Source: Thermosinus carboxydivorans Nor1
GTDB lineage: Bacteria > Bacillota > Negativicutes > Sporomusales > Thermosinaceae
Assembly: GCF_000169155.1 (NCBI RefSeq)
Contig: NZ_AAWL01000010.1
Coordinates: forward strand, 1-64,000
Length of the DNA stretch: 64,000 bases
Direction of reading: 5' to 3'
The position numbers and the translations under genes are program-made. A model generated the notes under the pieces. The model saw only the letters and a program-made list of their open reading frames with translations, was not told where the DNA came from and did no database searches. This document shows, piece by piece, positions 1-64,000 of the stretch (position 1 is the stretch's first letter; each line of letters starts with the position of its first letter).

Positions 1-46
1 ATAGAAGCTATGATAAAGGAACCGATGATACAAGCAGTTAGCGCAA

Positions 47-706
47 ATGGCAAAAGGAGCTTTGCGTAATAAACTTGCCGATTTAGAAAAGGCGTTAAAG
101 GGCTCTCTTGGTTACCATCAAAAAATGATGCTATCCATGCAACTAAAACATATTGAAACGCTAGATGAAAGTATTAAAGAATTGGATAAAGAAATAGCAG
201 ACCGTATGCGCCCTTTTGAAGAAGCCTTGGAGCTATTAGACACCATACCCGGTGTTAATCGGCGCAATGCAGAAGAAATCATTGCTGAGATTGGAGTAGA
301 TATGAGTCGCTTCCCATCCGCGGAGCATCTTTCATCTTGGTCAGGAATGGCTCCAGGGCATAACGAAAGCGCTGATAAGCGAAAATCAGGAAAAACCCGT
401 AAAGGAAACCAACATCTGCGAACAACACTTGTACAATCAGCTCGCTCTGCCGCCCGCCAAAAAGATACTTATCTTGCGTCTCAATACCGTAGAATCTGTT
501 CCCGTCGTGGTTCTAACCGTGCTGCAGTAGCTGTAGGACATAGCATTTTAATAATTGCCTATCATATTCTCAAGAAAAAACAGCCGTACATTGAATTAGG
601 TGCCAACTACTTTGAACAGCGAAGTAAAGATGCTGCAATAAAAAGAGCACTTCAACTTTTACAAAACGCAGGAATTGAAATAAACCTTGAAAATATAGTT
701 GCTTAA
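47..706 (+). CDS. IS110-family transposase, C-terminal part (broken upstream)
   Basis: This encodes the C-terminal half of an IS110/IS1111-type transposase. An IS116/IS110/IS902 transposase domain can be read: 'LLDTIPGVNRRNAEEIIAEIG' is the helix-hairpin-helix-like piece, followed by 'WSGMAPGHNESADKRKSGKT' and the conserved GN-HLRTTLVQSA segment. The upstream bases continue the protein only in other frames: IEAMIK in frame 1, then KGTDDTS in frame 3, then QLAQMAKGAL in frame 2. Two single-base losses within about 40 bases are therefore likely. The element is cut by the window edge and is probably inactive. The ATG at 47 is an internal methionine, not a true start. Confidence 0.8.
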   Translation: MAKGALRNKLADLEKALKGSLGYHQKMMLSMQLKHIETLDESIKELDKEIADRMRPFEEALELLDTIPGVNRRNAEEIIAEIGVDMSRFPSAEHLSSWSGMAPGHNESADKRKSGKTRKGNQHLRTTLVQSARSAARQKDTYLASQYRRICSRRGSNRAAVAVGHSILIIAYHILKKKQPYIELGANYFEQRSKDAAIKRALQLLQNAGIEINLENIVA

Positions 707-785
707 GATCAGTTTAAAAGTAAATCCTTCTTTACAAATGCCTACTATAAAAAACCTATAGAGTAGGCCTTGGGATCTCTTTGTC

Positions 786-1010
786 TCTATTCGAAGTAGT
801 TGACATAAATTTTTGAAGTGAGTTTTCGGAGTAGACCCCCATGTCGTTAGCACGACACCAACAAAGAATGAAAACAGGTGTAGAGTTTTTGGAGTAGTAC
901 ACGAAGAACGCAAAGCTGGTGCAAAGTATTTTTGGCGCGACATGCGTCGCGCCTGGTATACCCTTTGCGGCCTTAGCGGCCTTGGCGGTTTTGGTAAAAA
1001 GGCGCGTCAG
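786..1010. repeat. degenerate copy of the composite palindromic repeat
   Basis: The gap between the transposase fragment and the HipA-like gene has no convincing gene. It holds a diverged version of the repeat seen elsewhere in the window: a 'caccaacaaagaatgaaaac' piece, a 'gaagaacgcaaag' arm, and an inverted 'ggcgcgac atgc gtcgcgcc' core followed by 'ctttgcggcc'. The order is the same as in the better copies near 35463 and 44270, but similarity is low. Confidence 0.4.
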
Positions 1011-1092
1011 CGCTTTGGCTTTAAGGCGGCAAGTATTAGGTATTTCGGTCATATATTGTAAGGTATTGGCGATGCTGTGCGAGGTGAAGACT

Positions 1093-1884
1093 GTGTTGAG
1101 AGCCATTAGACATCTGGGCCCGGTGGGGGTTGGCGCTACGTCGCCGCAGCTTTTTTGCGCCAGTGACGGGCAAGTCTATGTGGTCAAATTGCAGAATAAC
1201 CGCCTGGGGCCGAAAATTTTGGCCAATGAGTATCTGGCTGCCCGGTTTGGCGCCCTTGTGGGCTTATGCTTTCCGTCGGCGGATATTATCTATATCGATG
1301 AGCCTGTCCTGCGGCAGAGCCGGTGGTTGAGGCGGGCCAATGTAGCGCCAGGACCGCACTTTGCCTGCCGTTACCTGTCTGATGCCCGCTATGTCCAGCG
1401 CCGCTCGCTCGCACGGGCGGAAAACAAAAGCGAACTGGCCGGGGTCATGTTGTTTGACCATATGTTTTTTAATCTCGACCGTACCTATAACCGCCGCAAT
1501 CTTATTGTCCGGCGGGAGGAAACGGGCTGGCGCATCTATGCTATCGATAACTCCCATTTGTTTCGGCGCGGGGTATGGACGGCCGACGGGCTGGTTAAAA
1601 TGGCCGGCCGCCTCACCGTCAATTACCGTCGGTCTTACGGCGTTTTACTCAAACATTTTCTTACGCCCCGTGACTTTGCCCCTTTTGTCGCCCGGGTGCA
1701 GGCGCTCAGGGACGAACAGCTGACCGCCCTGGTCGCTGACATTCCGTATGAATGGCTGCCTGATGCCGCGGAACGGCAAGCCCTGGTGGAATTTTTGCGG
1801 CGCCGGCGCGACCTGGTGGGCGAAATCGCCGACCGTCTGGTTCGCTTAATCCCGGATGTAAACCGGCGTGCCGACAAAAATTAG
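1093..1884 (+). CDS. HipA-like kinase-fold protein (HipA_2 type)
   Basis: The protein of about 263 residues has a HipA-like kinase fold. An N-terminal nucleotide-binding part reads LGPVGVGATSPQLF and VYVVKLQNN. A catalytic-loop-like 'FFNLDRTYNRRNL' and a DFG-like 'YAIDNSHLF' follow, matching the N-x-DR...N and Asp-metal pattern of HipA-type kinases. No HipB-like antitoxin gene lies beside it, so a toxin role should not be assumed. The GTG at 1093 is chosen because a gaggtgaa ribosome site lies just upstream and the conserved start MLRAIRHLGP follows; the open frame extends further up only through repeat-derived sequence. The 3' end overlaps the convergent L,D-transpeptidase gene by 39 bases. 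Confidence 0.7.
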   Translation: MLRAIRHLGPVGVGATSPQLFCASDGQVYVVKLQNNRLGPKILANEYLAARFGALVGLCFPSADIIYIDEPVLRQSRWLRRANVAPGPHFACRYLSDARYVQRRSLARAENKSELAGVMLFDHMFFNLDRTYNRRNLIVRREETGWRIYAIDNSHLFRRGVWTADGLVKMAGRLTVNYRRSYGVLLKHFLTPRDFAPFVARVQALRDEQLTALVADIPYEWLPDAAERQALVEFLRRRRDLVGEIADRLVRLIPDVNRRADKN

Positions 1885-2481
1885 CGCAAATAATTCTTCC
1901 GCATGGGGGTTGTGCATGCGGATGCAGCCGTTGGAAACCATTTGGCCGATAAGCCATGGGGCGTTGGTGCCGTGGATGCCGTAGGAGTCATGGTTGAGTC
2001 CCATCCAGCGCGTACCAAGGACGCCGCCGGGGTTCATGATTTTGGCGGCGATGGCAAAGTTGCCGACCGGCGTGGGCGTATGTGGTTTGCCGATTGCCAC
2101 CGGCCATTGGCGGAAGGGCGTATTGCTTTCAAAGAGCGTAAGCTGGCGCTTAGCCTTGGTGATGAGAATATGGGGGCGGCTAAGGCTGCTCTTGCCCCGC
2201 GCCGGCGGTTGCGGCGCCGGGTCGACGCTAATTTTTTCGGCTGCCTGCAGGCGGCAGAAGGTGAGGGGCGTCAGCTCGCCGGTGACCGGCAGGCCCTGCT
2301 CTTCTTGAAACCGGGCCAGTGCGGCGCGGGTTTCGGCGTCAAACCGACCATGGATCTCTCCGTTATAATGCCCGCGGATGGCGAGAATGTGCTGCAACTC
2401 GGCGACAAGCGGTCCGGACGCGCCCTCGCCTATTCTGGTCGTGTCCAGCCGGTGCGGCAGATGGATGAGTCGGACGTTCAT
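1846..2481 (-). CDS. L,D-transpeptidase with peptidoglycan-binding domain
   Basis: This protein of about 211 residues modifies the cell wall by 3-3 cross-linking or related transpeptidation. An N-terminal peptidoglycan-binding domain covers roughly residues 18-85 (LVAELQHILAIRGHYNGEI, FDAETRAALARFQEEQGL). A YkuD catalytic domain follows, carrying the HGT motif and the active-site segment SNGCIRMHN with its cysteine. There is no clear signal peptide, so export may be non-classical or the protein may act in spore formation, as some YkuD proteins do. The start at 2481 is preceded by aagggaggact, a strong ribosome site; the open frame reaches 2502. It converges on the HipA-like gene with overlapping 3' ends. 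Confidence 0.88.
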   Translation of the reverse strand: MNVRLIHLPHRLDTTRIGEGASGPLVAELQHILAIRGHYNGEIHGRFDAETRAALARFQEEQGLPVTGELTPLTFCRLQAAEKISVDPAPQPPARGKSSLSRPHILITKAKRQLTLFESNTPFRQWPVAIGKPHTPTPVGNFAIAAKIMNPGGVLGTRWMGLNHDSYGIHGTNAPWLIGQMVSNGCIRMHNPHAEELFALIFVGTPVYIRD

Positions 2482-2611
2482 CGAGAGTCCTCCCTTAAGC
2501 AATATTTTGGACCATTATATGAATGCCGCTTGCCGGTGGTTACGGGTAGGAATTTTTTGTATAAATAACCCTAGGAAATGGCAAAAATAGAAAGTGATTG
2601 CGGTTATAAAT

Positions 2612-2662
2612 TGTTTTCATGCTTTGTGGTGCCAATTTATTGGCATGACTATCTTAGCGGAC
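2612..2662 (+). repeat. partial copy of the composite repeat (hairpin module)
   Basis: This is a short piece of the dispersed repeat containing the hairpin 'tgccaat tta ttggca' followed by 'tgactatct'. The same module occurs at about 14135, 35545, 42340 and, inverted, 44280. Here it sits directly upstream of the cyanophycinase ribosome site, so it lies in the 5' leader of cphB. Confidence 0.7.
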
Positions 2663-2673
2663 GGAGGTCGTAT

Positions 2674-3486
2674 ATGGCGGATAAGCGGGCCGGCAATCTC
2701 CTGATTATCGGCGGCAATGAAGATAAAAAAGGCGAATGTCTCATTCTGCGTAAGTTCATTGCCATGGCCGGCGGGCGGCAGGCCCGCATCGCCGTCGTTA
2801 CCACGGCAACAGAACTGCCGCGGGAGGTAGGCGACGAGTACCGGACGCTTTTTCAAGAGCTAGGGGCCGAAACGGTGTCAGTCCTGTATATCAGCAATCG
2901 GGAAACAGCCAACGATCCAAACCAGGCGGCCGAACTGGAAAGCGCCACCGGCATTTTCTTTACCGGCGGCGACCAGCTCAGGCTGACGAGCATCCTGGGC
3001 GGCTCCCGCACCGACATGGCCATTCGTCGCGCATACGGGCGCGGGACGGTTATTGCCGGGACCAGCGCCGGCGCCTCGGTTATGAGCGACACCATGATCG
3101 TGGATGGTGCTTCCAGCGACACGCCCACCAAATCTACGGTTAGTATGGCCCACGGCATGGGGCTTTTGGAAGATGTCGTCATTGATCAGCATTTTGCGCA
3201 GCGTGGCCGCATTAACCGCCTGCTGGCGGCGGTAGCCCAAAATCCTTATGTCTTAGGAGTAGGCATCGACGAGGATACGGCGCTGGCCGTCACCCGCGAC
3301 GGTGCTTGCGAAGTCATCGGCTCCCAGACCGTTACTATCGTGGACGGCAAAGCAATCGTTCACTCAAATATATCGGAATCCAAACGCAACGACCCGCTGG
3401 CGCTCACCAATATCATTATGCATGTCCTGCCGGCCGGGTTTGGCTACGACCTGAAACGGCGGCTGCCGTACATGGTTCGATCGTAA
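2674..3486 (+). CDS. cphB: cyanophycinase
   Basis: This is a serine peptidase-like exopeptidase (family S51) that breaks cyanophycin, multi-L-arginyl-poly-L-aspartate, into beta-Asp-Arg dipeptides in the cytoplasm. About 270 residues, the usual length. Visible landmarks are LLIIGGNEDKKGE at the start, FFTGGDQLRL, the nucleophile elbow 'AGTSAGASVMS' with the catalytic serine, and DQHFAQRGRINRL. The ATG at 2674 follows acggaggtcg; the open frame extends to 2578 through repeat sequence and that extension is not conserved. The next gene, 17 bases downstream, is the synthetase cphA, so polymer synthesis and breakdown are co-transcribed. Confidence 0.93.
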   Translation: MADKRAGNLLIIGGNEDKKGECLILRKFIAMAGGRQARIAVVTTATELPREVGDEYRTLFQELGAETVSVLYISNRETANDPNQAAELESATGIFFTGGDQLRLTSILGGSRTDMAIRRAYGRGTVIAGTSAGASVMSDTMIVDGASSDTPTKSTVSMAHGMGLLEDVVIDQHFAQRGRINRLLAAVAQNPYVLGVGIDEDTALAVTRDGACEVIGSQTVTIVDGKAIVHSNISESKRNDPLALTNIIMHVLPAGFGYDLKRRLPYMVRS

Positions 3487-3503
3487 GAGGGGGCTTTGGT
3501 TTT

Positions 3504-6161
3504 ATGCAAATTTTGTCTGTGCGCGTACTGGAAGGGCCGAATATTTACAGTTACCGGCCGGTAGTACTGGTTAAGCTCGACCTGGGCGATTTAAGCGATG
3601 TACCTAGTACGGCCATACCGGGTTTTGTCGACCGGCTGACGGCCCTGCTGCCGGGGTTGGCCGAACATCATTGTTCGCGGGGCCATACCGGCGGCTTTGT
3701 CGAGCGGCTACAGGAGGGCACTTACCTCGCTCACATCTTTGAGCATGTAGCCCTGGAATTGCAGTGCCTGGCCGGTTATGACGCGGCCTTTGGCAAGACG
3801 CGCGGCGCAGGCAAGGCCGGCATCTACGACGTTGTCTTCAGCTTCCGGCAGGCGCCGGCGGGCACGCAGGCCGCTTATGCGGCCTACGAGCTGCTTACCG
3901 CCGCCATTGCCGACCGTCCTTATGACGTGGCTGGCGCGGTCCAGGCCATCCGTGCGGCCGGGGACAGCTATGAACTCGGGCCGAGTACAGGTGCTATTTA
4001 CCAGGCGGCCCGGCGACGGGGCATTCCGGTCATGCGGATCGGAGACGCCAACTTGCTGCAGCTTGGCTACGGCCGGCGCCAACAGCGGGTGTGGGCTACC
4101 ACCACCGGCCGGACAAGCCTGGTGGCTGGCGATTTGGCTTCGGACAAGCATCTCACCAAGCAGGTGCTGGCCGCCGGCGGCATTACTGTGCCTCAAGGGG
4201 TCATTGTTACCGCGGCCGGCCAGGCGGTCAAAGCGTGGGAACAGTTTGGCGCCCCGGTGGTGCTCAAGCCGCTGCGCGGCAATCAAGGCAAGGGCGTCAC
4301 CCTCAATGTGCACAGCGCTGCTGAGGTCGAACGGGCGTTTGCTTTTGCTGCCGCTCATGACCGGGAAGTACTGGTCGAAGAGTATATTCCCGGCCGGCAG
4401 TACCGGCTATGCGTCGTTAATGGCAAAATGGTGGCGGCAGCGGAGCGCATCCCCGCCTATGTGGTAGGCGACGGCGTCCATACGGTCGCCGAGCTGGTGG
4501 CGATAGTGAACAGCGATCCGCTGCGTGGCGAAGGGCATGAAAAGCCGCTCACCAAGATTAGCATTGACCCCATCGCGCTGACCGTTCTCGCTAAGCAAGG
4601 CCTGACGCCGGCCGATGTGCCGGCGCCAGGAAGCATCGTGTATATTCGGGAAACTTCAAACCTCAGTACCGGCGGCACTGCCGTCGATGTGACCGATATC
4701 GTTCATCCCGACAACGCCCGCCTGGCCGAGCGGGCCGCCATGCTTGTCGGCCTTGATGTGGCCGGGGTGGACATTGTGGCCGGCGATATTTCCCAGCCGG
4801 TCGGCCCCGGTAGCGGGGCGGTCATCGAAGTAAACGCCGCCCCCGGCATCCGCATGCACCACTATCCGAGCGCCGGCAAACCGCGCGACGTGGCCGGCGC
4901 CATTGTCGATTATTTATTCCCTGACGGTCAAGGGCGTATTCCCATTATCGCCATCACCGGCACCAACGGCAAAACAACAGTAACGCGGATGATCGGTCAT
5001 ATTTGGCGCACGGCCGGTTACTGCGTGGGGATGACGACTACCGACGGCATTTATATCGACGGGCATTGCATTCAGAAAGGCGATACCACCGGCCCCGCCA
5101 GCGCCCGGGCGGTACTGACCGACCCGACGGTGGAAGTGGCCGTGCTGGAGACGGCGCGGGGCGGCATCGTCCGCGGGGGACTGGCCTTTGATCAGTGTGA
5201 TGTGGGTATCATTACCAATATTACGGAAGATCACCTTGGCCAGGATGGCATCGAAGACCTGGATGACTTGGCCTACATAAAGTCGTTGGTCGTTGAAACG
5301 GTCCGGCCTGGCGGTTATGCCCTGCTCAACGCCGATGATCCTTATGTCGTGCGGCTTGCCGGCCGCGTGCGGGGCGAGGTGGTTTATTTCAGCACCGAAG
5401 CAGATAACATTGTTGTTCGCCGGCATCTGGGGATTGGCGGCAAGGCCTTCTTTGTCAAAGATAGCATACTCTATGCCGCCTGCGGTAGTCTTGCCAGCCC
5501 GATCTGTGCGGTGGGCGACATTCCGGTCACCCTTGGCGGCATTGCCGTTCACAATCTGCAGAACGCCTTAGTGGCGGCCGCTGCCTGTTATTGCCTGAAA
5601 GTGCCCATGACCCATATCCGGCAGGGACTGGCCACCTTTGACCAAAATCCGGGACGGCTCAACCTTTTAACGCTGGGCGATATTCGCGTCTGTATTGACT
5701 ATGGCCATAATCCCGCCGGGTACCAGGCCCTGATTAATACGGTGCGGCGGCTGGGAGCAACACGTCTCGTCGGTGTTATTGCCGCACCCGGCGACCGGCG
5801 GGACGACGTCATTGTCAATGTGGGACGCATTGCCGGCCGTGGTTTTGACTACATTTATATCAAAGAAGATGCCGACCGGCGCGGCCGCGCTCCCGGCGAG
5901 GTGGCGCAGCTTCTCCGGCGCGGCGTCCTGGAAGCGCAGTTTCCCGAAGACCGCATTGTCACTATTCTGGCGGAAACGGAAGCGGTTGCCAAGGCTTTGG
6001 CCGACGCCCGGCCCGGCGATCTTGTTGTTGTTTTTTACGAAAAATACGAGAAAGTTCTGGCCGGTATCCAGGAGTTTGCTGAGGCGCGGCGGCAAGCCCC
6101 CCGGGAGGATGAGGGAAGCGGTGTCGGCCGGCTCGTGGTGGCGGGTGTGCACCATTTTTAA
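3504..6161 (+). CDS. cphA: cyanophycin synthetase
   Basis: It makes cyanophycin by ATP-dependent addition of aspartate and arginine to a growing polymer. At about 885 residues it has the usual CphA length. The layout is an N-terminal domain (FEHVALELQ), an ATP-grasp domain from about residue 210 (KQVLAAGGITVPQG, VLVEEYIPGRQYR, IEVNAAPGIRMH) and a C-terminal Mur-ligase domain with the P-loop ITGTNGKTT at residues 484-492 and NPGRLNLL, YGHNPAGY later. The ATG at 3504 is preceded by aagaggggg; an in-frame opening from 3306 overlaps cphB and is rejected. Both active centres look intact. The product is an insoluble nitrogen store. Confidence 0.95.
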   Translation: MQILSVRVLEGPNIYSYRPVVLVKLDLGDLSDVPSTAIPGFVDRLTALLPGLAEHHCSRGHTGGFVERLQEGTYLAHIFEHVALELQCLAGYDAAFGKTRGAGKAGIYDVVFSFRQAPAGTQAAYAAYELLTAAIADRPYDVAGAVQAIRAAGDSYELGPSTGAIYQAARRRGIPVMRIGDANLLQLGYGRRQQRVWATTTGRTSLVAGDLASDKHLTKQVLAAGGITVPQGVIVTAAGQAVKAWEQFGAPVVLKPLRGNQGKGVTLNVHSAAEVERAFAFAAAHDREVLVEEYIPGRQYRLCVVNGKMVAAAERIPAYVVGDGVHTVAELVAIVNSDPLRGEGHEKPLTKISIDPIALTVLAKQGLTPADVPAPGSIVYIRETSNLSTGGTAVDVTDIVHPDNARLAERAAMLVGLDVAGVDIVAGDISQPVGPGSGAVIEVNAAPGIRMHHYPSAGKPRDVAGAIVDYLFPDGQGRIPIIAITGTNGKTTVTRMIGHIWRTAGYCVGMTTTDGIYIDGHCIQKGDTTGPASARAVLTDPTVEVAVLETARGGIVRGGLAFDQCDVGIITNITEDHLGQDGIEDLDDLAYIKSLVVETVRPGGYALLNADDPYVVRLAGRVRGEVVYFSTEADNIVVRRHLGIGGKAFFVKDSILYAACGSLASPICAVGDIPVTLGGIAVHNLQNALVAAAACYCLKVPMTHIRQGLATFDQNPGRLNLLTLGDIRVCIDYGHNPAGYQALINTVRRLGATRLVGVIAAPGDRRDDVIVNVGRIAGRGFDYIYIKEDADRRGRAPGEVAQLLRRGVLEAQFPEDRIVTILAETEAVAKALADARPGDLVVVFYEKYEKVLAGIQEFAEARRQAPREDEGSGVGRLVVAGVHHF

Positions 6162-6254
6162 CATTTCTCAAGAAAAAATGGCTGGACGGTTGCAGGCGAA
6201 CCTTACCAAAGCGTAGAATATATTACAGCCACAGATTTTATGTGGAGGTGTGCC

Positions 6255-6725
6255 ATGGATAACGTCCAGTCTGCTCCCGAAATCCAGTTGGTTATCTTCC
6301 GGTTAGCCAGCGAAGAGTACGGTCTGCCAATAACCAAAGTCCAGGAAATCAATCGCCTGGCGCCGATCACCAAGCTGCCGCAGGCAGCGGCCTTTATGGA
6401 GGGCATCATTAATCTGCGGGGACGCATTATTCCCGTGATTGACCTGCGCAAGCGGTTTGGCCTCACCGTGACCGACTATACCGATGATACGCGCATCGTT
6501 ATTGTGGAAGTGAAGGGCCAGACGGTGGGGATTATCGTCGATGCCGTTACGGAAGTAGTGCGTCTTGCAGCCAGCAGCATCGAGCCGCCGCCGCCTGTTT
6601 TTGTGCTTGATGCCCAATATCTGCACGGCGTAGGCAAACTGGACAACCGGCTACTCATTTTGCTCGATATTGATAAAATCCTGACCAGTCAGGAGGAAAT
6701 TGCCCTCCGACAAGTGGGCGCTTAG
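6255..6725 (+). CDS. cheW: CheW-like chemotaxis coupling protein
   Basis: This single CheW domain of 156 residues would link chemoreceptors to the kinase CheA. Recognisable parts are LVIFRLASEEYGLPITKVQEI, the INLRGRIIPVIDLRKRFG core and VGIIVDAVTEVVRL. There is a tggaggtg ribosome site 6 bases before the ATG. No cheA, mcp or other chemotaxis gene lies nearby; it sits alone between cphA and ispE, so it may serve a remote chemotaxis set. A non-chemotactic signalling role cannot be excluded from sequence. Confidence 0.9.
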   Translation: MDNVQSAPEIQLVIFRLASEEYGLPITKVQEINRLAPITKLPQAAAFMEGIINLRGRIIPVIDLRKRFGLTVTDYTDDTRIVIVEVKGQTVGIIVDAVTEVVRLAASSIEPPPPVFVLDAQYLHGVGKLDNRLLILLDIDKILTSQEEIALRQVGA

Positions 6726-6737
6726 CGGCTGAAGTCT

Positions 6738-7601
6738 ATGTTGACCATTAGCGCGTACGCCAAAATTAATTTAGCCCTGGATGTACTGGGCCGACGCAGC
6801 GACGGTTACCATGAGGTAGTCATGATCATGCAGGCCGTTACCTTGGCGGATACGGTTACATTGACCGAACAGCCGGGGGATATTACCGTCACCTGCGACC
6901 GGTCTGATCTTGCTTGCGATCATACCAATCTTGCCTATCGCGCCGCAGCCTTAATTCGGGATACCTTCCGGATTGGCCGCGGTGTACATATTCATCTGAC
7001 CAAACGCATCCCACTGGCGGCCGGCTTGGCTGGTGGCAGCGCCGATGCCGCCGCTGTCCTCCGCGGCCTCAACCGCTTGTGGGGGCTTAGTTTAAATAGT
7101 CGTGAACTTGAGCAGCTGGGCGCTGCTTTAGGTTCGGACGTGCCTTTTTGTCTGCACGGCGGTACCATGCTGGCGACCGGGCGGGGGGAAATCCTCACGC
7201 CGCTGCCGCCACTACCCCATTGTTTTGTCGTTTTGGCTAAACCGGCGGTCAGCGTGTCTACGGCCTGGGTGTACGGCAATTTCCGCCGCGAGGCGGTCGG
7301 GCGCCGTCCTGATATTGCGGCCATGCGCCGCAGCCTAGCACAAGCCGACCTGGCTGCAGTGGCCGCGGGGCTGGGCAACGTCCTGGAGAGCGTAACCATT
7401 CCCGCCTATCCGGATATTGACCGGCTTAAACGGCTGATGGTCGAGGCGGGGGCGCTGGGCAGTCTCATGTCCGGCAGCGGGCCGACGGTTTTTGGTTTGG
7501 CCGCCGGCCGCGAGCAGGCGGAACATATTGCCGCCACGCTTAGGGAGCAAACTGCGGCGGAAATTTTTGTAGCTGAGACATTGATGAAGGTGGAGGAGTA
7601 A
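6738..7601 (+). CDS. ispE: 4-diphosphocytidyl-2-C-methyl-D-erythritol kinase
   Basis: This GHMP-family kinase of the MEP pathway phosphorylates CDP-methylerythritol on the way to isopentenyl diphosphate. Its 287 residues match the family. Signatures are AYAKINLALDVLGRRSDGYHE at the start, the ATP-binding loop 'LAAGLAGGSADAAAVLRGL' around residue 95, and SLMSGSGPTVFGL near residue 245. The gene starts 12 bases after cheW and its stop codon abuts the start of the GntR regulator, as expected for one operon. In many Firmicutes ispE lies near purR and glmU, which holds here. Confidence 0.95.
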   Translation: MLTISAYAKINLALDVLGRRSDGYHEVVMIMQAVTLADTVTLTEQPGDITVTCDRSDLACDHTNLAYRAAALIRDTFRIGRGVHIHLTKRIPLAAGLAGGSADAAAVLRGLNRLWGLSLNSRELEQLGAALGSDVPFCLHGGTMLATGRGEILTPLPPLPHCFVVLAKPAVSVSTAWVYGNFRREAVGRRPDIAAMRRSLAQADLAAVAAGLGNVLESVTIPAYPDIDRLKRLMVEAGALGSLMSGSGPTVFGLAAGREQAEHIAATLREQTAAEIFVAETLMKVEE

Positions 7602-8297
7602 ATGGAACGGCGCTTACTGCCGATTAAACTGGACAGTTATCAGCCGCTGCGCGAGGTGGTGGCCGAAACACTGCGCAATGCCATTAACAGCGGCCTGTTA
7701 AAACCCGGCGAACGGCTCATGGAAACACAACTCGCCGAAGAATTGGGCGTTAGCCGCACGCCGGTGCGGGAGGCCATCCGGAAACTGGAACTGGAAGGGT
7801 TTGTCGTCATGATCCCGCGGCGCGGCACTTATGTGGCCGGCCTATCTATCAAGGACATTAACGAGGTGTTTGAAATCCGTACGGCCCTTGACGTTTTAGC
7901 CGCCGGGCTGGCGGCTGAGCGCATTACCGATGAGGAACTCGAGCAGCTCGAGCGGCTGCTGGTCCAAATTGGGGAAGAGATTGACAAGGGCGAAATCCAA
8001 AAAATCGTAGAACTTGACAGTATGTTTCACGATATTTTGTACCGGGCCAGCCGTAACGACCGTTTGGTCGGCATTATCAATAACCTGCGGGAGCAGTTTA
8101 CCCGGTTCCGCTCTATTTCGATGGCCTATCCGGGCCGGCTGAAAAACACGCTGGAAGAACACCGGAAATTGGTGGAGGCGATTGCGGCGCGGGATATCGA
8201 GGCGGCTCAACAGGTGGCCCGCGAACACATGGAAAATTCTGAGCAGGTGCTATTACAGGATTTAAACGAACGGCACAGCAGCGACCGGCCGTACTAA
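7602..8297 (+). CDS. GntR-family transcriptional regulator (FadR/FCD subfamily)
   Basis: 231 residues. An N-terminal winged helix (about residues 12-75) carries 'LAEELGVSRTPVREAIRKLE' as the recognition helix region, and an all-helical FCD ligand domain fills the rest. FCD regulators usually bind metals plus carboxylates or other small acids; the ligand is not readable here. It starts directly on the ispE stop codon with gtggagga as ribosome site. The same position next to ispE is common in clostridia and Negativicutes, so it is more likely part of the core operon than of the carboxylate genes further down. Confidence 0.9.
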   Translation: MERRLLPIKLDSYQPLREVVAETLRNAINSGLLKPGERLMETQLAEELGVSRTPVREAIRKLELEGFVVMIPRRGTYVAGLSIKDINEVFEIRTALDVLAAGLAAERITDEELEQLERLLVQIGEEIDKGEIQKIVELDSMFHDILYRASRNDRLVGIINNLREQFTRFRSISMAYPGRLKNTLEEHRKLVEAIAARDIEAAQQVAREHMENSEQVLLQDLNERHSSDRPY

Positions 8298-8332
8298 CGC
8301 CGGATTTGACACTAGGGGGAGAAGCACGCCGT

Positions 8333-9103
8333 ATGTATGACGCCATTATCCTGGCCGGCGGCCAAAATGCCGAACCGCTCCGGCAAGTTTCGGCCCAGCC
8401 GTATGAAGCTATGATTGATATCGCCGGTAAGCCCATGGTAACATTTGTCGCCGAAGCATTGGCAGCCTGTCCGCAGGTCGGGCGCATTTTCGTCGTCGGC
8501 CCGGCCAGAGAACTGGCAAACTGCGCTCTGCCCCCCAGCGCCGTGGTCGTGGAAGGCGGCAGGACAATTGTCGAGACCATTAGCCGCGGCATGGCCGCCT
8601 TGGGCCATGAGCACAAAGTGCTGGTCGTAACCGCCGACATCCCGCTGCTGACGCCGGAGGCCATCCAGGACTTTTTGGCCCAATGCAGCCGGGTGGAAGC
8701 TGATTTGTACTATCCGATTGTCCGGCGGGAATACAATGAGCGCTACTACCCCGGCACCAAACGTACCTATGTGCGCTTCCGGGAAGGTACGTACACAGGC
8801 GGCAACATCTTTCTGGTCAATCCGGCCATCGTGCCACGCTGCATGGCGGTAGCCGAACGCATCATCGCCAACCGTAAAAACCCGTTTAAACTATGCTGCT
8901 TACTGGGCTGGAACTTTGTCTTCAAATTTATATTTGGCCGCCTGACGCTGGCGGAAGTGGAGAAGCGGGTAGCGGCGATGCTGGGCATTACGGGCGCCGT
9001 TATCGAATCGCGCTACCCGGAACTGGGGATCGATGTCGATAAACCCAGCGACCTGGAAATGGTGCGCAGCATGGTGAGTATGAGTATGAAGTATGAGGTA
9101 TGA
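8333..9103 (+). CDS. nucleotidyltransferase (MobA/GlmU-like NTP transferase fold)
   Basis: 256 residues with a Rossmann-type NTP transferase fold: DAIILAGGQNAEPL at the N terminus in place of the usual LAGGxxxR signature, GKPMVTFVAEAL for the sugar or cofactor site, and VVTADIPLLTPEAI carrying the metal-binding aspartate. The substrate is unknown. The ATG at 8333 follows ctaggggga. The last eight residues (SMSMKYEV) and the stop codon are written by the GTATGAR heptamer repeat, so the native C terminus was probably replaced by repeat sequence. The hairpin of that repeat seems to act as the operon terminator. Confidence 0.8.
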   Translation: MYDAIILAGGQNAEPLRQVSAQPYEAMIDIAGKPMVTFVAEALAACPQVGRIFVVGPARELANCALPPSAVVVEGGRTIVETISRGMAALGHEHKVLVVTADIPLLTPEAIQDFLAQCSRVEADLYYPIVRREYNERYYPGTKRTYVRFREGTYTGGNIFLVNPAIVPRCMAVAERIIANRKNPFKLCCLLGWNFVFKFIFGRLTLAEVEKRVAAMLGITGAVIESRYPELGIDVDKPSDLEMVRSMVSMSMKYEV

Positions 9104-9158
9104 AGTATGAAGTGTGAAGCTTTATACCTCATACATCATACCTCATACTTTTTTTTAC
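9076..9158 (+). terminator. heptamer-repeat hairpin acting as rho-independent terminator
   Basis: GTATGAR heptamers on one arm (9089-9112) pair with an inverted set on the other arm (9127-9150) to give a 24-base stem with two mismatches and a 14-base loop. A run of eight T follows at 9149-9156. The shape is that of a strong intrinsic terminator built from a simple repeat. The 5' part lies inside the nucleotidyltransferase coding region and supplies its stop codon. Confidence 0.75.
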
Positions 9159-9254
9159 TTTGAGCAGGAATTGCTGCTTTGGCAGAGAACATGAATAAAA
9201 ATATTTAAATCGAACAAATTATTCGCTAGCTTTCCTGATAATGGAGGTGAAAAA

Positions 9255-10067
9255 ATGGAAAAAGTACGGAGAGTGGAACGGGTAGTGGCGCTCACCAAAT
9301 TGCTGGTCGACCGGCCGCACCACCTGTTTTCGCTTGGGTATTTCAGCGAACTTTTCGGCGCCGCCAAGTCCACCATCAGCGAAGATATACTCACCATTAA
9401 ACAAGCGCTGCAGAGCTTTGGGTTGGGAACGCTCGAAACAGTGAGTGGCGCTGCCGGCGGTGTGCGCTACCTGCCGCAGCAGGAGGCAGCCGCGATTAAC
9501 GGCCTGCTTACCGATCTGGCCGAACGGTTAAAGAGTGCCGACCGGATTATTCCCGGCGGTTTTTTGTATATGTCCGATATTTTGTTTGACAGCCAGCTGA
9601 TGCTGCAAATAGGCGAAGTGTTTATGACCCGTTTTCAGCATTTGGCGCCCGATTGTGTCATGACCGTGGAAACCAAAGGGATTCCCCTTGCTTTCGCTAC
9701 CGCCCGGGCGTTCCACGTACCGCTTGTCATTGTGCGGCGCGGCAGTAAAGTTACCGAGGGTCCGGCGGTTAGCATCAATTATGTGACCGGGTCGTCGCGG
9801 CGCATTCAGACGATGTCGCTGGCCAAGCGCGCCGTCCCGGCCGGGGCGCGGGTATTAATCATCGACGATTTCATGAAGGCCGGCGGGACGGCGCGCGGCC
9901 TTGTCGATCTGGCCCAGGAAGTGGGTGCCCGGGTCGTTGGCGTCGGTGTGCTGGTGGCTACGGCTGAGCCGCAGGAAAAACTGGTCGAAGACTATGTGGC
10001 CCTGCTTATCTTGCACGAGGTGGATGAGCATACTAAGAAAACAGATATCAGGCCGGCTCTGGTCTGA
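9255..10067 (+). CDS. purR: purine operon repressor PurR (Gram-positive type)
   Basis: This regulator of purine synthesis combines an N-terminal winged helix (about residues 1-75, with FSELFGAAKSTISEDILTIKQAL) and a phosphoribosyltransferase-like domain that senses PRPP. The PRPP loop reads VLIIDDFMKAGGTARGL near residue 205. Its 270 residues match Bacillus PurR. The ATG follows atggaggtgaaaa. A purR-to-glmU-to-prs order is conserved in Firmicutes; here ilvA has been inserted between purR and glmU. DNA targets would be PurBoxes upstream of pur genes, none of which lie in the window. Confidence 0.93.
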   Translation: MEKVRRVERVVALTKLLVDRPHHLFSLGYFSELFGAAKSTISEDILTIKQALQSFGLGTLETVSGAAGGVRYLPQQEAAAINGLLTDLAERLKSADRIIPGGFLYMSDILFDSQLMLQIGEVFMTRFQHLAPDCVMTVETKGIPLAFATARAFHVPLVIVRRGSKVTEGPAVSINYVTGSSRRIQTMSLAKRAVPAGARVLIIDDFMKAGGTARGLVDLAQEVGARVVGVGVLVATAEPQEKLVEDYVALLILHEVDEHTKKTDIRPALV

Positions 10068-10097
10068 TACGCAGGAAAAGCGGAGGCTTGACATATT

Positions 10098-11312
10098 ATG
10101 GACAATATTACTGTTACCCTTGATGATGTCAAAAAGGCTCAGGCTGCCCTTGCCGGCCTTGTTCACCACACCCCGCTCGACCGCAGCCACACCTTCAGTG
10201 CCATGGTTGGCTGCGAAGTATATTTGAAACTGGAAAACCTGCAAAAGACAGGTTCTTTCAAAATTCGCGGGGCCTATAACAAGATTCACTCGCTAACCGA
10301 CGACGAAAAGCGCCGGGGGGTAATCGCCGCGTCCGCCGGCAACCATGCCCAGGGAGTAGCGTTTGCCGCGCGGTTGGCCGGGATAAGAGCAACCATTGTC
10401 ATGCCGGAAGTAGCGCCGCTGGCGAAAATCATGGCGACCCGCGGCTACGGCGCGGAGGTGCTGCTCGCCGGCGCGGTTTACGACGAAGCATTCCAAAAAG
10501 CCAAACAGGTGCAGGCGGAAAAGGGCCAGACCTTTATTCACGCCTTTAACGATCCGGCCGTTATTGCCGGTCAGGGGACGGTGGGACTGGAAATCTTGCA
10601 CGACCTCGACGACGTGTCGGCCATCGTTGCCCCGATTGGCGGCGGCGGCCTCATTGCCGGCATTGCGGCCGCGGTCAAGGAACTGGCGCCCCATGTGAAA
10701 ATTTATGGGGTCCAGGCCCAGGGTGCGTCGGCGGTGTATATGTCGAAACAGGCCCATGAACTCAAGACCACTCCCGACGCCGTCACCATGGCCGACGGGA
10801 TCGCGGTCAAAGTACCGGGCGATCTTACCTTTGCCATTATTGACAAATATGTGGACGATGTGGTGGTCGTTGATGATGAGGCCACCGCCGGCGCAATTCT
10901 CATGCTGCTGGAGCGGGCCAAACTCATGGTCGAGGGCGCCGGGGCGGTAAGCCTGGCGGCCGTTCTCCACGGCAAAATTCCCGCCAAGGGCAAAGTGGCC
11001 TGCATTCTGTCCGGCGGCAATATCGACGTCAACTTCATCTCCCGCATTATTGAACGCGGCCTGGTAAAAGCCGGCCGCCGCGTAAAAATGACCACCCTGG
11101 TTCTCGACCGTCCCGGTGAGCTCCAGCGGCTGCTGGCCATAATCGCCAGGTCCCGGGCCAATGTCATCCATGTTTATCATGACCGGGTAGCGCGCAACGT
11201 ACCGCTCGGCCAGGCCGTCGTGGAGCTCAGCCTGGAAACGCGCGATGCCCTCCATACCGATGAAATCCTGGCGAACTTGCGCCGTGAAGGCTACACGGTT
11301 AACTTGCTCTAA
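10098..11312 (+). CDS. ilvA: threonine ammonia-lyase (catabolic-type, with ACT-like domain)
   Basis: This PLP enzyme deaminates L-threonine to 2-oxobutanoate, feeding isoleucine synthesis or threonine breakdown. The 404 residues split into the catalytic domain (KTGSFKIRGAYNKI with the PLP lysine near residue 56, SAGNHAQGVAFAA, the phosphate-binding PIGGGGLIAGIA) and a C-terminal ACT-like domain (about residues 325-404, DRPGELQRLLAIIARSRANV). This length and single short ACT domain match the short TdcB/IlvA type. The ribosome site is gcggaggc. It starts 30 bases after purR. Purine control is possible but not shown. Confidence 0.93.
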   Translation: MDNITVTLDDVKKAQAALAGLVHHTPLDRSHTFSAMVGCEVYLKLENLQKTGSFKIRGAYNKIHSLTDDEKRRGVIAASAGNHAQGVAFAARLAGIRATIVMPEVAPLAKIMATRGYGAEVLLAGAVYDEAFQKAKQVQAEKGQTFIHAFNDPAVIAGQGTVGLEILHDLDDVSAIVAPIGGGGLIAGIAAAVKELAPHVKIYGVQAQGASAVYMSKQAHELKTTPDAVTMADGIAVKVPGDLTFAIIDKYVDDVVVVDDEATAGAILMLLERAKLMVEGAGAVSLAAVLHGKIPAKGKVACILSGGNIDVNFISRIIERGLVKAGRRVKMTTLVLDRPGELQRLLAIIARSRANVIHVYHDRVARNVPLGQAVVELSLETRDALHTDEILANLRREGYTVNLL

Positions 11313-11416
11313 GTCGGCGTGAATAAACCGACTAATCAAAAGGTTAGGATATTTTTGTCCGGGAGAGGAATATAGCATACAGTGTCGAAAGGGAAAATGG
11401 TTGGAAAGCTAGCAAG

Positions 11417-11446
11417 TCTCGCCGGTTGAGAGGAATACTGACCGGC
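11417..11446 (+). promoter_or_regulatory. hairpin in the glmU leader
   Basis: The bases tcgccggt and accggcga flank a 14-base loop and end just before the caggaggt ribosome site of glmU. The 8-base stem could tune translation or mark a processed 5' end. No known riboswitch pattern was recognised, and no glmS-type ribozyme core is visible. Confidence 0.35.
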
Positions 11447-11464
11447 GAAAGCAGGAGGTACGGT

Positions 11465-12835
11465 ATGTCTGAACTAGCGGCGCTTGTGCTGGCGGCCGGC
11501 AAGGGCACGCGGATGAAATCAGCCCTGCCCAAGGTGCTGCACAAGGTGGGCGGTAAACCCATGGTGCAGCATGTGCTGGATGCGGCCCGCCAAGCGGGAG
11601 CGACCCGGAATATCGTCGTAATCGGCTTTGGTGCCGAAGCGGTGGCGGCCGAACTGGATGGCCAGGCGGAGTTTGTTGTCCAGGCCGAGCAATTAGGTAC
11701 CGGTCATGCCGTAATGCAGGCGGAAAGCAAGCTGGCCGACTTTCCGGGCACGGTCCTGGTGCTATGCGGCGATACACCTTTGCTTGAAGGCGAAATGCTG
11801 AAAGAACTGGTGGTCCAGCACCGCGCGCAGCAGGCTGCGGCGACCGTTTTGACGGCCCATATGCCCGATCCGACCGGTTACGGACGGGTTATCCGCAGCA
11901 CTGACGGGCAGGTGCTTAAGATTGTGGAGCAAAAAGATGCCAGTCCGGCTGAACGAGCGGTTAATGAAGTAAATACCGGTATTTATTGTTTTGAAGGGCC
12001 GGCGTTGTTTCGTGCCCTGCGGAGCGTGCGCCGCGATAACGCCCAAGGAGAATATTATCTTACTGATGTGATCGGCATCTTAGTAAACGAAGGCGCCAAA
12101 GTCTGGGCCCTGCCGGCGGCTGATTACCGGGCGACGCTGGGCATTAATTCACGCTTGCAATTGGCTGAGGCCGAACGGATCATCCGCCAGCGCAAGCTGA
12201 CGGCGCTGATGGAAAGCGGCGTTACCATCATGGACCCGGCCAGCACGTTTATCGACGCCGAGGTCCAAATCGCCCCGGATACCATTATTTATCCCTTTAC
12301 CTGGCTGGAAGGCCGGACGGTGATTGGCCAGGGCTGCGTTATCGGCCCCAGTACGCGTATCCAGGACACGACTGTTGGCGACAATGTCACCATCCACTTT
12401 ACTTATGCGCACGAGTGCCAAATCGGCGACGACGTGACGGTCGGTCCCTATGTCCATCTTCGGCCGGGTACGGTCCTGGCCAGGGGCGTCAAAATCGGCA
12501 ATTTTGTCGAAGTAAAGAATTCGCAGGTCGGGGAAAACAGCAAGATTCCCCACCTTAGCTATATTGGCGACACCGATATGGGGGCGCGGGTCAATATTGG
12601 TTCGGGTACGATTACCGTCAATTACGACGGTAAGCAAAAATACCGCACCACCATTGAGGATGATGCGTTTATCGGTTGCAACACCAATCTGGTGGCGCCG
12701 GTGACGGTAGGCTGCGGCGCCTATGTGGCTGCCGGCTCGACAATTACCAAGAATGTGCCGCCGTCCGCCCTGGGGGTGGCCCGCGCCCGGCAGACCAACA
12801 TCGAAGGATGGGCGGACAAGCACCGGAAAAAGTAA
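11465..12835 (+). CDS. glmU: bifunctional N-acetylglucosamine-1-phosphate uridyltransferase / glucosamine-1-phosphate acetyltransferase
   Basis: It catalyses the last two steps to UDP-GlcNAc for peptidoglycan and wall polymers. The 456 residues are typical. The pyrophosphorylase domain opens with [20 protein letters not shown] and includes LCGDTPLL and [10 protein letters not shown]. The C-terminal left-handed beta-helix begins near residue 250 ([18 protein letters not shown]) and ends with the acetyl-CoA region [20 protein letters not shown]. The ATG at 11465 is set by aggaggtacgg; the longer open frame from 11426 lacks a ribosome site. The next gene is prs. Confidence 0.96.
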
Positions 12836-12882
12836 CAGGCCGGGCGCTGTCGGCGCGGCTTGTATCTGGAGGTTTACGGACA

Positions 12883-13836
12883 ATGATGTTAGACGACGGT
12901 AAACGACTGCGCATTTTCACCGGCAACGCTAATCCCGCGTTGGCCGAAGAAATTGCGTCTTATCTCGGCCTGACGGTCGGCGACGCTTTCGTGGGTCGCT
13001 TTAACAACGGTGAAATTCAGGTGATCATTGATGAGAGTGTACGCGGCAAGGATGTTTTCATCGTCCAGCCGACCAGCCAGCCGGTAAACGACAACCTGAT
13101 GGAACTCTTAATCATGGTTGACGCTTTCAAGCGGGCCTCGGCCCGCCATATTACCGCCGTAATTCCCTATTACGGCTATGCGCGGCAGGACCGCAAGACG
13201 CGGGGCCGGGAACCCATTTCCGCTAAACTGATCGCCAATTTGCTGACAACGGCCGGGGTAACGCGCGTCGTTACCATGGATCTGCATGCCGGCCAAATTC
13301 AGGGTTTTTTCGACATCCCGGTCGACCATCTGCTCGGGGTGCCGATTTTGGCTGAATATATCGCCGCGAAAAAATTGGAAGACCTGATTGTCGTTTCCCC
13401 CGACCTGGGCGGCGTCACGCGGGCTCGGCAACTGGCCGACCGCCTGCATGCGCCCATTGCGATAATTGAAAAACGCCGCCCTGCGCCGGGTGTGGCCGAG
13501 GTAATGAACCTTATCGGCAGCGTTGAAGGCAAGACCGCGGTTATTATCGACGACATCGTCGACACGGCCGGGTCGCTGACCGAAGGCGCCCGGGCCCTGG
13601 CCCAGTTCGGCGCTAAGGAAGTTTACGCTTGCTGCACCCACCCGGTACTTAGTCCGCCGGCGATCGAGCGGGTGGAAAACTCCAATATTAAAGAACTTAT
13701 TGTCACCAACACCATCCCCGTTCCACCGGAGAAACGGACGCCGAAAATTAAGGTGTTGTCCGTCGCACCGCTGTTTGGTGAGGCCATCATCCGCATCTTC
13801 GGCGATCTGTCGGTGAGCAAGCTCTTTGACGATTAA
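12883..13836 (+). CDS. prs: ribose-phosphate pyrophosphokinase
   Basis: It makes PRPP from ribose 5-phosphate and ATP, for purine, pyrimidine, histidine and tryptophan synthesis. 317 residues of the class I enzyme. Visible features are [21 protein letters not shown], the metal-binding [16 protein letters not shown] and the PRPP loop [18 protein letters not shown]. The start ATG at 12883 (followed by a second ATG) has a tggaggt site 10 bases upstream. It forms the end of the purR-ilvA-glmU-prs unit and is followed by a strong terminator. Confidence 0.96.
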
Positions 13837-13852
13837 ACAGCGACTGTTTAGT

Positions 13853-13890
13853 GAGATTGCCGGCTAAAGGAGCGGCAATCTCATTTTGTT
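13853..13890 (+). terminator. rho-independent terminator after prs
   Basis: The arms gagattgccg (13853-13862) and cggcaatctc (13873-13882) form a 10-base-pair stem and are followed by attttgtt. It closes the glmU-prs transcription unit. Confidence 0.8.
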
Positions 13891-13919
13891 ATAAAAAGCA
13901 AGTTTTAGTGGAAAATGGT

Positions 13920-14218
13920 AAATGGAAAGTGGAGGAAAACCACGGAGGACACGGAGAAAATTTGTTTAGCGCGATGAAAGCGCGTCTCCGTGGTCTACCC
14001 TGAAAATCGGTGACTTCAAAATAGGGAATATAGGGAACCGCAGAGGACGCGGAGGAATATTTTTTTACTTTAATCTTTAGCGCGATGAATATCGCGCCTC
14101 TGTGTTCTCCGTGGTTAAAATAATTTTTCATTATTTGTGGCGACATTTATTGGCATGATTATCTCTGCAGTTCGGATAATTACCGTTAACCCTTTGCGTC
14201 CTTCGTGGTTAATTCGCT
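13920..14218. repeat. composite palindromic repeat, longest copy (two tandem units plus hairpin module)
   Basis: This gene-free gap of about 390 bases is filled by the repeat. Unit one runs from aaccacggaggacacgga to the inverted tctccgtggt, around the core agcgcgatgaaagcgcg. Unit two repeats this with aaccgcagaggacgcgg, core agcgcgatgaatatcgcgc and return arm ctctgtgttctccgtggtt. The hairpin module (cattatttgtgg...ttggcatgattatct) and a further ctttgcgtccttcgtggtt arm follow. Peptides of the NHGEHRG type that can be translated from it are artefacts. Confidence 0.8.
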
Positions 14219-14233
14219 AGAGGAGGCGGCGCC

Positions 14234-14866
14234 ATGCGCATCGAGCAGGCCACGGCGGCGGATATACCGGCCATTGCCGCGATTTTTACCGAGTGCTTTA
14301 AAGAGAGCGTGCTTCATCACTGCGGCGGGCGTTTGCCGAAGCCGCAGGCGATGATCGATGTGTTTACTCTGGTGTATGACACCGAGCCGTCGGCGGCTTT
14401 TGTCGCCCGGGACGGGGGCGCCGTCGTGGGTTATTGCTTTGCGCCGGCCCGTTTATCCAGACTGTGGCGGCGCGCGGTATTGAGCGGAGCGCTTTTTCGC
14501 TGGGGGTGGCGGTGGGTCACGGGCCGCTATGGTTTCGGCCTGCATCCGTTTAAAATTATTGTGCTCAATAAACTGGCTTTTTTGCGTTCAGCGGTGGCGC
14601 CGGCCAAAGCGGCGGATGCCCGCATTCTGTCGATTGCCGTTACCAAGGCGTGTCGCGGCCGGGGTGTTGCCAGCGCCCTCATGGACGCGGCGCTCGCATA
14701 TTTTCGCTCCTGCCGGGTAAGAAGAGTGCGTCTTGAAGTCCGGCCGGACAACGCTCCGGCCATTCGCGTCTATGAAAAACATGGCTTTGTGCGGGGCGGC
14801 GTTACCTACGATTCGCAGGGGCCATGGCTCATCATGTTTAAGGAAATGGGGGCCGGAAATGTTTGA
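14234..14866 (+). CDS. GNAT-family N-acetyltransferase
   Basis: 210 residues with one GNAT fold. The acetyl-CoA-binding motif A reads LSIAVTKACRGRGVASALMDAAL near residue 138-160, followed by RLEVRPDNAPAIRVYEKHGFV typical of motif B. The substrate cannot be told. The gene has an agaggaggcgg ribosome site and overlaps the next gene, the polysaccharide deacetylase, by 8 bases, so the two are translationally coupled. This suggests a role in envelope or sugar modification, but that is only context. Confidence 0.85.
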   Translation: MRIEQATAADIPAIAAIFTECFKESVLHHCGGRLPKPQAMIDVFTLVYDTEPSAAFVARDGGAVVGYCFAPARLSRLWRRAVLSGALFRWGWRWVTGRYGFGLHPFKIIVLNKLAFLRSAVAPAKAADARILSIAVTKACRGRGVASALMDAALAYFRSCRVRRVRLEVRPDNAPAIRVYEKHGFVRGGVTYDSQGPWLIMFKEMGAGNV

Positions 14867-15689
14867 ACCTAAGCTGCGGCTGATTAGTATACTTGGACTG
14901 CTGACAACAGTGGTCGTCATCAGCCTGGTTCTCGACTACTTGCGGATTTTACGGCGGCCGGCGCGCCTGGGGCTGGGCGTGGCCATCCTGGGTATCATTG
15001 CCGGCTTTGTGTTTACGCTTAATGCCGTTTTGCCGGGAACGGACTTTTACGGGCCGGCTTTTTCCGAAGGCGATGTCACCCAGAAGCTGGTGGCCCTCAC
15101 TTTCGACGACGGCCCCTATCCGCCCTATACCGGCCAGATTTTGGACATACTAAAAGAATATCAGGTGCCGGCCACCTTTTTCGTCATCGGCAAAAATGCG
15201 GAAAAACACCCTGACCTGGTGAAACGGATCGTGGCGGAAGGGCATCAGCTTGGTAATCATACCTATAACCATATCGATCTTTTAAAGGCCGACCGGGAGA
15301 CGATTGCCGCCGAGGTTGACCGGACCAGCGCAGTGCTGGCGGCCATCACCGGCCAGGCGCCGCCGCGCATTGTCCGACCGCCTCATGGTTTTCGCGATGC
15401 CGTCGTGATGGACGTTATGGCTGAAAAGGGCCTTAAAGTGGTCGAATGGTCAGTCATGAGCCGCGATTGGACAAGTCCCGGAGTGGATGTTATTGTTGCC
15501 CGCACCGTCAGCAAAGTCAAAAACGGCTCCATCATCCTGCTTCATGACGGCGATGGCGTAGCGGCCAGTGCGTCTCGCGCTCAAACGGTGGAGGCGGTGC
15601 GCCACATTATCCGCGACCTGTCAGCCAAGGGCTACCGGTTTGTGACTGTCGACGAAATTCTGGCCAAAACGGAGGAAAAGAATCGATGA
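14859..15689 (+). CDS. polysaccharide deacetylase, membrane-anchored
   Basis: 276 residues. Two hydrophobic stretches (about residues 7-25 and 37-57) should anchor it in the membrane. A NodB homology domain follows: ALTFDDGPYPPYTG carries the catalytic Asp-Asp pair, and HTYNHIDL the metal-binding His pair, with PPHGFRDAVV and IILLHDGD as the later motifs. It would remove acetyl groups from peptidoglycan or another N-acetylated polymer outside the cell. It overlaps the GNAT gene at its start and pth by 4 bases (ATGA) at its end. Confidence 0.88.
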   Translation: MFEPKLRLISILGLLTTVVVISLVLDYLRILRRPARLGLGVAILGIIAGFVFTLNAVLPGTDFYGPAFSEGDVTQKLVALTFDDGPYPPYTGQILDILKEYQVPATFFVIGKNAEKHPDLVKRIVAEGHQLGNHTYNHIDLLKADRETIAAEVDRTSAVLAAITGQAPPRIVRPPHGFRDAVVMDVMAEKGLKVVEWSVMSRDWTSPGVDVIVARTVSKVKNGSIILLHDGDGVAASASRAQTVEAVRHIIRDLSAKGYRFVTVDEILAKTEEKNR

Positions 15690-16243
15690 AAGTAATTGTG
15701 GGCCTGGGTAACCCCGGCCGGGAGTACAGCGCTACCCGCCACAATGTCGGTTTTATGGTGGTCGACGAGCTGGCGCGCCGGTGGGGCGTCAGTGACTGGC
15801 GCCGCCGCCACGAGGCCGAGGTGGCCGAATACCGGGGCGCCGAAGCCGTGCTCCTGGTCAAACCGCAGACATACATGAATTTAAGCGGCCGCGCCGTGGG
15901 CGAGATTGCCCGCTGGTACAAACTGGCGGCCGAAGACATCATCGTTGTTTTCGACGACCTCGACCTGCCGGTGGGACGGCTGCGCCTGCGCATGAAGGGC
16001 TCAAGCGGCGGACACCGGGGGATTGAATCCATTCTGGCTCAGCTCGGCGCCGATACTTTTGCCCGTGTGCGGGTCGGCATCGGCCGGCCGCCGCAAGGGT
16101 GGGCGACGGCCGATTATGTCCTGAGCAAATTCACGCCGGACGAAGCGCCTTTGATCGAACAGGCCATTGTCCGCGCCGCCGATGCGGTGGAGACCATCCT
16201 CAAAGACGGACTGAACAAAGCGATGAATGCGTTTAACAAGTAG
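15686..16243 (+). CDS. pth: peptidyl-tRNA hydrolase
   Basis: It releases peptides from peptidyl-tRNA that drops off the ribosome. 185 residues, standard for bacterial Pth. GLGNPGREYSATRHNVGF includes the catalytic histidine, and KPQTYMNLSG and VFDDLDLPVGRLRLR are conserved. The start codon overlaps the deacetylase stop in an ATGA arrangement. The gene is followed at once by a radical SAM gene. Confidence 0.96.
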   Translation: MKVIVGLGNPGREYSATRHNVGFMVVDELARRWGVSDWRRRHEAEVAEYRGAEAVLLVKPQTYMNLSGRAVGEIARWYKLAAEDIIVVFDDLDLPVGRLRLRMKGSSGGHRGIESILAQLGADTFARVRVGIGRPPQGWATADYVLSKFTPDEAPLIEQAIVRAADAVETILKDGLNKAMNAFNK

Positions 16244-16249
16244 GTGAAA

Positions 16250-17503
16250 ATGATGGGTTTAGTTACCGCATTATACGCCGACTCTAGCGGCAATATCTTT
16301 GATGCCCCGGGCTATCAGGCCGTGGGGCGGTCGGGCTGCGCTACGGTCAGACTTAGTGCTGACGAAATGATTCCCCTCCCGAAAGGGGCTGAGCTCATGT
16401 TTTTGCCCGGCCGGACGGCCCTGGCCGCCCGCGAAAATAAGATCGAACCTCTTGCCGGGCCGCTCCTGGCGGTGGCCGCCATGCTGCCGGTCGGCTACAC
16501 TCGCACCTATCTGCCCGCTTTTCACCGGCAGGAGGGGGCGCCGCCGCTGCCCCTGTTCGGCTACACGGCCGTAGCTTTGTATAAGGACGAAATGTATGTG
16601 GCTGCCATGCAGAGCGCCGCCAACGATAAATGGGACCCGGCCCGCTACAATACTGCCGACCTGCCCCGCCGCATCGCGCGGGTGAAGAAGGACTTGCCCA
16701 ACAACCGCCTGGTGGAGCATTTGGCGCACTGCTCGCTCAAGTGGCATTGCTGCACGGCCCAAAACCTCTTTTACCGGCGGTGGGAGGCGGGGATCCCTGT
16801 GTCGCCGGTCTGCAATGCCAACTGCCTGGGCTGCATTTCCCTGCAGCCAGCCGAGTGCTGTCCCGCGCCGCAAAGCCGCATTGCCTTCCACCCGACGGCC
16901 GAAGAAGTGGCAGAGGTGGGCGTATATCACCTTTCCGGCGCTCCGGACGCCATCATCAGCTTCGGCCAGGGCTGTGAAGGCGAGCCGGCGCTGGCCGCCG
17001 GCACCATTGCCGCCGCGGTTCGCCGCATCCGGGCCCGGACCGGCCGGGGCATCATCAACATTAATACCAACGCCGGCTATACCGACGGCATTGCCCAAAT
17101 TGTCGACGCCGGCCTAAACAGCATGCGGGTAAGCATTATCAGCGCCCGCCCCGACGCTTACCAAGCCTATTACCGTGCCGGCTACCGCCTGGACGATGTG
17201 AAGGCGTCCATCCGTTACGCCAAAGCGAAAGGGGTATATGTCTCGCTGAATATGCTGCTCTTTCCTGGTTTTAATGATCGGCCGGAGGAGGCGGCGGCCT
17301 GGTTTGATTTTCTTGCGGAAACCGGGGTAGATATGGTGCAGCTGCGCAACCTCAATCTCGACCCTGATTTGTTCCTGACCGCCATGCCGCCATCATCTGC
17401 CGAGCCCATAGGCGTGCGCCCCTTCCTGGCCGAACTGGCGCACCGCTTTCCCCGCCTGCGCCTGGGCAGTTTTACCGAGTACAATTTTGCTAAACATAAA
17501 TAA
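16250..17503 (+). CDS. radical SAM protein of unknown function
   Basis: About 417 residues. The iron-sulfur signature is 'CNANCLGC' (C-x3-C-x2-C) near residue 187, followed by SFGQGCEGEP as the SAM-binding GGE-like element and a TIM-barrel part (RGIININTNAGYTDG, NSMRVSIISARPDAY, VSLNMLLFPGFND). Upstream of the cluster is a domain of about 180 residues with extra cysteines (CSLKWHCCTAQNLF) that is not a SPASM domain. Start choice is open: GTG 16244, ATG 16250 or ATG 16253 all lie beside an aggtga site. It follows pth with almost no gap. The reaction is unknown. Confidence 0.75.
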   Translation: MMGLVTALYADSSGNIFDAPGYQAVGRSGCATVRLSADEMIPLPKGAELMFLPGRTALAARENKIEPLAGPLLAVAAMLPVGYTRTYLPAFHRQEGAPPLPLFGYTAVALYKDEMYVAAMQSAANDKWDPARYNTADLPRRIARVKKDLPNNRLVEHLAHCSLKWHCCTAQNLFYRRWEAGIPVSPVCNANCLGCISLQPAECCPAPQSRIAFHPTAEEVAEVGVYHLSGAPDAIISFGQGCEGEPALAAGTIAAAVRRIRARTGRGIININTNAGYTDGIAQIVDAGLNSMRVSIISARPDAYQAYYRAGYRLDDVKASIRYAKAKGVYVSLNMLLFPGFNDRPEEAAAWFDFLAETGVDMVQLRNLNLDPDLFLTAMPPSSAEPIGVRPFLAELAHRFPRLRLGSFTEYNFAKHK

Positions 17504-17607
17504 AGCAAGAGGGCCAAGATTATTGTCAATGGCAAAATTATATAATGTAGTAAAAATTTTACAAATAATATATAATATAAAAATAATACCATGGTTAGCT
17601 TATATGG

Positions 17608-17636
17608 GAGTCTGATGGCAGAAGACTCCTTTTTGT
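17608..17636 (+). terminator. rho-independent terminator between the radical SAM gene and the glycosyltransferase
   Basis: Arms ggagtct (17608-17614) and agactcc (17624-17630) with a 9-base loop are followed by five T. The rest of the 190-base gap is very AT-rich, which fits a promoter for the next gene, but no clear -35/-10 pair with good spacing was found. Confidence 0.65.
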
Positions 17637-17694
17637 GCATTATAGAAGTTTGGCAATAATTAATGCATGAGGATAATCTTACGGGGGTGCCGAT

Positions 17695-19134
17695 ATGGTA
17701 ACAGAAAAATTTGTTGGCTGGCCATTGGTAGAACAGGATTATGCTGTACACATTCTAACACCAGACATTAATAACATTAAAGATATTAAGGATAAAACCG
17801 TTATTTATACGGAGGGCTGGCAACAAGGGCCTTTAGCTGCTGTGTTGCGCGGTGGCATCAATGCAAAGGCGGTGCTTGACGTTTTAGCGGCCTCAGGGGT
17901 TAGAGAAATAACTATTTTTCATCTTGAGGAAAAAATACCTTATTTGGAGGATGTTTTTTTGTCTTCAGTGGTAGCTCCTGCCCATGAAATGTTTGACCAT
18001 GTGGCCGTGCATTGGCGCCGGGAGCCTTCTATCTATGACTTGGTTACCCAAATTGGCAAAGATTATAATATGCTATTATTTGGAGCACCTCTTGCTTTAT
18101 CGGAAATATTGCCTTTTTACAAATCAATAAAAGAATATTATGCAGGCAGTATCACTATTGTTAAGGCATCGAGCCATGATATTGAGTTTGATGAGACTGA
18201 TGAAATATACAAATGGCTACGCCAGCGGACATTTGAAGCGACGGACTTTGCCCTGCCTTCAGTATTACGCAGTCATAAAAAGAAACTAAATAAAAAGATT
18301 GCCGTCATATTACCCAGTCTCAATGAGGAGCGGACTGTAGGTAACGTTATTGAAACGGCTTTGGAAGTTAAAGATGCAGGCATTATTGACGAAGTGATTT
18401 TAGTTGATTCGCAGTCGACAGATAATACCGTATCTGTCGCGGAGACGTTTGGCATTCCGGTTTTTCGCCACCCGGAGATCGAACCGCAGCTCGGCAGTTA
18501 TCGCGGCAAGGGTGAAGCAATGTATAAGAGTTTATTTGTTACAGACTGTGATATTTTGGCTTGGGTGGATACCGACATTGAAAGTATTACACCGCGGTTT
18601 TTCTATGGACTGCTTGGGCCAATGTTGACTCATCCGGAAATCAAATTTTCTAAAGGTTATTTTTCCCGGCCTGTGCGGGTGGAAGCATCTGGCCTGGAAT
18701 TGGGAGGCGGGCGTGTTACTGAGATTTTTGCCCGGCCGTGGATCAATGCCTTTTTGCCGCAGCTTTCCGGCTTCATCCAACCGTTGGCTGGGACAGTTGC
18801 CATTTACCGTGAGGAAATGTTAAAGATGCGCATACCGGCCAATTATGGCGTTGAAATTGCCATGCTGGTGCAGGCGGTAGCGAATGCTGGCCTTTGGTCT
18901 ACCTGTCAGGTTAATTTGGGCGAGGTTATTCATCGGTCGAAAGACGTAGCCAGTTTAAGTGAAATGTCGTTTCAAATATTACAAGTGCTTATTGAACTTA
19001 TGGGCATTAAGGAACTGGGCCGGCATGAAACATTGCGGCGAGTATATTCGGCTTTCGGCAAATTTGAGTTAAGTAGCAAACGTTTTAAAACGTTTTGGCG
19101 TGAATATAAATCGGAAGCGAGTGACAAAATCTAA
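17695..19134 (+). CDS. glucosyl-3-phosphoglycerate synthase-like glycosyltransferase with N-terminal Usp-like domain
   Basis: 479 residues. The C-terminal part from about residue 200 is a GT-A glycosyltransferase: AVILPSLNEERTVGNVI, VDSQSTDNTV, the metal-binding WVDTDIES near residue 292 and YGVEIAMLVQAV resemble GpgS, which makes glucosyl-3-phosphoglycerate, the precursor of the compatible solute glucosylglycerate. The first 195 residues (LRGGINAKAVLDVLAASG, VREITIFHLEE, YNMLLFGAP) look like a universal-stress-protein alpha/beta fold and are not part of ordinary GpgS. Base composition is lower in GC than its neighbours. A gggggtg ribosome site precedes the ATG. No GpgP phosphatase lies beside it. 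Confidence 0.75.
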   Translation: MVTEKFVGWPLVEQDYAVHILTPDINNIKDIKDKTVIYTEGWQQGPLAAVLRGGINAKAVLDVLAASGVREITIFHLEEKIPYLEDVFLSSVVAPAHEMFDHVAVHWRREPSIYDLVTQIGKDYNMLLFGAPLALSEILPFYKSIKEYYAGSITIVKASSHDIEFDETDEIYKWLRQRTFEATDFALPSVLRSHKKKLNKKIAVILPSLNEERTVGNVIETALEVKDAGIIDEVILVDSQSTDNTVSVAETFGIPVFRHPEIEPQLGSYRGKGEAMYKSLFVTDCDILAWVDTDIESITPRFFYGLLGPMLTHPEIKFSKGYFSRPVRVEASGLELGGGRVTEIFARPWINAFLPQLSGFIQPLAGTVAIYREEMLKMRIPANYGVEIAMLVQAVANAGLWSTCQVNLGEVIHRSKDVASLSEMSFQILQVLIELMGIKELGRHETLRRVYSAFGKFELSSKRFKTFWREYKSEASDKI

Positions 19135-19238
19135 TAAATAGCAGATAAAAGCCTACCGGCGGGCAATAATGGTACCTGCAGGGAGAACAATATATTCGCG
19201 ACCGGTGCGACCTTAATATTAAAGCAGCATTCTATTTG

Positions 19239-19267
19239 TTGCACACGCGGCGCCGTTGTGCTATAAT
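19239..19267 (+). promoter_or_regulatory. sigma-A promoter of rpmE
   Basis: The -35 box ttgcac (19239-19244), a 17-base spacer and the perfect -10 box tataat (19262-19267) lie about 58 bases upstream of the rpmE start. It probably drives rpmE and the following prfA-ywl genes. Confidence 0.8.
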
Positions 19268-19324
19268 AACGTAGCGTAGAAGCGAAGCCCCGTAAAGGTT
19301 AGATAAAGTGAGGTGCAAGATACG

Positions 19325-19525
19325 ATGCAAGAGAAAATCCATCCCAAGTACGGTGAAGCAAGAGTCATATGCGGTTGTGGCAATACCTTCACCACTGGTT
19401 CTGTTAAAAAAGAACTGCGTGTAGACGTTTGCTCCAAGTGCCATCCTTTCTTCACCGGCCAACAGCGTACGGTCGCTGCCCGTGGCCGCATCGAGAAATT
19501 CAATAAGCGCTACGGCCAGGAATAA
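19325..19525 (+). CDS. rpmE: ribosomal protein L31 (zinc-binding type)
   Basis: 66 residues of the large-subunit protein L31. The zinc ligands are visible as VICGCGNTF (Cys-x-Cys) and VCSKCHPFF (Cys-x2-Cys), so this is the C+ form that holds zinc rather than the zinc-independent paralogue. Start ATG 19325 is the second in-frame ATG; aggtgc lies 14 bases upstream. In Firmicutes rpmE commonly leads into DUF1385 and prfA, as here. Confidence 0.95.
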
Positions 19526-19536
19526 GCTTGACATCG

Positions 19537-19561
19537 GAGCAGAGCAGCTAATGCTCTGCTC
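19537..19561 (+). terminator. hairpin between rpmE and DUF1385 gene
   Basis: A perfect 10-base-pair stem, gagcagagca with tgctctgctc, has a 5-base loop and no T run. It may be an mRNA-stabilising or partial attenuation hairpin that sets ribosomal protein output above that of the downstream genes. Calling it a true terminator would be unsafe. Confidence 0.45.
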
Positions 19562-19615
19562 TCGCTGTATGTGGGCGTTTCGGCCACTCTTGATCTATTG
19601 GAGAGGAGAGCAGCC

Positions 19616-20515
19616 GTGAAGAGCAAAATTACCATCGGCGGCCAAGCCGTTATCGAGGGAGTCATGATGCGTGGGCCGGGTTATATTGCTACCGCCGTGC
19701 GCGAGCCGTCGGGGAACATTGTCGTCAATAAAGAACCGCTGGCGTCAATCACTGACCGTTATCCTTTTTTGAAAAAACCGCTTATTCGCGGCGTAGTGGC
19801 GTTAGTTGAATCCTTGACCTACGGTCTTAAGGCTCTGTCGTTTTCGGCCCAGGCTGCCGGCGAAGGGGAGGAAGCGCTATCGGCGCGGGATATTGCCATG
19901 ACCATGGTTTTTTCCCTGGGGCTGGCCATCCTGCTTTTCGTCGTCATTCCTACCTATGCCGCCAAATTCATGCATAGCGTCACCGCCGATGCCCGTATTC
20001 TCAATCTGATGGAAGGATTGCTGCGGCTAGCCATTTTTATCGCCTATATTTACGGCATTTCGCTGATGAAAGACATTCAGCGCGTTTTTCAGTACCACGG
20101 TGCGGAGCATAAAACCATTCACGCCTTTGAAGCAGGCGCGCCGCTCACCGTGGAACATGTGCGGGCCTACAGCACGCTCCATCCCCGGTGCGGCACCAAT
20201 TTCCTGCTGATTGTCATGGTAGTGAGTATTATCGTTTTCGCCTTTTTAGGTTGGCCTGACCTGTGGCTGCGCATTCTGTCGCGGATCCTCCTACTGCCAG
20301 TCATTGCCGGCATTAGCTACGAAATTATCCGCTATGCCGGCCGCAGTGACAAGCGGTGGGTAAGCTGCGCCATTGCCCCCGGCCTGTGGCTGCAGAAACT
20401 GACCACCCGCGAACCGAGTGACGACCAGATTGAGGTGGCTATCCGCGCTTTGGAAGCGGTAAAGCCGGAGGAACCGGCGCAACTAGCGGAGGAGGTGAAT
20501 GCCAATGCTGGATAA
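19616..20515 (+). CDS. DUF1385 family membrane protein
   Basis: 299 residues. The N terminus [25 protein letters not shown] is the DUF1385 hallmark. Several hydrophobic segments follow ([50 protein letters not shown]), with the conserved [14 protein letters not shown] and [10 protein letters not shown] between them carrying His, Glu and Cys that could bind metal. Function is unknown; the family is sometimes described as a putative metal-dependent enzyme. The GTG at 19616 follows gagaggagag. It overlaps the prfA start by 11 bases, a linkage conserved across Firmicutes. Confidence 0.88.
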
Positions 20516-21575
20516 ATTGCAGGCGATTGAAGATAAATACCTGGAACTGGAAAATCTGATCAGCGACCCGGATATTATTGCCAACCAAAGCGAATGGCAA
20601 AAACACGCCAAAGCCCATGCCAAACTCACGGAGATTGTCACAAAGTTCCGGGAGTACAAAAAGGTGCTGCAAGGGATGGACGATGCCCGGGAAATGCTTA
20701 AGGAAAAACTGGATGATGATTTTCGCGAAATGGTGGAGGCCGAGCTGGCCGAACTGAAAGCTAAATGCGTCCGGCTGGAAGAGGAGCTGCGCATCCTGAT
20801 GCTGCCCAAGGATCCCAACGATGAGAAAAACGTTATCATCGAAATTCGGGCCGGCGCCGGCGGCGATGAGGCGGCCCTCTTTGCCGGCGACCTTTTTCGC
20901 ATGTATACCCGCTACGCCGAAGCCCAGGGTTGGCGAGTGGAGCTCTTGGACGCCAACAGCTCCGATCTGGGCGGGTTCAAGGAAGTTGTCTTCAGTATCC
21001 AGGGCGATGGTGCTTACTCGCGCTTTAAGTACGAGAGCGGCGTGCACCGCGTGCAGCGCGTACCGGAAACGGAAGCCAGCGGCCGCATCCATACTTCGAC
21101 GGTGACGGTAGCCGTACTGCCGGAAGCCGATGATGTCGACGACGTGGTCATTAATCCTAGCGACCTCCGCATCGACACCTACTGCGCCAGCGGTGCCGGT
21201 GGCCAGCACGTCAACAAGACCGAATCGGCCGTGCGCATTACCCACCTGCCGACCGGCATTGTGGTGCAGTGCCAGGACGAAAAGTCGCAGATTAAAAACC
21301 GCGAGAAGGCGATGCGCGTGCTGCGGGCCAAACTGCTCGAGGCGGCGCAGGAAGAGCAGCGGGCCCAGCTGGCCCAGACGCGCAAAAGCCAGGTCGGCAC
21401 CGGCGATCGCAGTGAGCGCATCCGCACCTACAACTTTCCGCAGGGCCGCGTGACCGACCACCGTATCGGCTTGACGCTGCATAAACTGGACTTTATTCTT
21501 AACGGCGATTTGGACGAGCTTATCAATGCGCTGGTTACGGCCGACCAGGCCGAACGGCTAAAGCAGGTCGGATAA
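20505..21575 (+). CDS. prfA: peptide chain release factor 1
   Basis: It recognises UAA and UAG stops and triggers peptide release. 356 residues. The codon-recognition tripeptide region is [19 protein letters not shown] (PET in place of PAT/PVT), and the catalytic GGQ loop is [17 protein letters not shown]. The ATG at 20505 lies 8 bases after gcggaggaggtg; an in-frame ATG at 20499 is too close. prmC, the methylase for the GGQ glutamine, follows directly. Confidence 0.96.
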
Positions 21576-21576
21576 C

Positions 21577-22446
21577 ATGAGCGCCAAAGAGCACAAGACC
21601 TGGACAATTGGCGCTATCTTAAGCTGGACGGGGCAGTACTTCCGGGACAAGGGCGTGGCTACGCCGCGCCTTGACGCCGAAGTGCTGCTTTCCCACATCT
21701 TGGGACGGGACCGCCTCTACCTTTATCTGAATTATGACCAGCCACTGGAGCCCGCGGAGCTGGCCGCCTTCCGTGAAGCGGTAAAAAAGCGGGTGCTGCG
21801 CGTGCCGGTGGCCTATATTACCGGCCATAAAGAGTTCATGGGCCTTGATTTCATTGTAACGAGCGACGTACTCGTGCCGCGCCCCGACACCGAGGTACTG
21901 GTGGAGGCGGCGTTGGCGCGCCTTGCCGGTGTATCCACCCCCGTAGTGCTCGATCTGGGGACGGGCAGCGGGGCGATTATCGTTAGCCTGCTTCACCGGC
22001 TACAGGCGGCCACCGGCATAGGGGTCGACATTTCGCCCGGCGCACTCGCCGTTGCCCGCGCCAATGCCCAAAAGCACGGCGTGGCGGCGCGCCTTGCCTT
22101 AAAGCAAGGCGACCTCTTTGCCCCGGTTGCCGGACAAGCCTTCGATGCCATTGTTGCCAATCCGCCCTACATTCCCGACGGCGATATTGCCGGCCTCGAA
22201 CCCGAGGTGCGGCACGAGCCCCGTACGGCGCTGGCCGGCGGGGCGGACGGTCTGGATTTTTACCGGCGTATTGTTGCCATGGCACCGGGCCATCTTAAGG
22301 ACGGCGCCTTTCTGGCGGTCGAGGTTGGCTGCGGCCAGGCGGCGGCGGTGGCCGGCCTGGCCGCAGTGAGCGGCCTTGGGGTCGAAGCCGTCATTAGGGA
22401 TTATGCCGGCATTGAGCGCGTCGTGGTCATGCGGCGCGGCCGGTGA
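21577..22446 (+). CDS. prmC: peptide chain release factor N5-glutamine methyltransferase
   Basis: It methylates the GGQ glutamine of release factors with SAM. 289 residues: an N-terminal helical domain (TPRLDAEVLLSHILGRDRLYLY) and a Rossmann methyltransferase domain with VLDLGTGSGAIIVSL and the catalytic NPPY in IVANPPYIPDGD. It starts one base after the prfA stop and overlaps the next open frame, giving tight coupling with its substrate gene. Confidence 0.95.
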   Translation: MSAKEHKTWTIGAILSWTGQYFRDKGVATPRLDAEVLLSHILGRDRLYLYLNYDQPLEPAELAAFREAVKKRVLRVPVAYITGHKEFMGLDFIVTSDVLVPRPDTEVLVEAALARLAGVSTPVVLDLGTGSGAIIVSLLHRLQAATGIGVDISPGALAVARANAQKHGVAARLALKQGDLFAPVAGQAFDAIVANPPYIPDGDIAGLEPEVRHEPRTALAGGADGLDFYRRIVAMAPGHLKDGAFLAVEVGCGQAAAVAGLAAVSGLGVEAVIRDYAGIERVVVMRRGR

Positions 22447-22457
22447 GGAGAGAGAAT

Positions 22458-23498
22458 ATGGAAACAAAATATTACCTTGTTGATAAAGAGCATCCTGACA
22501 AGCGCATTCTGGCAGAAGCAGCTGATATCCTGCGGCGCGGCGGGCTAGTCGCCTTTCCGACCGAGACGGTTTATGGCCTGGGCGCTAACGGCCTGGACGC
22601 ACAGGCGGCGGCGCGCATCTATGCCGCCAAGGGACGCCCGTCCGACAACCCGCTTATCCTGCACATCGCCGACAGCGGCGACGTAGCGCTTCTTGCCCGC
22701 CGCATTCCGGCCAACGCGGCGGCGCTGATGGCGCGTTACTGGCCGGGGCCGCTGACCATTGTCCTGGACCGGACGGACGTTGTGCCGGATGCGGTTACCG
22801 GTGGGCTGAGCACGGTAGCCGTGCGGCTGCCCGCATCGACCGTGGCGCGAGAACTTATCCGGTTGGCCGGCGTGCCGGTCGCGGCGCCTAGTGCCAATAC
22901 CTCCGGCCGTCCCAGCCCGACGACGGCCCAGGCAGTGCTAGCTGACCTGAGTGGCCGCATCGATGCCGTGCTGGACGCCGGCCCCTGCGATATCGGCGTT
23001 GAATCCACAGTGGTGGACTGTACGACGCCGGTGCCGACGCTGCTTCGGCCCGGCGGCATTACCCTGGAGATGCTGCTGGAAACGCTGGGCGAGGTCGAAC
23101 TTGATTCGGCTCTGGCCGAGAGTACGGCCACGCCTCGTTCGCCGGGGATGAAATATACCCATTATGCGCCGGCTGCGCCGATGACGCTGGTAGAAGGAGC
23201 GGGCGCCGCCGCCATGGTGCGGCGCAAAGTGACGGAAGCGCTGGCCGCGGGATGGCGGGTCGGGGCGGTCGTTTCGGCGGAAACGGCGGCGCTATTGCCA
23301 TCGGCGGTGGTTAAGGCCGTGTATGGCCCGCGGGACGATGCCGCCGCGATTGCCGCTAACCTGTACCAGGCGCTGCGCCATTTTGACGCTTGCCCGGTAG
23401 ATGTTATTTATGCCGAGGGCATTACCGAGAGCGGTCTTGGCCTGGCGGTCATGAACCGGCTGCGCAAAGCGGCCGGCTACCGTATTTTGCAAGCGTGA
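22458..23498 (+). CDS. ywlC: L-threonylcarbamoyladenylate synthase (Sua5/YwlC)
   Basis: It makes threonylcarbamoyl-AMP for the t6A37 modification of tRNAs that read ANN codons. 346 residues, the long Sua5 form: a YrdC domain (LRRGGLVAFPTETVYGLGANG, AKGRPSDNPLILHI, SANTSGRPSPTTAQAV) plus a C-terminal Sua5 domain from about residue 225 (SPGMKYTHYAPAAPM linker onward). The ATG at 22458 follows tgaggagagag. It matches ywlC in the Bacillus gene order. Confidence 0.94.
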   Translation: METKYYLVDKEHPDKRILAEAADILRRGGLVAFPTETVYGLGANGLDAQAAARIYAAKGRPSDNPLILHIADSGDVALLARRIPANAAALMARYWPGPLTIVLDRTDVVPDAVTGGLSTVAVRLPASTVARELIRLAGVPVAAPSANTSGRPSPTTAQAVLADLSGRIDAVLDAGPCDIGVESTVVDCTTPVPTLLRPGGITLEMLLETLGEVELDSALAESTATPRSPGMKYTHYAPAAPMTLVEGAGAAAMVRRKVTEALAAGWRVGAVVSAETAALLPSAVVKAVYGPRDDAAAIAANLYQALRHFDACPVDVIYAEGITESGLGLAVMNRLRKAAGYRILQA

Positions 23499-23520
23499 CG
23501 AATTTTCCAGGATAAGTTCT

Positions 23521-23560
23521 CACCTCCCGCTCATATACATTACCGTATGGAGGTGGGAGG
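23521..23560 (+). promoter_or_regulatory. possible ribosome-site-sequestering hairpin before mntP
   Basis: The bases cacctcc (23521-23527) are the exact complement of the mntP ribosome site ggaggtg (23549-23555), with cata (23533-23536) and tatg (23545-23548) able to extend the stem inside. If it folds it would block translation start. No conserved core of the manganese riboswitch (yybP-ykoY) was recognised. Confidence 0.4.
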
Positions 23561-23561
23561 A

Positions 23562-24161
23562 TTGAGCGTTTTGGAACTATTCGTGCTGAGTGCGGCGCTC
23601 GGAACCGATTTGTTTTCCGTGGCCGTGCCCATTGGTATGAATCGGGTCAGACTGAGGGTTATCGTCCAGTCGGCGGCTGTTTTTGCCTTGTTTCACATTA
23701 TTATGATTCTAACCGGCTATTATGTGGGCCACTGGTTAGGGGCGGTGGTCGAACATGTGAGCACCTACCATATTGATCTGCCGGCAGTCGCGGTGCAAAA
23801 CTGGGCCAGTGCCTTGGGCGCGCTGGTGCTGGCCGGCTTAGGCCTGCATATGATTAAGGAAACAAGAGCCGGCGATGACACCGTGGGTAGTGCCAGTCAC
23901 CCCTTGCAGGGACTGACGCTGGTCATGCTGGCGGTCAGCGTCAGCATTGACGCGCTGGCGGCCGGCTTCAGCCTGGGCATGATGGATGTGGATCTTATTA
24001 AATTAAGCGTTATCCTTGGTGCCGTTATTTTTGCTATCGCCGTCTTCGGTCTGGGGCTCGGGCGGCGGGTCGGCGCATTTATCGGCGAACGGGCGGCGGC
24101 AATCGGCGGTGCCGCCCTTATTGCCCTCGGCCTGCATGTCCTGTGGACGGCGCTGTGGTGA
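23562..24161 (+). CDS. mntP: manganese efflux pump MntP-family protein
   Basis: 199 residues, six predicted membrane segments, with the paired DUF204 repeats. The first has LSAALGTDLFSVAVPIGM and the second AVSVSIDALAAGFSLGM; the conserved aspartates in these helices are those expected to bind Mn(II). The likely start is TTG 23562 (MSVLELFVLSAALGTD), 6 bases after ggaggtg; the ATG at 23547 overlaps the ribosome site and is unlikely. It matches ywlD/mntP in the Bacillus order between ywlC and ywlE. Confidence 0.88.
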   Translation: MSVLELFVLSAALGTDLFSVAVPIGMNRVRLRVIVQSAAVFALFHIIMILTGYYVGHWLGAVVEHVSTYHIDLPAVAVQNWASALGALVLAGLGLHMIKETRAGDDTVGSASHPLQGLTLVMLAVSVSIDALAAGFSLGMMDVDLIKLSVILGAVIFAIAVFGLGLGRRVGAFIGERAAAIGGAALIALGLHVLWTALW

Positions 24162-24238
24162 AAAGCAGGGAATAGCCGTAGGTAAAGCGAAAATGATGCA
24201 AACGGAGCGGACATACTATTTAGGGGTTGAAAAGAAAT

Positions 24239-24736
24239 ATGCTGCGTATTTTGGTTGTGTGCACCGGCAACACTTGCCGCAGTCCAATGGCTGAGGCGCT
24301 TTTATCCGCGAAAATCAAAGAAAGTGGCTTGACCGACCGCATCAAGGTACTGTCGGCTGGTTTGGCGGCCGGCGGGGAGCTGCCTGCTTCCCATGGCGCC
24401 CAGACGGTCATGAAGCGGCGCGGCCTGGATTTGTCTGCCCACCGGTCGCGGCAGGTCGCACCTGAATTTGTGCAGGTAGCCGACATTATCCTGACGATGA
24501 CGGATGCGCATAAGCAGGCCTTGGTGCGCGCTATGCCCCAAGCGGCGGGCAAGACGTTTACGCTGGCCGAGTTTGCCGGCGAAACCGGCGATGTGGCCGA
24601 TCCGTTCGGCGGCGATGAGGCGGAATATGAGGCTTGCGCCTGCCAGATTGAGGCGATACTAGCTAAAGTTTGGGAAAAAATCCGCGCGTTAGCAGGAGAT
24701 GGCGGCGGCGCCGCAGAACAAGAAAGGGAAAAATAG
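24239..24736 (+). CDS. ywlE: protein-arginine phosphatase (low-molecular-weight phosphatase fold)
   Basis: 165 residues. The phosphate loop is VVCTGNTCRSPMAEA: the C-x5-R-S core of low-molecular-weight phosphatases with threonine after the catalytic cysteine. In YwlE this threonine gives preference for phospho-arginine over phospho-tyrosine. The general-acid aspartate sits in VADPFGGDEAEY. It would reverse McsB arginine kinase marks; mcsB is not in the window. The start ATG 24239 gives the usual MLRILVVCTGN N terminus. Confidence 0.92.
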   Translation: MLRILVVCTGNTCRSPMAEALLSAKIKESGLTDRIKVLSAGLAAGGELPASHGAQTVMKRRGLDLSAHRSRQVAPEFVQVADIILTMTDAHKQALVRAMPQAAGKTFTLAEFAGETGDVADPFGGDEAEYEACACQIEAILAKVWEKIRALAGDGGGAAEQEREK

Positions 24737-24760
24737 GACAGGAATTGGAGTGCGTGGCGA

Positions 24761-25201
24761 ATGTTAGTAGCGATCGGCAGTGATCACGGCGGATTTCGCC
24801 TTAAGGAAGAAATCAAACGGTTTTTGGAGGAGGAGAAAATCGCCTACCGCGATTTTGGCACCTACTCGACCGATTCGGTAGATTACCCCGACATTTCCCG
24901 CAGCGTCGCCCAAGCGGTGGCGACCGGCGAATGTGACCGGGGCATTATTATATGCGGTACCGGTATCGGCGTGTCCATCGCCGCGAACAAGATTAAGGGC
25001 ATCCGGGCGGCTCTATGCCATGACGTCTATTCGGCCCAGATGTCACGGGAACACAATGACGCTAATATTCTCACCATGGGCGAGCGGGTCATCGGACCGG
25101 GCTTGGCCCGGGCCATCGTGGCCAAATGGCTCGCCACCGAGTTTGCCGGCGGTCGTCATGCCCGGCGGGTGTGCCAGATCGCCAGCCTGGAAGAAGAATA
25201 G
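24761..25201 (+). CDS. rpiB: ribose 5-phosphate isomerase B
   Basis: It interconverts ribose 5-phosphate and ribulose 5-phosphate. 146 residues of the RpiB/LacAB family: IGSDHGGFRLKEEIKRFL at the N terminus, IICGTGIGVSIAANKIKGIRA with the active-site cysteine, and HDVYSAQMSREHNDANILTMG. It corresponds to ywlF in Bacillus and sits between ywlE and ywlG. Confidence 0.95.
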   Translation: MLVAIGSDHGGFRLKEEIKRFLEEEKIAYRDFGTYSTDSVDYPDISRSVAQAVATGECDRGIIICGTGIGVSIAANKIKGIRAALCHDVYSAQMSREHNDANILTMGERVIGPGLARAIVAKWLATEFAGGRHARRVCQIASLEEE

Positions 25202-25216
25202 GCGGAGGGATGACTT

Positions 25217-25783
25217 ATGGACGACAGCCTGACCATTCGCGCGCAGACCGAGCGGGCGGTCCGGGAGCTCATTACGGTGGCCGGCCTGGCGCCCGGGCAG
25301 CTTCTGGTTGTTGGCTGCAGCACCAGTGAGGTGCAAGGGGCTAAAATCGGTTCGGCTGGTTCGGACGCGGTGGCCCAGGAAATTTTAGCCGGACTGATGA
25401 CCGTGGCCGGCGAGTTTCAGGTGAGACTGGCTATTCAGTGCTGTGAACACTTAAACCGGGCCCTTGTCGTCGAGCGCCAGACCATGGAGCAGTACGGTCT
25501 TGAAGAGGTCACCGTCGTGCCGGTGCCCAAGGCAGGCGGTGCTTTGGCGGCACGGGCCATGCGCCAGTTTGCCGATCCGGTGGTGGTTGAGACGATAGCG
25601 GCCCATGCGGGGCTGGACATCGGCGCCACGCTAATTGGTATGCATCTCAGGCGGGTCGCGGTACCCGTCCGTCTTCAGCAAAAGTTTATCGGCCAGGCGC
25701 CGGTAACGGCGGCGCGCACCCGGCCGAAACTTATCGGCGGGGCTCGTGCTGTCTACGAATGGCCGGTTGACCTAGAGAGCTAA
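25217..25783 (+). CDS. ywlG: UPF0340 family protein YwlG (TIGR01440)
   Basis: 188 residues of a conserved Firmicute family of unknown function. Family landmarks are LLVVGCSTSEVQGAKIGSAGS, FQVRLAIQCCEHLNRALVVE with its paired cysteines, VPVPKAGGALAARAM and IGATLIGMHLRRVAVPVR. The gcggaggga site precedes the ATG. It keeps the ywlF-ywlG-glyA order of Bacillus. Confidence 0.93.
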   Translation: MDDSLTIRAQTERAVRELITVAGLAPGQLLVVGCSTSEVQGAKIGSAGSDAVAQEILAGLMTVAGEFQVRLAIQCCEHLNRALVVERQTMEQYGLEEVTVVPVPKAGGALAARAMRQFADPVVVETIAAHAGLDIGATLIGMHLRRVAVPVRLQQKFIGQAPVTAARTRPKLIGGARAVYEWPVDLES

Positions 25784-25810
25784 ACATCAGCGGCGAAGGA
25801 GGAAGCAGTT

Positions 25811-27052
25811 TTGAACGTACTTGCCGGAATTGACCCCGAAATCGCTCAGGCTATAGACCTGGAGCGTCAGCGCCAGCAAAACAAACTGGAACTTATCGCC
25901 TCGGAAAACTTTGTCAGCAAAGCGGTAATGGAAGCCCAGGGATCAGTGCTAACCAACAAGTACGCCGAGGGGTATCCCGGCCACCGCTACTATGGCGGCT
26001 GCGAATATGTGGATATTGTTGAAAATCTGGCCATTGAGCGGGCTAAAGCACTGTTTGGGGCCGAACATGTCAATGTTCAGCCGCATTCGGGCGCGCAGGC
26101 CAACACCGCTGTCTATTTCGCTCTGTTGGAGCCCGGGGATGTCATCATGGGCATGAACCTGTCTCACGGCGGCCATCTTACCCATGGCAGCCCGGTTAAC
26201 ATCTCGGGCAAATATTTCAAAGTTATTCCCTACGGCGTTAATCCCACTACCCAGCAGCTCGATTACGACGCCGTCCGCGCCGAGGCCATCCGCCAGCGGC
26301 CCAAGATGATTGTGGCCGGCGCTAGCGCCTATCCGCGCATCATTGACTTTGCCAAGCTCGGCGAAATTGCCCGTGAGGTGGGCGCCATCCTGTTTGTCGA
26401 CATGGCCCATATTGCCGGCTTGGTGGCTGCCGGGCTGCATCCCAGCCCCATTCCTCACGCCGATGTGGTGACAACGACGACCCACAAGACGCTGCGCGGA
26501 CCGCGCGGCGGTATGATCATGTGCCGGGCGGAGCTAGCCAAGGCGATTGACAAGGCCGTCTTCCCCGGCATCCAGGGCGGGCCGCTTATGCATGTCATCG
26601 CCGCCAAAGCGGTGGCGCTGAAAGAGGCAATGACCGAAGAATTTCGCCTTTATCAGGCCCAAATCCTGAAAAACGCCAAGACGCTGGCCGAAGAGCTCAT
26701 GGCCGCCGGCTTTACCCTCGTGTCCGGCGGTACCGACAACCACCTCCTGCTGGTAGATGTCAGGAGCCTCAATCTCACCGGCAAGGAGGCCGAACGGCTG
26801 CTGGATGAAGTGGGCGTCACGGTCAACAAAAACACCATTCCTTTTGACCCGGCCAGTCCGTTTGTCACCAGCGGCATCCGCATCGGGACGCCGGCCGTTA
26901 CCTCCCGCGGCATGAAGGAGGAAGACATGGTGACAATTGCGCGCATCATCACCATGGTGCTCAAGCATCCTGACGACAGCCGGGCCAAAGCCGAAGCCGT
27001 CACCTTGGTGGGACAGCTCTGCGCCAAATATCCTCTTTATGCCAACTTATAG
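25811..27052 (+). CDS. glyA: serine hydroxymethyltransferase
   Basis: This PLP enzyme moves a one-carbon unit from serine to tetrahydrofolate, giving glycine and methylene-THF. 413 residues. The N-terminal [38 protein letters not shown] and the PLP lysine in [16 protein letters not shown] are intact. Translation starts at TTG 25811, 6 bases after the end of the cgaaggaggaag site; no ATG fits. It is followed by upp in the conserved order. Confidence 0.96.
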
Positions 27053-27058
27053 CGGTAA

Positions 27059-27718
<660 letters not shown>

Positions 27719-27740
27719 TATTTGGCTATTTGACGGCACT

Positions 27741-27775
27741 CCCCGGCCGCACAGCGCTGCGGCCGGGGATTTTTG
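27741..27775 (+). terminator. rho-independent terminator after upp
   Basis: An 11-base-pair GC-rich stem, ccccggccgca with tgcggccgggg, has a 6-base loop followed by attttt. It is a textbook intrinsic terminator. Confidence 0.92.
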
Positions 27776-27876
27776 CGTCGGCGGCAAATTCCATCATTTT
27801 TTCAAAATTTCTTCATAAGATCTTCACAATGCCTTGGTATAGTATAGACAAACAAAAGTTAGGGAGGTTGAACAAC

Positions 27877-28197
27877 ATGAAAAAATGGATTGTCGCAGTA
27901 GCCGCTGTGGCGGTGATGGTGGTTAGCGCAGCATTTGTTTATGCCCAGGAGGCTCAGCCGGCGCCTCCGGCAGGGCCGATGATGAATGTCGACCAAATGC
28001 TCGAATTCCACAAACAAATGCTTGACCAGGCGGTGAAAAACGGCAGCATAACCGCCGAACAAGCTAAGTTCATGAATGAACATATGACCCAGATGGCGCC
28101 CATGATGCAGCAGATGATGACCGGCATGGGTTCTGGAATGATGGGCGGCAATGCGGTTAACTGCCCCGGCCTGGCGGCCAGCGGCAACAATCAGTAA
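27877..28197 (+). CDS. small secreted methionine-rich protein (DUF2680-like)
   Basis: 106 residues. A cleavable signal peptide is clear: MKKWIVAVAAVAVMVVSAAF followed by VYAQ. The mature part is short and helical, with VDQMLEFHKQMLDQAV, ITAEQAKFMNEHM and a methionine-rich tail (MAPMMQQMMTG, MGSGMMGG) ending in one cysteine. The 'VKNGSITAEQA' pattern resembles DUF2680 (YckD) proteins. Function is unknown; methionine clusters could bind copper or act as oxidant sinks. The ATG follows tagggaggttg. The gene stands alone between two strong terminators. Confidence 0.75.
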   Translation: MKKWIVAVAAVAVMVVSAAFVYAQEAQPAPPAGPMMNVDQMLEFHKQMLDQAVKNGSITAEQAKFMNEHMTQMAPMMQQMMTGMGSGMMGGNAVNCPGLAASGNNQ

Positions 28198-28203
28198 TAG
28201 CTT

Positions 28204-28238
28204 GGCAAAAAAGCGCGGCACGGCCGCGCTTTTTTGCC
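28204..28238. terminator. bidirectional terminator
   Basis: A perfect 16-base-pair stem, with arms 28204-28219 and 28223-28238 and a 3-base loop, carries A6 on one side and T6 on the other, so it can act on both strands. It follows the small secreted protein gene. Confidence 0.9.
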
Positions 28239-28336
28239 GGCGATAAGCGCTTAGGGTTTTCCGAATATTTATTATCCAGCCTGTTAAGTATATAATTGTA
28301 AGTGTATTTAACTTTGTGCGGCAAGAAGGGAAGCGT

Positions 28337-28951
28337 ATGGCAGTTCATAATGTCAGTCAAACAGAAATCATCCGGCGGCGGTATAATCGGACGGCGCTTT
28401 TTTATGACTGGATGGACAAGATGATCTCACCGCGTTTGCGTCGGCAAGCAATCGAACTGGCGGAAGGCAAAGTATTGGAAGTGGGCGTCGGTACCGGGCA
28501 AAACCTGCCCTTTTATCAGGGGGACTGCGAGGTAACAGGCATTGATTTTAGTCCTGGCATGCTGCGCAAAGCCCAGGCACGACTAAGGCTGGCCAAGGTT
28601 CCGGTAAAGCTTTTAGAGATGGATGCGCAAGCAATGAGTTTTGCCGATGAAACTTTCGATACCGTTGTCGCCACCTGTGTTTTTTGTTCGGTTCCGGACC
28701 CAGTGCAAGGCCTGCGTGAAATAAAGCGGGTGTGCAAAAAAAACGGGAAAATAATTTTACTGGAGCATGTCCGGAGCGACAATCCGCTGCTGGGTTGGCT
28801 TATGGATTTGTTAAACCCTGTTTCGCTGTATTTGATCGGCTCGAATATTAACCGAGACACAGTGCAAAATGTCATTGCTGCCGGTATCCATATCGAGGAC
28901 GTCAAGAACGTAAAAGGGAAAATTGTAAAGCTCATCATCGCCCGTCCCTGA
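28337..28951 (+). CDS. class I SAM-dependent methyltransferase (UbiE/phospholipid methyltransferase-like)
   Basis: 204 residues. IIRRRYNRTALFYDWMDKM at the N terminus is typical of UbiE-like and phosphatidylethanolamine methyltransferases. Motif I reads VLEVGVGTGQNLPFY, motif II VVATCVFCSVPDP, and KIILLEHVRSDNPLLG follows. The substrate is probably a lipid or quinone-like molecule, but this is inferred from family resemblance only. The ATG at 28337 lies 6 bases after agaaggg; an upstream GTG in frame is less likely. It stands as a single gene. Confidence 0.82.
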   Translation: MAVHNVSQTEIIRRRYNRTALFYDWMDKMISPRLRRQAIELAEGKVLEVGVGTGQNLPFYQGDCEVTGIDFSPGMLRKAQARLRLAKVPVKLLEMDAQAMSFADETFDTVVATCVFCSVPDPVQGLREIKRVCKKNGKIILLEHVRSDNPLLGWLMDLLNPVSLYLIGSNINRDTVQNVIAAGIHIEDVKNVKGKIVKLIIARP

Positions 28952-28965
28952 TATATTACTCGATT

Positions 28966-29012
28966 AAAAAATGATGCTACTTTCCCGATTGGGAAGGTGG
29001 CATCATTTTTTT
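28966..29012. terminator. bidirectional terminator between convergent genes
   Basis: An outer stem aaaaaatgatgc with gcatcatttttt encloses an inner ttccc/gggaa hairpin. It ends both the methyltransferase transcript and, on the minus strand, the hydroxyacid dehydrogenase transcript. Confidence 0.88.
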
Positions 29013-29022
29013 GATTAATCCG

Positions 29023-29997
29023 TTAGGCGTAAATTTGCGGGTTGACACAGGTGAGGGGCTTTTGGCCATGCAGTACGGCAATAATATTTTCAGCGGCGAT
29101 ACGCGCCATGGCCTCGCGCGTTTCCACCGTTGCGTTGCCAAGATGCGGACAGAGGATGACGTTGTCCAGCTTTTCCAGTCCCGGCGTAATTTTTGGTTCA
29201 AACTCGTATACGTCCAAGGCTGCGCCGGCGATGGTTTTATTTTGCAGGGCGGTGAGCAGGGCTTGTTCGTCGATAATCGGGCCCCGGGCGGCGTTGATAA
29301 GAAACGCCGTTTTCTTCATGCTGGCCAGCTCTTTGGCGCCGATCAGGTGATGCAGCTCCGGGCTGTAACTGACATGGAAGGTAAGAAAATCGGCGTTCTT
29401 GATAACGTAGTCCAGGTCATGGTATTCGGCGTTTAGTTCTTTTTCCACCTCTGGGCTTAACCGAGTGCGCGAATAGTAGATTACCGGCATGTTAAACCCT
29501 TTGGCCCGTTTGGCTACCGCCTTGCCGATATTGCCCATGCCGACAATACCAAGCGTCTTGCCGCTGACTTCCACGCCCAGGTGATAAAGCGGCGCCCAGC
29601 CGGTAAACCGTCCGGCCCGGGTGTTTTTATCGCCTTCCACAATCCGCCGGGCAATGGCGATAATGAGGCCCCAAGTCAGGTCAGCCGTCGCGTCGGTCGA
29701 GACGCCAGGCGTATTGGTCACCGGAATCTTGCGGGCCGTTGCGGCCGCCACGTCGATATTATTGTAGCCGGCGCCGTAGTTAGCGATAATTTTCAGCTTG
29801 GGGTTGGACGCAATGACATCGGCGTCAATCGGGTCGGACAGCAGCGAGAGCAGGGCATCTTTTCCGGCCAGGCCTTCAATGATCTCCTGTTTCGATAACA
29901 GCCGCAGGTCGCGGTGCATGGTAACTTCGAATTCCTGCGACAGCATTTCGTAAGCAATCTGCGGAATTAAACCGGAAATAAATACTTTTTGCTTCAT
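29023..29997 (-). CDS. D-2-hydroxyacid dehydrogenase (glyoxylate/hydroxypyruvate reductase-like)
   Basis: 324 residues. This NAD(P)-dependent enzyme interconverts 2-oxo acids and D-2-hydroxy acids. The nucleotide-binding motif is LGIVGMGNIGKAVAKRAKGF (about residues 149-168); the catalytic arginine, glutamate and histidine are in NAARGPIIDE, ALDVYEFEP and CPHLGNAT. YSRTRLSPEVE after the dinucleotide fold points to NADPH or mixed use, as in glyoxylate reductases. The substrate is not certain. The start is preceded by acggaggtatcgg on the minus strand. It is a single-gene unit facing away from the spore cluster. Confidence 0.88.
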   Translation of the reverse strand: MKQKVFISGLIPQIAYEMLSQEFEVTMHRDLRLLSKQEIIEGLAGKDALLSLLSDPIDADVIASNPKLKIIANYGAGYNNIDVAAATARKIPVTNTPGVSTDATADLTWGLIIAIARRIVEGDKNTRAGRFTGWAPLYHLGVEVSGKTLGIVGMGNIGKAVAKRAKGFNMPVIYYSRTRLSPEVEKELNAEYHDLDYVIKNADFLTFHVSYSPELHHLIGAKELASMKKTAFLINAARGPIIDEQALLTALQNKTIAGAALDVYEFEPKITPGLEKLDNVILCPHLGNATVETREAMARIAAENIIAVLHGQKPLTCVNPQIYA

Positions 29998-30184
29998 ACC
30001 GATACCTCCGTTGGCTATTGTTTGGCTTCATTGTATCGCACGGTTACATATGAGTAAAATATATAGTTGAAATAGTAATTATTCTGTTTGCGAATGAATA
30101 CTGTTGTCGATGAAAAATGATAATTTGATTTGTCAGGATTGTTTCTGTGATAAATAAGTCAATTTTCTAAATGAGTCAAGCCTG

Positions 30185-30239
30185 CTTGGCCTTGCAGATG
30201 CAGAGGCCAAGAATTATTTTATTGCCCTGGCCAATACTA
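30185..30239 (+). promoter_or_regulatory. hairpin and possible forespore-type promoter upstream of spoVAD
   Basis: The 357-base gap between the hydroxyacid dehydrogenase and spoVAD holds no gene. A hairpin, cttggcct (30185-30192) with aggccaag (30204-30211), is followed by gaatta (30211-30216), a 16-base spacer and aatacta (30233-30239). The last pair loosely resembles a sigma-G/sigma-F promoter, which would fit a spore gene. The match is weak and is inference only. Confidence 0.3.
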
Positions 30240-30245
30240 AAAATA

Positions 30246-30293
30246 GCTGTCGGGGAAATGGTGGTAATCGCCGGCATGAAAAAACCCGACAGC
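30246..30293 (+). promoter_or_regulatory. stem-loop in the spoVAD leader
   Basis: A perfect 9-base-pair stem, gctgtcggg (30246-30254) with cccgacagc (30285-30293), encloses a 30-base loop that includes ggtggtaatcgccggc. It lies about 60 bases upstream of the TTG start. It does not match a riboswitch class that I recognise. Confidence 0.4.
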
Positions 30294-30354
30294 ATGATCA
30301 AGCGGCCGTTGGCTATAGCGTAGCTGCTGGGTGATAAGATCGGAGGGGCTAACT

Positions 30355-31359
30355 TTGAACAAAAAGCAAGGTAAGCAAAGTATTATTTTTGGTGCTCCAC
30401 CTATTATTACCAGTACCGCCAACATCGTTGGCCCGATGGAAGGGGAAGGGCTGCTGGCGGGATACTTTGACCAAGTGATGGCCGACAACTTAAATAATCA
30501 AGATAGCTGGGAAAAATGTGAATCCTATATGCTCGAGTGGGCTATCCGCAAAGCCGTGGCAAAAGAAAACAGCACCATCGCTACTGTTGACTATGTATTG
30601 GCCGGTGACCTGCTCAATCAGTTGATGGCCACCCATTTTGCTTTGCGAAGTTTGGGAAGGCCTTTTTTAGGCTTATACGGCGCCTGTTCGACGCTGGCGG
30701 AGGGCATGCTGCTTGGCGCCGTACTGCTCGATGGCGGCTTTGCCAATAAAGTGGCCGTTGCCGTATCAAGCCACCATGACACGGCTGAACGGCAATACCG
30801 TTTTCCTACTGAATTAGGGGTGCAGCGGCCGCCTGTTTCGCAGTGGACAGTTACGGGGGCGGCGGCGGTGGTACTAGCGTATGCAGGTAGCGGGCCGCGC
30901 ATTACGGCGGCAACGGTCGGGAAAATAATTGATATGGGGATTAAAGACCCAAACGCCATGGGTCCGGCGATGGCTCCCGCGGCTGTTGACACGCTCTGGC
31001 AGCATATTCAAGACACGGGACGGCAGCCTGCCTACTATGACCTGATTGTTACCGGCGATTTAGGGGTTGTTGGCAAAACTTTGGTTATTCAACTTATGCA
31101 GGAAAAGGGCTTGGATATATCGCAAAACTACGAAGACTGCGGGTGCATGATTTATCGCGAGGACCAGGACGCGCACGCCGGCGCCAGCGGCTGCGCCAGT
31201 TCCGGGGTAGTATTTACCGGTTATCTTTATCAAATGATGCTAGCGCGTAAACTGCAAAAAATTTTATTGATCGGTACAGGCAGCCTGCACAGCCCTACTT
31301 CGTACCAGCAAAAGGAATCCATTCCCTGCATTGCCCATGCCGTCGCGGTGGAAATATAA
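30355..31359 (+). CDS. spoVAD: stage V sporulation protein AD
   Basis: 334 residues of the thiolase-like SpoVAD family, which binds dipicolinic acid and helps load it into the forespore with the SpoVA channel. Clear family segments are GPMEGEGLLAGYFDQV, DSWEKCESYM, YVLAGDLLNQLMATHFALRS, LGLYGACSTLAEGM, SSHHDTAERQYRFPTE and VSQWTVTGAAAVVLAY. The start is TTG 30355 with cggagggg 6 bases upstream. spoVAC and spoVAE, its usual partners, are absent; instead two activase-like genes, DUF1657 and DUF421 follow. This is therefore a detached spoVAD, perhaps a paralogue. Confidence 0.92.
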   Translation: MNKKQGKQSIIFGAPPIITSTANIVGPMEGEGLLAGYFDQVMADNLNNQDSWEKCESYMLEWAIRKAVAKENSTIATVDYVLAGDLLNQLMATHFALRSLGRPFLGLYGACSTLAEGMLLGAVLLDGGFANKVAVAVSSHHDTAERQYRFPTELGVQRPPVSQWTVTGAAAVVLAYAGSGPRITAATVGKIIDMGIKDPNAMGPAMAPAAVDTLWQHIQDTGRQPAYYDLIVTGDLGVVGKTLVIQLMQEKGLDISQNYEDCGCMIYREDQDAHAGASGCASSGVVFTGYLYQMMLARKLQKILLIGTGSLHSPTSYQQKESIPCIAHAVAVEI

Positions 31360-31372
31360 GGAGGTTGATAAT

Positions 31373-32455
31373 TTGAAAGTTACTTACCCCCATATGGGGT
31401 ATCTGAGTATTCCAGTTTACAATATGTTAACCAACCTGGGCCTTGAAGTGGTTGAGGCGCCGCCGATTACGAAAAAAACGATCGAGCTGGGTTCGCTCTA
31501 TTCCCCGGAGGGTGTATGTTTGCCATACAAAATCAATATGGGTAATTTTTTGGAAAGTATCGACCGTGGCGCTGATACTTTTTTAACCGTATGCGGCGCC
31601 GGTAAATGCCGTTTAGGTTTTTACAACGCCGTACAGAAAATTGAGTTGGCCAAGCGCGGAGACGTCCGGTTTTATACTATCGACACCAATAATCTTTTCA
31701 GCAGTATTTACCGCTTCCTGCGGCAGGTCGCCCCGCACGTTAACCGCTGGGACATTTTAAAAAACATCATGCTGGCCGTAAAGACGCTTAAAGCTCTTGA
31801 TGCTATCTGCAGCGCCAAGAATTTTTACGGCGCACGCTCGGATTGTCCAGATAAGCTGATTGCCATCTGCAACAACGCGGCGCAAAGTTTTGCCGGTTGC
31901 CTGAGTTTCAGCGATATAAGCTATAAGCAAAAAGCCGTGATTGACTTGGTGCGGGCCGTTGGGGAGTCCGCCAAACAGCCGGTTAGAATTGGCCTTGTCG
32001 GCGAGTTTTATGTCTTGCTTGAACCCTATGTGAATCATGCCATCGAAGATGTACTGATAAAACAGGGGATAGAGGTTAAGCGGTTCGTCTATACCGGTGA
32101 TTGGGTGTTTTTAAATACCATGCTGCAGGCGCTGGGCTTGCATAATGAAGAGACGGCCTATCTAAACAAGGCGCGGCCTTATCTTAACTATCATGTCGGC
32201 GGTGAAGGCTTAAGAACGGTTGGCGGCGCTTTATGGTGCGCCAAGAACGGGTACGACGGCATAATCCATATCTACCCGTTTGGCTGTATGCCCGAGGTGG
32301 TTGCCGAGTACGCGCTGAAAAACATCGCGCGGGACTATGAGTTGCCGCTGCTCACCATTAGCCTTGATGAACACGCAAGTGACGTCGGCGTTATTACCCG
32401 CCTTGAGGCGTTTGTCGACTGCATTAAACGGAAAAAACAAAAACGGGAAAATTAA
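31373..32455 (+). CDS. 2-hydroxyacyl-CoA dehydratase activase-related protein (COG3581-like)
   Basis: 360 residues related to the large 'CoA protein activase' proteins and to HgdB/BcrC-type subunits. Cysteine motifs are GVCLPYKINMG, VCGAGKCRLGFY and YPFGCMPEVVAEY, fit to hold an iron-sulfur cluster. The end motif SLDEHASDVGVITRLEAF recurs in the protein at 32828, so the two are paralogous halves of one system. The ASKHA ATPase domain of true activases is missing. Translation starts at TTG 31373 after taaggaggttgat, 13 bases from the spoVAD stop, so it shares the spoVAD operon. Function is unknown. Confidence 0.75.
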   Translation: MKVTYPHMGYLSIPVYNMLTNLGLEVVEAPPITKKTIELGSLYSPEGVCLPYKINMGNFLESIDRGADTFLTVCGAGKCRLGFYNAVQKIELAKRGDVRFYTIDTNNLFSSIYRFLRQVAPHVNRWDILKNIMLAVKTLKALDAICSAKNFYGARSDCPDKLIAICNNAAQSFAGCLSFSDISYKQKAVIDLVRAVGESAKQPVRIGLVGEFYVLLEPYVNHAIEDVLIKQGIEVKRFVYTGDWVFLNTMLQALGLHNEETAYLNKARPYLNYHVGGEGLRTVGGALWCAKNGYDGIIHIYPFGCMPEVVAEYALKNIARDYELPLLTISLDEHASDVGVITRLEAFVDCIKRKKQKREN

Positions 32456-32547
32456 CCGTAACGCTCTATATTTTCCATTTATAAATACGTGCGGCCTGCA
32501 AAAAATATTAACGCATCGCTCAACACTTCATGATAGGGGGCTAGATT

Positions 32548-32754
32548 ATGACCGTAAAAAAAGATTTGGAGAAAGCCATTGCCGCCGCGGAGGCCGCTAA
32601 AGGCACTTACTCAACATTCGCTACCGCTACTGACGATCAAAGCGCTAAGACAATGTTTGAACAAATGTCCCAAGACATGGATCGTCATATCGCGCAACTC
32701 AACAGCCGCCTTAGTTCTACTGCAGAGAACAAACTAACAAACCAAGACCAATAA
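32548..32754 (+). CDS. DUF1657 family small protein
   Basis: 68 residues, helical and acidic-to-neutral, with VKKDLEKAIAAAEAAKGTYS, AKTMFEQMSQDMDRHIAQLN. DUF1657 proteins are found in spore-formers, commonly beside SpoVA and DUF421 genes, for example in the mobile spoVA operon of heat-resistant Bacillus spores. The pairing here with spoVAD and DUF421 supports a spore role. An atagggggc site precedes the ATG. A terminator follows within 10 bases, so this gene may be made in excess of the following one. Confidence 0.8.
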   Translation: MTVKKDLEKAIAAAEAAKGTYSTFATATDDQSAKTMFEQMSQDMDRHIAQLNSRLSSTAENKLTNQDQ

Positions 32755-32760
32755 CCGACA

Positions 32761-32789
32761 AGGGAGGTAGCAGAACTACCTCCCTTTTA
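32761..32789 (+). terminator. terminator after the DUF1657 gene
   Basis: Arms agggaggtag (32761-32770) and ctacctccct (32776-32785) with a 5-base loop are followed by ttt. It separates the spoVAD-activase-DUF1657 transcript from the second activase-like gene, unless read-through occurs. Confidence 0.75.
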
Positions 32790-32827
32790 ATGGCAGGCAA
32801 CTTTTTTCTTGGTAAAGGATGAATAAT

Positions 32828-33739
32828 ATGTTCGATAATGTCGGGATCCCTCAGGCGCTGCTATACCATGAATTTGGCGGCTTATGGACCACTTTTTTTC
32901 AGAATTTGGGAGTTCAAGTTATGGTATCCGGTGAAACCAGCAAACGCATGTTAGATTACGGTACGTCACTTGCGATTGATGAATCCTGCCTGCCGTTAAA
33001 GGTATATCTGGGGCATGTTGCTTCCTTATTAGATAAATGCAGCCATATCTTTGTCCCGCGGATTGTCCGGTACCATCGCCATTTTTATTTCTGCGCCAAA
33101 TTTGCCGGCCTGCCCGATATAGTCAGAAATACCTTTAACTTGCCCGCTGAACGGTTGATATCCCCCACAATCGAAACCAAGTCGCTGGCCGCGCAAGTTC
33201 AGGCCGTTTATGCTGCTTGCCGGGCGCTAGACTTATCTTTGCTAGCCGGGGAGCTGGCGTACAACCGGTCGCTAAAATCATGGCGAGCCCAGTTGCCTTC
33301 CCAAGAGCAATCACCCCGGCCTCGCATCGCCGTCATCGGGCACAATTACTTATTGAAGGACGCATTGTTTGGCAAAGACATAATCGGTACGTTGACAGCC
33401 CAGGGGGCGGTCATTGTTACTCCCGATAACATTGGCGGCAAAGTTCTCTACGATGAGGCTAAAGCCTTTGCGCCGGACATCTACTGGCAATTATCGGCCA
33501 AGATCGCCGGAGCGGCTCGCTATTTTTGTCGGCAAAGCGATATTGCAGGCATTGTTATGGTGTCGAGCTTTGGCTGTGGTCCGGATTCGCTGGTAAATGA
33601 ATACCTAGAACATCATGTTTTCCGGAAAAGCGATAAACCATATATCATTATTAATATTGACGAGCATACCGGCAGCGCCGGGATTATTACGCGACTAGAA
33701 GCGTTTTGGGACTTAGCGAATAGAAGAGCAAAACCTTAA
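32828..33739 (+). CDS. 2-hydroxyacyl-CoA dehydratase activase-related protein (COG3580/DUF2229-like)
   Basis: 303 residues, the second activase-like protein. Segments are IPQALLYHEFGGLWTTFFQNL at the start, SLAIDESCLPLKVYLGHV, RYHRHFYFCAKFAGLPD, VSSFGCGPDSLVNEY and the end motif NIDEHTGSAGIITRLEAF. The conserved cysteines suggest a bound iron-sulfur cluster. In other genomes DUF2229-type proteins are often fused to, or sit beside, an ATPase activase; none is present here. ATG 32828 is preferred (aaagga 9 bases upstream); ATG 32819 is also in frame. Function is unknown. Confidence 0.72.
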   Translation: MFDNVGIPQALLYHEFGGLWTTFFQNLGVQVMVSGETSKRMLDYGTSLAIDESCLPLKVYLGHVASLLDKCSHIFVPRIVRYHRHFYFCAKFAGLPDIVRNTFNLPAERLISPTIETKSLAAQVQAVYAACRALDLSLLAGELAYNRSLKSWRAQLPSQEQSPRPRIAVIGHNYLLKDALFGKDIIGTLTAQGAVIVTPDNIGGKVLYDEAKAFAPDIYWQLSAKIAGAARYFCRQSDIAGIVMVSSFGCGPDSLVNEYLEHHVFRKSDKPYIIINIDEHTGSAGIITRLEAFWDLANRRAKP

Positions 33740-33754
33740 GCGAGGGGGAGCATT

Positions 33755-33961
33755 ATGGCGAAAAACCATATCAGATACGCTGGCGCGGGTTTTCAGGCGA
33801 AAGTGTCGCCGAGCCGAATTAACCGGTTTGTCCGCGCTTTGCCGGAAAAGAAACGGCAGTCGCTGTTTTCGGTAGCGGAAGAGCTTAAGTCCGCGGGCTT
33901 GATTGAAACAACCGGCGAAATCACCCATAGTCATGCCGAGAATATCGATATAGATAAATAG
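33755..33961 (+). CDS. 68-residue protein of unknown function in the spore cluster
   Basis: A basic N-terminal half (AKNHIRYAGAGFQAKVSPSR) is followed by helices (INRFVRALPEKKRQSLFSVA, EELKSAGLIETTGE) and an acidic tail. I do not recognise the family. The gcgagggggagc ribosome site is strong and the gene starts 16 bases after the second activase-like gene, so it is very likely translated. It could be a small DNA- or membrane-associated spore protein; there is no direct evidence. Confidence 0.6.
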   Translation: MAKNHIRYAGAGFQAKVSPSRINRFVRALPEKKRQSLFSVAEELKSAGLIETTGEITHSHAENIDIDK

Positions 33962-34003
33962 CGTGCGAAGCCGGGAAGCGACCTATTGGCAGTCTGTTAT
34001 CGG

Positions 34004-34055
34004 CTACAAATAAAAGCGGTTGGAAGGTGAAGCTCCCAACCGCTTTTATTTGTAG
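34004..34055. terminator. bidirectional terminator between the spore cluster and DUF421
   Basis: A perfect 20-base-pair stem (34004-34023 with 34036-34055) carries aaataaaag on one arm and cttttattt on the other. It separates the plus-strand cluster from the convergent DUF421 gene. Confidence 0.9.
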
Positions 34056-34057
34056 CG

Positions 34058-34768
34058 CTAATTATTATTTTGCCTGTTGGCAGGAGTTTTGACGCTGACA
34101 AATAGTTGACCTTTAGAATCGATGGCGGCGTAGGTCACTTCGGATACGTCGGCGATGCCCCGGACGGCGAGCTGCTTTGCCAGCCAGTCCTTTGTCAGGT
34201 TGTGTTTGCGCAGGTTTTGTTCAATGATTTCGCCGTCCATCACGAGCTCTACCGGAAAAGTCGGGTCAGGCAGGTGAATTCCCAAATCGCTCTTGGTCAG
34301 GGGCTGATAGTCGGCCTTTTTAATCACACTCAGCTCACCCGATGTTTCGATGATGGCGTATTGCACCTCTGACGGGTCCAAGATGCCTTGCTGGCGTAAT
34401 TGGCCGGCCAGTTCATCCAAATCGTACCGCAGGCCGCGCATGTTTTCCTTAATAATGCGCCCGTTTTCGATCACGACGGTCGGGGAGCCTTCGATCAGTT
34501 TGCGGAGCGGCCGGCTTTTTATGGTAAGGTAGGATATAGAATAGGTAAGGGCTACAAATAACGCCAAGTCATAGAAGTGGCTCCACACTTTATCAGGTTC
34601 AGAAGCAGCCACGTTGGCCGCAATAGAACCGATAGTGATACCGCTGACATACTCGTAAAACGTTAACTGACCGATTTGGGTATTGCCCAAAAAACGCGCA
34701 AAGAGCAGTAAACTAAAGAAAACTAACGCAGTTTGCCAGGTGTCGCGCATGATTTCCTGCCAATCCAT
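34058..34768 (-). CDS. DUF421 membrane protein (YetF-like)
   Basis: 236 residues. Three hydrophobic segments at the N terminus (ALVFFSLLLFARFLG, YVSGITIGSIAANVA, DLALFVALTYSISYL) are followed by two soluble DUF421 repeats with GSPTVVIENGRIIKENM, ALIDGEI-like LVMDGEIIEQNL and VQYAIIETSGELSVIKK. The family is found in Bacillus spores and in the mobile spoVA operon, where it contributes to spore resistance or germination phenotypes. It ends against the terminator that also closes the SpoVAD cluster. Its ribosome site is aaggatggtga. Confidence 0.88.
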   Translation of the reverse strand: MDWQEIMRDTWQTALVFFSLLLFARFLGNTQIGQLTFYEYVSGITIGSIAANVAASEPDKVWSHFYDLALFVALTYSISYLTIKSRPLRKLIEGSPTVVIENGRIIKENMRGLRYDLDELAGQLRQQGILDPSEVQYAIIETSGELSVIKKADYQPLTKSDLGIHLPDPTFPVELVMDGEIIEQNLRKHNLTKDWLAKQLAVRGIADVSEVTYAAIDSKGQLFVSVKTPANRQNNN

Positions 34769-34842
34769 ATCTCACCATCCTTTTGTGTTCGAATGCCTGC
34801 AAGATATAGCTTGGACAGAAGTCGGTCCTTTTATGTTGGACG

Positions 34843-34890
34843 AGGTATAAGGATGAAGTATGAGGTATGAAGTATGAGGTGAGGCATGAA
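34843..34890 (+). repeat. GTATGAR heptamer repeat, second locus
   Basis: About five units of the 7-base GTATGAA/GTATGAG repeat lie between the divergent DUF421 and dCMP deaminase genes. Unlike the 9076 locus it has no inverted arm. Confidence 0.75.
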
Positions 34891-34953
34891 ATTATCTTCG
34901 CGGTCAAAATCTGGCGACTAGTTGCGAAATTGCTGGTACAGCTTGAACTGCTG

Positions 34954-34962
34954 TGATATAAT
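34954..34962 (+). promoter_or_regulatory. extended -10 promoter of the dCMP deaminase gene
   Basis: tgatataat gives TGn plus a perfect TATAAT box about 55 bases before the GTG start. The -35 region (about 34934) is poor, as is common for extended -10 promoters. Confidence 0.5.
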
Positions 34963-35017
34963 CGTATTAACTCCGCGTAAAAAGAACAAAATTGCTCCGT
35001 GGAAGGATGGTGATGGC

Positions 35018-35461
35018 GTGAGCCGACCGACCTGGGATGAATATTTTATGGATATTACACGGGTGGTGGCGCTGCGCTCAACGTGTCTCAGGCGACAGGT
35101 GGGAGCGGTTATCGTCAAGGATAAGCGGCTCCTGACCAGCGGCTATAACGGCGCGCCGCGCGGTCTGGCCCACTGTGAGGATGTGGGCTGTCTGCGCGAC
35201 ACCTATCATGTGCCGTCCGGCGAGCGGCACGAGCTGTGCCGCGGCATGCATGCCGAGCAAAATGCCATCGTCCAGGCGGCGCTCTACGGCGTGGCCATCG
35301 AAGGGGCGACGCTGTACTGCACCCATCAGCCCTGTTCAGCCTGTACCAAGATGATCATTAACGCCGGTATCCGCCGTATCGTCTACGAGCATCCCTATCC
35401 CGACCCGCTGGCGCGGGAGCTGGTGCAAGAGGCCGGCATCGAGTGCGTTTGTTTAAAATAA
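35018..35461 (+). CDS. comEB: deoxycytidylate deaminase (ComEB-like)
   Basis: 147 residues. It deaminates dCMP to dUMP for thymidylate synthesis. Zinc and catalytic residues are in [14 protein letters not shown] (His-Ala-Glu) and [16 protein letters not shown] (Pro-Cys-x2-Cys). The additional CEDVGCLRD segment binds the second zinc typical of this family. The GTG at 35018 lies 6 bases after aaggatggtgatgg; the longer frame from 34922 runs through the promoter and is rejected. It stands alone. Confidence 0.93.
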
Positions 35462-35462
35462 G

Positions 35463-35602
35463 GAACCCCAAAGGACGCAAAGAACGCAAAGGGCTACGCG
35501 CGCGACGGTTGTCGCGCTAGATTAGTTCAAAAACTTACTTTTCATCACTTGTGGTGCCAATGTATTGGCATGATTATCTCTGTGGTTGAATTCAACCCAT
35601 TA
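35463..35602. repeat. composite palindromic repeat copy
   Basis: It begins with aggaaccccaaaggacgca, has the inverted core gcgcgcgac ggtt gtcgcgc, and ends with the hairpin module cacttgtggtgccaatgtattggcatgattatct. It fills the gap between comEB and the ACT-domain gene. Confidence 0.75.
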
Positions 35603-35626
35603 TTTGCGGCAAGAGGAGGAAAAACC

Positions 35627-35896
35627 GTGAAAATCGTTATTACCGTCGTCGGTCAGGACCGGGTGGGCATTATCGCCATGGTCAGCAATATTCTGGCCGA
35701 TCATAATATCAACATTTTAAATATTAATCAAAACATCGTCGACGGCTTCTTTAACATGGTGCTCATCGCCGACATGGCGGCAGCTACTATCAGCCTGAAA
35801 GAGCTGCAACAAATTCTGACAAGCCGGGGCGAAGCAATCGGCCTGGACATCAAGGTGCAGCATGAGGACATTTTCCGCATCATGCACCGCATTTAA
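35627..35896 (+). CDS. ACT domain protein (UPF0237)
   Basis: 89 residues forming a single ACT domain: VKIVITVVGQDRVGIIAMVS, ILADHNINILNINQNIVDGFF. ACT domains bind amino acids. This short form is almost always found beside a UPF0210 gene, as here, 18 bases downstream. The GTG at 35627 follows aagaggagga. The ligand and role are not known. Confidence 0.9.
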   Translation: MKIVITVVGQDRVGIIAMVSNILADHNINILNINQNIVDGFFNMVLIADMAAATISLKELQQILTSRGEAIGLDIKVQHEDIFRIMHRI

Positions 35897-35914
35897 CTCG
35901 GACGGAGGCTTGCC

Positions 35915-37273
35915 ATGCTGACTTTTCACGATATTCTCGAAACCAACCGCATGATTGAACAAGACAAGCTTGACGTGCGCACCATCACCATGGGCATCAG
36001 CCTGCGCGACTGCGCTCATCCCGATATCGCCGTTTTCTGCCGCAATATCTATGATAAGATAACGCGGCTGGCCGACCGCCTGGTGCGCGTCGGGGAAGAC
36101 ATCGAGGCCGAATACGGCATCCCGATTATTAATAAACGTATTTCGGTGACGCCTATTGCCATTGCCGCCGAAAGCTGCCGCACCGACAGCTTTGTGCCGG
36201 TGGCCGAGGCGCTGGATGCGGCGGCCAAAGCGGTGGGCGTCAACTTTATCGGCGGTTTTTCCGCCCTGGTGGACAAGGGTTATACTGCGGGCGATCGGAT
36301 TCTCATCCGTTCCATCCCGGAAGCGCTGGCCCGGACGGAGCGCGTTTGCGCTTCGGTCAGCGTGGCTTCCACCAAGGCGGGCATTAATATGGACGCGGTG
36401 CGGGAGATGGGCGACATTATTAAACAGACAGCCGAGCTCACCCGCGACCGGGATGCGCTCGGCTGCGCCAAACTGGTGGTGTTTGCCAACGCCGTCGAGG
36501 ATAATCCGTTCATGGCCGGCGCCTTCCACGGCGTAAGCGAGCCGGAAACCACCATTAATGTCGGCGTATCCGGTCCCGGCGTAGTGAAACGGGCGCTGGA
36601 GGAAGTACGCGGCCGTGACCTTGGCACGGTTTCCGAGACGGTGAAAAAGATGGCGTTTAAAATTACCCGCGTGGGGCAGTTGGTGGCGCAGGAAGCATCG
36701 CGCCGCCTGGGTGTGCCGTTCGGCATTATCGACTTGTCACTGGCGCCGACGCCGGCCATTGGCGACAGTGTGGCCCATATTTTAGAAGAAATGGGCCTGG
36801 AAAGCTGCGGTGCGCCCGGGACGACGGCGGCGTTGGCCCTCTTAAACGACGCCGTCAAAAAGGGCGGGCTTATGGCGTCTTCCTATGTGGGCGGCCTAAG
36901 CGGCGCCTTTATTCCGGTGAGTGAGGACGCCGGCATGATTGCCGCCGTGGAGCGCGGCAGTCTGACGCTGGAAAAGCTGGAGGCTATGACCTGCGTGTGT
37001 TCGGTGGGACTCGATATGATCGCCGTGCCCGGGGACACTTCGGCGGCCACCGTTGCCGCCATCATTGCCGACGAAGCGGCCATCGGCGTGATTAATAACA
37101 AAACTACGGCCGTCCGCATCATTCCCGTGCCGGGCAAAACGGTGGGCGACCGGGTGGAATTCGGCGGTTTGCTCGGACATAGTCCGATCATTGCCGTCAA
37201 TCCCTTTAAATCCGACGGCTTTATCGCCCGCGGCGGGCGCATCCCGGCCCCGGTACGCAGTCTGACAAATTAA
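35915..37273 (+). CDS. UPF0210 (PFL/DUF711) family protein
   Basis: 452 residues. Family segments are [72 protein letters not shown] and [17 protein letters not shown]. Structures of the family resemble the pyruvate-formate-lyase/ribonucleotide-reductase barrel, but no reaction is known and no glycyl-radical motif is seen here. The acggaggc site precedes the ATG. It is co-transcribed with the ACT-domain gene, which may sense its effector. Confidence 0.9.
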
Positions 37274-37289
37274 AAAGTGAATTAGGTTA

Positions 37290-39155
37290 TTAACGCAGAC
37301 CTAATTTTTTCATTTTGCGCCACAGGGTGGAGCGGCTGACGCCAAGCAGGCGGGCTGCTTCACCCTGTTTGCCTTTGGCGATGGCCAGGGCTTGGCGGAT
37401 TTGCTCCTTTTCGCTGTCGGCCGCTGCTACCTCTATGCCGCTGTCAGCGTCGTCCTCCAGCATTTGCGCCACCAGGCCGGCATCCACCTGCGGCTGGCGG
37501 CATACGGCGACGATCCGTTCAATCGTGTTTTGCAGTTCCCGGACGTTGCCCGGCCATGGATGGCGGGCAAGCCGCTCGAGGGCGGCGGGAGTGAATGCAA
37601 GGCGCCGGTTTTGGGCGGCGCTGTGTTTTTCCAGAAAAAATTCGGCGTAGCGGATGATATCGGCGCCCCGTTCGCGCAGGGGCGGCAGCTTGAGGCGCAG
37701 CACATTAAGGCGGTAATACAGGTCGGCGCGGAACTTATTTTCCCGCACCAGGCGGCTGAGGTTCTGGTTGGTGGCGGCAATGACCCGCACGTCAACCGGG
37801 ATGACGCGGTCGCTGCCAAGCCGCATGACTTTCTTCTCCTGAAGGACGCGCAGCAGTTTGCCCTGGGTGACATAGTCCATCTCAGCGATTTCATCAAGGA
37901 AAATAGTACCGCCATGGGCCAACTCAAACAGCCCCGGCTTGCCTTTCTGGCTGGCGCCGGTAAAGGCGCCGCCGACATAGCCGAACAGTTCGCTCTCCAG
38001 GATTTGGCTGGGGAGGGCGGCGCAGTTAATTGCCACGAAGGGACCGTTGGCGCGGGCGCTGGCATTGTGGATGCTCTGGGCGAAGACCTCTTTGCCGGTG
38101 CCTGTTTCGCCAAGGATAAGGACGGACGAATGGGTCTGGGCGAATTCTTGAGCAATATGGACAGTATGGCGGATCTGGGGACTGTCGCCGACAATATCCT
38201 CGAAAGTAAAGGTGGCCACATGGCCGCGGGCGTAAATTTCGCGGCGGATGCGGGCCTCCATCTGCTGGATGTTGCCGGCGTCCTGAAACGTAGCCACTGC
38301 GCCGACCGGTTTGCCGTTGACGACGATCGGCACCTTGTTGCAGAGCACCCTGGTGCCGCTCACCTTGAGGAGCTGGCCCAGTTCATCCCGGCCGGTGGTC
38401 AGCACTTTTTCCAGCCCCAGTTCGGGCCATATGTCGGTTATTTTTTTGCCAATGGCCGCAGCACCATCAATTTTGGTAAGCCGTTCGGCGATGGGGTTGA
38501 AGATGGTAATGCGCTGGTCTTGGTTGACCGAGATGATGCCATCGTAGGCAAAATCGAGAACGGTGCGGAAGAGGCTGGCTTTCGCCTTTTCCAGTTCCCG
38601 CGCGGCTGCGATGCGTTTGGCTTCGGCCGCCGCCTGGGCAATGCCCTCGCTGCCGCTTTTAATCAGAACATAGGGCTGGTGGTGTTTCTGGGCCGATTTG
38701 CCGGTGATGACCCCGCCAACGACGACGTCGGCGCCCTCCCGGAAAGCCTGGAGCACCCGGCTTTCGGCCTGAAACTCGTCGGTGATGATGTACTGTCGGA
38801 TGTCGACACCAAGAATGGGGCCCAAACAGTCAATACCCATGACCATAGAAGGGAAGGCGACGACCCCGATGCGTGTCCCGTACTGCTTGGCTTGTTCCAC
38901 GGTGCGGATGACGTCAAAGCCGGTAATCGGCACTTCCACGATGGTGACCGGCAGGCCGGCGTCTTTAATGGCGCTGGCGGTACCGCCGCGGGAGATAATT
39001 ACTTCAACGCCGTCTTCTACCAGCTTCCGGGCGATGCGCACCCCGGCGCTGAGCAGGCCTCGTTCAATCCTGATGTCGGGATGGGCATGACGCAGTGTTT
39101 CCAGCGCCATGTGATACATATCTTCGTCAGGGGCGAGAAAGACAATGTTAGCCAT
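37290..39155 (-). CDS. sigma-54-dependent activator, PrpR-like (PrpR_N, PAS, AAA+, Fis)
   Basis: 621 residues. The PrpR N-terminal sensor domain (about 1-185) is followed by a PAS domain (about 195-300, LDFAYDGIISVNQDQRITIF), the AAA+ domain with Walker A GETGTGKE at 349-356, intact GAFTGA at 396-401 and Walker B GTIFLDE at 416-422, and a Fis-type helix-turn-helix at the end (QGEAARLLGVSRSTLWRKMK). PrpR_N domains sense small carboxylates such as methylcitrate. It diverges from the DASS-LarA genes, whose -24/-12 promoter lies in the shared gap, so it is their likely activator. The ribosome site is aggtga. Confidence 0.93.
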   Translation of the reverse strand: MANIVFLAPDEDMYHMALETLRHAHPDIRIERGLLSAGVRIARKLVEDGVEVIISRGGTASAIKDAGLPVTIVEVPITGFDVIRTVEQAKQYGTRIGVVAFPSMVMGIDCLGPILGVDIRQYIITDEFQAESRVLQAFREGADVVVGGVITGKSAQKHHQPYVLIKSGSEGIAQAAAEAKRIAAARELEKAKASLFRTVLDFAYDGIISVNQDQRITIFNPIAERLTKIDGAAAIGKKITDIWPELGLEKVLTTGRDELGQLLKVSGTRVLCNKVPIVVNGKPVGAVATFQDAGNIQQMEARIRREIYARGHVATFTFEDIVGDSPQIRHTVHIAQEFAQTHSSVLILGETGTGKEVFAQSIHNASARANGPFVAINCAALPSQILESELFGYVGGAFTGASQKGKPGLFELAHGGTIFLDEIAEMDYVTQGKLLRVLQEKKVMRLGSDRVIPVDVRVIAATNQNLSRLVRENKFRADLYYRLNVLRLKLPPLRERGADIIRYAEFFLEKHSAAQNRRLAFTPAALERLARHPWPGNVRELQNTIERIVAVCRQPQVDAGLVAQMLEDDADSGIEVAAADSEKEQIRQALAIAKGKQGEAARLLGVSRSTLWRKMKKLGLR

Positions 39156-39267
39156 GCAATCACCTGCGTTGAAACAAAATGAAACATTCTAAAACAAGTT
39201 TAAAACAATTGTCGCATAGTTGCAACCACTTTTGCCGAAAAAGTCAGTAAATTTGCCATTTGGGGGA

Positions 39268-39285
39268 TTGGCACGGTTTTTGCAT
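39268..39285 (+). promoter_or_regulatory. sigma-54 promoter (-24/-12) of the DASS-racemase genes
   Basis: ttggcacggtttttgcat matches TGGCAC-N5-TTGC with GG at 39270-39271 and GC at 39282-39283, the required 10-base spacing. It lies about 100 bases before the transporter GTG. Upstream, at 39170-39215, the gap has several tgaaac/aaaac repeats (gaaacaaaatgaaac, taaaacaagtttaaaac) that could be activator sites for the divergent PrpR-like protein. Confidence 0.9.
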
Positions 39286-39385
39286 TATTAAAAAATAAGA
39301 CGGCGGCGCTTGTCGCTGAGGCGGGAGGTGAGAAATGGCGTTCGTTTAATTGCTGCTGGAAAGCCAAACAGGGAGGGGGAAGCGT

Positions 39386-40789
39386 GTGAATCAAAAACTA
39401 ATGCGCGTTTTGCTCATCGTGGCGGTCGGCGCCGCGATCTGGCTTGCGCCGGCGCCGAGCGGCGTGAAACCGGCGGCGTGGCACTTGTTGGCCATCTTTG
39501 TGGCCACCATTTTGGGCTTTATTCTGCAGCCGCTACCCATCGGTGCAGTGGCCTTTACCAGTATCGCCTTTACCGTTTTGGCCGGAGTGCTCAAACCCGC
39601 CGAGGCCCTGTCCGGTTTTGGCAACAACACTATTTGGCTCATCGTATCGGCCTTTCTCTTTGCTAAAGGCTTCATTAAAACCGGTTTGGGACGCCGGGTC
39701 GCTTACATGGTAATGCGGGCGATCGGCGACAGCACGCTTAAATTAGGCTACGCGCTGGTGCTAAGCGACCTGATTATCGCGCCCGCGACGCCGTCTAACA
39801 CCGCCCGCGCCGGCGGCATCCTGTTTCCGATTGTGCGCAGCCTGGCGTCGGCTTTTGATTCCGAGCCTGGCGCCACTTCCCGCCGCGTTGGCGCCTACCT
39901 GATGAAAACCGTCTTTCAGGGCAATGCCGTAACGTCGGCCATGTTTATGACCGCTTGCGCGCCCAACCCGTTAATCGTTCTATTAGCCGCTAAGACCCTC
40001 AACATCCAGCTTAGCTGGGGCATGTGGGCGGCGGCAGCGGCCGTGCCCGGCATTATTTCGCTGGCATTGATTCCTTACATACTGTACAAGATATACCCAC
40101 CGGAAATCGCCAAGACGCCGGAGGCCAAAGAATTGGCCCGCCGGGAACTGGAAAAGATGGGCCCTATGAGTTACGGCGAAAAAGTAGTTGCTTTTGTCTT
40201 CCTGCTGGCGCTTATTCTGTGGGCTACCGGCACATATACCAAACTCGACGCCACCAACGTGGCCATGATCGGTGTGGCGATCATGCTGTGGGCGGGGGCG
40301 CTGGAGTGGAAAGACGTTCTGGAGGAAAAAGGCGCCTGGGATACCATGATTTGGATGGGCAGTCTGATTGGTCTGGCCGACTATCTCGCCAAGTTGGGCC
40401 TTATCGGCTGGTTTGCCAAGAGCGTCGGCGCCGCCATTGCCGGTATTGCTTGGCTACCGGCCTTGATGCTGCTCTTGATCGTCTATATGTACTCCCACTA
40501 CGGTTTTGCCAGCCTGGCGGCCCATGTGACCGCCATGTACGCAGCCTTTGCCGCGGTGGCGGTAGCGGCCGGCGCGCCGCCGTACCTTGCCGCCCTGTCG
40601 CTGGCCTTCGTTTCCAACCTGTTCGCCGGTCTGACCCACTATGCCACCGGTCCGGCGCCCATCTATTTCGGCGCTGGCTTCGTCCCCCAAGGCACATGGT
40701 GGCGCTTAGGCTTCATCCTCTCGGTCATCAACATGATCGTCTGGGTAGGTCTTGGGTCAATGTGGTGGAAGGTGCTGGGGCTTTGGTAG
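39386..40789 (+). CDS. DASS-family (SLC13) anion:sodium or exchange carrier, first copy
   Basis: 467 residues, about 12 membrane segments. It belongs to the CitT/plastid dicarboxylate translocator group: PLPIGAVAFTSIAFTVLAGV, KGFIKTGLGRRVAYMV, the substrate-site SNT motif in IAPATPSNTARAGGI, and the C-terminal half-repeat YSHYGFASLAAHVTAMY. It should move a di- or tricarboxylate. The GTG at 39386 follows agggaggggga. It is the first gene after the sigma-54 promoter and leads to the racemase. It is highly similar to the broken copy at 44565. Confidence 0.92.
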   Translation: MNQKLMRVLLIVAVGAAIWLAPAPSGVKPAAWHLLAIFVATILGFILQPLPIGAVAFTSIAFTVLAGVLKPAEALSGFGNNTIWLIVSAFLFAKGFIKTGLGRRVAYMVMRAIGDSTLKLGYALVLSDLIIAPATPSNTARAGGILFPIVRSLASAFDSEPGATSRRVGAYLMKTVFQGNAVTSAMFMTACAPNPLIVLLAAKTLNIQLSWGMWAAAAAVPGIISLALIPYILYKIYPPEIAKTPEAKELARRELEKMGPMSYGEKVVAFVFLLALILWATGTYTKLDATNVAMIGVAIMLWAGALEWKDVLEEKGAWDTMIWMGSLIGLADYLAKLGLIGWFAKSVGAAIAGIAWLPALMLLLIVYMYSHYGFASLAAHVTAMYAAFAAVAVAAGAPPYLAALSLAFVSNLFAGLTHYATGPAPIYFGAGFVPQGTWWRLGFILSVINMIVWVGLGSMWWKVLGLW

Positions 40790-40851
40790 GTATGGGGTGT
40801 GAAGTATGAAGTATGAGGTATGAGGTATGAAGTATGAGGTATGAGGTAGTC
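40788..40851 (+). repeat. GTATGAR heptamer repeat, third locus
   Basis: Seven or so GTATGAA/GTATGAG units sit between the transporter and racemase genes, starting at the last base of the transporter stop codon. It lies inside what should be one sigma-54 transcript. Confidence 0.8.
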
Positions 40852-40895
40852 GGAAAGTATGAAACATTAGATTTATCTTGCAAGGAGTGAGACAA

Positions 40896-42173
40896 TTGGC
40901 TCTAAAGCAGTATACCTTCAAATACGGTCGCGGCAAGGTCAATTTCGAGGTAGACTCCGACCTTGTCATCGGCGAGCTAACAATAAAAGACATGCCGGTA
41001 CTGGCCGACCCCGAGGTGGCTATCTTGGAAGCTATCCGTAATCCCATCGGTTCCAAACCGCTGCGGGAAATTGTTAAACCGGGCGAAACGGTGGCCTTTA
41101 TCGTCAACGACCCGACGCGGGTGGCCAACAGCCATGTCTTCATGCCGCTCTTGCTCAATGAACTCAATGCTGTCGGCGTACCCGACAAAGATATGTTTGT
41201 CATTTTCTCCCTCGGCACGCATCGGCTGATGACCGAAGAAGAGATGGTCGAGGCCGTGGGGCCGGAAGTGGCCAAAAGGGTTCGTATGTACAACAGCGAC
41301 TGCCGGGACGAAAGCCAGTTCAAATACTTTGGCACTACCTCCCGCGGCACGCCAGTCTACTTCCATAAACTGGTGGCCGAGGCCGATCACATCGTCTGTA
41401 CCGGCAGTGTCGTCCACCATTTCTTCGCCGGTTACGGCGGCGGCCGCAAAGCCATGCTGCCCGGCGTGGCCCTGTATGAAACCATCCGGAAAAACCACAG
41501 CATGATTTTTGATCCCAATGCCGTCATCGGTCGGCTCCATGGCAACCCTGTCTACGAGGACCAGGTGGAAGGCGTCGAGATGTGCCGCCCTTCCTTCTTG
41601 CTTAACGTGGTGCTCAACGAGAAGAAGGAATTCCTGAAGGTCTTTGCCGGCGACTACATCCAGGCTCACCTGGAAGCCTGCAAATTTGTCGACGAAGTCT
41701 ACGGCGTCAAAGTGGAAAAGGAGGCCGACCTGGTCATTGCCTCCTGCGGCGGCTATCCCAAGGACATCAACGTTTACCAGCTCCAGAAGACGATGGACAA
41801 CGCCTGGTGCGCCGTCCGCGAAGGCGGGGTCGTCATTATCCTGGGCGAGTGCGAGGAAGGATCGGGTTCGGCGCTGTACGAGAAGACCATGCAGCAGCAT
41901 CGCACGCCCCAGGCGGTGGAGGAAGCGCTCCGGGCCAACTTCCAAATCGGCGCCCACAAGGCCTATGCCGTCACCAGGCTGATGAAGAAGGCGGAATTTA
42001 TCCTCGTTTCCGGCCTTGACCCTGAACTGGCCCGGACGCTGCTGTTTACACCGGCCAAAGATATTAACGAAGCCCTGCAATTAGCTTACGAGAAATTAGG
42101 CCCCCGGCCCAGCATCACGCTTATGCCCCAGGGCAGCCTGACCGTTCCGCTGGCGGCCGCTCACTGCAAATAA
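40896..42173 (+). CDS. LarA-family nickel-dependent 2-hydroxyacid racemase
   Basis: 425 residues. LarA enzymes invert the C2 centre of hydroxyacids with a nickel-pincer cofactor. The cofactor lysine and partners are in HHFFAGYGGGRKAMLPG, the catalytic histidine in FSLGTHRLMT, and SCGGYPKDINVYQLQKTMDNA is conserved. Start TTG 40896 has caaggagtga 5 bases upstream. No larB, larC or larE cofactor genes are nearby, so these must be elsewhere. Placement between a dicarboxylate carrier and a LeuCD-like hydratase suggests malate, citramalate or a related hydroxy-diacid as substrate rather than lactate. Confidence 0.85.
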   Translation: MALKQYTFKYGRGKVNFEVDSDLVIGELTIKDMPVLADPEVAILEAIRNPIGSKPLREIVKPGETVAFIVNDPTRVANSHVFMPLLLNELNAVGVPDKDMFVIFSLGTHRLMTEEEMVEAVGPEVAKRVRMYNSDCRDESQFKYFGTTSRGTPVYFHKLVAEADHIVCTGSVVHHFFAGYGGGRKAMLPGVALYETIRKNHSMIFDPNAVIGRLHGNPVYEDQVEGVEMCRPSFLLNVVLNEKKEFLKVFAGDYIQAHLEACKFVDEVYGVKVEKEADLVIASCGGYPKDINVYQLQKTMDNAWCAVREGGVVIILGECEEGSGSALYEKTMQQHRTPQAVEEALRANFQIGAHKAYAVTRLMKKAEFILVSGLDPELARTLLFTPAKDINEALQLAYEKLGPRPSITLMPQGSLTVPLAAAHCK

Positions 42174-42236
42174 CAGCGTATCCTTAGTGTAACTCCGCAG
42201 TTTACCTTGAAAACTGGTAACACTCAAATAGCATGG

Positions 42237-42378
42237 AAATAGGAACCACAGAGGACGCGGAGAAAATTTTTTAATTATTTTCTTCGCGCGATGGATATCG
42301 CGCCTCTGTGTCCTCTGCGGTTAAAATCGGTTTTCATGGTTTATGGCTAGTTTATTGACATGATTATCTCCGAGGGCT
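42237..42378. repeat. composite palindromic repeat copy
   Basis: aggaaccacagaggacgcgg, the core gcgcgatggatatcgcgc, return arm ctctgtgtcctctgcggtt, then the hairpin module catggtttatgg...ttgacatgattatct. It fills the 256-base gap between larA-like and leuC-like genes; no promoter was recognised in the remainder. Confidence 0.8.
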
Positions 42379-42429
42379 TGAAACTTTTCCGGTTAAAAAC
42401 TATGCCTGATATGGGAGGAGAAAATTTGC

Positions 42430-43683
42430 ATGCACGCGATTGAAAAAATCCTGGCCAAGGCTGCCGGCAAGGACCATGTCGCCACCGGTGAAATTGTCAA
42501 CTGCAAAGTTGACCTGGCCGGCATCAATGACCTCTATCTCCAGACCATTCGCTCGTTCTTCGAAATGGGCGGGAAAAAGGTCTTTGACCCTAGTAAAATT
42601 GTCATTTTCCTTGACCACTATGCACCGGCCTCGACCATCATGCAGGCCGACAACCAGAAACAGTTCCGCGAGTTTGCCTGGGAGCAGGGCATCGACAAAC
42701 TGATGGACGTCGATCAGGGTGTGTGCCATCAAGTCTTGGCCGACAAAGGCCTTGTTTATCCCGGTATGGTGCTGGTAGTAACCGACTCTCACACCACCAC
42801 CCACGGCGCTTTCGGCGCGTTCGGCACCGGCGTGGGCGCTACCGACTTGGCAACGATCATGATTACCGGCCATCTCTGGTTCCGCGTGCCGGAAATCGTC
42901 CGCATCAACCTGGAAGGCGAGCTGCCGAAAGGCGTATATGCTAAAGACATTATCCTCAAGGTCATTGGCACGCTGGGCGCCGATTACGCCGTGTATAAAG
43001 CCGTCGAATTTACCGGCCCTGTCCTCAAACAGCTCAGCGTATCGGAGCGCATGGCCCTGTGCAACATGACTACCGAGATGGGCGCCAAAACGTCCTACAT
43101 CCAGCCTGACGAAATCACGCTGGAATATCTTAAAGACAAGGTTAAGGGCGACTACGAGATCTTCCATACCGACCCCGGTTATCAGTATGCTGCCGAGCAC
43201 ACCTTCGACGTGTCCGGTCTCAAACCGCAAGTGGCAGCGCCGCATAGCGTCGACAACGTCCACGACATTACCGAGTATATCGGCCGGCCCGTCCAGCAGG
43301 CCTTCCTTGGCACCTGCACTGGCGGGCGCGTCCAAGACCTGGCCGTGGCGGCCAAAATTCTCAAAGGCAAAAAAGTTCATCCTCGCACCCGCTTCATCGT
43401 CGTTCCTGCTTCCAAGGCCGTCTTTTTGGAAGCCATGGAAAAAGGCTACATCCAGACGCTGGTCGAAGCTGGGGCTACCTTTGTCACGCCGGGCTGCGCC
43501 GCCTGCCTGGGCACGCACCAGGGGATGCTTGCTGCCGGCGAGACATGTATAACCGCGTCCAGCCGCAACTTCCCCGGCCGCATGGGCCATACCAAGGCCG
43601 AAATCTTTATCGGCTCGCCCGCGGCTGTCGCTGCCGCTGCCCTGGAGGGCAAAATCGTCGATCCGGCTAAATACTTGGACTAA
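42430..43683 (+). CDS. aconitase-family hydratase, large subunit (LeuC-like), first copy
   Basis: 417 residues of the 3-isopropylmalate dehydratase/homoaconitase large-subunit type. The 4Fe-4S ligands are Cys296 (LGTCTGGR) and Cys356 and Cys359 (GCAACLG). VTDSHTTTHGAFGAFGTGVG and SSRNFPGRMG are active-site segments. It pairs with the small subunit 12 bases downstream. True leucine-pathway neighbours (leuA, leuB) are absent, and the flanking DASS carriers and racemase point to hydration or dehydration of a hydroxy-dicarboxylate such as citraconate/citramalate or dimethylmaleate. That substrate is inferred. The start is preceded by atgggaggag. Confidence 0.87.
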   Translation: MHAIEKILAKAAGKDHVATGEIVNCKVDLAGINDLYLQTIRSFFEMGGKKVFDPSKIVIFLDHYAPASTIMQADNQKQFREFAWEQGIDKLMDVDQGVCHQVLADKGLVYPGMVLVVTDSHTTTHGAFGAFGTGVGATDLATIMITGHLWFRVPEIVRINLEGELPKGVYAKDIILKVIGTLGADYAVYKAVEFTGPVLKQLSVSERMALCNMTTEMGAKTSYIQPDEITLEYLKDKVKGDYEIFHTDPGYQYAAEHTFDVSGLKPQVAAPHSVDNVHDITEYIGRPVQQAFLGTCTGGRVQDLAVAAKILKGKKVHPRTRFIVVPASKAVFLEAMEKGYIQTLVEAGATFVTPGCAACLGTHQGMLAAGETCITASSRNFPGRMGHTKAEIFIGSPAAVAAAALEGKIVDPAKYLD

Positions 43684-43695
43684 GGGGTGCTGACA

Positions 43696-44199
43696 ATGGA
43701 GAAAACGATTAGAGGAAGAGCCTTTGTTTACGGCGCCAACATTGACACCGACCAGATTTATCCCGGCCGCTACCTGGACCTGACCGACCCCGAAGACGTG
43801 GGCAAACACGCTATGGAGGGGGCCGATCCCAATTTTGTGAAAGAGTTTCAACCCGGGGACATCATCGTTGCTTCTACCAACTTTGGTTGCGGCTCCAGCC
43901 GTGAACACGCCGTGGTGACCCTGAAAGCCGTCGGAGTAGGCTGCATCCTGGCCGACTCCTTTGGCCGCATTTTCTACCGCAATGCGATCAACCTGGGCAT
44001 TCCAGTCCTGGTGTGCCCGAATATCAGCGCGATGGTGAAAAAAGGCGATGTTCTGACGGTAAACATTGCGACCGGTGAGGTGGTCAATGAGACGACCGGT
44101 GCCACTGCCAAGGCTCAGCCGCTGTCCGACTATATTATGAACATCCTGGCCAGCGGCGGCATCAAACCGCTGATTAGGAGCAAATACGGTCAGGGATAA
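43696..44199 (+). CDS. aconitase-family hydratase, small subunit (LeuD-like), first copy
   Basis: 167 residues, the swivel-domain partner of the preceding gene. Landmarks are RAFVYGANIDTDQIYPGRYL, the substrate-binding NFGCGSSREHAV and DSFGRIFYRNAINLGIPVL. The ATG at 43696 lies 8 bases after aaggggt. The pair makes a heterodimeric hydratase; specificity depends on the loop after NIDTDQIYPGRYL, which differs from classical LeuD. Confidence 0.88.
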   Translation: MEKTIRGRAFVYGANIDTDQIYPGRYLDLTDPEDVGKHAMEGADPNFVKEFQPGDIIVASTNFGCGSSREHAVVTLKAVGVGCILADSFGRIFYRNAINLGIPVLVCPNISAMVKKGDVLTVNIATGEVVNETTGATAKAQPLSDYIMNILASGGIKPLIRSKYGQG

Positions 44200-44269
44200 T
44201 GGAGACCGATAGGCGGGGCAACTTCCCCGCCTGTTATTTGTATATCAGAAATTATATGTTTATATGTTT

Positions 44270-44440
44270 TAGCCGCCAAGATAATCATGCCAATACATTG
44301 GCACCACAAAGCATGAAAACCGTTATTCAACCGCGGACAACGCAGAGAGCGCGATATTCATCGCGCTAAAGATTAAAGTAAAAAATTTCCTCCGCGTCCT
44401 CTGCGGTTCCCTATATTCCCTATATTTTTGCAGTTTTGTT
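44270..44440. repeat. composite palindromic repeat copy, inverted
   Basis: Reading in reverse order: agataatcatgccaatacat and tggcaccacaaagcatg (hairpin module), aaccgcggacaacgcagaga, core gcgcgatattcatcgcgc and cctccgcgtcctctgcggtt, then ccctatattccctatat. It is the reverse complement of the layout at 13920, so the element inserts in both directions. Confidence 0.8.
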
Positions 44441-44486
44441 AAAAAGGCGGGCTAGCGCTTTTGGTGTTACTAAACATTCTTCAAAA

Positions 44487-44502
44487 GGGCTATCCTTTTG
44501 CC
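44487..44502 (+). promoter_or_regulatory. weak sigma-54-like promoter before the second DASS gene
   Basis: gggctatccttttgcc has GG at 44488-44489 and GC at 44500-44501 with the correct 10-base gap and a T-rich -12 side, but the -24 box (GGCTA for GGCAC) is imperfect. It would fit the regulation of the first copy. Confidence 0.35.
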
Positions 44503-44564
44503 GGCGAGTTTGCTATAGTAAAAATATATGCACTATATACATATTTTGCTAGGAGGTAGTATTC

Positions 44565-45964
44565 ATGAACAATCTTGTTCGCGGCCTTATCGTTCTTGCT
44601 GTCGGCGCCGCACTCTGGCTGTGGCCCGTCCCGGCCGGCCTCAACCGCAGGCCTGGCACTTACTGGCCATCTTCGTGGCGACCATTTTGGGCTTCATCCT
44701 GCAGCCCCTGCCGATCGGTTCCGTTGCATTTATCAGCATTACTTTTACTGCCCTGGCGGGCGTACTCAAACCGGCCGAAGCGCTGTCCGGCTTCAGCAAT
44801 ACCACTATCTGGCTGATTGTCGCCGCTTTCCTGTTTGCCAAGGGGTTCATTAAGACCGGCCTGGGCCGACGCATCGCCTACATGCTCATCCGGGCCATCG
44901 GCGACAGCACGCTGAAACTGGGCTACACGCTGGCTCTCAGCGATCTCATTATCAGTCCGGCTACCCCGTCCAATACGGCCCGTGCCGGCGGCATCCTGTT
45001 TCCGATTGTTAGAAGTTTGTCGACGGCGTTCGGGTCCGAGCCTGGCCCTACCGCCCGCAAAGTCGGCGCCTTCCTGATGCAGACCGAGTATCAGGCCAAT
45101 ACGATCACCTCGGCCATGTTTATGACCTCGATGGCCGGCAACCCGCTTATCGCCCTTCTGGCGGCCAAAACGCTCAACATCCAGATCAGCTGGGGTCTGT
45201 GGGCGTTGGCGGCGGCGGTTCCGGGCCTTATTTCCCTGCTGGTCGTGCCGTACTTTTTGTATAAGTTCTACCCGCCGGAAATCACCAAAACGCCGGAAGC
45301 TAAGACGCTGGCCGCCGAGGAACTGGCGAAAATGGGCCCCATGTCCTGGGGCGAAAAAATCGTTGCCCTCGTCTTTGTCGGCGCGCTGGCGTTATGGAGC
45401 ACTTCCCAGTACACAAAACTGGACGCTACCGTCGTTGCCATGCTGGGCGTGGCGGTGATGATGATTACCAAGGTGCTGGAGTGGAAAGACATTCTCGACG
45501 AAAAAGGCGCCTGGGACACCATGGTGTGGATGGGCAGCCTTATCGGTCTGGCCGACTATCTCTCTAAATTAGGGTTCATTCCCTGGTTCGCCAAGACAGT
45601 CAGCGCCGGCATCGCCGGCATCCCCTGGATTCAGGCCTTCTTTGTCTTGCTTGTTGTCTACATGTACGCCCACTACGGCTTTGCCAGCCTGGTCGCCCAT
45701 ATCACGGCCATGTACGCCGCTTTCGCCTCGGTGGCCGTCGCTGCCGGCGCCCCGGCCTACCTGGTAGCGCTGGCGCTGGCCTTCATGTCTAACCTCTGCA
45801 TGTCTCTGACCCATTACGCCGCCGGCCCCGCGCCCATCTACTTCGGCGCCGGCTACATCGACCAGGGTACCTGGTGGAAGCTGGGCTTCATTATCTCGGT
45901 GATCAACATGGTCATCTGGGTGGGCATTGGCGCTATCTGGTGGAAAGTCCTCGGCTTGTGGTAA
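44565..45964 (+). pseudogene. DASS-family carrier, second copy, frameshifted near residue 27
   Basis: The natural start is ATG 44565 (aggaggtag upstream), giving MNNLVRGLIVLAVGAALWLW and PVPAGL. After this the conserved protein continues only in another frame, as PQAWHLLAIFVATILGF. The change falls at 44643-44645, where the codon after GL has lost one base (compare GVKPAAWHLLA in the first copy). The remaining 440 residues are open to 45964, with ISPATPSNTARAGGI and 12 membrane segments. It is either a recent pseudogene or a base-call error. An open frame from 44528 reads through but has an unrelated N terminus. Confidence 0.8.
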
Positions 45965-45977
45965 AGTGTACATTAGC

Positions 45978-46015
45978 AAAATAACTCGCCGCCTTATGGC
46001 TGGCGAGTTATTTTT
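45978..46015 (+). terminator. terminator after the second DASS gene
   Basis: aaaataactcgcc (45978-45990) pairs with ggcgagttatttt (46002-46014), followed by more T. The core stem aaataactcgcc/ggcgagttattt is identical to that at 56610-56660. Confidence 0.9.
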
Positions 46016-46111
46016 ATCACTTTATCGCGTGCGCTGAAAGGAATTTACATGAGTAGCCGGAATTATATAAATAGTGTCAATATATTGGGTGGTCAGACAA
46101 ATTTTTGATTT

Positions 46112-46210
46112 TTGAGGTGTATACCAAGGAAAGTTGAACCAAGAAAACTATCAGAAGTAATTACCGAGCGATTAAGGGAACTAATAGCTGGTAGCCAGAG
46201 GGGGCGGTGA
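46112..46210 (+). pseudogene. remnant of a GntR-type regulator N terminus
   Basis: In one frame this stretch reads KVEPRKLSEVITERLRELIA and GSQ, then RGR and a stop. That is the start of a GntR winged helix, ending where the GxLxPGxxL turn should come. No start codon with a ribosome site and no downstream continuation were found. The rest of this 266-base gap holds no other gene. It suggests that the metallo-hydrolase cluster once had its own regulator. Confidence 0.45.
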
Positions 46211-46281
46211 CAAAAAAAGGCGGTGGCACATGTGTGAGCCGCCCGCAAATGCGGGAAATTCTGCCGGGGGGAGGTGAATAA

Positions 46282-47034
46282 ATGAAGGTCGACATCGTTT
46301 TCCATGGCTTTCCCGGAAGAATGACTAGAGGGTATATGAGCTGGAGTTCGGTTGTTTATTTGGAAGTTAATGACTGTAAAATTGTTTTTGACACGGGGGG
46401 GATGGTGGAGAGAAGCGAGGTGCCGAAACGATTTAAAGACCGCGGTATTAGCCTGAATGAGATTGATATTGTAGTGCTAAGTCATTTTCATTATGACCAC
46501 GCAATGAATTTTGATTTTTTCCCCAACGCGAGAATTCTATTGCATGAGGCCGAAATAAACTGGGTGTTAAGCGATCCCGATGACTGGCCAATCCCTAAGT
46601 ATTTATTTCCTGCCCTGGAAAAAACCGGTCGATTGGAGGCTGTCAGCAAAGATATCGAGATAGCGCCTGGCGTCAAAACCCTTCATTCACCCGGACATAC
46701 TCCGGGATGCATGTCCCTGGTGCTGAGCAGCAACACAATGCCAACAACGGTTCTTGCAGGGGACGCGGTAAAAAATCTTAATGAATTGGCAACCGGCGAG
46801 GTAGCGATGTCGTGGGACAATGAAGCGAGCGCGGAAACGATTCGCCGAATTAGAGAGATTGCGAAAGTGGTGATTCCCGGACATGACCGCGTGCTGGAAG
46901 TTGCAGAAGATAAAATCGTTGCAGCGACTTCAGTCCGGGAAACCATTATCGTTCCTGCCGGCGTTGCCGATTTGGACAAGCCGCGGCTAATAGAATTAGT
47001 TGTTGAGCCTACTTGCCAGTTGATAAAAAAATAA
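46282..47034 (+). CDS. MBL-fold metallo-hydrolase
   Basis: 250 residues. The metal-binding motif is SHFHYDHAMNFDFF (H-x-H-x-D-H), with HSPGHTPGCMSLVL and LAGDAVKNLNEL supplying further His and Asp ligands, and IPGHDRVLEV the last one. This is the N-acyl-homoserine-lactonase-like or general hydrolase class; the substrate could be an ester, lactone or thioester. The gggggaggtg site precedes the ATG. It begins a three-gene cluster with an MFS carrier and a DUF6282 protein. Confidence 0.87.
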   Translation: MKVDIVFHGFPGRMTRGYMSWSSVVYLEVNDCKIVFDTGGMVERSEVPKRFKDRGISLNEIDIVVLSHFHYDHAMNFDFFPNARILLHEAEINWVLSDPDDWPIPKYLFPALEKTGRLEAVSKDIEIAPGVKTLHSPGHTPGCMSLVLSSNTMPTTVLAGDAVKNLNELATGEVAMSWDNEASAETIRRIREIAKVVIPGHDRVLEVAEDKIVAATSVRETIIVPAGVADLDKPRLIELVVEPTCQLIKK

Positions 47035-47088
47035 TCGCTTTCGAAACTGGAAGTATTTGGAAGAATTTAGGGGAAAGGTGAAGAGAAA

Positions 47089-48360
47089 GTGAATAACCAA
47101 GTAGTCGAACCAAAGTGGTACAAGACCATCAATAAGGTGCAGCGAAACGCGCTAATTGGCGGGATGGGCGGCTGGATGCTTGACGCTATGGACGTTCTTT
47201 TATATGTAATGTCCTTGACGAGCATAATGAAAGAATTTAATATCGATACGGCTATTGCGGGATTGCTTGCATCTGTTACCTTGTTCTCATCTGCGATTGG
47301 CGGAATCGTTTTCGGCATTGTAGCTGATTATTTCGGCAGGAAAAAGGCTTTAGCCGGAGCAGTTGCAATTTATACCGTTTTTACAGGTTTGTCCGGAATT
47401 GCGACTTCAGTAACCGAACTTGCCATTTATCGCACGCTCTTGGGTTTAGGGATGGGCGGAACCTGGGCATCGGGGGCGCTGTTGGTATCTGAAACGTGGC
47501 CGAAAGAGCATCGTGGGAAAGCTTCCGGGTTTATGCAAGGTGGTTGGGCGCTTGGCTATATGATGGCTGCTGCGCTGAGCGGCGCAATCTTGCCTGTATA
47601 TGGCTGGCGGGTACTGTTTTTTGTCGGAGTTGTGCCGAGCGTTCTAATGTTTCTTTTCATAGTATTTTATACTCAGGAGCCTGAACTTTGGCTTACTAAC
47701 AAAAAGACAAAAGCAGCTGCGCCGGTGGTACAAAAAACCGGCGATGGCTTTACATTCTTCCAAATATTTAAGCCTGATTTGCTTCGCTTTACAGTCATTG
47801 GCGCAATCTTTGTCTCCTTTGTTCAACTGGGATACTGGGGGCTGTTTACCTGGCTGCCTGGCTTTTTATCCACTCCGCTGGAAAAAGGCGGAGCTGGACT
47901 TAATATAGTCAAGACGGCCGGATGGGTTTTCGCAATGCAAATTGGCGCTTTGATTGGTTATAATTCATTCGGGTTTGTGGCAGATCACTACGGCCGCAAA
48001 AGGGCTTTTACCATTTTTCTAGTCATTGCTGCAATTCTCGTGCCGGTCTACGGCAGTCTGCGCGATCCGTTCTATCTCTTTCTTTTGGGACCGTTGGTCG
48101 GTTTGTTCGGGTCAGGCTATTTCAGCGGGTTTGGCGCGTTTTTGGCAGAGTTGTTCCCGACTCGCGTGCGTGGTACGGCCCAAGGGTTTGTATATAACTT
48201 TGGTCGTGGGGTAAGCGCCTTGGCGCCATTCATTATAGGGACTTTGGCAAAGACTTTCGGTATCGGCACGTCGCTGTTTGTTACTTCGGCGTTTTTTATC
48301 GGAGGAGTTATTACGGTAGCATTCCTGCCGGAAACCAAGGGGAAAGTGCTTGACGACTAG
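47089..48360 (+). CDS. MFS transporter, aromatic/organic-acid:proton symporter type
   Basis: 423 residues, 12 membrane segments. GGWMLDAMDVLLYVMSL in helix 1 and the loop motifs GIVADYFGRKKALAGAV and FVADHYGRKRAFTIFL place it in the MFS, with WPKEHRGKASGFMQGGWALG and FPTRVRGTAQGFVYN typical of the AAHS and sialate/organic-acid symporters. It starts at GTG 47089 after ggggaaaggtg. It probably imports the compound acted on by the flanking hydrolase and DUF6282 protein. Confidence 0.88.
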   Translation: MNNQVVEPKWYKTINKVQRNALIGGMGGWMLDAMDVLLYVMSLTSIMKEFNIDTAIAGLLASVTLFSSAIGGIVFGIVADYFGRKKALAGAVAIYTVFTGLSGIATSVTELAIYRTLLGLGMGGTWASGALLVSETWPKEHRGKASGFMQGGWALGYMMAAALSGAILPVYGWRVLFFVGVVPSVLMFLFIVFYTQEPELWLTNKKTKAAAPVVQKTGDGFTFFQIFKPDLLRFTVIGAIFVSFVQLGYWGLFTWLPGFLSTPLEKGGAGLNIVKTAGWVFAMQIGALIGYNSFGFVADHYGRKRAFTIFLVIAAILVPVYGSLRDPFYLFLLGPLVGLFGSGYFSGFGAFLAELFPTRVRGTAQGFVYNFGRGVSALAPFIIGTLAKTFGIGTSLFVTSAFFIGGVITVAFLPETKGKVLDD

Positions 48361-48369
48361 GAGGGGAGC

Positions 48370-49227
48370 ATGGTGGATGAAAGAGCCCCCGAGGCAATTG
48401 AGCTTATTCAGGGCTCAATTGATATGCATATCCATAGTAATCCTGACGTTATCCCGCGGAAGATGTCTGATTTGGAAGTTGCTAAAGCTGCGCAGCAGGC
48501 TAATTTGGCCGGCATTCTTTTAAAGTGTCACTATATGGGGACGGCGGCGCGCGCAGCGCTGGTGCAAGAATGTGTCAGGCAGGGTGTAAAGGTATATGGC
48601 GGCATAGTACTTAATCGTTCCGTAGGAGGCCTAAACCCGGCTGCCGTCGAAACGGAAATCGCCTTAGGGGCTAAGGAAGTATGGCTGCCGACAATATCAG
48701 CGGAAAACCATATTCGTTTTCATAAGGGTGATCTGGCCAAGGCGGTTAAGGTGGTTGACAGCGATGGAAACCTTCTGCCTGAAGTTTATGAAATACTGGA
48801 GTTGGTAGCTAAGGCAGGAATAATCCTGGGGACCGGACACCTTACAGTTGACGAATGCATTAAAGTGGTAGAGGCAGCTAGAAGCGCGGGGGTCAAGAAG
48901 ATTCTTATAACCCATCCCGAATTTGAAGTTGTTGCTATGCCAGTTGAGATTCAAAAGGATCTGGCAAAGAAGGGAGTATTCTTTGAACGGTGTTTTTATG
49001 CCACTAATTCGCCGCAGAAACTGCCTGTGTCAGAAGTTGCCCGGCAAATTAAAGAGGTAGGGGTAGAATCTACTGTGCTTAGCAGTGATTTTGGGCAAAC
49101 GTTTAATGAGGACCCTATTGTTGGATTCCGTAAATTTATCAGCGCATTGCTGGAACACGGGCTTACGCCGGATGAAATACGGATCATGATTAAAAATAAC
49201 CCCTACTATTTGCTTGGCATTAAATAA
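48370..49227 (+). CDS. DUF6282 family amidohydrolase-like protein
   Basis: 285 residues, TIM-barrel like. SIDMHIHSNPDVIPRKMSD holds an H-x-H metal pair as in amidohydrolases and PHP enzymes; KCHYMGTAARA, GTGHLTVDECIKVVEAARS, LITHPEFEV and LSSDFGQTFNEDP supply the further His and Asp residues expected of that fold. The substrate is unknown. It starts 9 bases after the MFS stop with aggagggg, so it is co-translated with the carrier. A terminator follows. Confidence 0.8.
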   Translation: MVDERAPEAIELIQGSIDMHIHSNPDVIPRKMSDLEVAKAAQQANLAGILLKCHYMGTAARAALVQECVRQGVKVYGGIVLNRSVGGLNPAAVETEIALGAKEVWLPTISAENHIRFHKGDLAKAVKVVDSDGNLLPEVYEILELVAKAGIILGTGHLTVDECIKVVEAARSAGVKKILITHPEFEVVAMPVEIQKDLAKKGVFFERCFYATNSPQKLPVSEVARQIKEVGVESTVLSSDFGQTFNEDPIVGFRKFISALLEHGLTPDEIRIMIKNNPYYLLGIK

Positions 49228-49244
49228 TAAGAATTAAATATATC

Positions 49245-49277
49245 ATCCCATGTTGTCGTACAGCATGGGATTTTTTG
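49245..49277 (+). terminator. terminator after the DUF6282 gene
   Basis: atcccatgttg (49245-49255) pairs with cagcatgggat (49261-49271) over a 5-base loop, followed by six T. The group IIC intron fragment begins at once on its 3' side. Confidence 0.9.
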
Positions 49278-49785
49278 TGTTCGCCTGGCATGGTTGCTGA
49301 GCCGATGGGCTGAAATAAGCCTTGTTGCCTAATCAGCGGGAAAACAACCTGAGGGCAAGGGTGGCGCTGGTAACGGCGAGGTCTGAAGGAAGCTGCAGGG
49401 GGAACTCGGAACATAGCGAAAGCGAACCGATGTTGGCCGCTCAGGTGGGTAACCTTGCATGAAGTGGGAAAGCCCGAAAGCTGATTAACCTGAGAGGTTA
49501 GAACGGATGCGTTCAAGTTAAGGCAAGCAACCTTAACCGGGGAAGCCCATCACTATCCTGTACTTTTAGCAGGTCGTTTCAAACAAGGGGAACCACAAGG
49601 ATGAAATAAAGTAGTTGTGGGTGGCAGAACAATTCCTGGCCGATGAAACCTGGTAACAGGACTGGAGGGGAAAACCAGGGAGACACTGCACTAAGTTGCA
49701 GTGGAGTACCCAGAGCCAAAAGCCTGTGTACTTGCGAAGGGACGAAGATAAATCAAAGAGTGCTACCTATTTAGCCCCTAACCCA
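49277..49785 (+). mobile_element. group IIC intron, 5' fragment without reverse transcriptase
   Basis: The 5' end gtgttcgcctggcatgg matches the start of class C introns (the Oceanobacillus intron begins gtgtgcccggcatggg). Domain I features follow in the same order: gcaagggtggcgctgg, gtctgaaggaagctgcag, ggaacatagcgaaagcgaac, and the end of the domain accggggaagccc near 49540. Class C introns insert just after terminators, exactly as here. No reverse transcriptase frame and no recognisable domain V are present; the 49555-49785 part is unassigned and may be intron sequence. An IS3 remnant cuts it off. Confidence 0.75.
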
Positions 49786-49788
49786 ATT

Positions 49789-50450
49789 GGAGTCTCGTCT
49801 CAAAATAGAGTAAAATTAAATCACGAGAGGAGAGGCGAGACATGACATCAAACATCAAAACGGTACAACAAAAAAAGAATTCAGGGAAGGAGTTCCGGCA
49901 ACTCGAAACCGAAAATGAGCGTCTAAAAAACTTTTAGGCGATAAACATCTGGAAATCGCAATACTGCGTGATCTCCTAAAAAAGACAACGTACGGCTATC
50001 GGACAAAATAGCTGTTACCGATAGGTGGATAAGTCGGGAATACCATGCGGCCAAAGTGCTGCGTATTATCGGCATTAATGAGTCTACCTACTATGAGCAG
50101 CGTAAACACAAACAGTCTCCCCAGTCTGCCGAAGATAAAACACAAGCACCAGTACCACGCGGCGACCAGCCAGTCTCTGGTTACTCTTATAACCAATCAG
50201 TATCCGCCGCCTGACCCGCAACCGGACTGTTACCAACCCCAATGAGCTTTGGGAGAGTGATCATAGACTACCATATTGGTCTGACCTGTGAGGGCGAATA
50301 TGCCGCCAACCTGTTAAAAGAGCTCTATTTAAGCGTAAATTGCTACAGACTCAAGTTATCCGGACTGGTAATGGGCCGCAGTTTACTTGTCATACATTTG
50401 AAGAAGCAATTCAAGCCATGCTTAGCCGCCAGTTCCACCGTAACAATGCC
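49789..50450 (+). mobile_element. decayed IS3-family element
   Basis: After a left-end-like ggagtctcgtctcaaaatag, orfA reads MTSNIKTVQQKKNSGKEFRQ, LETENERLK, then shifts frame at about 49928 into LLGDKHLEIAILRDLLKKT. An orfB-like part follows: DKIAVTDRWISREYHAAKVL, RIIGINESTYYEQRKHKQSP, then shifted pieces (RLTRNRTVTNPNELW, YHIGLTCEGEYAANLLKEL, VIRTGNGPQF, HTFEEAIQAM). Several frameshifts and internal deletions make it inactive. Its 3' end is missing and it runs straight into the beheaded sigma-54 activator. Confidence 0.75.
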
Positions 50451-50475
50451 GCCTACGGCCACCGGTATCCCAGAT

Positions 50476-51183
50476 GGCAAGCCGGGACTATTTGAATTGG
50501 CCCACGGCGGTACGATTTTTCTCGATGAAATTGGTGAAATTGCGCCGTCGCTACAGGCCAGATTACTGAGGGTGCTCCAGGAAAAAGAAATCATGCGGGT
50601 TGGCGGTGATAAAATTATTCCCATCGATATTCGCATTATCAGTGCTACCAATAAAGACCTCAATCGACGTGTTGAGCAGGGGGAATTCCGTGAAGACTTG
50701 TATTATCGCCTCAACGTACTAAAAATTACTCTACCGCCGCTGCGGGAGCGGCCGGAAGATATTCTTCCTCTCGCTATGTACTTTTTACAAAAACGATTAG
50801 GGCCCGGCATAGATTACAATCGGGCGGCGCAGGAACTGGCGCCGCTGTTAATGGCTTACAATTGGCCGGGCAATATCCGGGAGTTGAGCAATTTTATGGA
50901 GCGGCTGGCCGTGCTGGCGGCTCATTTTCCCGTACCTGCCTGGCGGGACATGCTGCAGAAGGTCATCAACGCCCCGCTTAACGAGGATGATAGCATAACG
51001 GTCCGCGTCAATTTGTCCGGCAGTCTTAAGGAAGCAGTTAGCCAGGTGGAGAAGAAAATCATTGAAATCTTACTGGAAAAATCGGGGAAGGACTATGAGC
51101 AGGTAGCTAAACGATTGGGGATTGGTCGTACTACTTTGTGGCGCAAACAGGGCGGTACGGAGTTTCCAAAAATGAAAAAGTAA
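50476..51183 (+). pseudogene. sigma-54 activator, C-terminal fragment (AAA+ second half and Fis domain)
   Basis: About 235 residues from GKPGLFELAHGGTIFLDEIG, which includes Walker B, through the arginine-finger region FREDLYYRLNVLKITLPPLRERPED, to a Fis helix-turn-helix (YEQVAKRLGIGRTTLWRKQ). The sensor domain, Walker A and GAFTGA are gone; the homology starts only a few residues after where GAFTGA should be. Upstream in-frame sequence from 50242 derives from the IS3 remnant in a wrong frame. It cannot hydrolyse ATP or contact sigma-54. It sits before a sigma-54 promoter it may once have served. Confidence 0.85.
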
Positions 51184-51220
51184 TATTTAATTTGAAAAAA
51201 TTTAAAGTGCCTTGCTGATG

Positions 51221-51250
51221 CGGTGGATTTTCGTAATCCGCCGTTTTTTT
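51221..51250 (+). terminator. terminator after the activator fragment
   Basis: cggtggatt (51221-51229) and aatccgccg (51235-51243) form a 9-base-pair stem with one wobble pair and are followed by seven T. Confidence 0.85.
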
Positions 51251-51309
51251 ATTTTCAAAAATAAAAAAGGACTTGTTTTGGCGTACCTAAATTTGTTTTT
51301 TTTTGGCGG

Positions 51310-51326
51310 TGGCACGCTTTTTGCAT
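51310..51326 (+). promoter_or_regulatory. sigma-54 promoter (-24/-12) of the permease-hydratase-CoA transferase operon
   Basis: tggcacgctttttgcat has GG at 51311-51312 and GC at 51323-51324 with correct spacing, nearly identical to the promoter at 39268. It lies about 95 bases before the permease GTG. The local activator is truncated, so control in trans by the PrpR-like protein at 37290 is plausible. Confidence 0.92.
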
Positions 51327-51419
51327 AATTAAACGGCGGAGGTGAGAAGAGGGGGGACTTAATCTGATGCGCCAGACAAATTAGTGTCAATATTACGTTT
51401 CAGAAATGGAGGGAAAGTT

Positions 51420-52679
51420 GTGAATTTAGGTCTATTGTCTTTGATTGCGCTGGTATTAGCCATTGCCATCGGTTTTTTCCGCAAGCTTAATACCGGTCTT
51501 ATTGCCATTGCTTTTGCCTTTATTCTGGGCAAGCTGGCGGGGTTCAAGGAAGCAGATATCATTAACGGCTGGAGTACTCAGTTGTTCATGATGCTGCTAG
51601 GAGTGACTTTCTTGTTCAGCATCGCCCAGACAAACGGTACGCTTGAACTGTTTGCCCGCAAAGTAGTAGCCGTGGCCGGTCGTCAGACCCGTCTGATTCC
51701 GATTGCTATTTATCTGCTTACCACTTTTCTCGCGGCTATTGGTCCGGGCACCATTCCCGTCATGGCCTTGATTGCTCCCATCAGTATGGCGTTGGCAGCC
51801 GAACTGGGTATTTCGCCCTTACTGTTGGCGCCAATTGGCATTCTCGGGGCTTGCGCCGGCGGTATTTCGCCGATTGCGCCGACAGGGATTATTGGCATCA
51901 CTTTGGCCGCTAAGCAGGGAATAACCGGTATTGACTTGCCATACTTTTACAATTCTCTTATGGGTGAAACGCTGTTCGCCGCCTTTTTGTACCTTGTTCT
52001 TGGTGGCTATAAGATTAAATCCGATAAAGTGCTAAAGCAGTCAGATCTGCCGGCCTTTAACCGCGACCAGCTCATCACCATGGCCGGTATCGTAACCATG
52101 GTGGTAGTCGTACTGCTGACTAAATATAATGTTGGCCTGGTTGCTTTTGTTACCGGCGTCGTGCTATTATGGCTAAACGTTGCCGATGAACGTAAGTCCA
52201 TTGCCGGCATACCTTGGGGAACGCTTATTCTGGTCTGCGGTGTTGGTGTACTGATGAATATTGCTATTAAACTAAAAGGTATCGATATGTTAGCCAAATT
52301 TTTAGCTACCTTTATGACACCGGCAACCGCTTCGCCGATTATTGGTCTTACGGCCGGCATCATGTCCTGGTTCTCCAGTACTTCCGGGGTAGTTATGCCG
52401 ACGCTCATTCCTACTGTTTCAGCCCTCATTAATTCACTGGGCGGCAATGTTTCGCCGCTTGACCTAATTTCCGCCATTACCATGACGGCCCATACGGCCG
52501 GTATCAGCCCTGCTTCCACCGGCGGTGCTCTTGCCCTCGCTTCGTATGCGGCCAATGCACACATTTCCGCTGCCGACCAAAACAAACTCTTTATCCAAAT
52601 GTTCCTGGTGGCTGTAACGGGCGTAATTTTCATGACATTGGTAGCGGCATCAGGTTTGTATCGTATCTGGGGCCTATAA
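51420..52679 (+). CDS. SLC13-like permease, MatC dicarboxylate carrier type
   Basis: 419 residues, about 11-12 membrane segments. The N terminus (LGLLSLIALVLAIAIGFFRK, LNTGLIAIAFAFILG) is the MatC N-terminal domain; GPGTIPVMALIAPISMALAA and STSGVVMPTLIPTVSALIN are the paired re-entrant regions of ion-transporter-superfamily carriers. MatC proteins carry malonate or other dicarboxylates. The GTG at 51420 follows tggaggga. As first gene after the sigma-54 promoter it should import the substrate of the enzymes encoded next. Confidence 0.87.
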   Translation: MNLGLLSLIALVLAIAIGFFRKLNTGLIAIAFAFILGKLAGFKEADIINGWSTQLFMMLLGVTFLFSIAQTNGTLELFARKVVAVAGRQTRLIPIAIYLLTTFLAAIGPGTIPVMALIAPISMALAAELGISPLLLAPIGILGACAGGISPIAPTGIIGITLAAKQGITGIDLPYFYNSLMGETLFAAFLYLVLGGYKIKSDKVLKQSDLPAFNRDQLITMAGIVTMVVVVLLTKYNVGLVAFVTGVVLLWLNVADERKSIAGIPWGTLILVCGVGVLMNIAIKLKGIDMLAKFLATFMTPATASPIIGLTAGIMSWFSSTSGVVMPTLIPTVSALINSLGGNVSPLDLISAITMTAHTAGISPASTGGALALASYAANAHISAADQNKLFIQMFLVAVTGVIFMTLVAASGLYRIWGL

Positions 52680-52707
52680 CCTGGCATATTGTTAAGGGAG
52701 GATTGCG

Positions 52708-53970
52708 ATGGGTAAGACAATGTCCGAAAAAATACTGGCCAAGGCGGCAGGTGTACCAACTGCTACGGCTGGCGATATTCTGTGGGTTAATGTGGATAAG
52801 GCTATGATGGACGACATTCTTGGTCCGCGGGTGGAAATCGCCGAAAAAATGAAAGAAATTAAAGATGAAGTATGGGACAGAGATAAAGTAGTGATTATTT
52901 CTGACCACTATACGCCGCCAGCGACCATTAAGCAGGCCGAAATCGTCAAATTTACCCGTGATTGGGCGAAAACCCATGGCGTGGCTAACTACTATGAATT
53001 CATCGGTCCTTGTCATCAGGTTATGGTAGAGTATGGCCACGTCCTACCGGGGACAGTGGTGCTGGGCACTGATTCCCACACCTGCATGGGTGGGGCACTG
53101 GGGGCATTTGCCAGTGGTGTTGGTTCTACCGAAATGCTGGGTATTTTGTTGACCGGCAAAACATGGTTGCGCGTGCCGGAGACGATCAAAGTGGAGTGGA
53201 CCGGCCGTCTTCCCGACGGCGTCATGGCCAAAGACATGTCGCTTAAAACCATCGGGACGATCGGTCACGCCGGCGCTACCTACAAAGCGGTGGAATATGT
53301 AGGTGACGCCATTACCAACCTCTGCCTGGATGAACGTATGGCCATCACCAACATGGCTGTCGAAATGGGCGCCAAAGCAGGCCTGATGGCGCCTGACACC
53401 AAGGTGGTGGAATATCTTAAGGCCCGCGGCATTACCGAAGGCTATACGTTATTTGCCAGCGACTCCGATGCTGTTTTCTGTGCAACCTACCGCTTTGATG
53501 CCAGCGAACTTGAGCCGGTTGTCGCCTGTCCGCATGAAGTGGATAACGTCACAGAACTCAGTAATGTAAAAGGTCAGGTCATTCATCAGGCTTATATCGG
53601 TTCCTGCACCGGCGGACGTTATAACGACCTGGCAGCGGCGGCCCGTGTCCTTAAAGGGCGTAAAGTAGCCAACGGTGTGCGTCTGCTTGTATCGCCGGCG
53701 TCGCATGAAATTTGGCGACAAGCTGCTGCTGACGGAATCTTGTCGATACTTGCTGAGGCAGGGGCGATTATCCTGGCGCCGACCTGTGGCGTGTGCGTGG
53801 GCCTGCATTCGGGTTTGCTGGCCGATGGCGAATATTGCATTTCGTCCACTAACCGTAATTTTATTGGCCGCATGGGCAGTAAAAATGCTGGCATTTACCT
53901 GGCATCGCCAATGGCGGTCGCAGCCAGTGCTATTACTGGCGTCATTACCGATCCGCGCGAATTTCTCTAG
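52708..53970 (+). CDS. aconitase-family hydratase, large subunit (LeuC-like), second copy
   Basis: 420 residues. Cluster ligands are Cys300 (GSCTGGRYND), Cys360 and Cys363 (TCGVCVG). GTDSHTCMGGALGAFASGVG and SSTNRNFIGRMGSKNAG form the active site. It is clearly related to the first copy at 42430 but well diverged. With the small subunit it should hydrate a branched unsaturated dicarboxylate or isomerise the hydroxy-acid. The ATG follows aagggaggat. Methylmaleate (citraconate) or dimethylmaleate are reasonable substrates given the CoA-transferase and lyase genes that follow; this is inferred. Confidence 0.88.
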   Translation: MGKTMSEKILAKAAGVPTATAGDILWVNVDKAMMDDILGPRVEIAEKMKEIKDEVWDRDKVVIISDHYTPPATIKQAEIVKFTRDWAKTHGVANYYEFIGPCHQVMVEYGHVLPGTVVLGTDSHTCMGGALGAFASGVGSTEMLGILLTGKTWLRVPETIKVEWTGRLPDGVMAKDMSLKTIGTIGHAGATYKAVEYVGDAITNLCLDERMAITNMAVEMGAKAGLMAPDTKVVEYLKARGITEGYTLFASDSDAVFCATYRFDASELEPVVACPHEVDNVTELSNVKGQVIHQAYIGSCTGGRYNDLAAAARVLKGRKVANGVRLLVSPASHEIWRQAAADGILSILAEAGAIILAPTCGVCVGLHSGLLADGEYCISSTNRNFIGRMGSKNAGIYLASPMAVAASAITGVITDPREFL

Positions 53971-53981
53971 GGAGGGAGCTT

Positions 53982-54470
53982 ATGAATACGATAGTACGCG
54001 GAAAAGTGCATAAATACGGTGACAACATCAACACCGATATAATTTCGCCGCCGCAATACATGGAACTCAGTATTGCCGAGGCGGCAAAATATGCCATGAG
54101 TGCCATTGACCCCGAATTTGCCAGCAAAGTACAACGCGGTGATATCCTGGTAGCAGGGGCCAACTTCGGTTCTGGTTCCAGTCGGGAAACGTCGCCGCTG
54201 ACGCTTAAGTACCTCGGGGTAGGCGCCATTGTTGCGAAATTTTTTGCCCGTATCTTCTATCGTAACGCCATTAATCTTGGCATTCCGGTTATTGAGTGCG
54301 CCGATGTCGATAAAATCCAAAACGGCGACACCATCGAGATTGAACTGGAGGCCGGCATTATTCGCAATGTTACCAGGCAGGAGACTTACTATGGCACTAA
54401 AATCCCCGCGCATATCCTGGAACTTGTTAACGTGGGCGGACTGGTGCCATATCTGAAAAAGACGATTTAG
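53982..54470 (+). CDS. aconitase-family hydratase, small subunit (LeuD-like), second copy
   Basis: 162 residues. KVHKYGDNINTDIISPPQYM replaces the YLDL loop of classical LeuD, then ANFGSGSSRETSPLTLKYLG and ARIFYRNAINLGIPVIE. The substrate loop thus differs from both LeuD and the first copy (NIDTDQIYPGRYL). It starts 11 bases after the large subunit with agggagggag. Confidence 0.88.
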   Translation: MNTIVRGKVHKYGDNINTDIISPPQYMELSIAEAAKYAMSAIDPEFASKVQRGDILVAGANFGSGSSRETSPLTLKYLGVGAIVAKFFARIFYRNAINLGIPVIECADVDKIQNGDTIEIELEAGIIRNVTRQETYYGTKIPAHILELVNVGGLVPYLKKTI

Positions 54471-54481
54471 GAGGATTAGTC

Positions 54482-55675
54482 ATGGAATACCAAGGAGCAC
54501 TTCACGGAGTACGGGTTCTCGATCTGACCAGGGTTTTGGCTGGACCCTTTTGCACCATGATGTTGGCTGACATGGGGGCGGAAGTGATTAAGATTGAGGT
54601 ACCCAAAAAAGGCGATGACAGCCGCCAGTTTGGTCCCTTTGTTAACGGCGAAAGTTCATATTATATGAATCTCAACCGCAACAAAAAAGGCATAACCCTC
54701 AATCTTAAAGGCCGGGGCAAGGAAATTTTCCTCGAAATGGTGAAAAAGGCCGACATTGTCGTGGAGAATTACCGGCCAGGGACGATGGAAAAACTAGGGC
54801 TTGGCTATGAAGATCTAAAAAAAGTCAACCCCCGGATCATTTATGGCTGCGTATCTGGCTTTGGCCACTACGGACCATATAAAGACCGCCCAGGCTATGA
54901 TATCATCGGTCAGGCTATGAGCGGCCTGATGAGCACCACCGGCTGGCCTGGGGGTGAACCTACCCGTACTGGTACCGCTATGGCTGACGTCCTTGCCGGC
55001 CTGTCGGTCACAATCGGTATTTTAGCAGCTTTGCGCTATCGCGATATGACCGGCATCGGTCAGAAAGTGGATGTGGCCTTAGTTGATTCGGCCGTGGCCA
55101 GTCTGGAAATCATTAACCAGATTTACTTGGTGGAAGGCCGTATTCCGCAGCGAATTGGCAACCGTTATGAGTCCACTTATCCCTATGATTCCTTTCGGGC
55201 TAAGGACGGCAGCTTAGTTATTGGCGCCGCCAATGATAAACTATGGCAAAAGTTATGTGAACTCATGGGAGATCCTGATTTAGCTTTCCGGCCTGAGTTT
55301 GATAAAAATTATAAGCGCGTCCAGAACCACGAAGAAGTGAAAAAACTGGTTGAGGCCTGGACAATGACCAAAACGGTGGATGAAGTTGTTGATGCACTGC
55401 TTGCGGCCGGGATACCGGCAGCTCCGATCAATACCATTGACAAGGTGGTAAATGACCCGCATATCGCTGGCGCCCGTGAAATGTTCGTCGAAATCGATCA
55501 TCCTAAAGCCGGCCGTATGAAGATTGCTGGTACCCACCTGAAACTGTCCGAAACCAAGCCCTGTGTCCGTACGCCTGCGCCGCTCCTCGGACAACACAAC
55601 GATGAAGTGTATCGCGATCTGCTTGGCTTAACCGCTGAAGAAATAGCAGCCCTAAAAGAACAAGAAATAATATAA
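54482..55675 (+). CDS. type III CoA-transferase (CaiB/BaiF family)
   Basis: 397 residues. VRVLDLTRVLAGPFCTMMLADMG is the family start; the catalytic aspartate lies in TGTAMADVLAGLSVTIG near residue 170, and YDIIGQAMSGLMSTTGWPGG and GQKVDVALVDSAVASLEI follow. It would move CoA from acetyl-CoA or succinyl-CoA to a free acid. Between a hydratase and a C-C lyase gene, the acceptor is likely a 2-hydroxy-2-methyl dicarboxylate such as citramalate. The ttaggaggattag site precedes the ATG. Confidence 0.9.
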   Translation: MEYQGALHGVRVLDLTRVLAGPFCTMMLADMGAEVIKIEVPKKGDDSRQFGPFVNGESSYYMNLNRNKKGITLNLKGRGKEIFLEMVKKADIVVENYRPGTMEKLGLGYEDLKKVNPRIIYGCVSGFGHYGPYKDRPGYDIIGQAMSGLMSTTGWPGGEPTRTGTAMADVLAGLSVTIGILAALRYRDMTGIGQKVDVALVDSAVASLEIINQIYLVEGRIPQRIGNRYESTYPYDSFRAKDGSLVIGAANDKLWQKLCELMGDPDLAFRPEFDKNYKRVQNHEEVKKLVEAWTMTKTVDEVVDALLAAGIPAAPINTIDKVVNDPHIAGAREMFVEIDHPKAGRMKIAGTHLKLSETKPCVRTPAPLLGQHNDEVYRDLLGLTAEEIAALKEQEII

Positions 55676-55688
55676 GCTGGTGATAAAC

Positions 55689-56600
55689 ATGATGGAATTT
55701 CCCTCCCGCGTCGAAGTGGTGGAGGTTGGTCCCCGCGACGGCTTTCAAAATATCAAGACCTTTATTCCTACGGCAGTGAAACTGCAAATAATTGCACAGC
55801 TGATAGCCGCCGGGGTGCGTAAGATGGAAGTTACATCTTTTGTTCATCCCAAAGCCATTCCCCAGATGGCTGACGCGGCAGAAATTGCCTCAACGGTTTG
55901 TGCCAAATACCAAGAAGCGGATTTTGTTCCTTTGGCCTTAGTGCCAAACCTGGTAGGGGCCAAGAATGCCTACCGTTGCGGTATCCGTGAAGTCGCGTAT
56001 GTCATTTCGGCCAGCGAAAAACATAATTTGGCAAACATCAACCGTACCCGTGACCAGTCGTTGGTCGAACTGGCTAGTATTACCTCGGAACTGCCGGACC
56101 TGAAGGTGCGGCTCGATGTGGCCACCGCCTTCGGTTGTCCGTTTCTGGGCCGGGTGGATGACGGCCTCGTACTCAGCCTTATCGAGGCAGGGTTACAGCG
56201 CGGTATATCCACGGTAGTACTCTGCGACACCATCGGGGTGGCTAATCCGAAGCAGGTGTATAATTTAGTGCGTGCTGTGCAGAACGCTTTTCCCAATATA
56301 CCATTAGGCTTACATCTCCATGATACCCGCGGCATGGGCCTGGCCAATACGCTGGCTGGATTGGCGGCCGGCGTGACTAGCTTTGAAACATCGGTTGGCG
56401 GTCTGGGGGGCTGTCCCTTTGCGCCCGGTGCTGCCGGCAATACGGCAACCGAAGATATGGTGAACATGCTTCAGGCAATGGGGGTTGCCACTGGTATTGA
56501 TCTTGACAAGTGTCTTGCGGTTGTCCAGACAGTACGCGACCATATCCAGGCTGAACTGACAGGACATATGGGTAAAGCTTGCCGGTATGACAATTTATAA
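55689..56600 (+). CDS. HMG-CoA lyase-family enzyme (possibly citramalyl-CoA lyase)
   Basis: 303 residues, a DRE-TIM metallolyase. VEVVEVGPRDGFQNIKTFIP gives the metal-binding aspartate, LHLHDTRGMGLANTLAGLAAG the His pair, and GLGGCPFAPGAAGNTATEDM the mobile cysteine loop. HMG-CoA lyase itself makes acetoacetate and acetyl-CoA; with the upstream CoA-transferase and hydratase, cleavage of a citramalyl-CoA-type thioester to pyruvate and acetyl-CoA fits better. The start may be ATG 55689 or 55692; ggtgat lies upstream. It is the last gene of the operon. Confidence 0.9.
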   Translation: MMEFPSRVEVVEVGPRDGFQNIKTFIPTAVKLQIIAQLIAAGVRKMEVTSFVHPKAIPQMADAAEIASTVCAKYQEADFVPLALVPNLVGAKNAYRCGIREVAYVISASEKHNLANINRTRDQSLVELASITSELPDLKVRLDVATAFGCPFLGRVDDGLVLSLIEAGLQRGISTVVLCDTIGVANPKQVYNLVRAVQNAFPNIPLGLHLHDTRGMGLANTLAGLAAGVTSFETSVGGLGGCPFAPGAAGNTATEDMVNMLQAMGVATGIDLDKCLAVVQTVRDHIQAELTGHMGKACRYDNL

Positions 56601-56609
56601 CTAAAATTT

Positions 56610-56660
56610 TAGTACAGAAATAACTCGCCGTTTCAAAACTGGCGAGTTATTTCTGTACTA
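56610..56660. terminator. terminator after the lyase gene
   Basis: A perfect 20-base-pair stem, arms 56610-56629 and 56641-56660, with aaataactcgcc on one side and ggcgagttattt on the other. The core is the same as at 45978. There is no T run after the stem; the T-rich part is within it. Confidence 0.8.
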
Positions 56661-56696
56661 AGCCGGGTATTGTCGCGGGCGTTTTTTGCCGGCCTG

Positions 56697-56725
56697 GTGA
56701 CAAGCGGCGATAGTTATGATACAAT
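56697..56725 (+). promoter_or_regulatory. upstream sigma-A promoter of the tagO-mnaA genes
   Basis: gtgaca (56697-56702), 17-base spacer, tacaat (56720-56725) preceded by tga, an extended -10. It would give a leader of about 255 bases before tagO. Confidence 0.55.
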
Positions 56726-56861
56726 GGCAACAGATGACGTTAACTTACCGGGCTTCTCGCGGTTAAACCGGCGGCGCTAGGCCGCGGATGAACGCGTCAT
56801 GCTGTCCTTTCGGATGTATATAGTTATTGGTAATGAAAATAATAATTTTTAAGAGAAATTT

Positions 56862-56907
56862 GGCGGTTAACCGCCGTTTGACACATCTTGCTGGCGCGGA
56901 GTACAAT
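56862..56907 (+). promoter_or_regulatory. proximal sigma-A promoter of tagO with an upstream palindrome
   Basis: ttgaca (56878-56883), an 18-base spacer and tacaat (56902-56907) form a good promoter. The perfect 14-base palindrome ggcggttaaccgcc (56862-56875) ends 2 bases before the -35 box, where an operator could lie. The rest of this 386-base gap, from 56661, contains no gene. Confidence 0.65.
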
Positions 56908-56986
56908 ATTCCTGTTTGTTGGACTTTCCTCTGCCAGTAAATGGTGCCGATGGAAATCGGGCTTTGCTAGAAACGGGGTGTTCGCA

Positions 56987-58015
56987 GTGCAGACATACGT
57001 TGTGGCTTTTACCGTAGCTTTGGCTGTGGCTTATTTTGTGACGCCGCATGTAAAGGAACTGGCAATAAAGGCAGGGGCGCTCGATGCGCCTGATGCCCGC
57101 AAAGTGCATACCCATCCCATTCCGCGTCTGGGGGGGCTGGCCATTTATCTTGGGTTTGTTCTGGCAGTGCTGGCCAGCATGCATGTTAACCGGGAAATCA
57201 TGGGCCTTTTGATGGGCGGTACGGTGATTTTGGTCGTCGGGATTATCGATGACCTTAAGCAATTGCCGGCGCGGGTGAAACTACTGGGTCAGATTGTGGC
57301 CGCTATGGTACTGCTGCTGTTTAATGTGCGCATCGAATGGCTGACCAATCCCTTCGGCGATATGATTTATCTCGATTATTTCTCTATTCCTCTCACCATT
57401 TTATGGGTGGTTGGGCTGACTAACACCGTAAACCTGATTGATGGGTTAGACGGGTTGGCGGCAGGCGTTTCGACCATTGCTTCCATCACCATCCTGCTTG
57501 TGGCGCTCCAACAGAATTTCTGGACGGTAGCGATTTTGACCGCAGCCTTGGCCGGTAGTGCGCTCGGGTTTCTCTATCATAACTTTAACCCGGCGAAAAT
57601 TTTCATGGGCGACACTGGCAGCATGTTTCTTGGCTATATGCTGGCGGCCGTGTCTATTCTCGGCACGGTGAAGAGCGCAGCCACCATTGCGCTGGTTGTG
57701 CCCATTGTCGCGCTGGGACTGCCGATTATGGACACCGCTTTTGCCATTATTCGCCGATATTCTAGCGGACAACCAATCTTTAAACCGGACAAAGGGCACT
57801 TGCACCATCGCCTCCTGGCCATGGGCCTGACCCAGCGGCAGGCGGTGCTCTTGATGTATGTGATCAGCGGCTGCCTGGGACTAAGCGCCATCGCGCTTAC
57901 GGAAGTAAACAAAGTCATAGGCATGCTCATTATTGTGGTGCTGCTGGCGGTGGCGTTTTTTGGCGCGAAGAAAATCGGCGTCCTTAAAGACGTAGATTCG
58001 GTAAAAAGTCATTGA
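56987..58015 (+). CDS. tagO: undecaprenyl-phosphate N-acetylglucosaminyl-1-phosphate transferase (TagO/WecA/MraY family)
   Basis: 342 residues, about 10-11 membrane segments. It joins a sugar-1-phosphate to undecaprenyl phosphate to begin a wall or surface polymer. ARKVHTHPIPRLGGLAIYLG, VGIIDDLKQLPARVKLLGQ with the metal-binding Asp pair, NLIDGLDGLAAGVS, KIFMGDTGSMFLGYML and GHLHHRLLAMGLTQRQAV are family motifs; the HLHHRLL box marks the WecA/TagO rather than MraY group. GTG 56987 (MQTYVVAF) follows aaacggggtg; longer frames are repeat-free but lack a ribosome site. Confidence 0.9.
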   Translation: MQTYVVAFTVALAVAYFVTPHVKELAIKAGALDAPDARKVHTHPIPRLGGLAIYLGFVLAVLASMHVNREIMGLLMGGTVILVVGIIDDLKQLPARVKLLGQIVAAMVLLLFNVRIEWLTNPFGDMIYLDYFSIPLTILWVVGLTNTVNLIDGLDGLAAGVSTIASITILLVALQQNFWTVAILTAALAGSALGFLYHNFNPAKIFMGDTGSMFLGYMLAAVSILGTVKSAATIALVVPIVALGLPIMDTAFAIIRRYSSGQPIFKPDKGHLHHRLLAMGLTQRQAVLLMYVISGCLGLSAIALTEVNKVIGMLIIVVLLAVAFFGAKKIGVLKDVDSVKSH

Positions 58016-58025
58016 TGAACCAAAA

Positions 58026-58052
58026 TGGGCGGGCCTGTGGCCCGCCTGTTTA
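58026..58052 (+). terminator. hairpin after tagO
   Basis: ggcgggcc (58028-58035) pairs with ggcccgcc (58039-58046) around a 3-base loop, followed by tgttt. It may be a partial terminator between tagO and mnaA. Confidence 0.65.
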
Positions 58053-58061
58053 ATTATTAGG

Positions 58062-58104
58062 ATGGAGTATGAGGTATGAAGTATGAGGTATGAGGTATGA
58101 GGTA
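58062..58104 (+). repeat. GTATGAR heptamer repeat, fourth locus
   Basis: Five or six GTATGAG/GTATGAA units lie between the tagO terminator and mnaA, followed by aagtggaaagcggaaagt. Confidence 0.8.
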
Positions 58105-58159
58105 AGTGGAAAGCGGAAAGTACAGAGTGATAAAAAAGCGGTTTGGAGTGTGATGCAGA

Positions 58160-59335
58160 TTGTCGCCTATTAAAGTCATGACTGTCTTTGGCACCCGGCC
58201 GGAGGCCATCAAAATGGCGCCGGTGGTGATCGAGCTTGGTAAATATCCTGAGCTTATTACGCCGGTGGTGGCAGTTACGGCTCAGCACCGGGAAATGCTT
58301 GACCAGGTGCTGCATCTTTTCCGCATTCAGCCCCATTACGATCTGGATATCATGTCTCAGGGACAGACGCTGTTTGATATTACCTGCCGGGCCATGCACG
58401 GCCTCAATGAAGTACTGATGCGCGAAAGGCCGGATATCGTTCTTGTTCATGGCGATACGACCACGACTTTTGCCGGCGCCCTGGCCGCGTTTTATCATCA
58501 GACGGCGGTAGGCCATGTGGAGGCCGGCCTCAGGACCCACCATAAATATTCACCCTTTCCGGAGGAAATGAACCGCAAGCTGACGGGCGCGCTCACCGAC
58601 CTCCACTTTGCACCGACGGCTACGGCGCGGGATAACCTGCTGGGTGAAGGAGTGGGCGCCGATGCTATTTTTGTCACGGGCAATACGGTCATCGATGCCC
58701 TTATGGCCACGGTGAACAAAGAGTACCGTTTTGCCGACGGGGCCCTGGCGGGGATAGGCGAAGGCGGCCGGCGGGTGATTTTGGTTACGACGCACCGCCG
58801 GGAAAACCTGGGAGAGCCCATGCGGCAGGTGTATCAAGCCCTGCGCGACATCGTGGCCCGCTATGACGATGTAGAAATTGTCTTCCCGGTCCATAAAAAT
58901 CCCTTGGTGCGGCAGGTGGTAAGCGCCGAACTGGGCGGTATCGAACGCGTCATCCTCATTGACCCTCTGGATTATCAGCCCTTTGCTAATCTCATCGCCC
59001 GTTCGCACATTGTTCTCACCGACTCGGGTGGCATCCAGGAGGAGGCGCCGTCGCTCGGCAAACCGGTCCTCGTGCTGAGAGACACCACCGAACGGCCCGA
59101 GGCTATTGCCGCTGGCACTGTCAAGTTAATTGGTACCGACCGCGAGCGGGTATACGCCGAGACGGAGCGTCTCTTAACCGACAGCGCCGAATATCACCGT
59201 ATGGCCACCGCTTGCAACCCTTACGGCGACGGCAAGGCGGCCGGGCGGATTGTTGAGACCATTTTGTGGCGGTACGGCTTGCTAAACAGCCCTCCCCAGC
59301 AGTTTGGCTGCCCCGCGCCGACAACAGAAAAGTAA
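58160..59335 (+). CDS. mnaA: UDP-N-acetylglucosamine 2-epimerase (non-hydrolysing)
   Basis: 391 residues. It makes UDP-ManNAc for wall teichoic-acid linkage units or capsule. VMTVFGTRPEAIKMAPVVIEL, VHGDTTTTFAGALAAFY, GHVEAGLRTHHKYSPFPEEMNR, TTHRRENLGEPM and TDSGGIQEEAPSLGKPVLVLRD are all intact. Translation starts at TTG 58160 after ggagtgtgat. Its neighbour tagO fits a shared wall-polymer role. No later glycosyltransferase is in the window. Confidence 0.93.
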   Translation: MSPIKVMTVFGTRPEAIKMAPVVIELGKYPELITPVVAVTAQHREMLDQVLHLFRIQPHYDLDIMSQGQTLFDITCRAMHGLNEVLMRERPDIVLVHGDTTTTFAGALAAFYHQTAVGHVEAGLRTHHKYSPFPEEMNRKLTGALTDLHFAPTATARDNLLGEGVGADAIFVTGNTVIDALMATVNKEYRFADGALAGIGEGGRRVILVTTHRRENLGEPMRQVYQALRDIVARYDDVEIVFPVHKNPLVRQVVSAELGGIERVILIDPLDYQPFANLIARSHIVLTDSGGIQEEAPSLGKPVLVLRDTTERPEAIAAGTVKLIGTDRERVYAETERLLTDSAEYHRMATACNPYGDGKAAGRIVETILWRYGLLNSPPQQFGCPAPTTEK

Positions 59336-59513
59336 AAAATATGGCTGCCCGCGCATTAAGGGGCGGCTATTTGGGGAGCGGCCCAATTAACGTACAGGCT
59401 CTGCGAGGCACGCAATAACCCGCTTATTTGTCGGTTAGTTTGCAGCTGGCTTTGTCTAAAATTATGGCCTGAATAATAATAGCATTTGCATTTTCCAGAA
59501 TAAGCTCTGTAAG

Positions 59514-59620
59514 AGGCATTGCTGGCGACGGCAGGGCTGAAAGCAGAGGGGGGACTTGGAACATAGCGAATGCGAAGTTAATTTGCCGTTCAGTTAGATA
59601 AGCTTGCTTTGAATGGGGAG
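59514..59620 (+). mobile_element. degenerate group IIC intron domain I fragment
   Basis: This stretch runs parallel to part of the intron fragment at 49355-49460: ggcgacggcagggctgaaag, a G-rich 'agaggggggacttggaac', then atagcgaatgcgaag, and gccgttcagttagataagctt, as against taacggcgaggtctgaagg, aggggg, atagcgaaagcgaac and gccgctcaggtgggtaacctt. The ends of the intron are missing. Its last bases (ggggaggaattgg) form the ribosome site of the following transporter. The 59336-59513 stretch shows nothing else clear. Confidence 0.6.
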
Positions 59621-59627
59621 GAATTGG

Positions 59628-61034
59628 ATGTTCAGCAATCGTTTTGTAAGATTGCTTATTCCTGTAGTACTGGCCAGTATTTTCTTTCTGGTGCCGGCAC
59701 CGGTCGGCTTAAAGCCTACCGCTTGGAAACTGTTCGGTATTTTTATCGCTACTATTCTCGGGTTGATAGTGCAATCGTTGCCGGAGGCAGCATGGCTGAT
59801 GGTTACCATGACTGCCGCCGCGGTCTTGGTCGTACCTTTAAAAGACTTGCTGGTGGGCTTCACCGATAGCACCGTGTGGCTCATCGTTGTCGCCATCATG
59901 ATCAGCGTGGGCTTCAAAAAGTCCGGGTTAGCTCGCCGCGTTGGACTCATCTTAATTAGTAAATTTGGCAAAACGACTCTGCGGATCGGTTACATTCTCG
60001 GCTTCATGGACTTATTACTTAGTCCGAGTACGCCAACAGCCCCTGCCCGCACTGGCGGTCTTGTCTACCCGCTGGCGGAAGGAGTGTTTGAGGCCTGTGA
60101 TTCCAGTCCGACGAAAAATCCGCGCCGGATTGGTTCTTATATTACCTTGCTCTTATATTTGATGAGCATGACCACCGGCAGTTTATTTATGACGGCACTT
60201 GGTCCCAACTTGCTTAATGTGAAGCTGGCGCAGGATACATTGGGCGTCAAGATAACCTGGCCGCTCTGGACGATGGCTGCCCTGCCGGGCTTTATCGGCT
60301 TTTTCCTGATACCCTATTTGGTATATAAAATCTATCCGCCTGAATTGACATCCTTGGCAACAGTCCGCCAATCGGCCAAGCAAGAGCTGGAAAAACTGGG
60401 CGAGGTTACGGTCAAGGAATGGCTGGCCGGCGCAATCTTTATTCTCATCCTCGGCCTGTGGGTAACAGGCAGTGTAACCAAAATCGATGCAACTCTCGTA
60501 GCCTTTGTGGGTATAGCGTTGATGTTGATTTTTGGCATCCTCGACTGGAAAGACCTGGCTGAAAGCAAGGAAACATGGGCCAGTTTAATGTGGTTCGGCG
60601 CCATTATGGGCCTGTCGACGGCATTAACGAAACTGGGCTTCTTTACTTGGCTGGCTGCCTATATTAAGACTATCTTACCGGGCGGTCTTGGGGTATATTC
60701 TACATTAGCATTAGTCGCTTTGCTGGCGACCATTCCTCATTACTTGTTCGCTTCGCTCGTCGGTTATGTCGCTTCTTTTGCTCCGCTGGCTTACTCGGTA
60801 ATTGCCGCAACTGATGTGCCGCGTTATCCAGCGGTATTTCTGGTACTCTTTCTCATGGTTGTATCCTCGACGCTAACCCATTATGGCAACGGTGTTGGTC
60901 CCATCTTGTTTGCCAAGGGGTACAACGATAAAAAGTCGTGGTGGAGCATAGGTTTACTAGTAACCGCACTGCATACCGTCATTTATTTGACAATTGGGCT
61001 TGTTTACTGGAAAGTTGTTGGTCTTTGGTATTAA
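59628..61034 (+). CDS. DASS-family (SLC13) anion carrier, divergent third copy
   Basis: 468 residues, about 12 membrane segments. It aligns along its length with the copies at 39386 and 44565 (LVPAPVGLKPTAWKLFGIFI, KKSGLARRVGLILISK, HYGNGVGPILFAKGY, GLVYWKVVGLWY). The substrate-site segment reads SPSTPTAPARTGGL, so the SNT triplet of the other two copies is replaced by TAP; a different substrate is likely. The start ATG 59628 follows ggggaggaattgg. It is monocistronic and ends at a terminator. Confidence 0.9.
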   Translation: MFSNRFVRLLIPVVLASIFFLVPAPVGLKPTAWKLFGIFIATILGLIVQSLPEAAWLMVTMTAAAVLVVPLKDLLVGFTDSTVWLIVVAIMISVGFKKSGLARRVGLILISKFGKTTLRIGYILGFMDLLLSPSTPTAPARTGGLVYPLAEGVFEACDSSPTKNPRRIGSYITLLLYLMSMTTGSLFMTALGPNLLNVKLAQDTLGVKITWPLWTMAALPGFIGFFLIPYLVYKIYPPELTSLATVRQSAKQELEKLGEVTVKEWLAGAIFILILGLWVTGSVTKIDATLVAFVGIALMLIFGILDWKDLAESKETWASLMWFGAIMGLSTALTKLGFFTWLAAYIKTILPGGLGVYSTLALVALLATIPHYLFASLVGYVASFAPLAYSVIAATDVPRYPAVFLVLFLMVVSSTLTHYGNGVGPILFAKGYNDKKSWWSIGLLVTALHTVIYLTIGLVYWKVVGLWY

Positions 61035-61042
61035 GGATGCAC

Positions 61043-61075
61043 AAAACCTGGCTGACTGATGTCAACCAGGTTTTT
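61043..61075 (+). terminator. terminator after the third DASS gene
   Basis: aaaacctgg (61043-61051) pairs with ccaggtttt (61066-61074) and a T run follows. It separates the transporter from the atp operon. A smaller atgacgaa/ttcgtcat hairpin lies at 61141-61165. Confidence 0.85.
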
Positions 61076-61244
61076 ATTGCTTTTGTTAAATTTGCCCAAA
61101 ATGTTTTTATCGAAAAAGAAAAGCAGGATTAATACCAATTATGACGAATAAAAATACTTCGTCATATAGGTAAATTAGGATTGTCTTAAATTACCGGATA
61201 AAGGGCATACTAACTTTCGTAATCCGCGCATGAGGTGCAAGCAG

Positions 61245-61457
61245 ATGGAGGACGACGACAAACGCCAGCTTTTTTCCGCCTTAGGACTAGCCGGAACCAT
61301 CGGCCTGCACATGGCCGTATCGGTGGCGGTAGGCCTTTTCGGGGGCCGGATGGTCGACAACTGGCTGAATACCCATCCGTGGGCCACCGTGGCTGGCATC
61401 GTCCTTGGCATGGTTTCCGGTCTGTGGAGTACCTATAAACGGATTGTGGGAAAGTAG
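61245..61457 (+). CDS. atpZ: AtpZ/AtpI family protein (PF09527)
   Basis: 70 residues with two membrane helices (LGLAGTIGLHMAVSVAVGLFGG, WATVAGIVLGMVSGLWSTY). This small protein often heads atp operons and, with AtpI, may carry Mg2+/Ca2+ or help c-ring assembly. ATG 61245 is set by tgaggtgc; an in-frame ATG at 61230 overlaps that site. It lies 6 bases before atpI. Confidence 0.85.
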   Translation: MEDDDKRQLFSALGLAGTIGLHMAVSVAVGLFGGRMVDNWLNTHPWATVAGIVLGMVSGLWSTYKRIVGK

Positions 61458-61463
61458 GGTTTT

Positions 61464-61868
61464 ATGCAGGAATACGCTATTGAAGCAAGACGCACGTTGC
61501 TGCAAATTGCCGTCTTGGCGCTTTCGGTCATTGGCGGCGCCCTGTTGGCCGGACGCGCCGATTGGGCTCGGGGCTTGGCCTTCGGGTCAGCGGTGAGCGC
61601 TATTTATTTTTGCCTGCTTTGCTACCGGGTGCGCCGCAGCGCGGAAATGCCGGCGGCCAAAGCGGTGGCTTACATGCGGTCAGGCTGGCTGGTGCGGCTT
61701 ATGTTTATTGCTCTAGCGCTTGTCCTTGCCCTCAAGCTGACAACCATCAACTTCTTAGCGGCTGTGACGGGATTATTTTCCCTCCAGATAGTCATCTTTT
61801 TGAATGCCACCGTCCTGGTAGCTAAAGAGCTGTTTAACAGCAACCGACAATACGCAAGAAAGGGGTGA
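61464..61868 (+). CDS. atpI: ATP synthase subunit I
   Basis: 134 residues with four hydrophobic segments (LLQIAVLALSVIGGALLAG, GSAVSAIYFCLLCYRVRRS, LMFIALALVLALKL, AVTGLFSLQIVIFLNATVL). The arrangement fits AtpI, an assembly factor for the c-ring rather than a part of the finished enzyme. It is poorly conserved in sequence; position directly before atpB supports the call. The stop is 4 bases from the atpB start. Confidence 0.85.
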   Translation: MQEYAIEARRTLLQIAVLALSVIGGALLAGRADWARGLAFGSAVSAIYFCLLCYRVRRSAEMPAAKAVAYMRSGWLVRLMFIALALVLALKLTTINFLAAVTGLFSLQIVIFLNATVLVAKELFNSNRQYARKG

Positions 61869-61872
61869 AGGT

Positions 61873-62553
61873 ATGGGACATGGTGGAGGACATGAAATTG
61901 GCGGTCACAAAGTTGCCTATTTTGCCGGTCTGGCGTTCAATATGGATACGCTGTATATGACCTGGCTGACAATGGCCATTGTCATCATCCTGGCTGTTCT
62001 GGCCACGCGACGCTTAAGCCTGGTGCCCAGCGGCTGGCAGAACGCGCTGGAAATGGTGATTTTGGCGCTTTTAGAGCAAATTGAGGCCGCCATGGGACCG
62101 AAAGGCAAGAAATTGGCGCCGCTGCTCATTACGCTATTCCTGTTTTTGCTGGTAGCGAACGAGCTGGGGCTTGTGCCTGGTTTCACGTCGCCGACCAACG
62201 ACCTCAACACCACCCTGGGGTTGGCGCTGTTGGTCATCGCTGTCGTTCATGTCGCCGGAGCTGCGAGCAAAGGACTTTTTAATTATCTCAAGCACTTCCT
62301 GGAGCCGAATATACTGTTCCTGCCAATCAACATCATCGAAGAGGTGTCCAAGCCGGTAACGCTTTCTTTCCGTTTATTCGGCAATATCCTGGCTGGGGAA
62401 ATTCTGATAATCATTTTGGGGATTTTAGTGCCATATGTAATCCCGACAGCTTGGTTGGCATTCAGCGTTTTCGTCGGCATTGTCCAGGCGTTTATCTTTA
62501 CCATCTTGTCGATGTCGTACATTTCCAATGCGTTAAAAGATGACCATCATTAA
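61873..62553 (+). CDS. atpB: ATP synthase subunit a
   Basis: 226 residues, the membrane stator that forms the ion half-channels. Key segments are FLLVANELGLVPGFTSPTND, NIIEEVSKPVTLSFRLFGNILAGE with the essential arginine in the SFRLFGN helix, and VGIVQAFIFTILSMSYISNAL. The N terminus is histidine- and glycine-rich (GHGGGHEIGGH). The ribosome site is aaaggggtgaagg. Confidence 0.95.
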   Translation: MGHGGGHEIGGHKVAYFAGLAFNMDTLYMTWLTMAIVIILAVLATRRLSLVPSGWQNALEMVILALLEQIEAAMGPKGKKLAPLLITLFLFLLVANELGLVPGFTSPTNDLNTTLGLALLVIAVVHVAGAASKGLFNYLKHFLEPNILFLPINIIEEVSKPVTLSFRLFGNILAGEILIIILGILVPYVIPTAWLAFSVFVGIVQAFIFTILSMSYISNALKDDHH

Positions 62554-62607
62554 CCAATAATTTACCGTGCAAAAACACATTTTAAATAGCTGAAGGAGGA
62601 GTTCATT

Positions 62608-62859
62608 GTGGAACACGCCATCATTGTTGCTGCCTCTGTAATTGCCGCTGCGCTGGCCATCGGTTTGGCCGCTTTTGGCGCGGCCATGGGTGACGGCCAG
62701 GTAACGGCCAAGGCAATCGAGGGCATGGCACGACAACCGGAAGCCAAGGGTACGATTCTGGTCAATATGCTCATTTCCGTGGGCCTGATCGAGTCTATTC
62801 CCATTATTGCCGCCGTTATCGCCATCGTGCTGGTCTTTGCCAATCCGTTTATCAAGTAA
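62608..62859 (+). CDS. atpE: ATP synthase subunit c
   Basis: 83 residues, a two-helix hairpin of the rotor ring. The polar loop is ARQPEAKG (Arg42-Gln43-Pro44-Glu45), and the ion-carrying glutamate is Glu62 in SVGLIESIPII. A serine follows Glu62 as in Na+-type rings, but the helix-1 glutamine of Na+ sites is replaced by Asp29 in AMGDGQVTAKA, so the ion cannot be told safely. It starts at GTG 62608 after tgaaggagga. Confidence 0.94.
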   Translation: MEHAIIVAASVIAAALAIGLAAFGAAMGDGQVTAKAIEGMARQPEAKGTILVNMLISVGLIESIPIIAAVIAIVLVFANPFIK

Positions 62860-62931
62860 TTGGGCGTAGATCGGGCGACGGAAAGTTTTTCCGTCGCCTC
62901 CCTTACACGCCGGAAAGAGGAGGGGCCCTCG

Positions 62932-63435
62932 TTGGTTGAACTCAACGCGACACTTATCGCGCAAATAATAAATTTTCTTATTTTGGTGGCCATTCTGACC
63001 AAGGTGGCCTATAAACCGCTGATGCAGGCACTGGCCGACCGGCAGGCCCGCATTGCCGAGAGCATTGCGGCGGCTGACCGGGAACGGGCGGCGGCGGAAG
63101 AGCTTCGCCGCGAGTATCAGCAGCAGCTGGCCGAGGCCCGTACCCAGGCCCAGGCCATTGTCGAAAAAGCGATGAAACTGGCGGAGCAGACCAAGGAGCA
63201 AATTCTGGAAGAAGCCCGGGCCGAACATGCTCGGCTTCTTAAGGAAGCGCAGGCCGAGATCGCCCGTGAGCGCGAGCGCGCCCTCGCGCAAATGAAAAAC
63301 GAGGTGGTTTCCCTGTCCATTGCTGCCGCTACCAAAATTATCGGCCAAAACCTGGATGAAAAAGCCAACGCCAAGCTGGTAGAAGATTTTATTGACAAGC
63401 TTGACCGGCAAAAAATAGGTGGTATGCCATGCTAA
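62932..63435 (+). CDS. atpF: ATP synthase subunit b
   Basis: 167 residues, the peripheral stalk. One N-terminal membrane helix (TLIAQIINFLILVAILTKV) precedes a long charged coiled coil (LADRQARIAESIAAADRERA, ARAEHARLLKEAQAEIARER). The start TTG 62932 is chosen because aaagaggaggg lies 7 bases upstream; the frame is open from 62860 but that part is not conserved. It overlaps atpH by 7 bases. Confidence 0.93.
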   Translation: MVELNATLIAQIINFLILVAILTKVAYKPLMQALADRQARIAESIAAADRERAAAEELRREYQQQLAEARTQAQAIVEKAMKLAEQTKEQILEEARAEHARLLKEAQAEIARERERALAQMKNEVVSLSIAAATKIIGQNLDEKANAKLVEDFIDKLDRQKIGGMPC

Positions 63436-63995
63436 AGAGCCAGTTGGCGCTGAAATACGCCCAGGCCATTTTTGAACTGGCCCAGGAAAAAGGCATGCTG
63501 GACGAGGTGGAAAAACAGCTCACCCTGGTTGAAAGCACTATTTCCAGCCATAACGACCTGGCCACCCTGTTTTATCACCCGCGCGTGCCGGCGGAAGCGA
63601 AAAAAGACACCATCCGCAAGGTTTTTGGCAGTGAGCTGACCGAATATGTGCGCAACTTTCTCCTGCTGCTTGTTGACAAACGCCGGGAGACGGCCTTGCG
63701 CGCCATTGTCCACGAGTTTATCCAGTTGGCCAATCAAGCCCGCAATATCGTTGAAGCCCAGGTCACGACCGCCCGACCCCTCAGCCCTGAAGCGCAGCAG
63801 GCTTTGGCGGCCAAACTCAGCGCCGTGACCGGCCGCAATGTGGCCCTTAAAACCGCTGTGGACGACTCCATCCTTGGCGGTGTTGTCGTAAAAATTGGCG
63901 ACAAGCTGATCGACGGCAGCGTGGCGCGTCAGCTCAACTCGCTGAAAGCGGCGCTGCTTAGCACTGAACTGACTAAGATTGGGGTGACAGACTAG
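63429..63995 (+). CDS. atpH: ATP synthase subunit delta
   Basis: 188 residues, linking the F1 head to the b stalk. QLALKYAQAIFELAQEKGML at the start, FLLLLVDKRRETALRAIVHEF in the middle and DDSILGGVVVKIGDKLIDGSVARQLNSLK at the end are characteristic. It overlaps atpF. An ATG at 63997, after ggggtgacag, is probably the atpA start but only four bases of it lie in the window. Confidence 0.94.
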   Translation: MLKSQLALKYAQAIFELAQEKGMLDEVEKQLTLVESTISSHNDLATLFYHPRVPAEAKKDTIRKVFGSELTEYVRNFLLLLVDKRRETALRAIVHEFIQLANQARNIVEAQVTTARPLSPEAQQALAAKLSAVTGRNVALKTAVDDSILGGVVVKIGDKLIDGSVARQLNSLKAALLSTELTKIGVTD

Positions 63996-64000
63996 CATGA

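Follow-up and report, generated by a model that had tools for sequence, protein, structure and literature searches.

The only spoVAD gene of Thermosinus carboxydivorans Nor1, a member of the canonical class, has moved out of the spoVA operon and, in this genus, has joined a set that includes two genes, here termed ActA and ActB, whose products appear to be the two subunits of a BCR/HAD-type reductase. Linkage of ActBA-type pairs to sporulation genes extends beyond this genome and is well supported, and sequence comparisons suggest that the nearest relatives of the pair are plasmalogen synthases and glycerol ester reductases (PlsA/PlsR and Ger). The chances are about even that ActB and ActA constitute a split PlsA-type reductase, sensitive to oxygen, that acts in the forespore, where it would likely modify lipids of the inner membrane.

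The detached spoVAD gene and its neighbors

The cluster lies in a 64-kb window, the whole stretch of contig NZ_AAWL01000010.1 that was analyzed, and consists of spoVAD (30355..31359, plus strand), ActA, a DUF1657 gene, ActB, a 68-residue open reading frame (ORF), and a convergent DUF421 gene, in that order. A preliminary description of the locus had listed all of these members, including the convergent DUF421 gene, but had the order wrong, as the DUF1657 gene sits between ActA and ActB, both DUF2229-type proteins. The order spoVAD-ActA-DUF1657-ActB is retained in the sister species, so that the cluster is not unique to this genome and its arrangement is more than chance.

The spoVAD product matches PF07451 (E 1.9e-143), scores 457.6 bits against the TIGR02845 cut-off of 411.8, is above the cut-off of PRK08304, matches the solved SpoVAD structure 3LMA over its full length (E 4e-96), and groups with the canonical class in the tree. 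Based on family searches of the genome, the source of all genome-wide statements here, it is the sole copy; spoVAC and spoVAEb are missing from the locus and adjoin each other on another contig, with no gene between them and no spoVAD in their operon. The preliminary view of spoVAD as detached from spoVAC and spoVAE is therefore accurate not only for the locus but for the genome. Detached spoVAD genes elsewhere have different neighbors, those of genomes G040 and G055 lying beside a phosphate acyltransferase gene.

A putative sigma-G-like promoter (GAATT-N17-AATACTA; 30211..30239, plus strand) precedes spoVAD and resembles the promoters preceding the spoVA2 operons of relatives. It lies within a stretch shared with the sister species, while the rest of the upstream region has diverged between the two. 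The strict B. subtilis sigma-G pattern gave no good match, and the looser pattern GAAT-N18/19-MATAMTA, derived post hoc from the spoVA2 promoters of relatives, matches nowhere else in the 64-kb window, with at least one match in 16 of 100 shuffles.

The co-occurrence of SpoVAD, DUF1657, and DUF421 behind a sigma-G-like promoter is shared with the spoVA2mob/spoVA2 operon (PMC5133452, PMC10126465, PMC13059800), but the window cluster lacks spoVAC, spoVAEb, and yhcN, its DUF421 and DUF1657 proteins are not fused, its SpoVAD belongs to the canonical class, and ActA and ActB are added. Second-class spoVAC, spoVAD, and spoVAEb are not found together in one operon here, and the interpretation of the cluster as simply the mobile spoVA2mob operon was rejected on the class of its SpoVAD.

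Fold, cysteines, and relatives of ActA and ActB

ActA (31373..32455, plus strand, 360 aa) starts at the TTG at 31373, the listed ORF beginning at 31331 within spoVAD; ActB (32819..33739, plus strand, 306 aa) matches PF09989 (E 5e-39). Both had been described as cysteine-rich proteins related to 2-hydroxyacyl-CoA dehydratase activases, an assignment that was rejected as neither protein matches the ASKHA ATPase families PF01869 and TIGR00241 in profile searches. Their predicted models (pLDDT 84.6 for ActA and 87.7 for ActB) have instead the fold of the cluster-bearing dehydratase/reductase component, with Z-scores of 16.7 to 3O3N (rmsd 4.3, 307 aligned) and 16.1 to 7YZM for ActA, and of 14.8 to 7YZM (rmsd 4.0, 259 aligned) and 14.6 to 3O3N for ActB. 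The top structural matches are HadBC, DCCP, BzdNO, and MbdON (Z 12–17; unrelated rows ~10), and the best Foldseek match for both proteins is DCCP. Proteins often labeled as activases are thus predicted to carry a reductase fold, which corrects the annotation.

Enrichment in cysteine was overstated, with just three residues invariant in each protein: Cys49, Cys79, and Cys305 in 100% of 84 aligned ActA rows and Cys51, Cys86, and Cys247 in 100% of 78 ActB rows. Both proteins accordingly combine the predicted overall fold of the BCR/HAD superfamily with three conserved cysteines that may hold a [4Fe-4S] cluster, spaced similarly to Cys95/128/380 of BzdO. A double cubane formed by the 3+3 cysteines was considered and dropped because it requires six cysteine ligands per subunit, as in BzdN (PMC11971306), and only three conserved cysteine columns occur in each protein, a difference that also sets the pair apart from DCCP. 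The likeness to HadBC, BzdNO, and MbdON covers the whole chain of the predicted folds and the organization as a heterodimer-like pair of paralogs. The sequence match to HadC is very weak (E 0.37), and whereas these enzymes have CoA substrates, ActA and ActB are tied to no known one and have no adjoining activase gene in the window.

Closer sequence matches are found among PlsA-like proteins of ~1,400 residues, in which ActB and ActA correspond to the two reductase domains, Red1 and Red2, respectively. ActB reaches E 4e-61 against PlsA-like modules, compared to E values of about 0.004–0.4 for ActB and ActA against solved HAD, BCR, and DCCP proteins. The PlsA-like single chains of relatives are arranged ASKHA-ASKHA-ActB like-ActA like (plasmalogen synthase has the order Act1-Act2-Red1-Red2; PMC12838417), and all six invariant cysteines are kept in three of the five chains examined (L265, L267, and L268). 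Both modules with their conserved cysteines are recognizable in the window pair, in the gene order Red2 then Red1, while nearly all relatives have Red1-Red2. Identity to the PlsA-like references, which are PlsA-like by architecture and not by proven function, is about 20–26%.

In common with PlsA/PlsR and Ger (PMC12838417, PMC9702350, PMC13274423), the pair has Red1-Red2 modules with a three-cysteine site each, the DUF2229 domain and, in most relatives, an ASKHA ATPase partner, the gene for which adjoins the pair in many of them. It differs in being encoded by two separate genes without activation domains, rather than as one or two long chains, in its linkage to sporulation genes, and in that a lipid substrate is presumed. 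No ASKHA (PF01869) domain or gene occurs on the same chain, in the same operon, or in the 64-kb window; the one ASKHA gene of the genome, which matches PF01869 and TIGR00241, is on contig C3 beside another ActBA-type pair (L051).

A possible but less probable explanation is a sporulation-linked BCR/HAD-type reductase that acts not on lipids but on, for example, an acyl-CoA, a small molecule containing nitrogen or sulfur, or a forespore redox partner. With respect to the fold and the three-cysteine sites, 2-hydroxyacyl-CoA dehydratases are at least as good a match, HAD/BCR enzymes of known function act on CoA esters and DCCP reduces small molecules (PMC11971306), and such an enzyme would account for the genomic linkage equally well, but it sits poorly with the far better match of the ActB and ActA profiles to PlsA-like modules and with the membrane-linked nature of the remaining genes of the set.

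Linkage to sporulation genes across genomes

In many anaerobic Clostridia, a related ActB-ActA-ATPase set lies directly behind the spoVA operon. ActB often follows spoVAF, spoVAEa, or spoVAEb, with a median gap of 60 bp (20 preselected loci included), and same-strand, close spacing behind spoVAF occurs in dozens of loci. Of the 54 Bacillota loci outside the Negativicutes that had sufficient flanking sequence, 46 have genes of the spoVA or sigF type within 8 kb, and ActA is within 8 kb of spoVAD in 38 of the 71 sampled genomes with both listed. SpoVAD was present in 265 of 275 genomes with an ActA homolog, a raw count that ignores kinship. The window pair belongs to a Negativicutes-specific clade, and the pair that follows the spoVA operon in Clostridia is not its ortholog; two distinct ActBA clades are thus tied to spoVA-type genes in different lineages. 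A separate linkage within the Negativicutes is seen in Sporomusa, where DUF1657-ActB-ActA cassettes recur beside solitary, orthologous DUF421 genes whose products are 68–73% identical to the window protein; Sporomusa ovata has such a DUF1657-ActB-ActA cassette (L183). Of the preliminary proposal, the link of iron-sulfur-type proteins to SpoVAD and to sporulation is supported, well outside this genome, by the pair behind the spoVA operon, the co-occurrence with SpoVAD, and the sigma-G-like promoter.

The broad ActBA family is not exclusive to spore formers. Members occur on Nitrospirota, Chloroflexota, Actinomycetota, and Atribacterota contigs with no spoVA genes nearby, where the neighbors of the ActBA loci share no pathway, and 10 of the 61 sampled genomes that lack SpoVAD have an ActA homolog. 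This goes part of the way toward the common occurrence in asporogenous bacteria without spoVAD that the preliminary description had named as a refutation of its proposal. Such occurrences, together with the other neighbors of detached spoVAD genes in G040 and G055, fit a neighborhood without function, in which spoVAD happened to land next to a redox pair of general use and an old operon fusion, or hitchhiking, produced the clostridial layout. This appears improbable given the linkage of two ActBA clades to spoVA-type genes in separate lineages, the same-strand spacing behind spoVAF, and the repeated association of the pair with DUF1657, a spore-operon family. The window DUF1657 gene (32548..32754, plus strand, 68 aa; PF07870, E 5.2e-16) lies just upstream of ActB, as it does in relatives. 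A terminator-like hairpin with a T run, possibly an attenuator (32760..32790, plus strand; −18.9 kcal/mol, z −3.76), separates it from ActB.

The most doubtful of the explanations is the one first proposed, in which the iron-sulfur proteins and SpoVAD would act directly together on dipicolinate or some other metabolite, whether for its loading or storage or in germination. In keeping with it, ActBA-type pairs are linked to SpoVAD in this genus and to the SpoVA operon in other organisms, and SpoVAD sits on the cytoplasmic side of the SpoVA channel (PMC13059800), but nothing found ties the pair to metabolite loading or dipicolinate, its nearest relatives reduce ester lipids, several Clostridia have the set behind spoVAEa/spoVAF in a place lacking spoVAC, spoVAD, and spoVAEb, and SpoVAD is on its own in G040 and G055. 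A role in dipicolinate synthesis was considered since no DpaA was above the cut-off in a family search of this genome, and was rejected, as that synthesis is an oxidation, opposite to ActBA-type chemistry.

A candidate lipid reductase of the spore inner membrane

In the PlsA-type reading, ActB (Red1) and ActA (Red2) would form a split, ATP-dependent, oxygen-sensitive reductase co-expressed with SpoVA proteins in the forespore. Low-potential electrons would come from an ASKHA ATPase, probably provided in trans by the gene on contig C3, and enter a presumed [4Fe-4S]-type site that three cysteines in each subunit would hold. Together with DUF1657 and the DUF421/YetF-like protein (34058..34768, minus strand, 236 aa; PF04239, E 7e-42), the enzyme would act at the inner membrane of the spore; its most likely activity would be the reduction of ester-bound phospholipid acyl chains to vinyl ether or ether ones, a change that would help lower membrane permeability. 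In favor of this reading, DUF421 proteins affect inner-membrane properties of Bacillus spores (PMC10126465). Counting against it are the identity of only 20–26% to PlsA-like proteins, the lack of an ASKHA gene in the window, the Negativicutes-specific clade, the relatives in phyla without known sporulation, the terminator-like hairpin between DUF1657 and ActB, and the finding that loss of YetF leaves the phospholipid classes of B. subtilis spores unaltered (PMC10126465).

These observations suggest that a step in the spore making of anaerobes, involving lipids or redox chemistry, has been overlooked. The inner membrane of spores has an unusually low permeability, and the way in which proteins such as DUF421/2Duf achieve that has been stated to be unclear (PMC10126465), as has the role of extra PlsA homologs without activation domains in Bacillota genomes (PMC13274423, a 2026 lipid study); the pair behind the spoVA operon joins these two questions, both of which are testable. 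The literature searched does not mention DUF2229, or COG3580/COG3581 in connection with sporulation, and ActA/ActB-type proteins go unmentioned in transcriptome studies of sporulation in C. perfringens, C. difficile, and C. beijerinckii. As a tentative generalization, anaerobic spore formers may encode, with the SpoVA channel, a forespore-expressed split PlsA-type reductase that converts the ester lipids of the inner membrane to ether or vinyl ether forms, thereby aiding dormancy or resistance, with aerobic Bacilli lacking it due to its oxygen sensitivity.

Between ActB and the DUF421 gene, the 68-residue ORF (33755..33961, plus strand) matches no family and may not be a gene, as no homolog occurs at any compared locus, the sister species included. 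It is followed by a long inverted repeat (34003..34056; 24-nt arms, 96% complementary; −37 kcal/mol, z −7.87), a candidate bidirectional terminator between the convergent genes that, like the hairpin after DUF1657, was detected by folding and missed by a simple terminator scan.

Reductase-type proteins beside spoVAD

The plus-strand genes for SpoVAD (30355-31359), ActA (360 residues; 31373-32455), a DUF1657 protein (32548-32754), ActB (306 residues; 32819-33739) and a 68-residue ORF (33755-33961) face a convergent DUF421 gene on the opposite strand (34058-34768), with a hairpin and T run directly 3' of the DUF1657 gene and a strong bidirectional terminator between the 68-residue ORF and DUF421. 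The preliminary description placed the cluster at the correct coordinates, but not in the correct order, as DUF1657 sits between ActA and ActB; its observation is partly confirmed and its interpretation partly supported. DUF421 adjoins a dCMP-deaminase-family gene in both Thermosinus-type genomes (window 34058-35461; locus L032 1082-2469), while at least five genes separate DUF421 and ActB in the sister species. The sole Rfam match in the window is a plus-strand group II intron (RF02001, group-II-D1D4-3, 79 bits; 49364-49531).

ActA and ActB are paralogs (26% identical) that had been termed activases, a label replaced here, as their predicted structures, which are of good quality (pLDDT 84.6 and 87.7, respectively), instead match the subunits that carry the clusters in 2-hydroxyisocaproyl-CoA dehydratase, DCCP and benzoyl-CoA reductases. 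Based on alignments, each possesses three invariant cysteines with a spacing much like Cys95/128/380 of BzdO (PMC11971306), a pattern predicting one [4Fe-4S]-type site per subunit and arguing against a double cubane. Long relatives (1,300-1,430 residues) are ordered ASKHA-ASKHA-ActB like-ActA like, where ASKHA is an ATPase family (PF01869), the same layout as the Act1-Act2-Red1-Red2 activation and reductase modules of plasmalogen synthase PlsA (PMC12838417), and three of five such PlsA-like proteins examined keep all six cysteines. This module match makes ActB a Red1 and ActA a Red2, both lacking activation domains; identity to the PlsA-like modules is low, and a reductase fold related to them is very likely. 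Additional PlsA homologs lacking an activation domain have been reported in Bacillota genomes, with a role stated to be unclear (PMC13274423). The window genome has two further ActBA-type pairs, on contigs C1 and C3, with one ASKHA gene seen adjoining the C3 pair (L051), and no PlsA-sized protein with DUF2229 was found in this genome.

Linkage to sporulation genes

Within a phylum-wide sample of 398 genomes, ActA homologs occur in 275, of which 265 possess SpoVAD (odds ratio 18.8, kinship ignored), and the two genes lie within 8 kb in 38 of the 71 genomes having both among the matches listed. Loci picked for closeness have in Clostridia the order dacF-spoIIAA-spoIIAB-sigF-spoVAC-spoVAD-spoVAEb-(spoVAEa-spoVAF)-ActB-ActA-ASKHA, often followed by lysA. 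The 80 best loci, ranked by similarity to the query, include 54 from Bacillota outside the Negativicutes that have sufficient flanking sequence; in 46 of these, spoVA or sigF genes are within 8 kb, including Desulfofundulus, Thermincola, Pelotomaculum, Syntrophomonas, Orenia, Natroniella and Halonatronum. A spoVAF, spoVAEa or SpoVAC/Eb gene is directly upstream of ActB (median gap, 60 bases) in 51 of 89 loci (20 of the 89 had been preselected). Several genomes have spoVAEa/spoVAF-ActB-ActA at that place but lack spoVAC, spoVAD and spoVAEb there, as in the clostridial dacF-spoIIA-sigF blocks of L202, L205, L209 and L242, which keep spoVAEa and/or spoVAF. A contig filed as Desulfovibrio sp. (L208) carries spoVAC-spoVAD-spoVAEb-spoVAF-ActB-ActA and is perhaps misbinned or transferred.

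The linkage takes two separate forms. In a quick tree (SH-aLRT only), the window pair falls in a Negativicutes-specific clade, and the spoVA-linked pair of Clostridia clusters with the C1 pair. Sporomusa and its relatives carry the window-type pair as a DUF1657-ActB-ActA cassette, with a DUF421 gene 68-73% identical to that of the window close by; in two genomes a second-class spoVA operon is close by as well. That different ActBA clades recur beside spoVA-type genes speaks for a functional connection rather than a chance one.

The broad family also occurs on Nitrospirota, Chloroflexota, Actinomycetota and Atribacterota contigs, with no spoVA genes nearby, and in ten SpoVAD-negative genomes of the phylum-wide sample, so the family is not exclusive to sporulation; a sporulation role for ActBA is probable. 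On an Actinomycetota contig (L222 8854-11150), ActB-ActA-ASKHA precedes an NfnAB-like flavin/iron-sulfur oxidoreductase pair, a possible electron supply.

A putative role in the spore membrane

The ASKHA ATPase would push low-potential electrons into ActBA, which would reduce a substrate in the forespore. The nearest relatives of known activity reduce ester-bound phospholipid acyl chains, yielding vinyl ethers or ethers (PMC9702350, PMC13274423), and ActBA has membrane-linked partners: the proteins of the SpoVA channel, SpoVAF, and DUF421, the Bacillus relatives of which are thought to alter inner-membrane properties (PMC10126465). Together these make a role in spore inner-membrane lipids the leading hypothesis. 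A lipid substrate is a tentative assignment, with a different, non-lipid substrate as its main rival.

Thermosinus carboxydivorans is counted among spore formers (PMC6315149) and its genome possesses spoIVA. Despite SpoVAD and SpoIVA, no dipicolinate synthase subunit A (TIGR02853) exceeded the cut-off in this genome, where a different pathway may supply dipicolinate.

Detached spoVAD

The window SpoVAD, the only one in its genome, matches the solved SpoVAD structure over its full length. SpoVAC and SpoVAEb adjoin on contig C27, where they lie downstream of a block of the dacF-spoIIA-sigF type, with a gap of ~37 bases in place of a ~1 kb gene, and the sister species has the same arrangement. 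Detached SpoVADs occur in three further genomes (G004, G040 and G055); phylogenetically, all belong to the canonical class, not the second class that occurs with DUF1657 and DUF421, and the tree is compatible with detachment in what may be one event or several.

Upstream of spoVAD, a sigma-G-like promoter candidate (GAATT-N17-AATACTA; 30211-30239) lies within a block conserved in the sister species and resembles elements preceding second-class spoVA operons of relatives. The pattern has its sole window match here and at least one match in 16 of 100 shuffles; as it was drawn up after inspecting sequences, the match counts as support, not proof.

The detached canonical spoVAD adjoins a phosphate acetyl/butyryl transferase in G040 and G055 (L113 7779-9798, L115 6470-8482), and a gene of the same cluster adjoins ActB-ActA-ASKHA in G038 (L041 10711-11724). 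A type III polyketide synthase and ICMT-family methyltransferase pair is directly upstream of DUF1657-ActB-ActA in G023 (L037 5931-7507) and of the detached spoVAD and DUF1657 in G004 (L117 9510-11065). In the spoVA operon of the window genome, spoVAEb is followed by two proteins without a Pfam match (131 and 216 aa; L111 9978-11016), relatives of which hold the same position in other Negativicutes.
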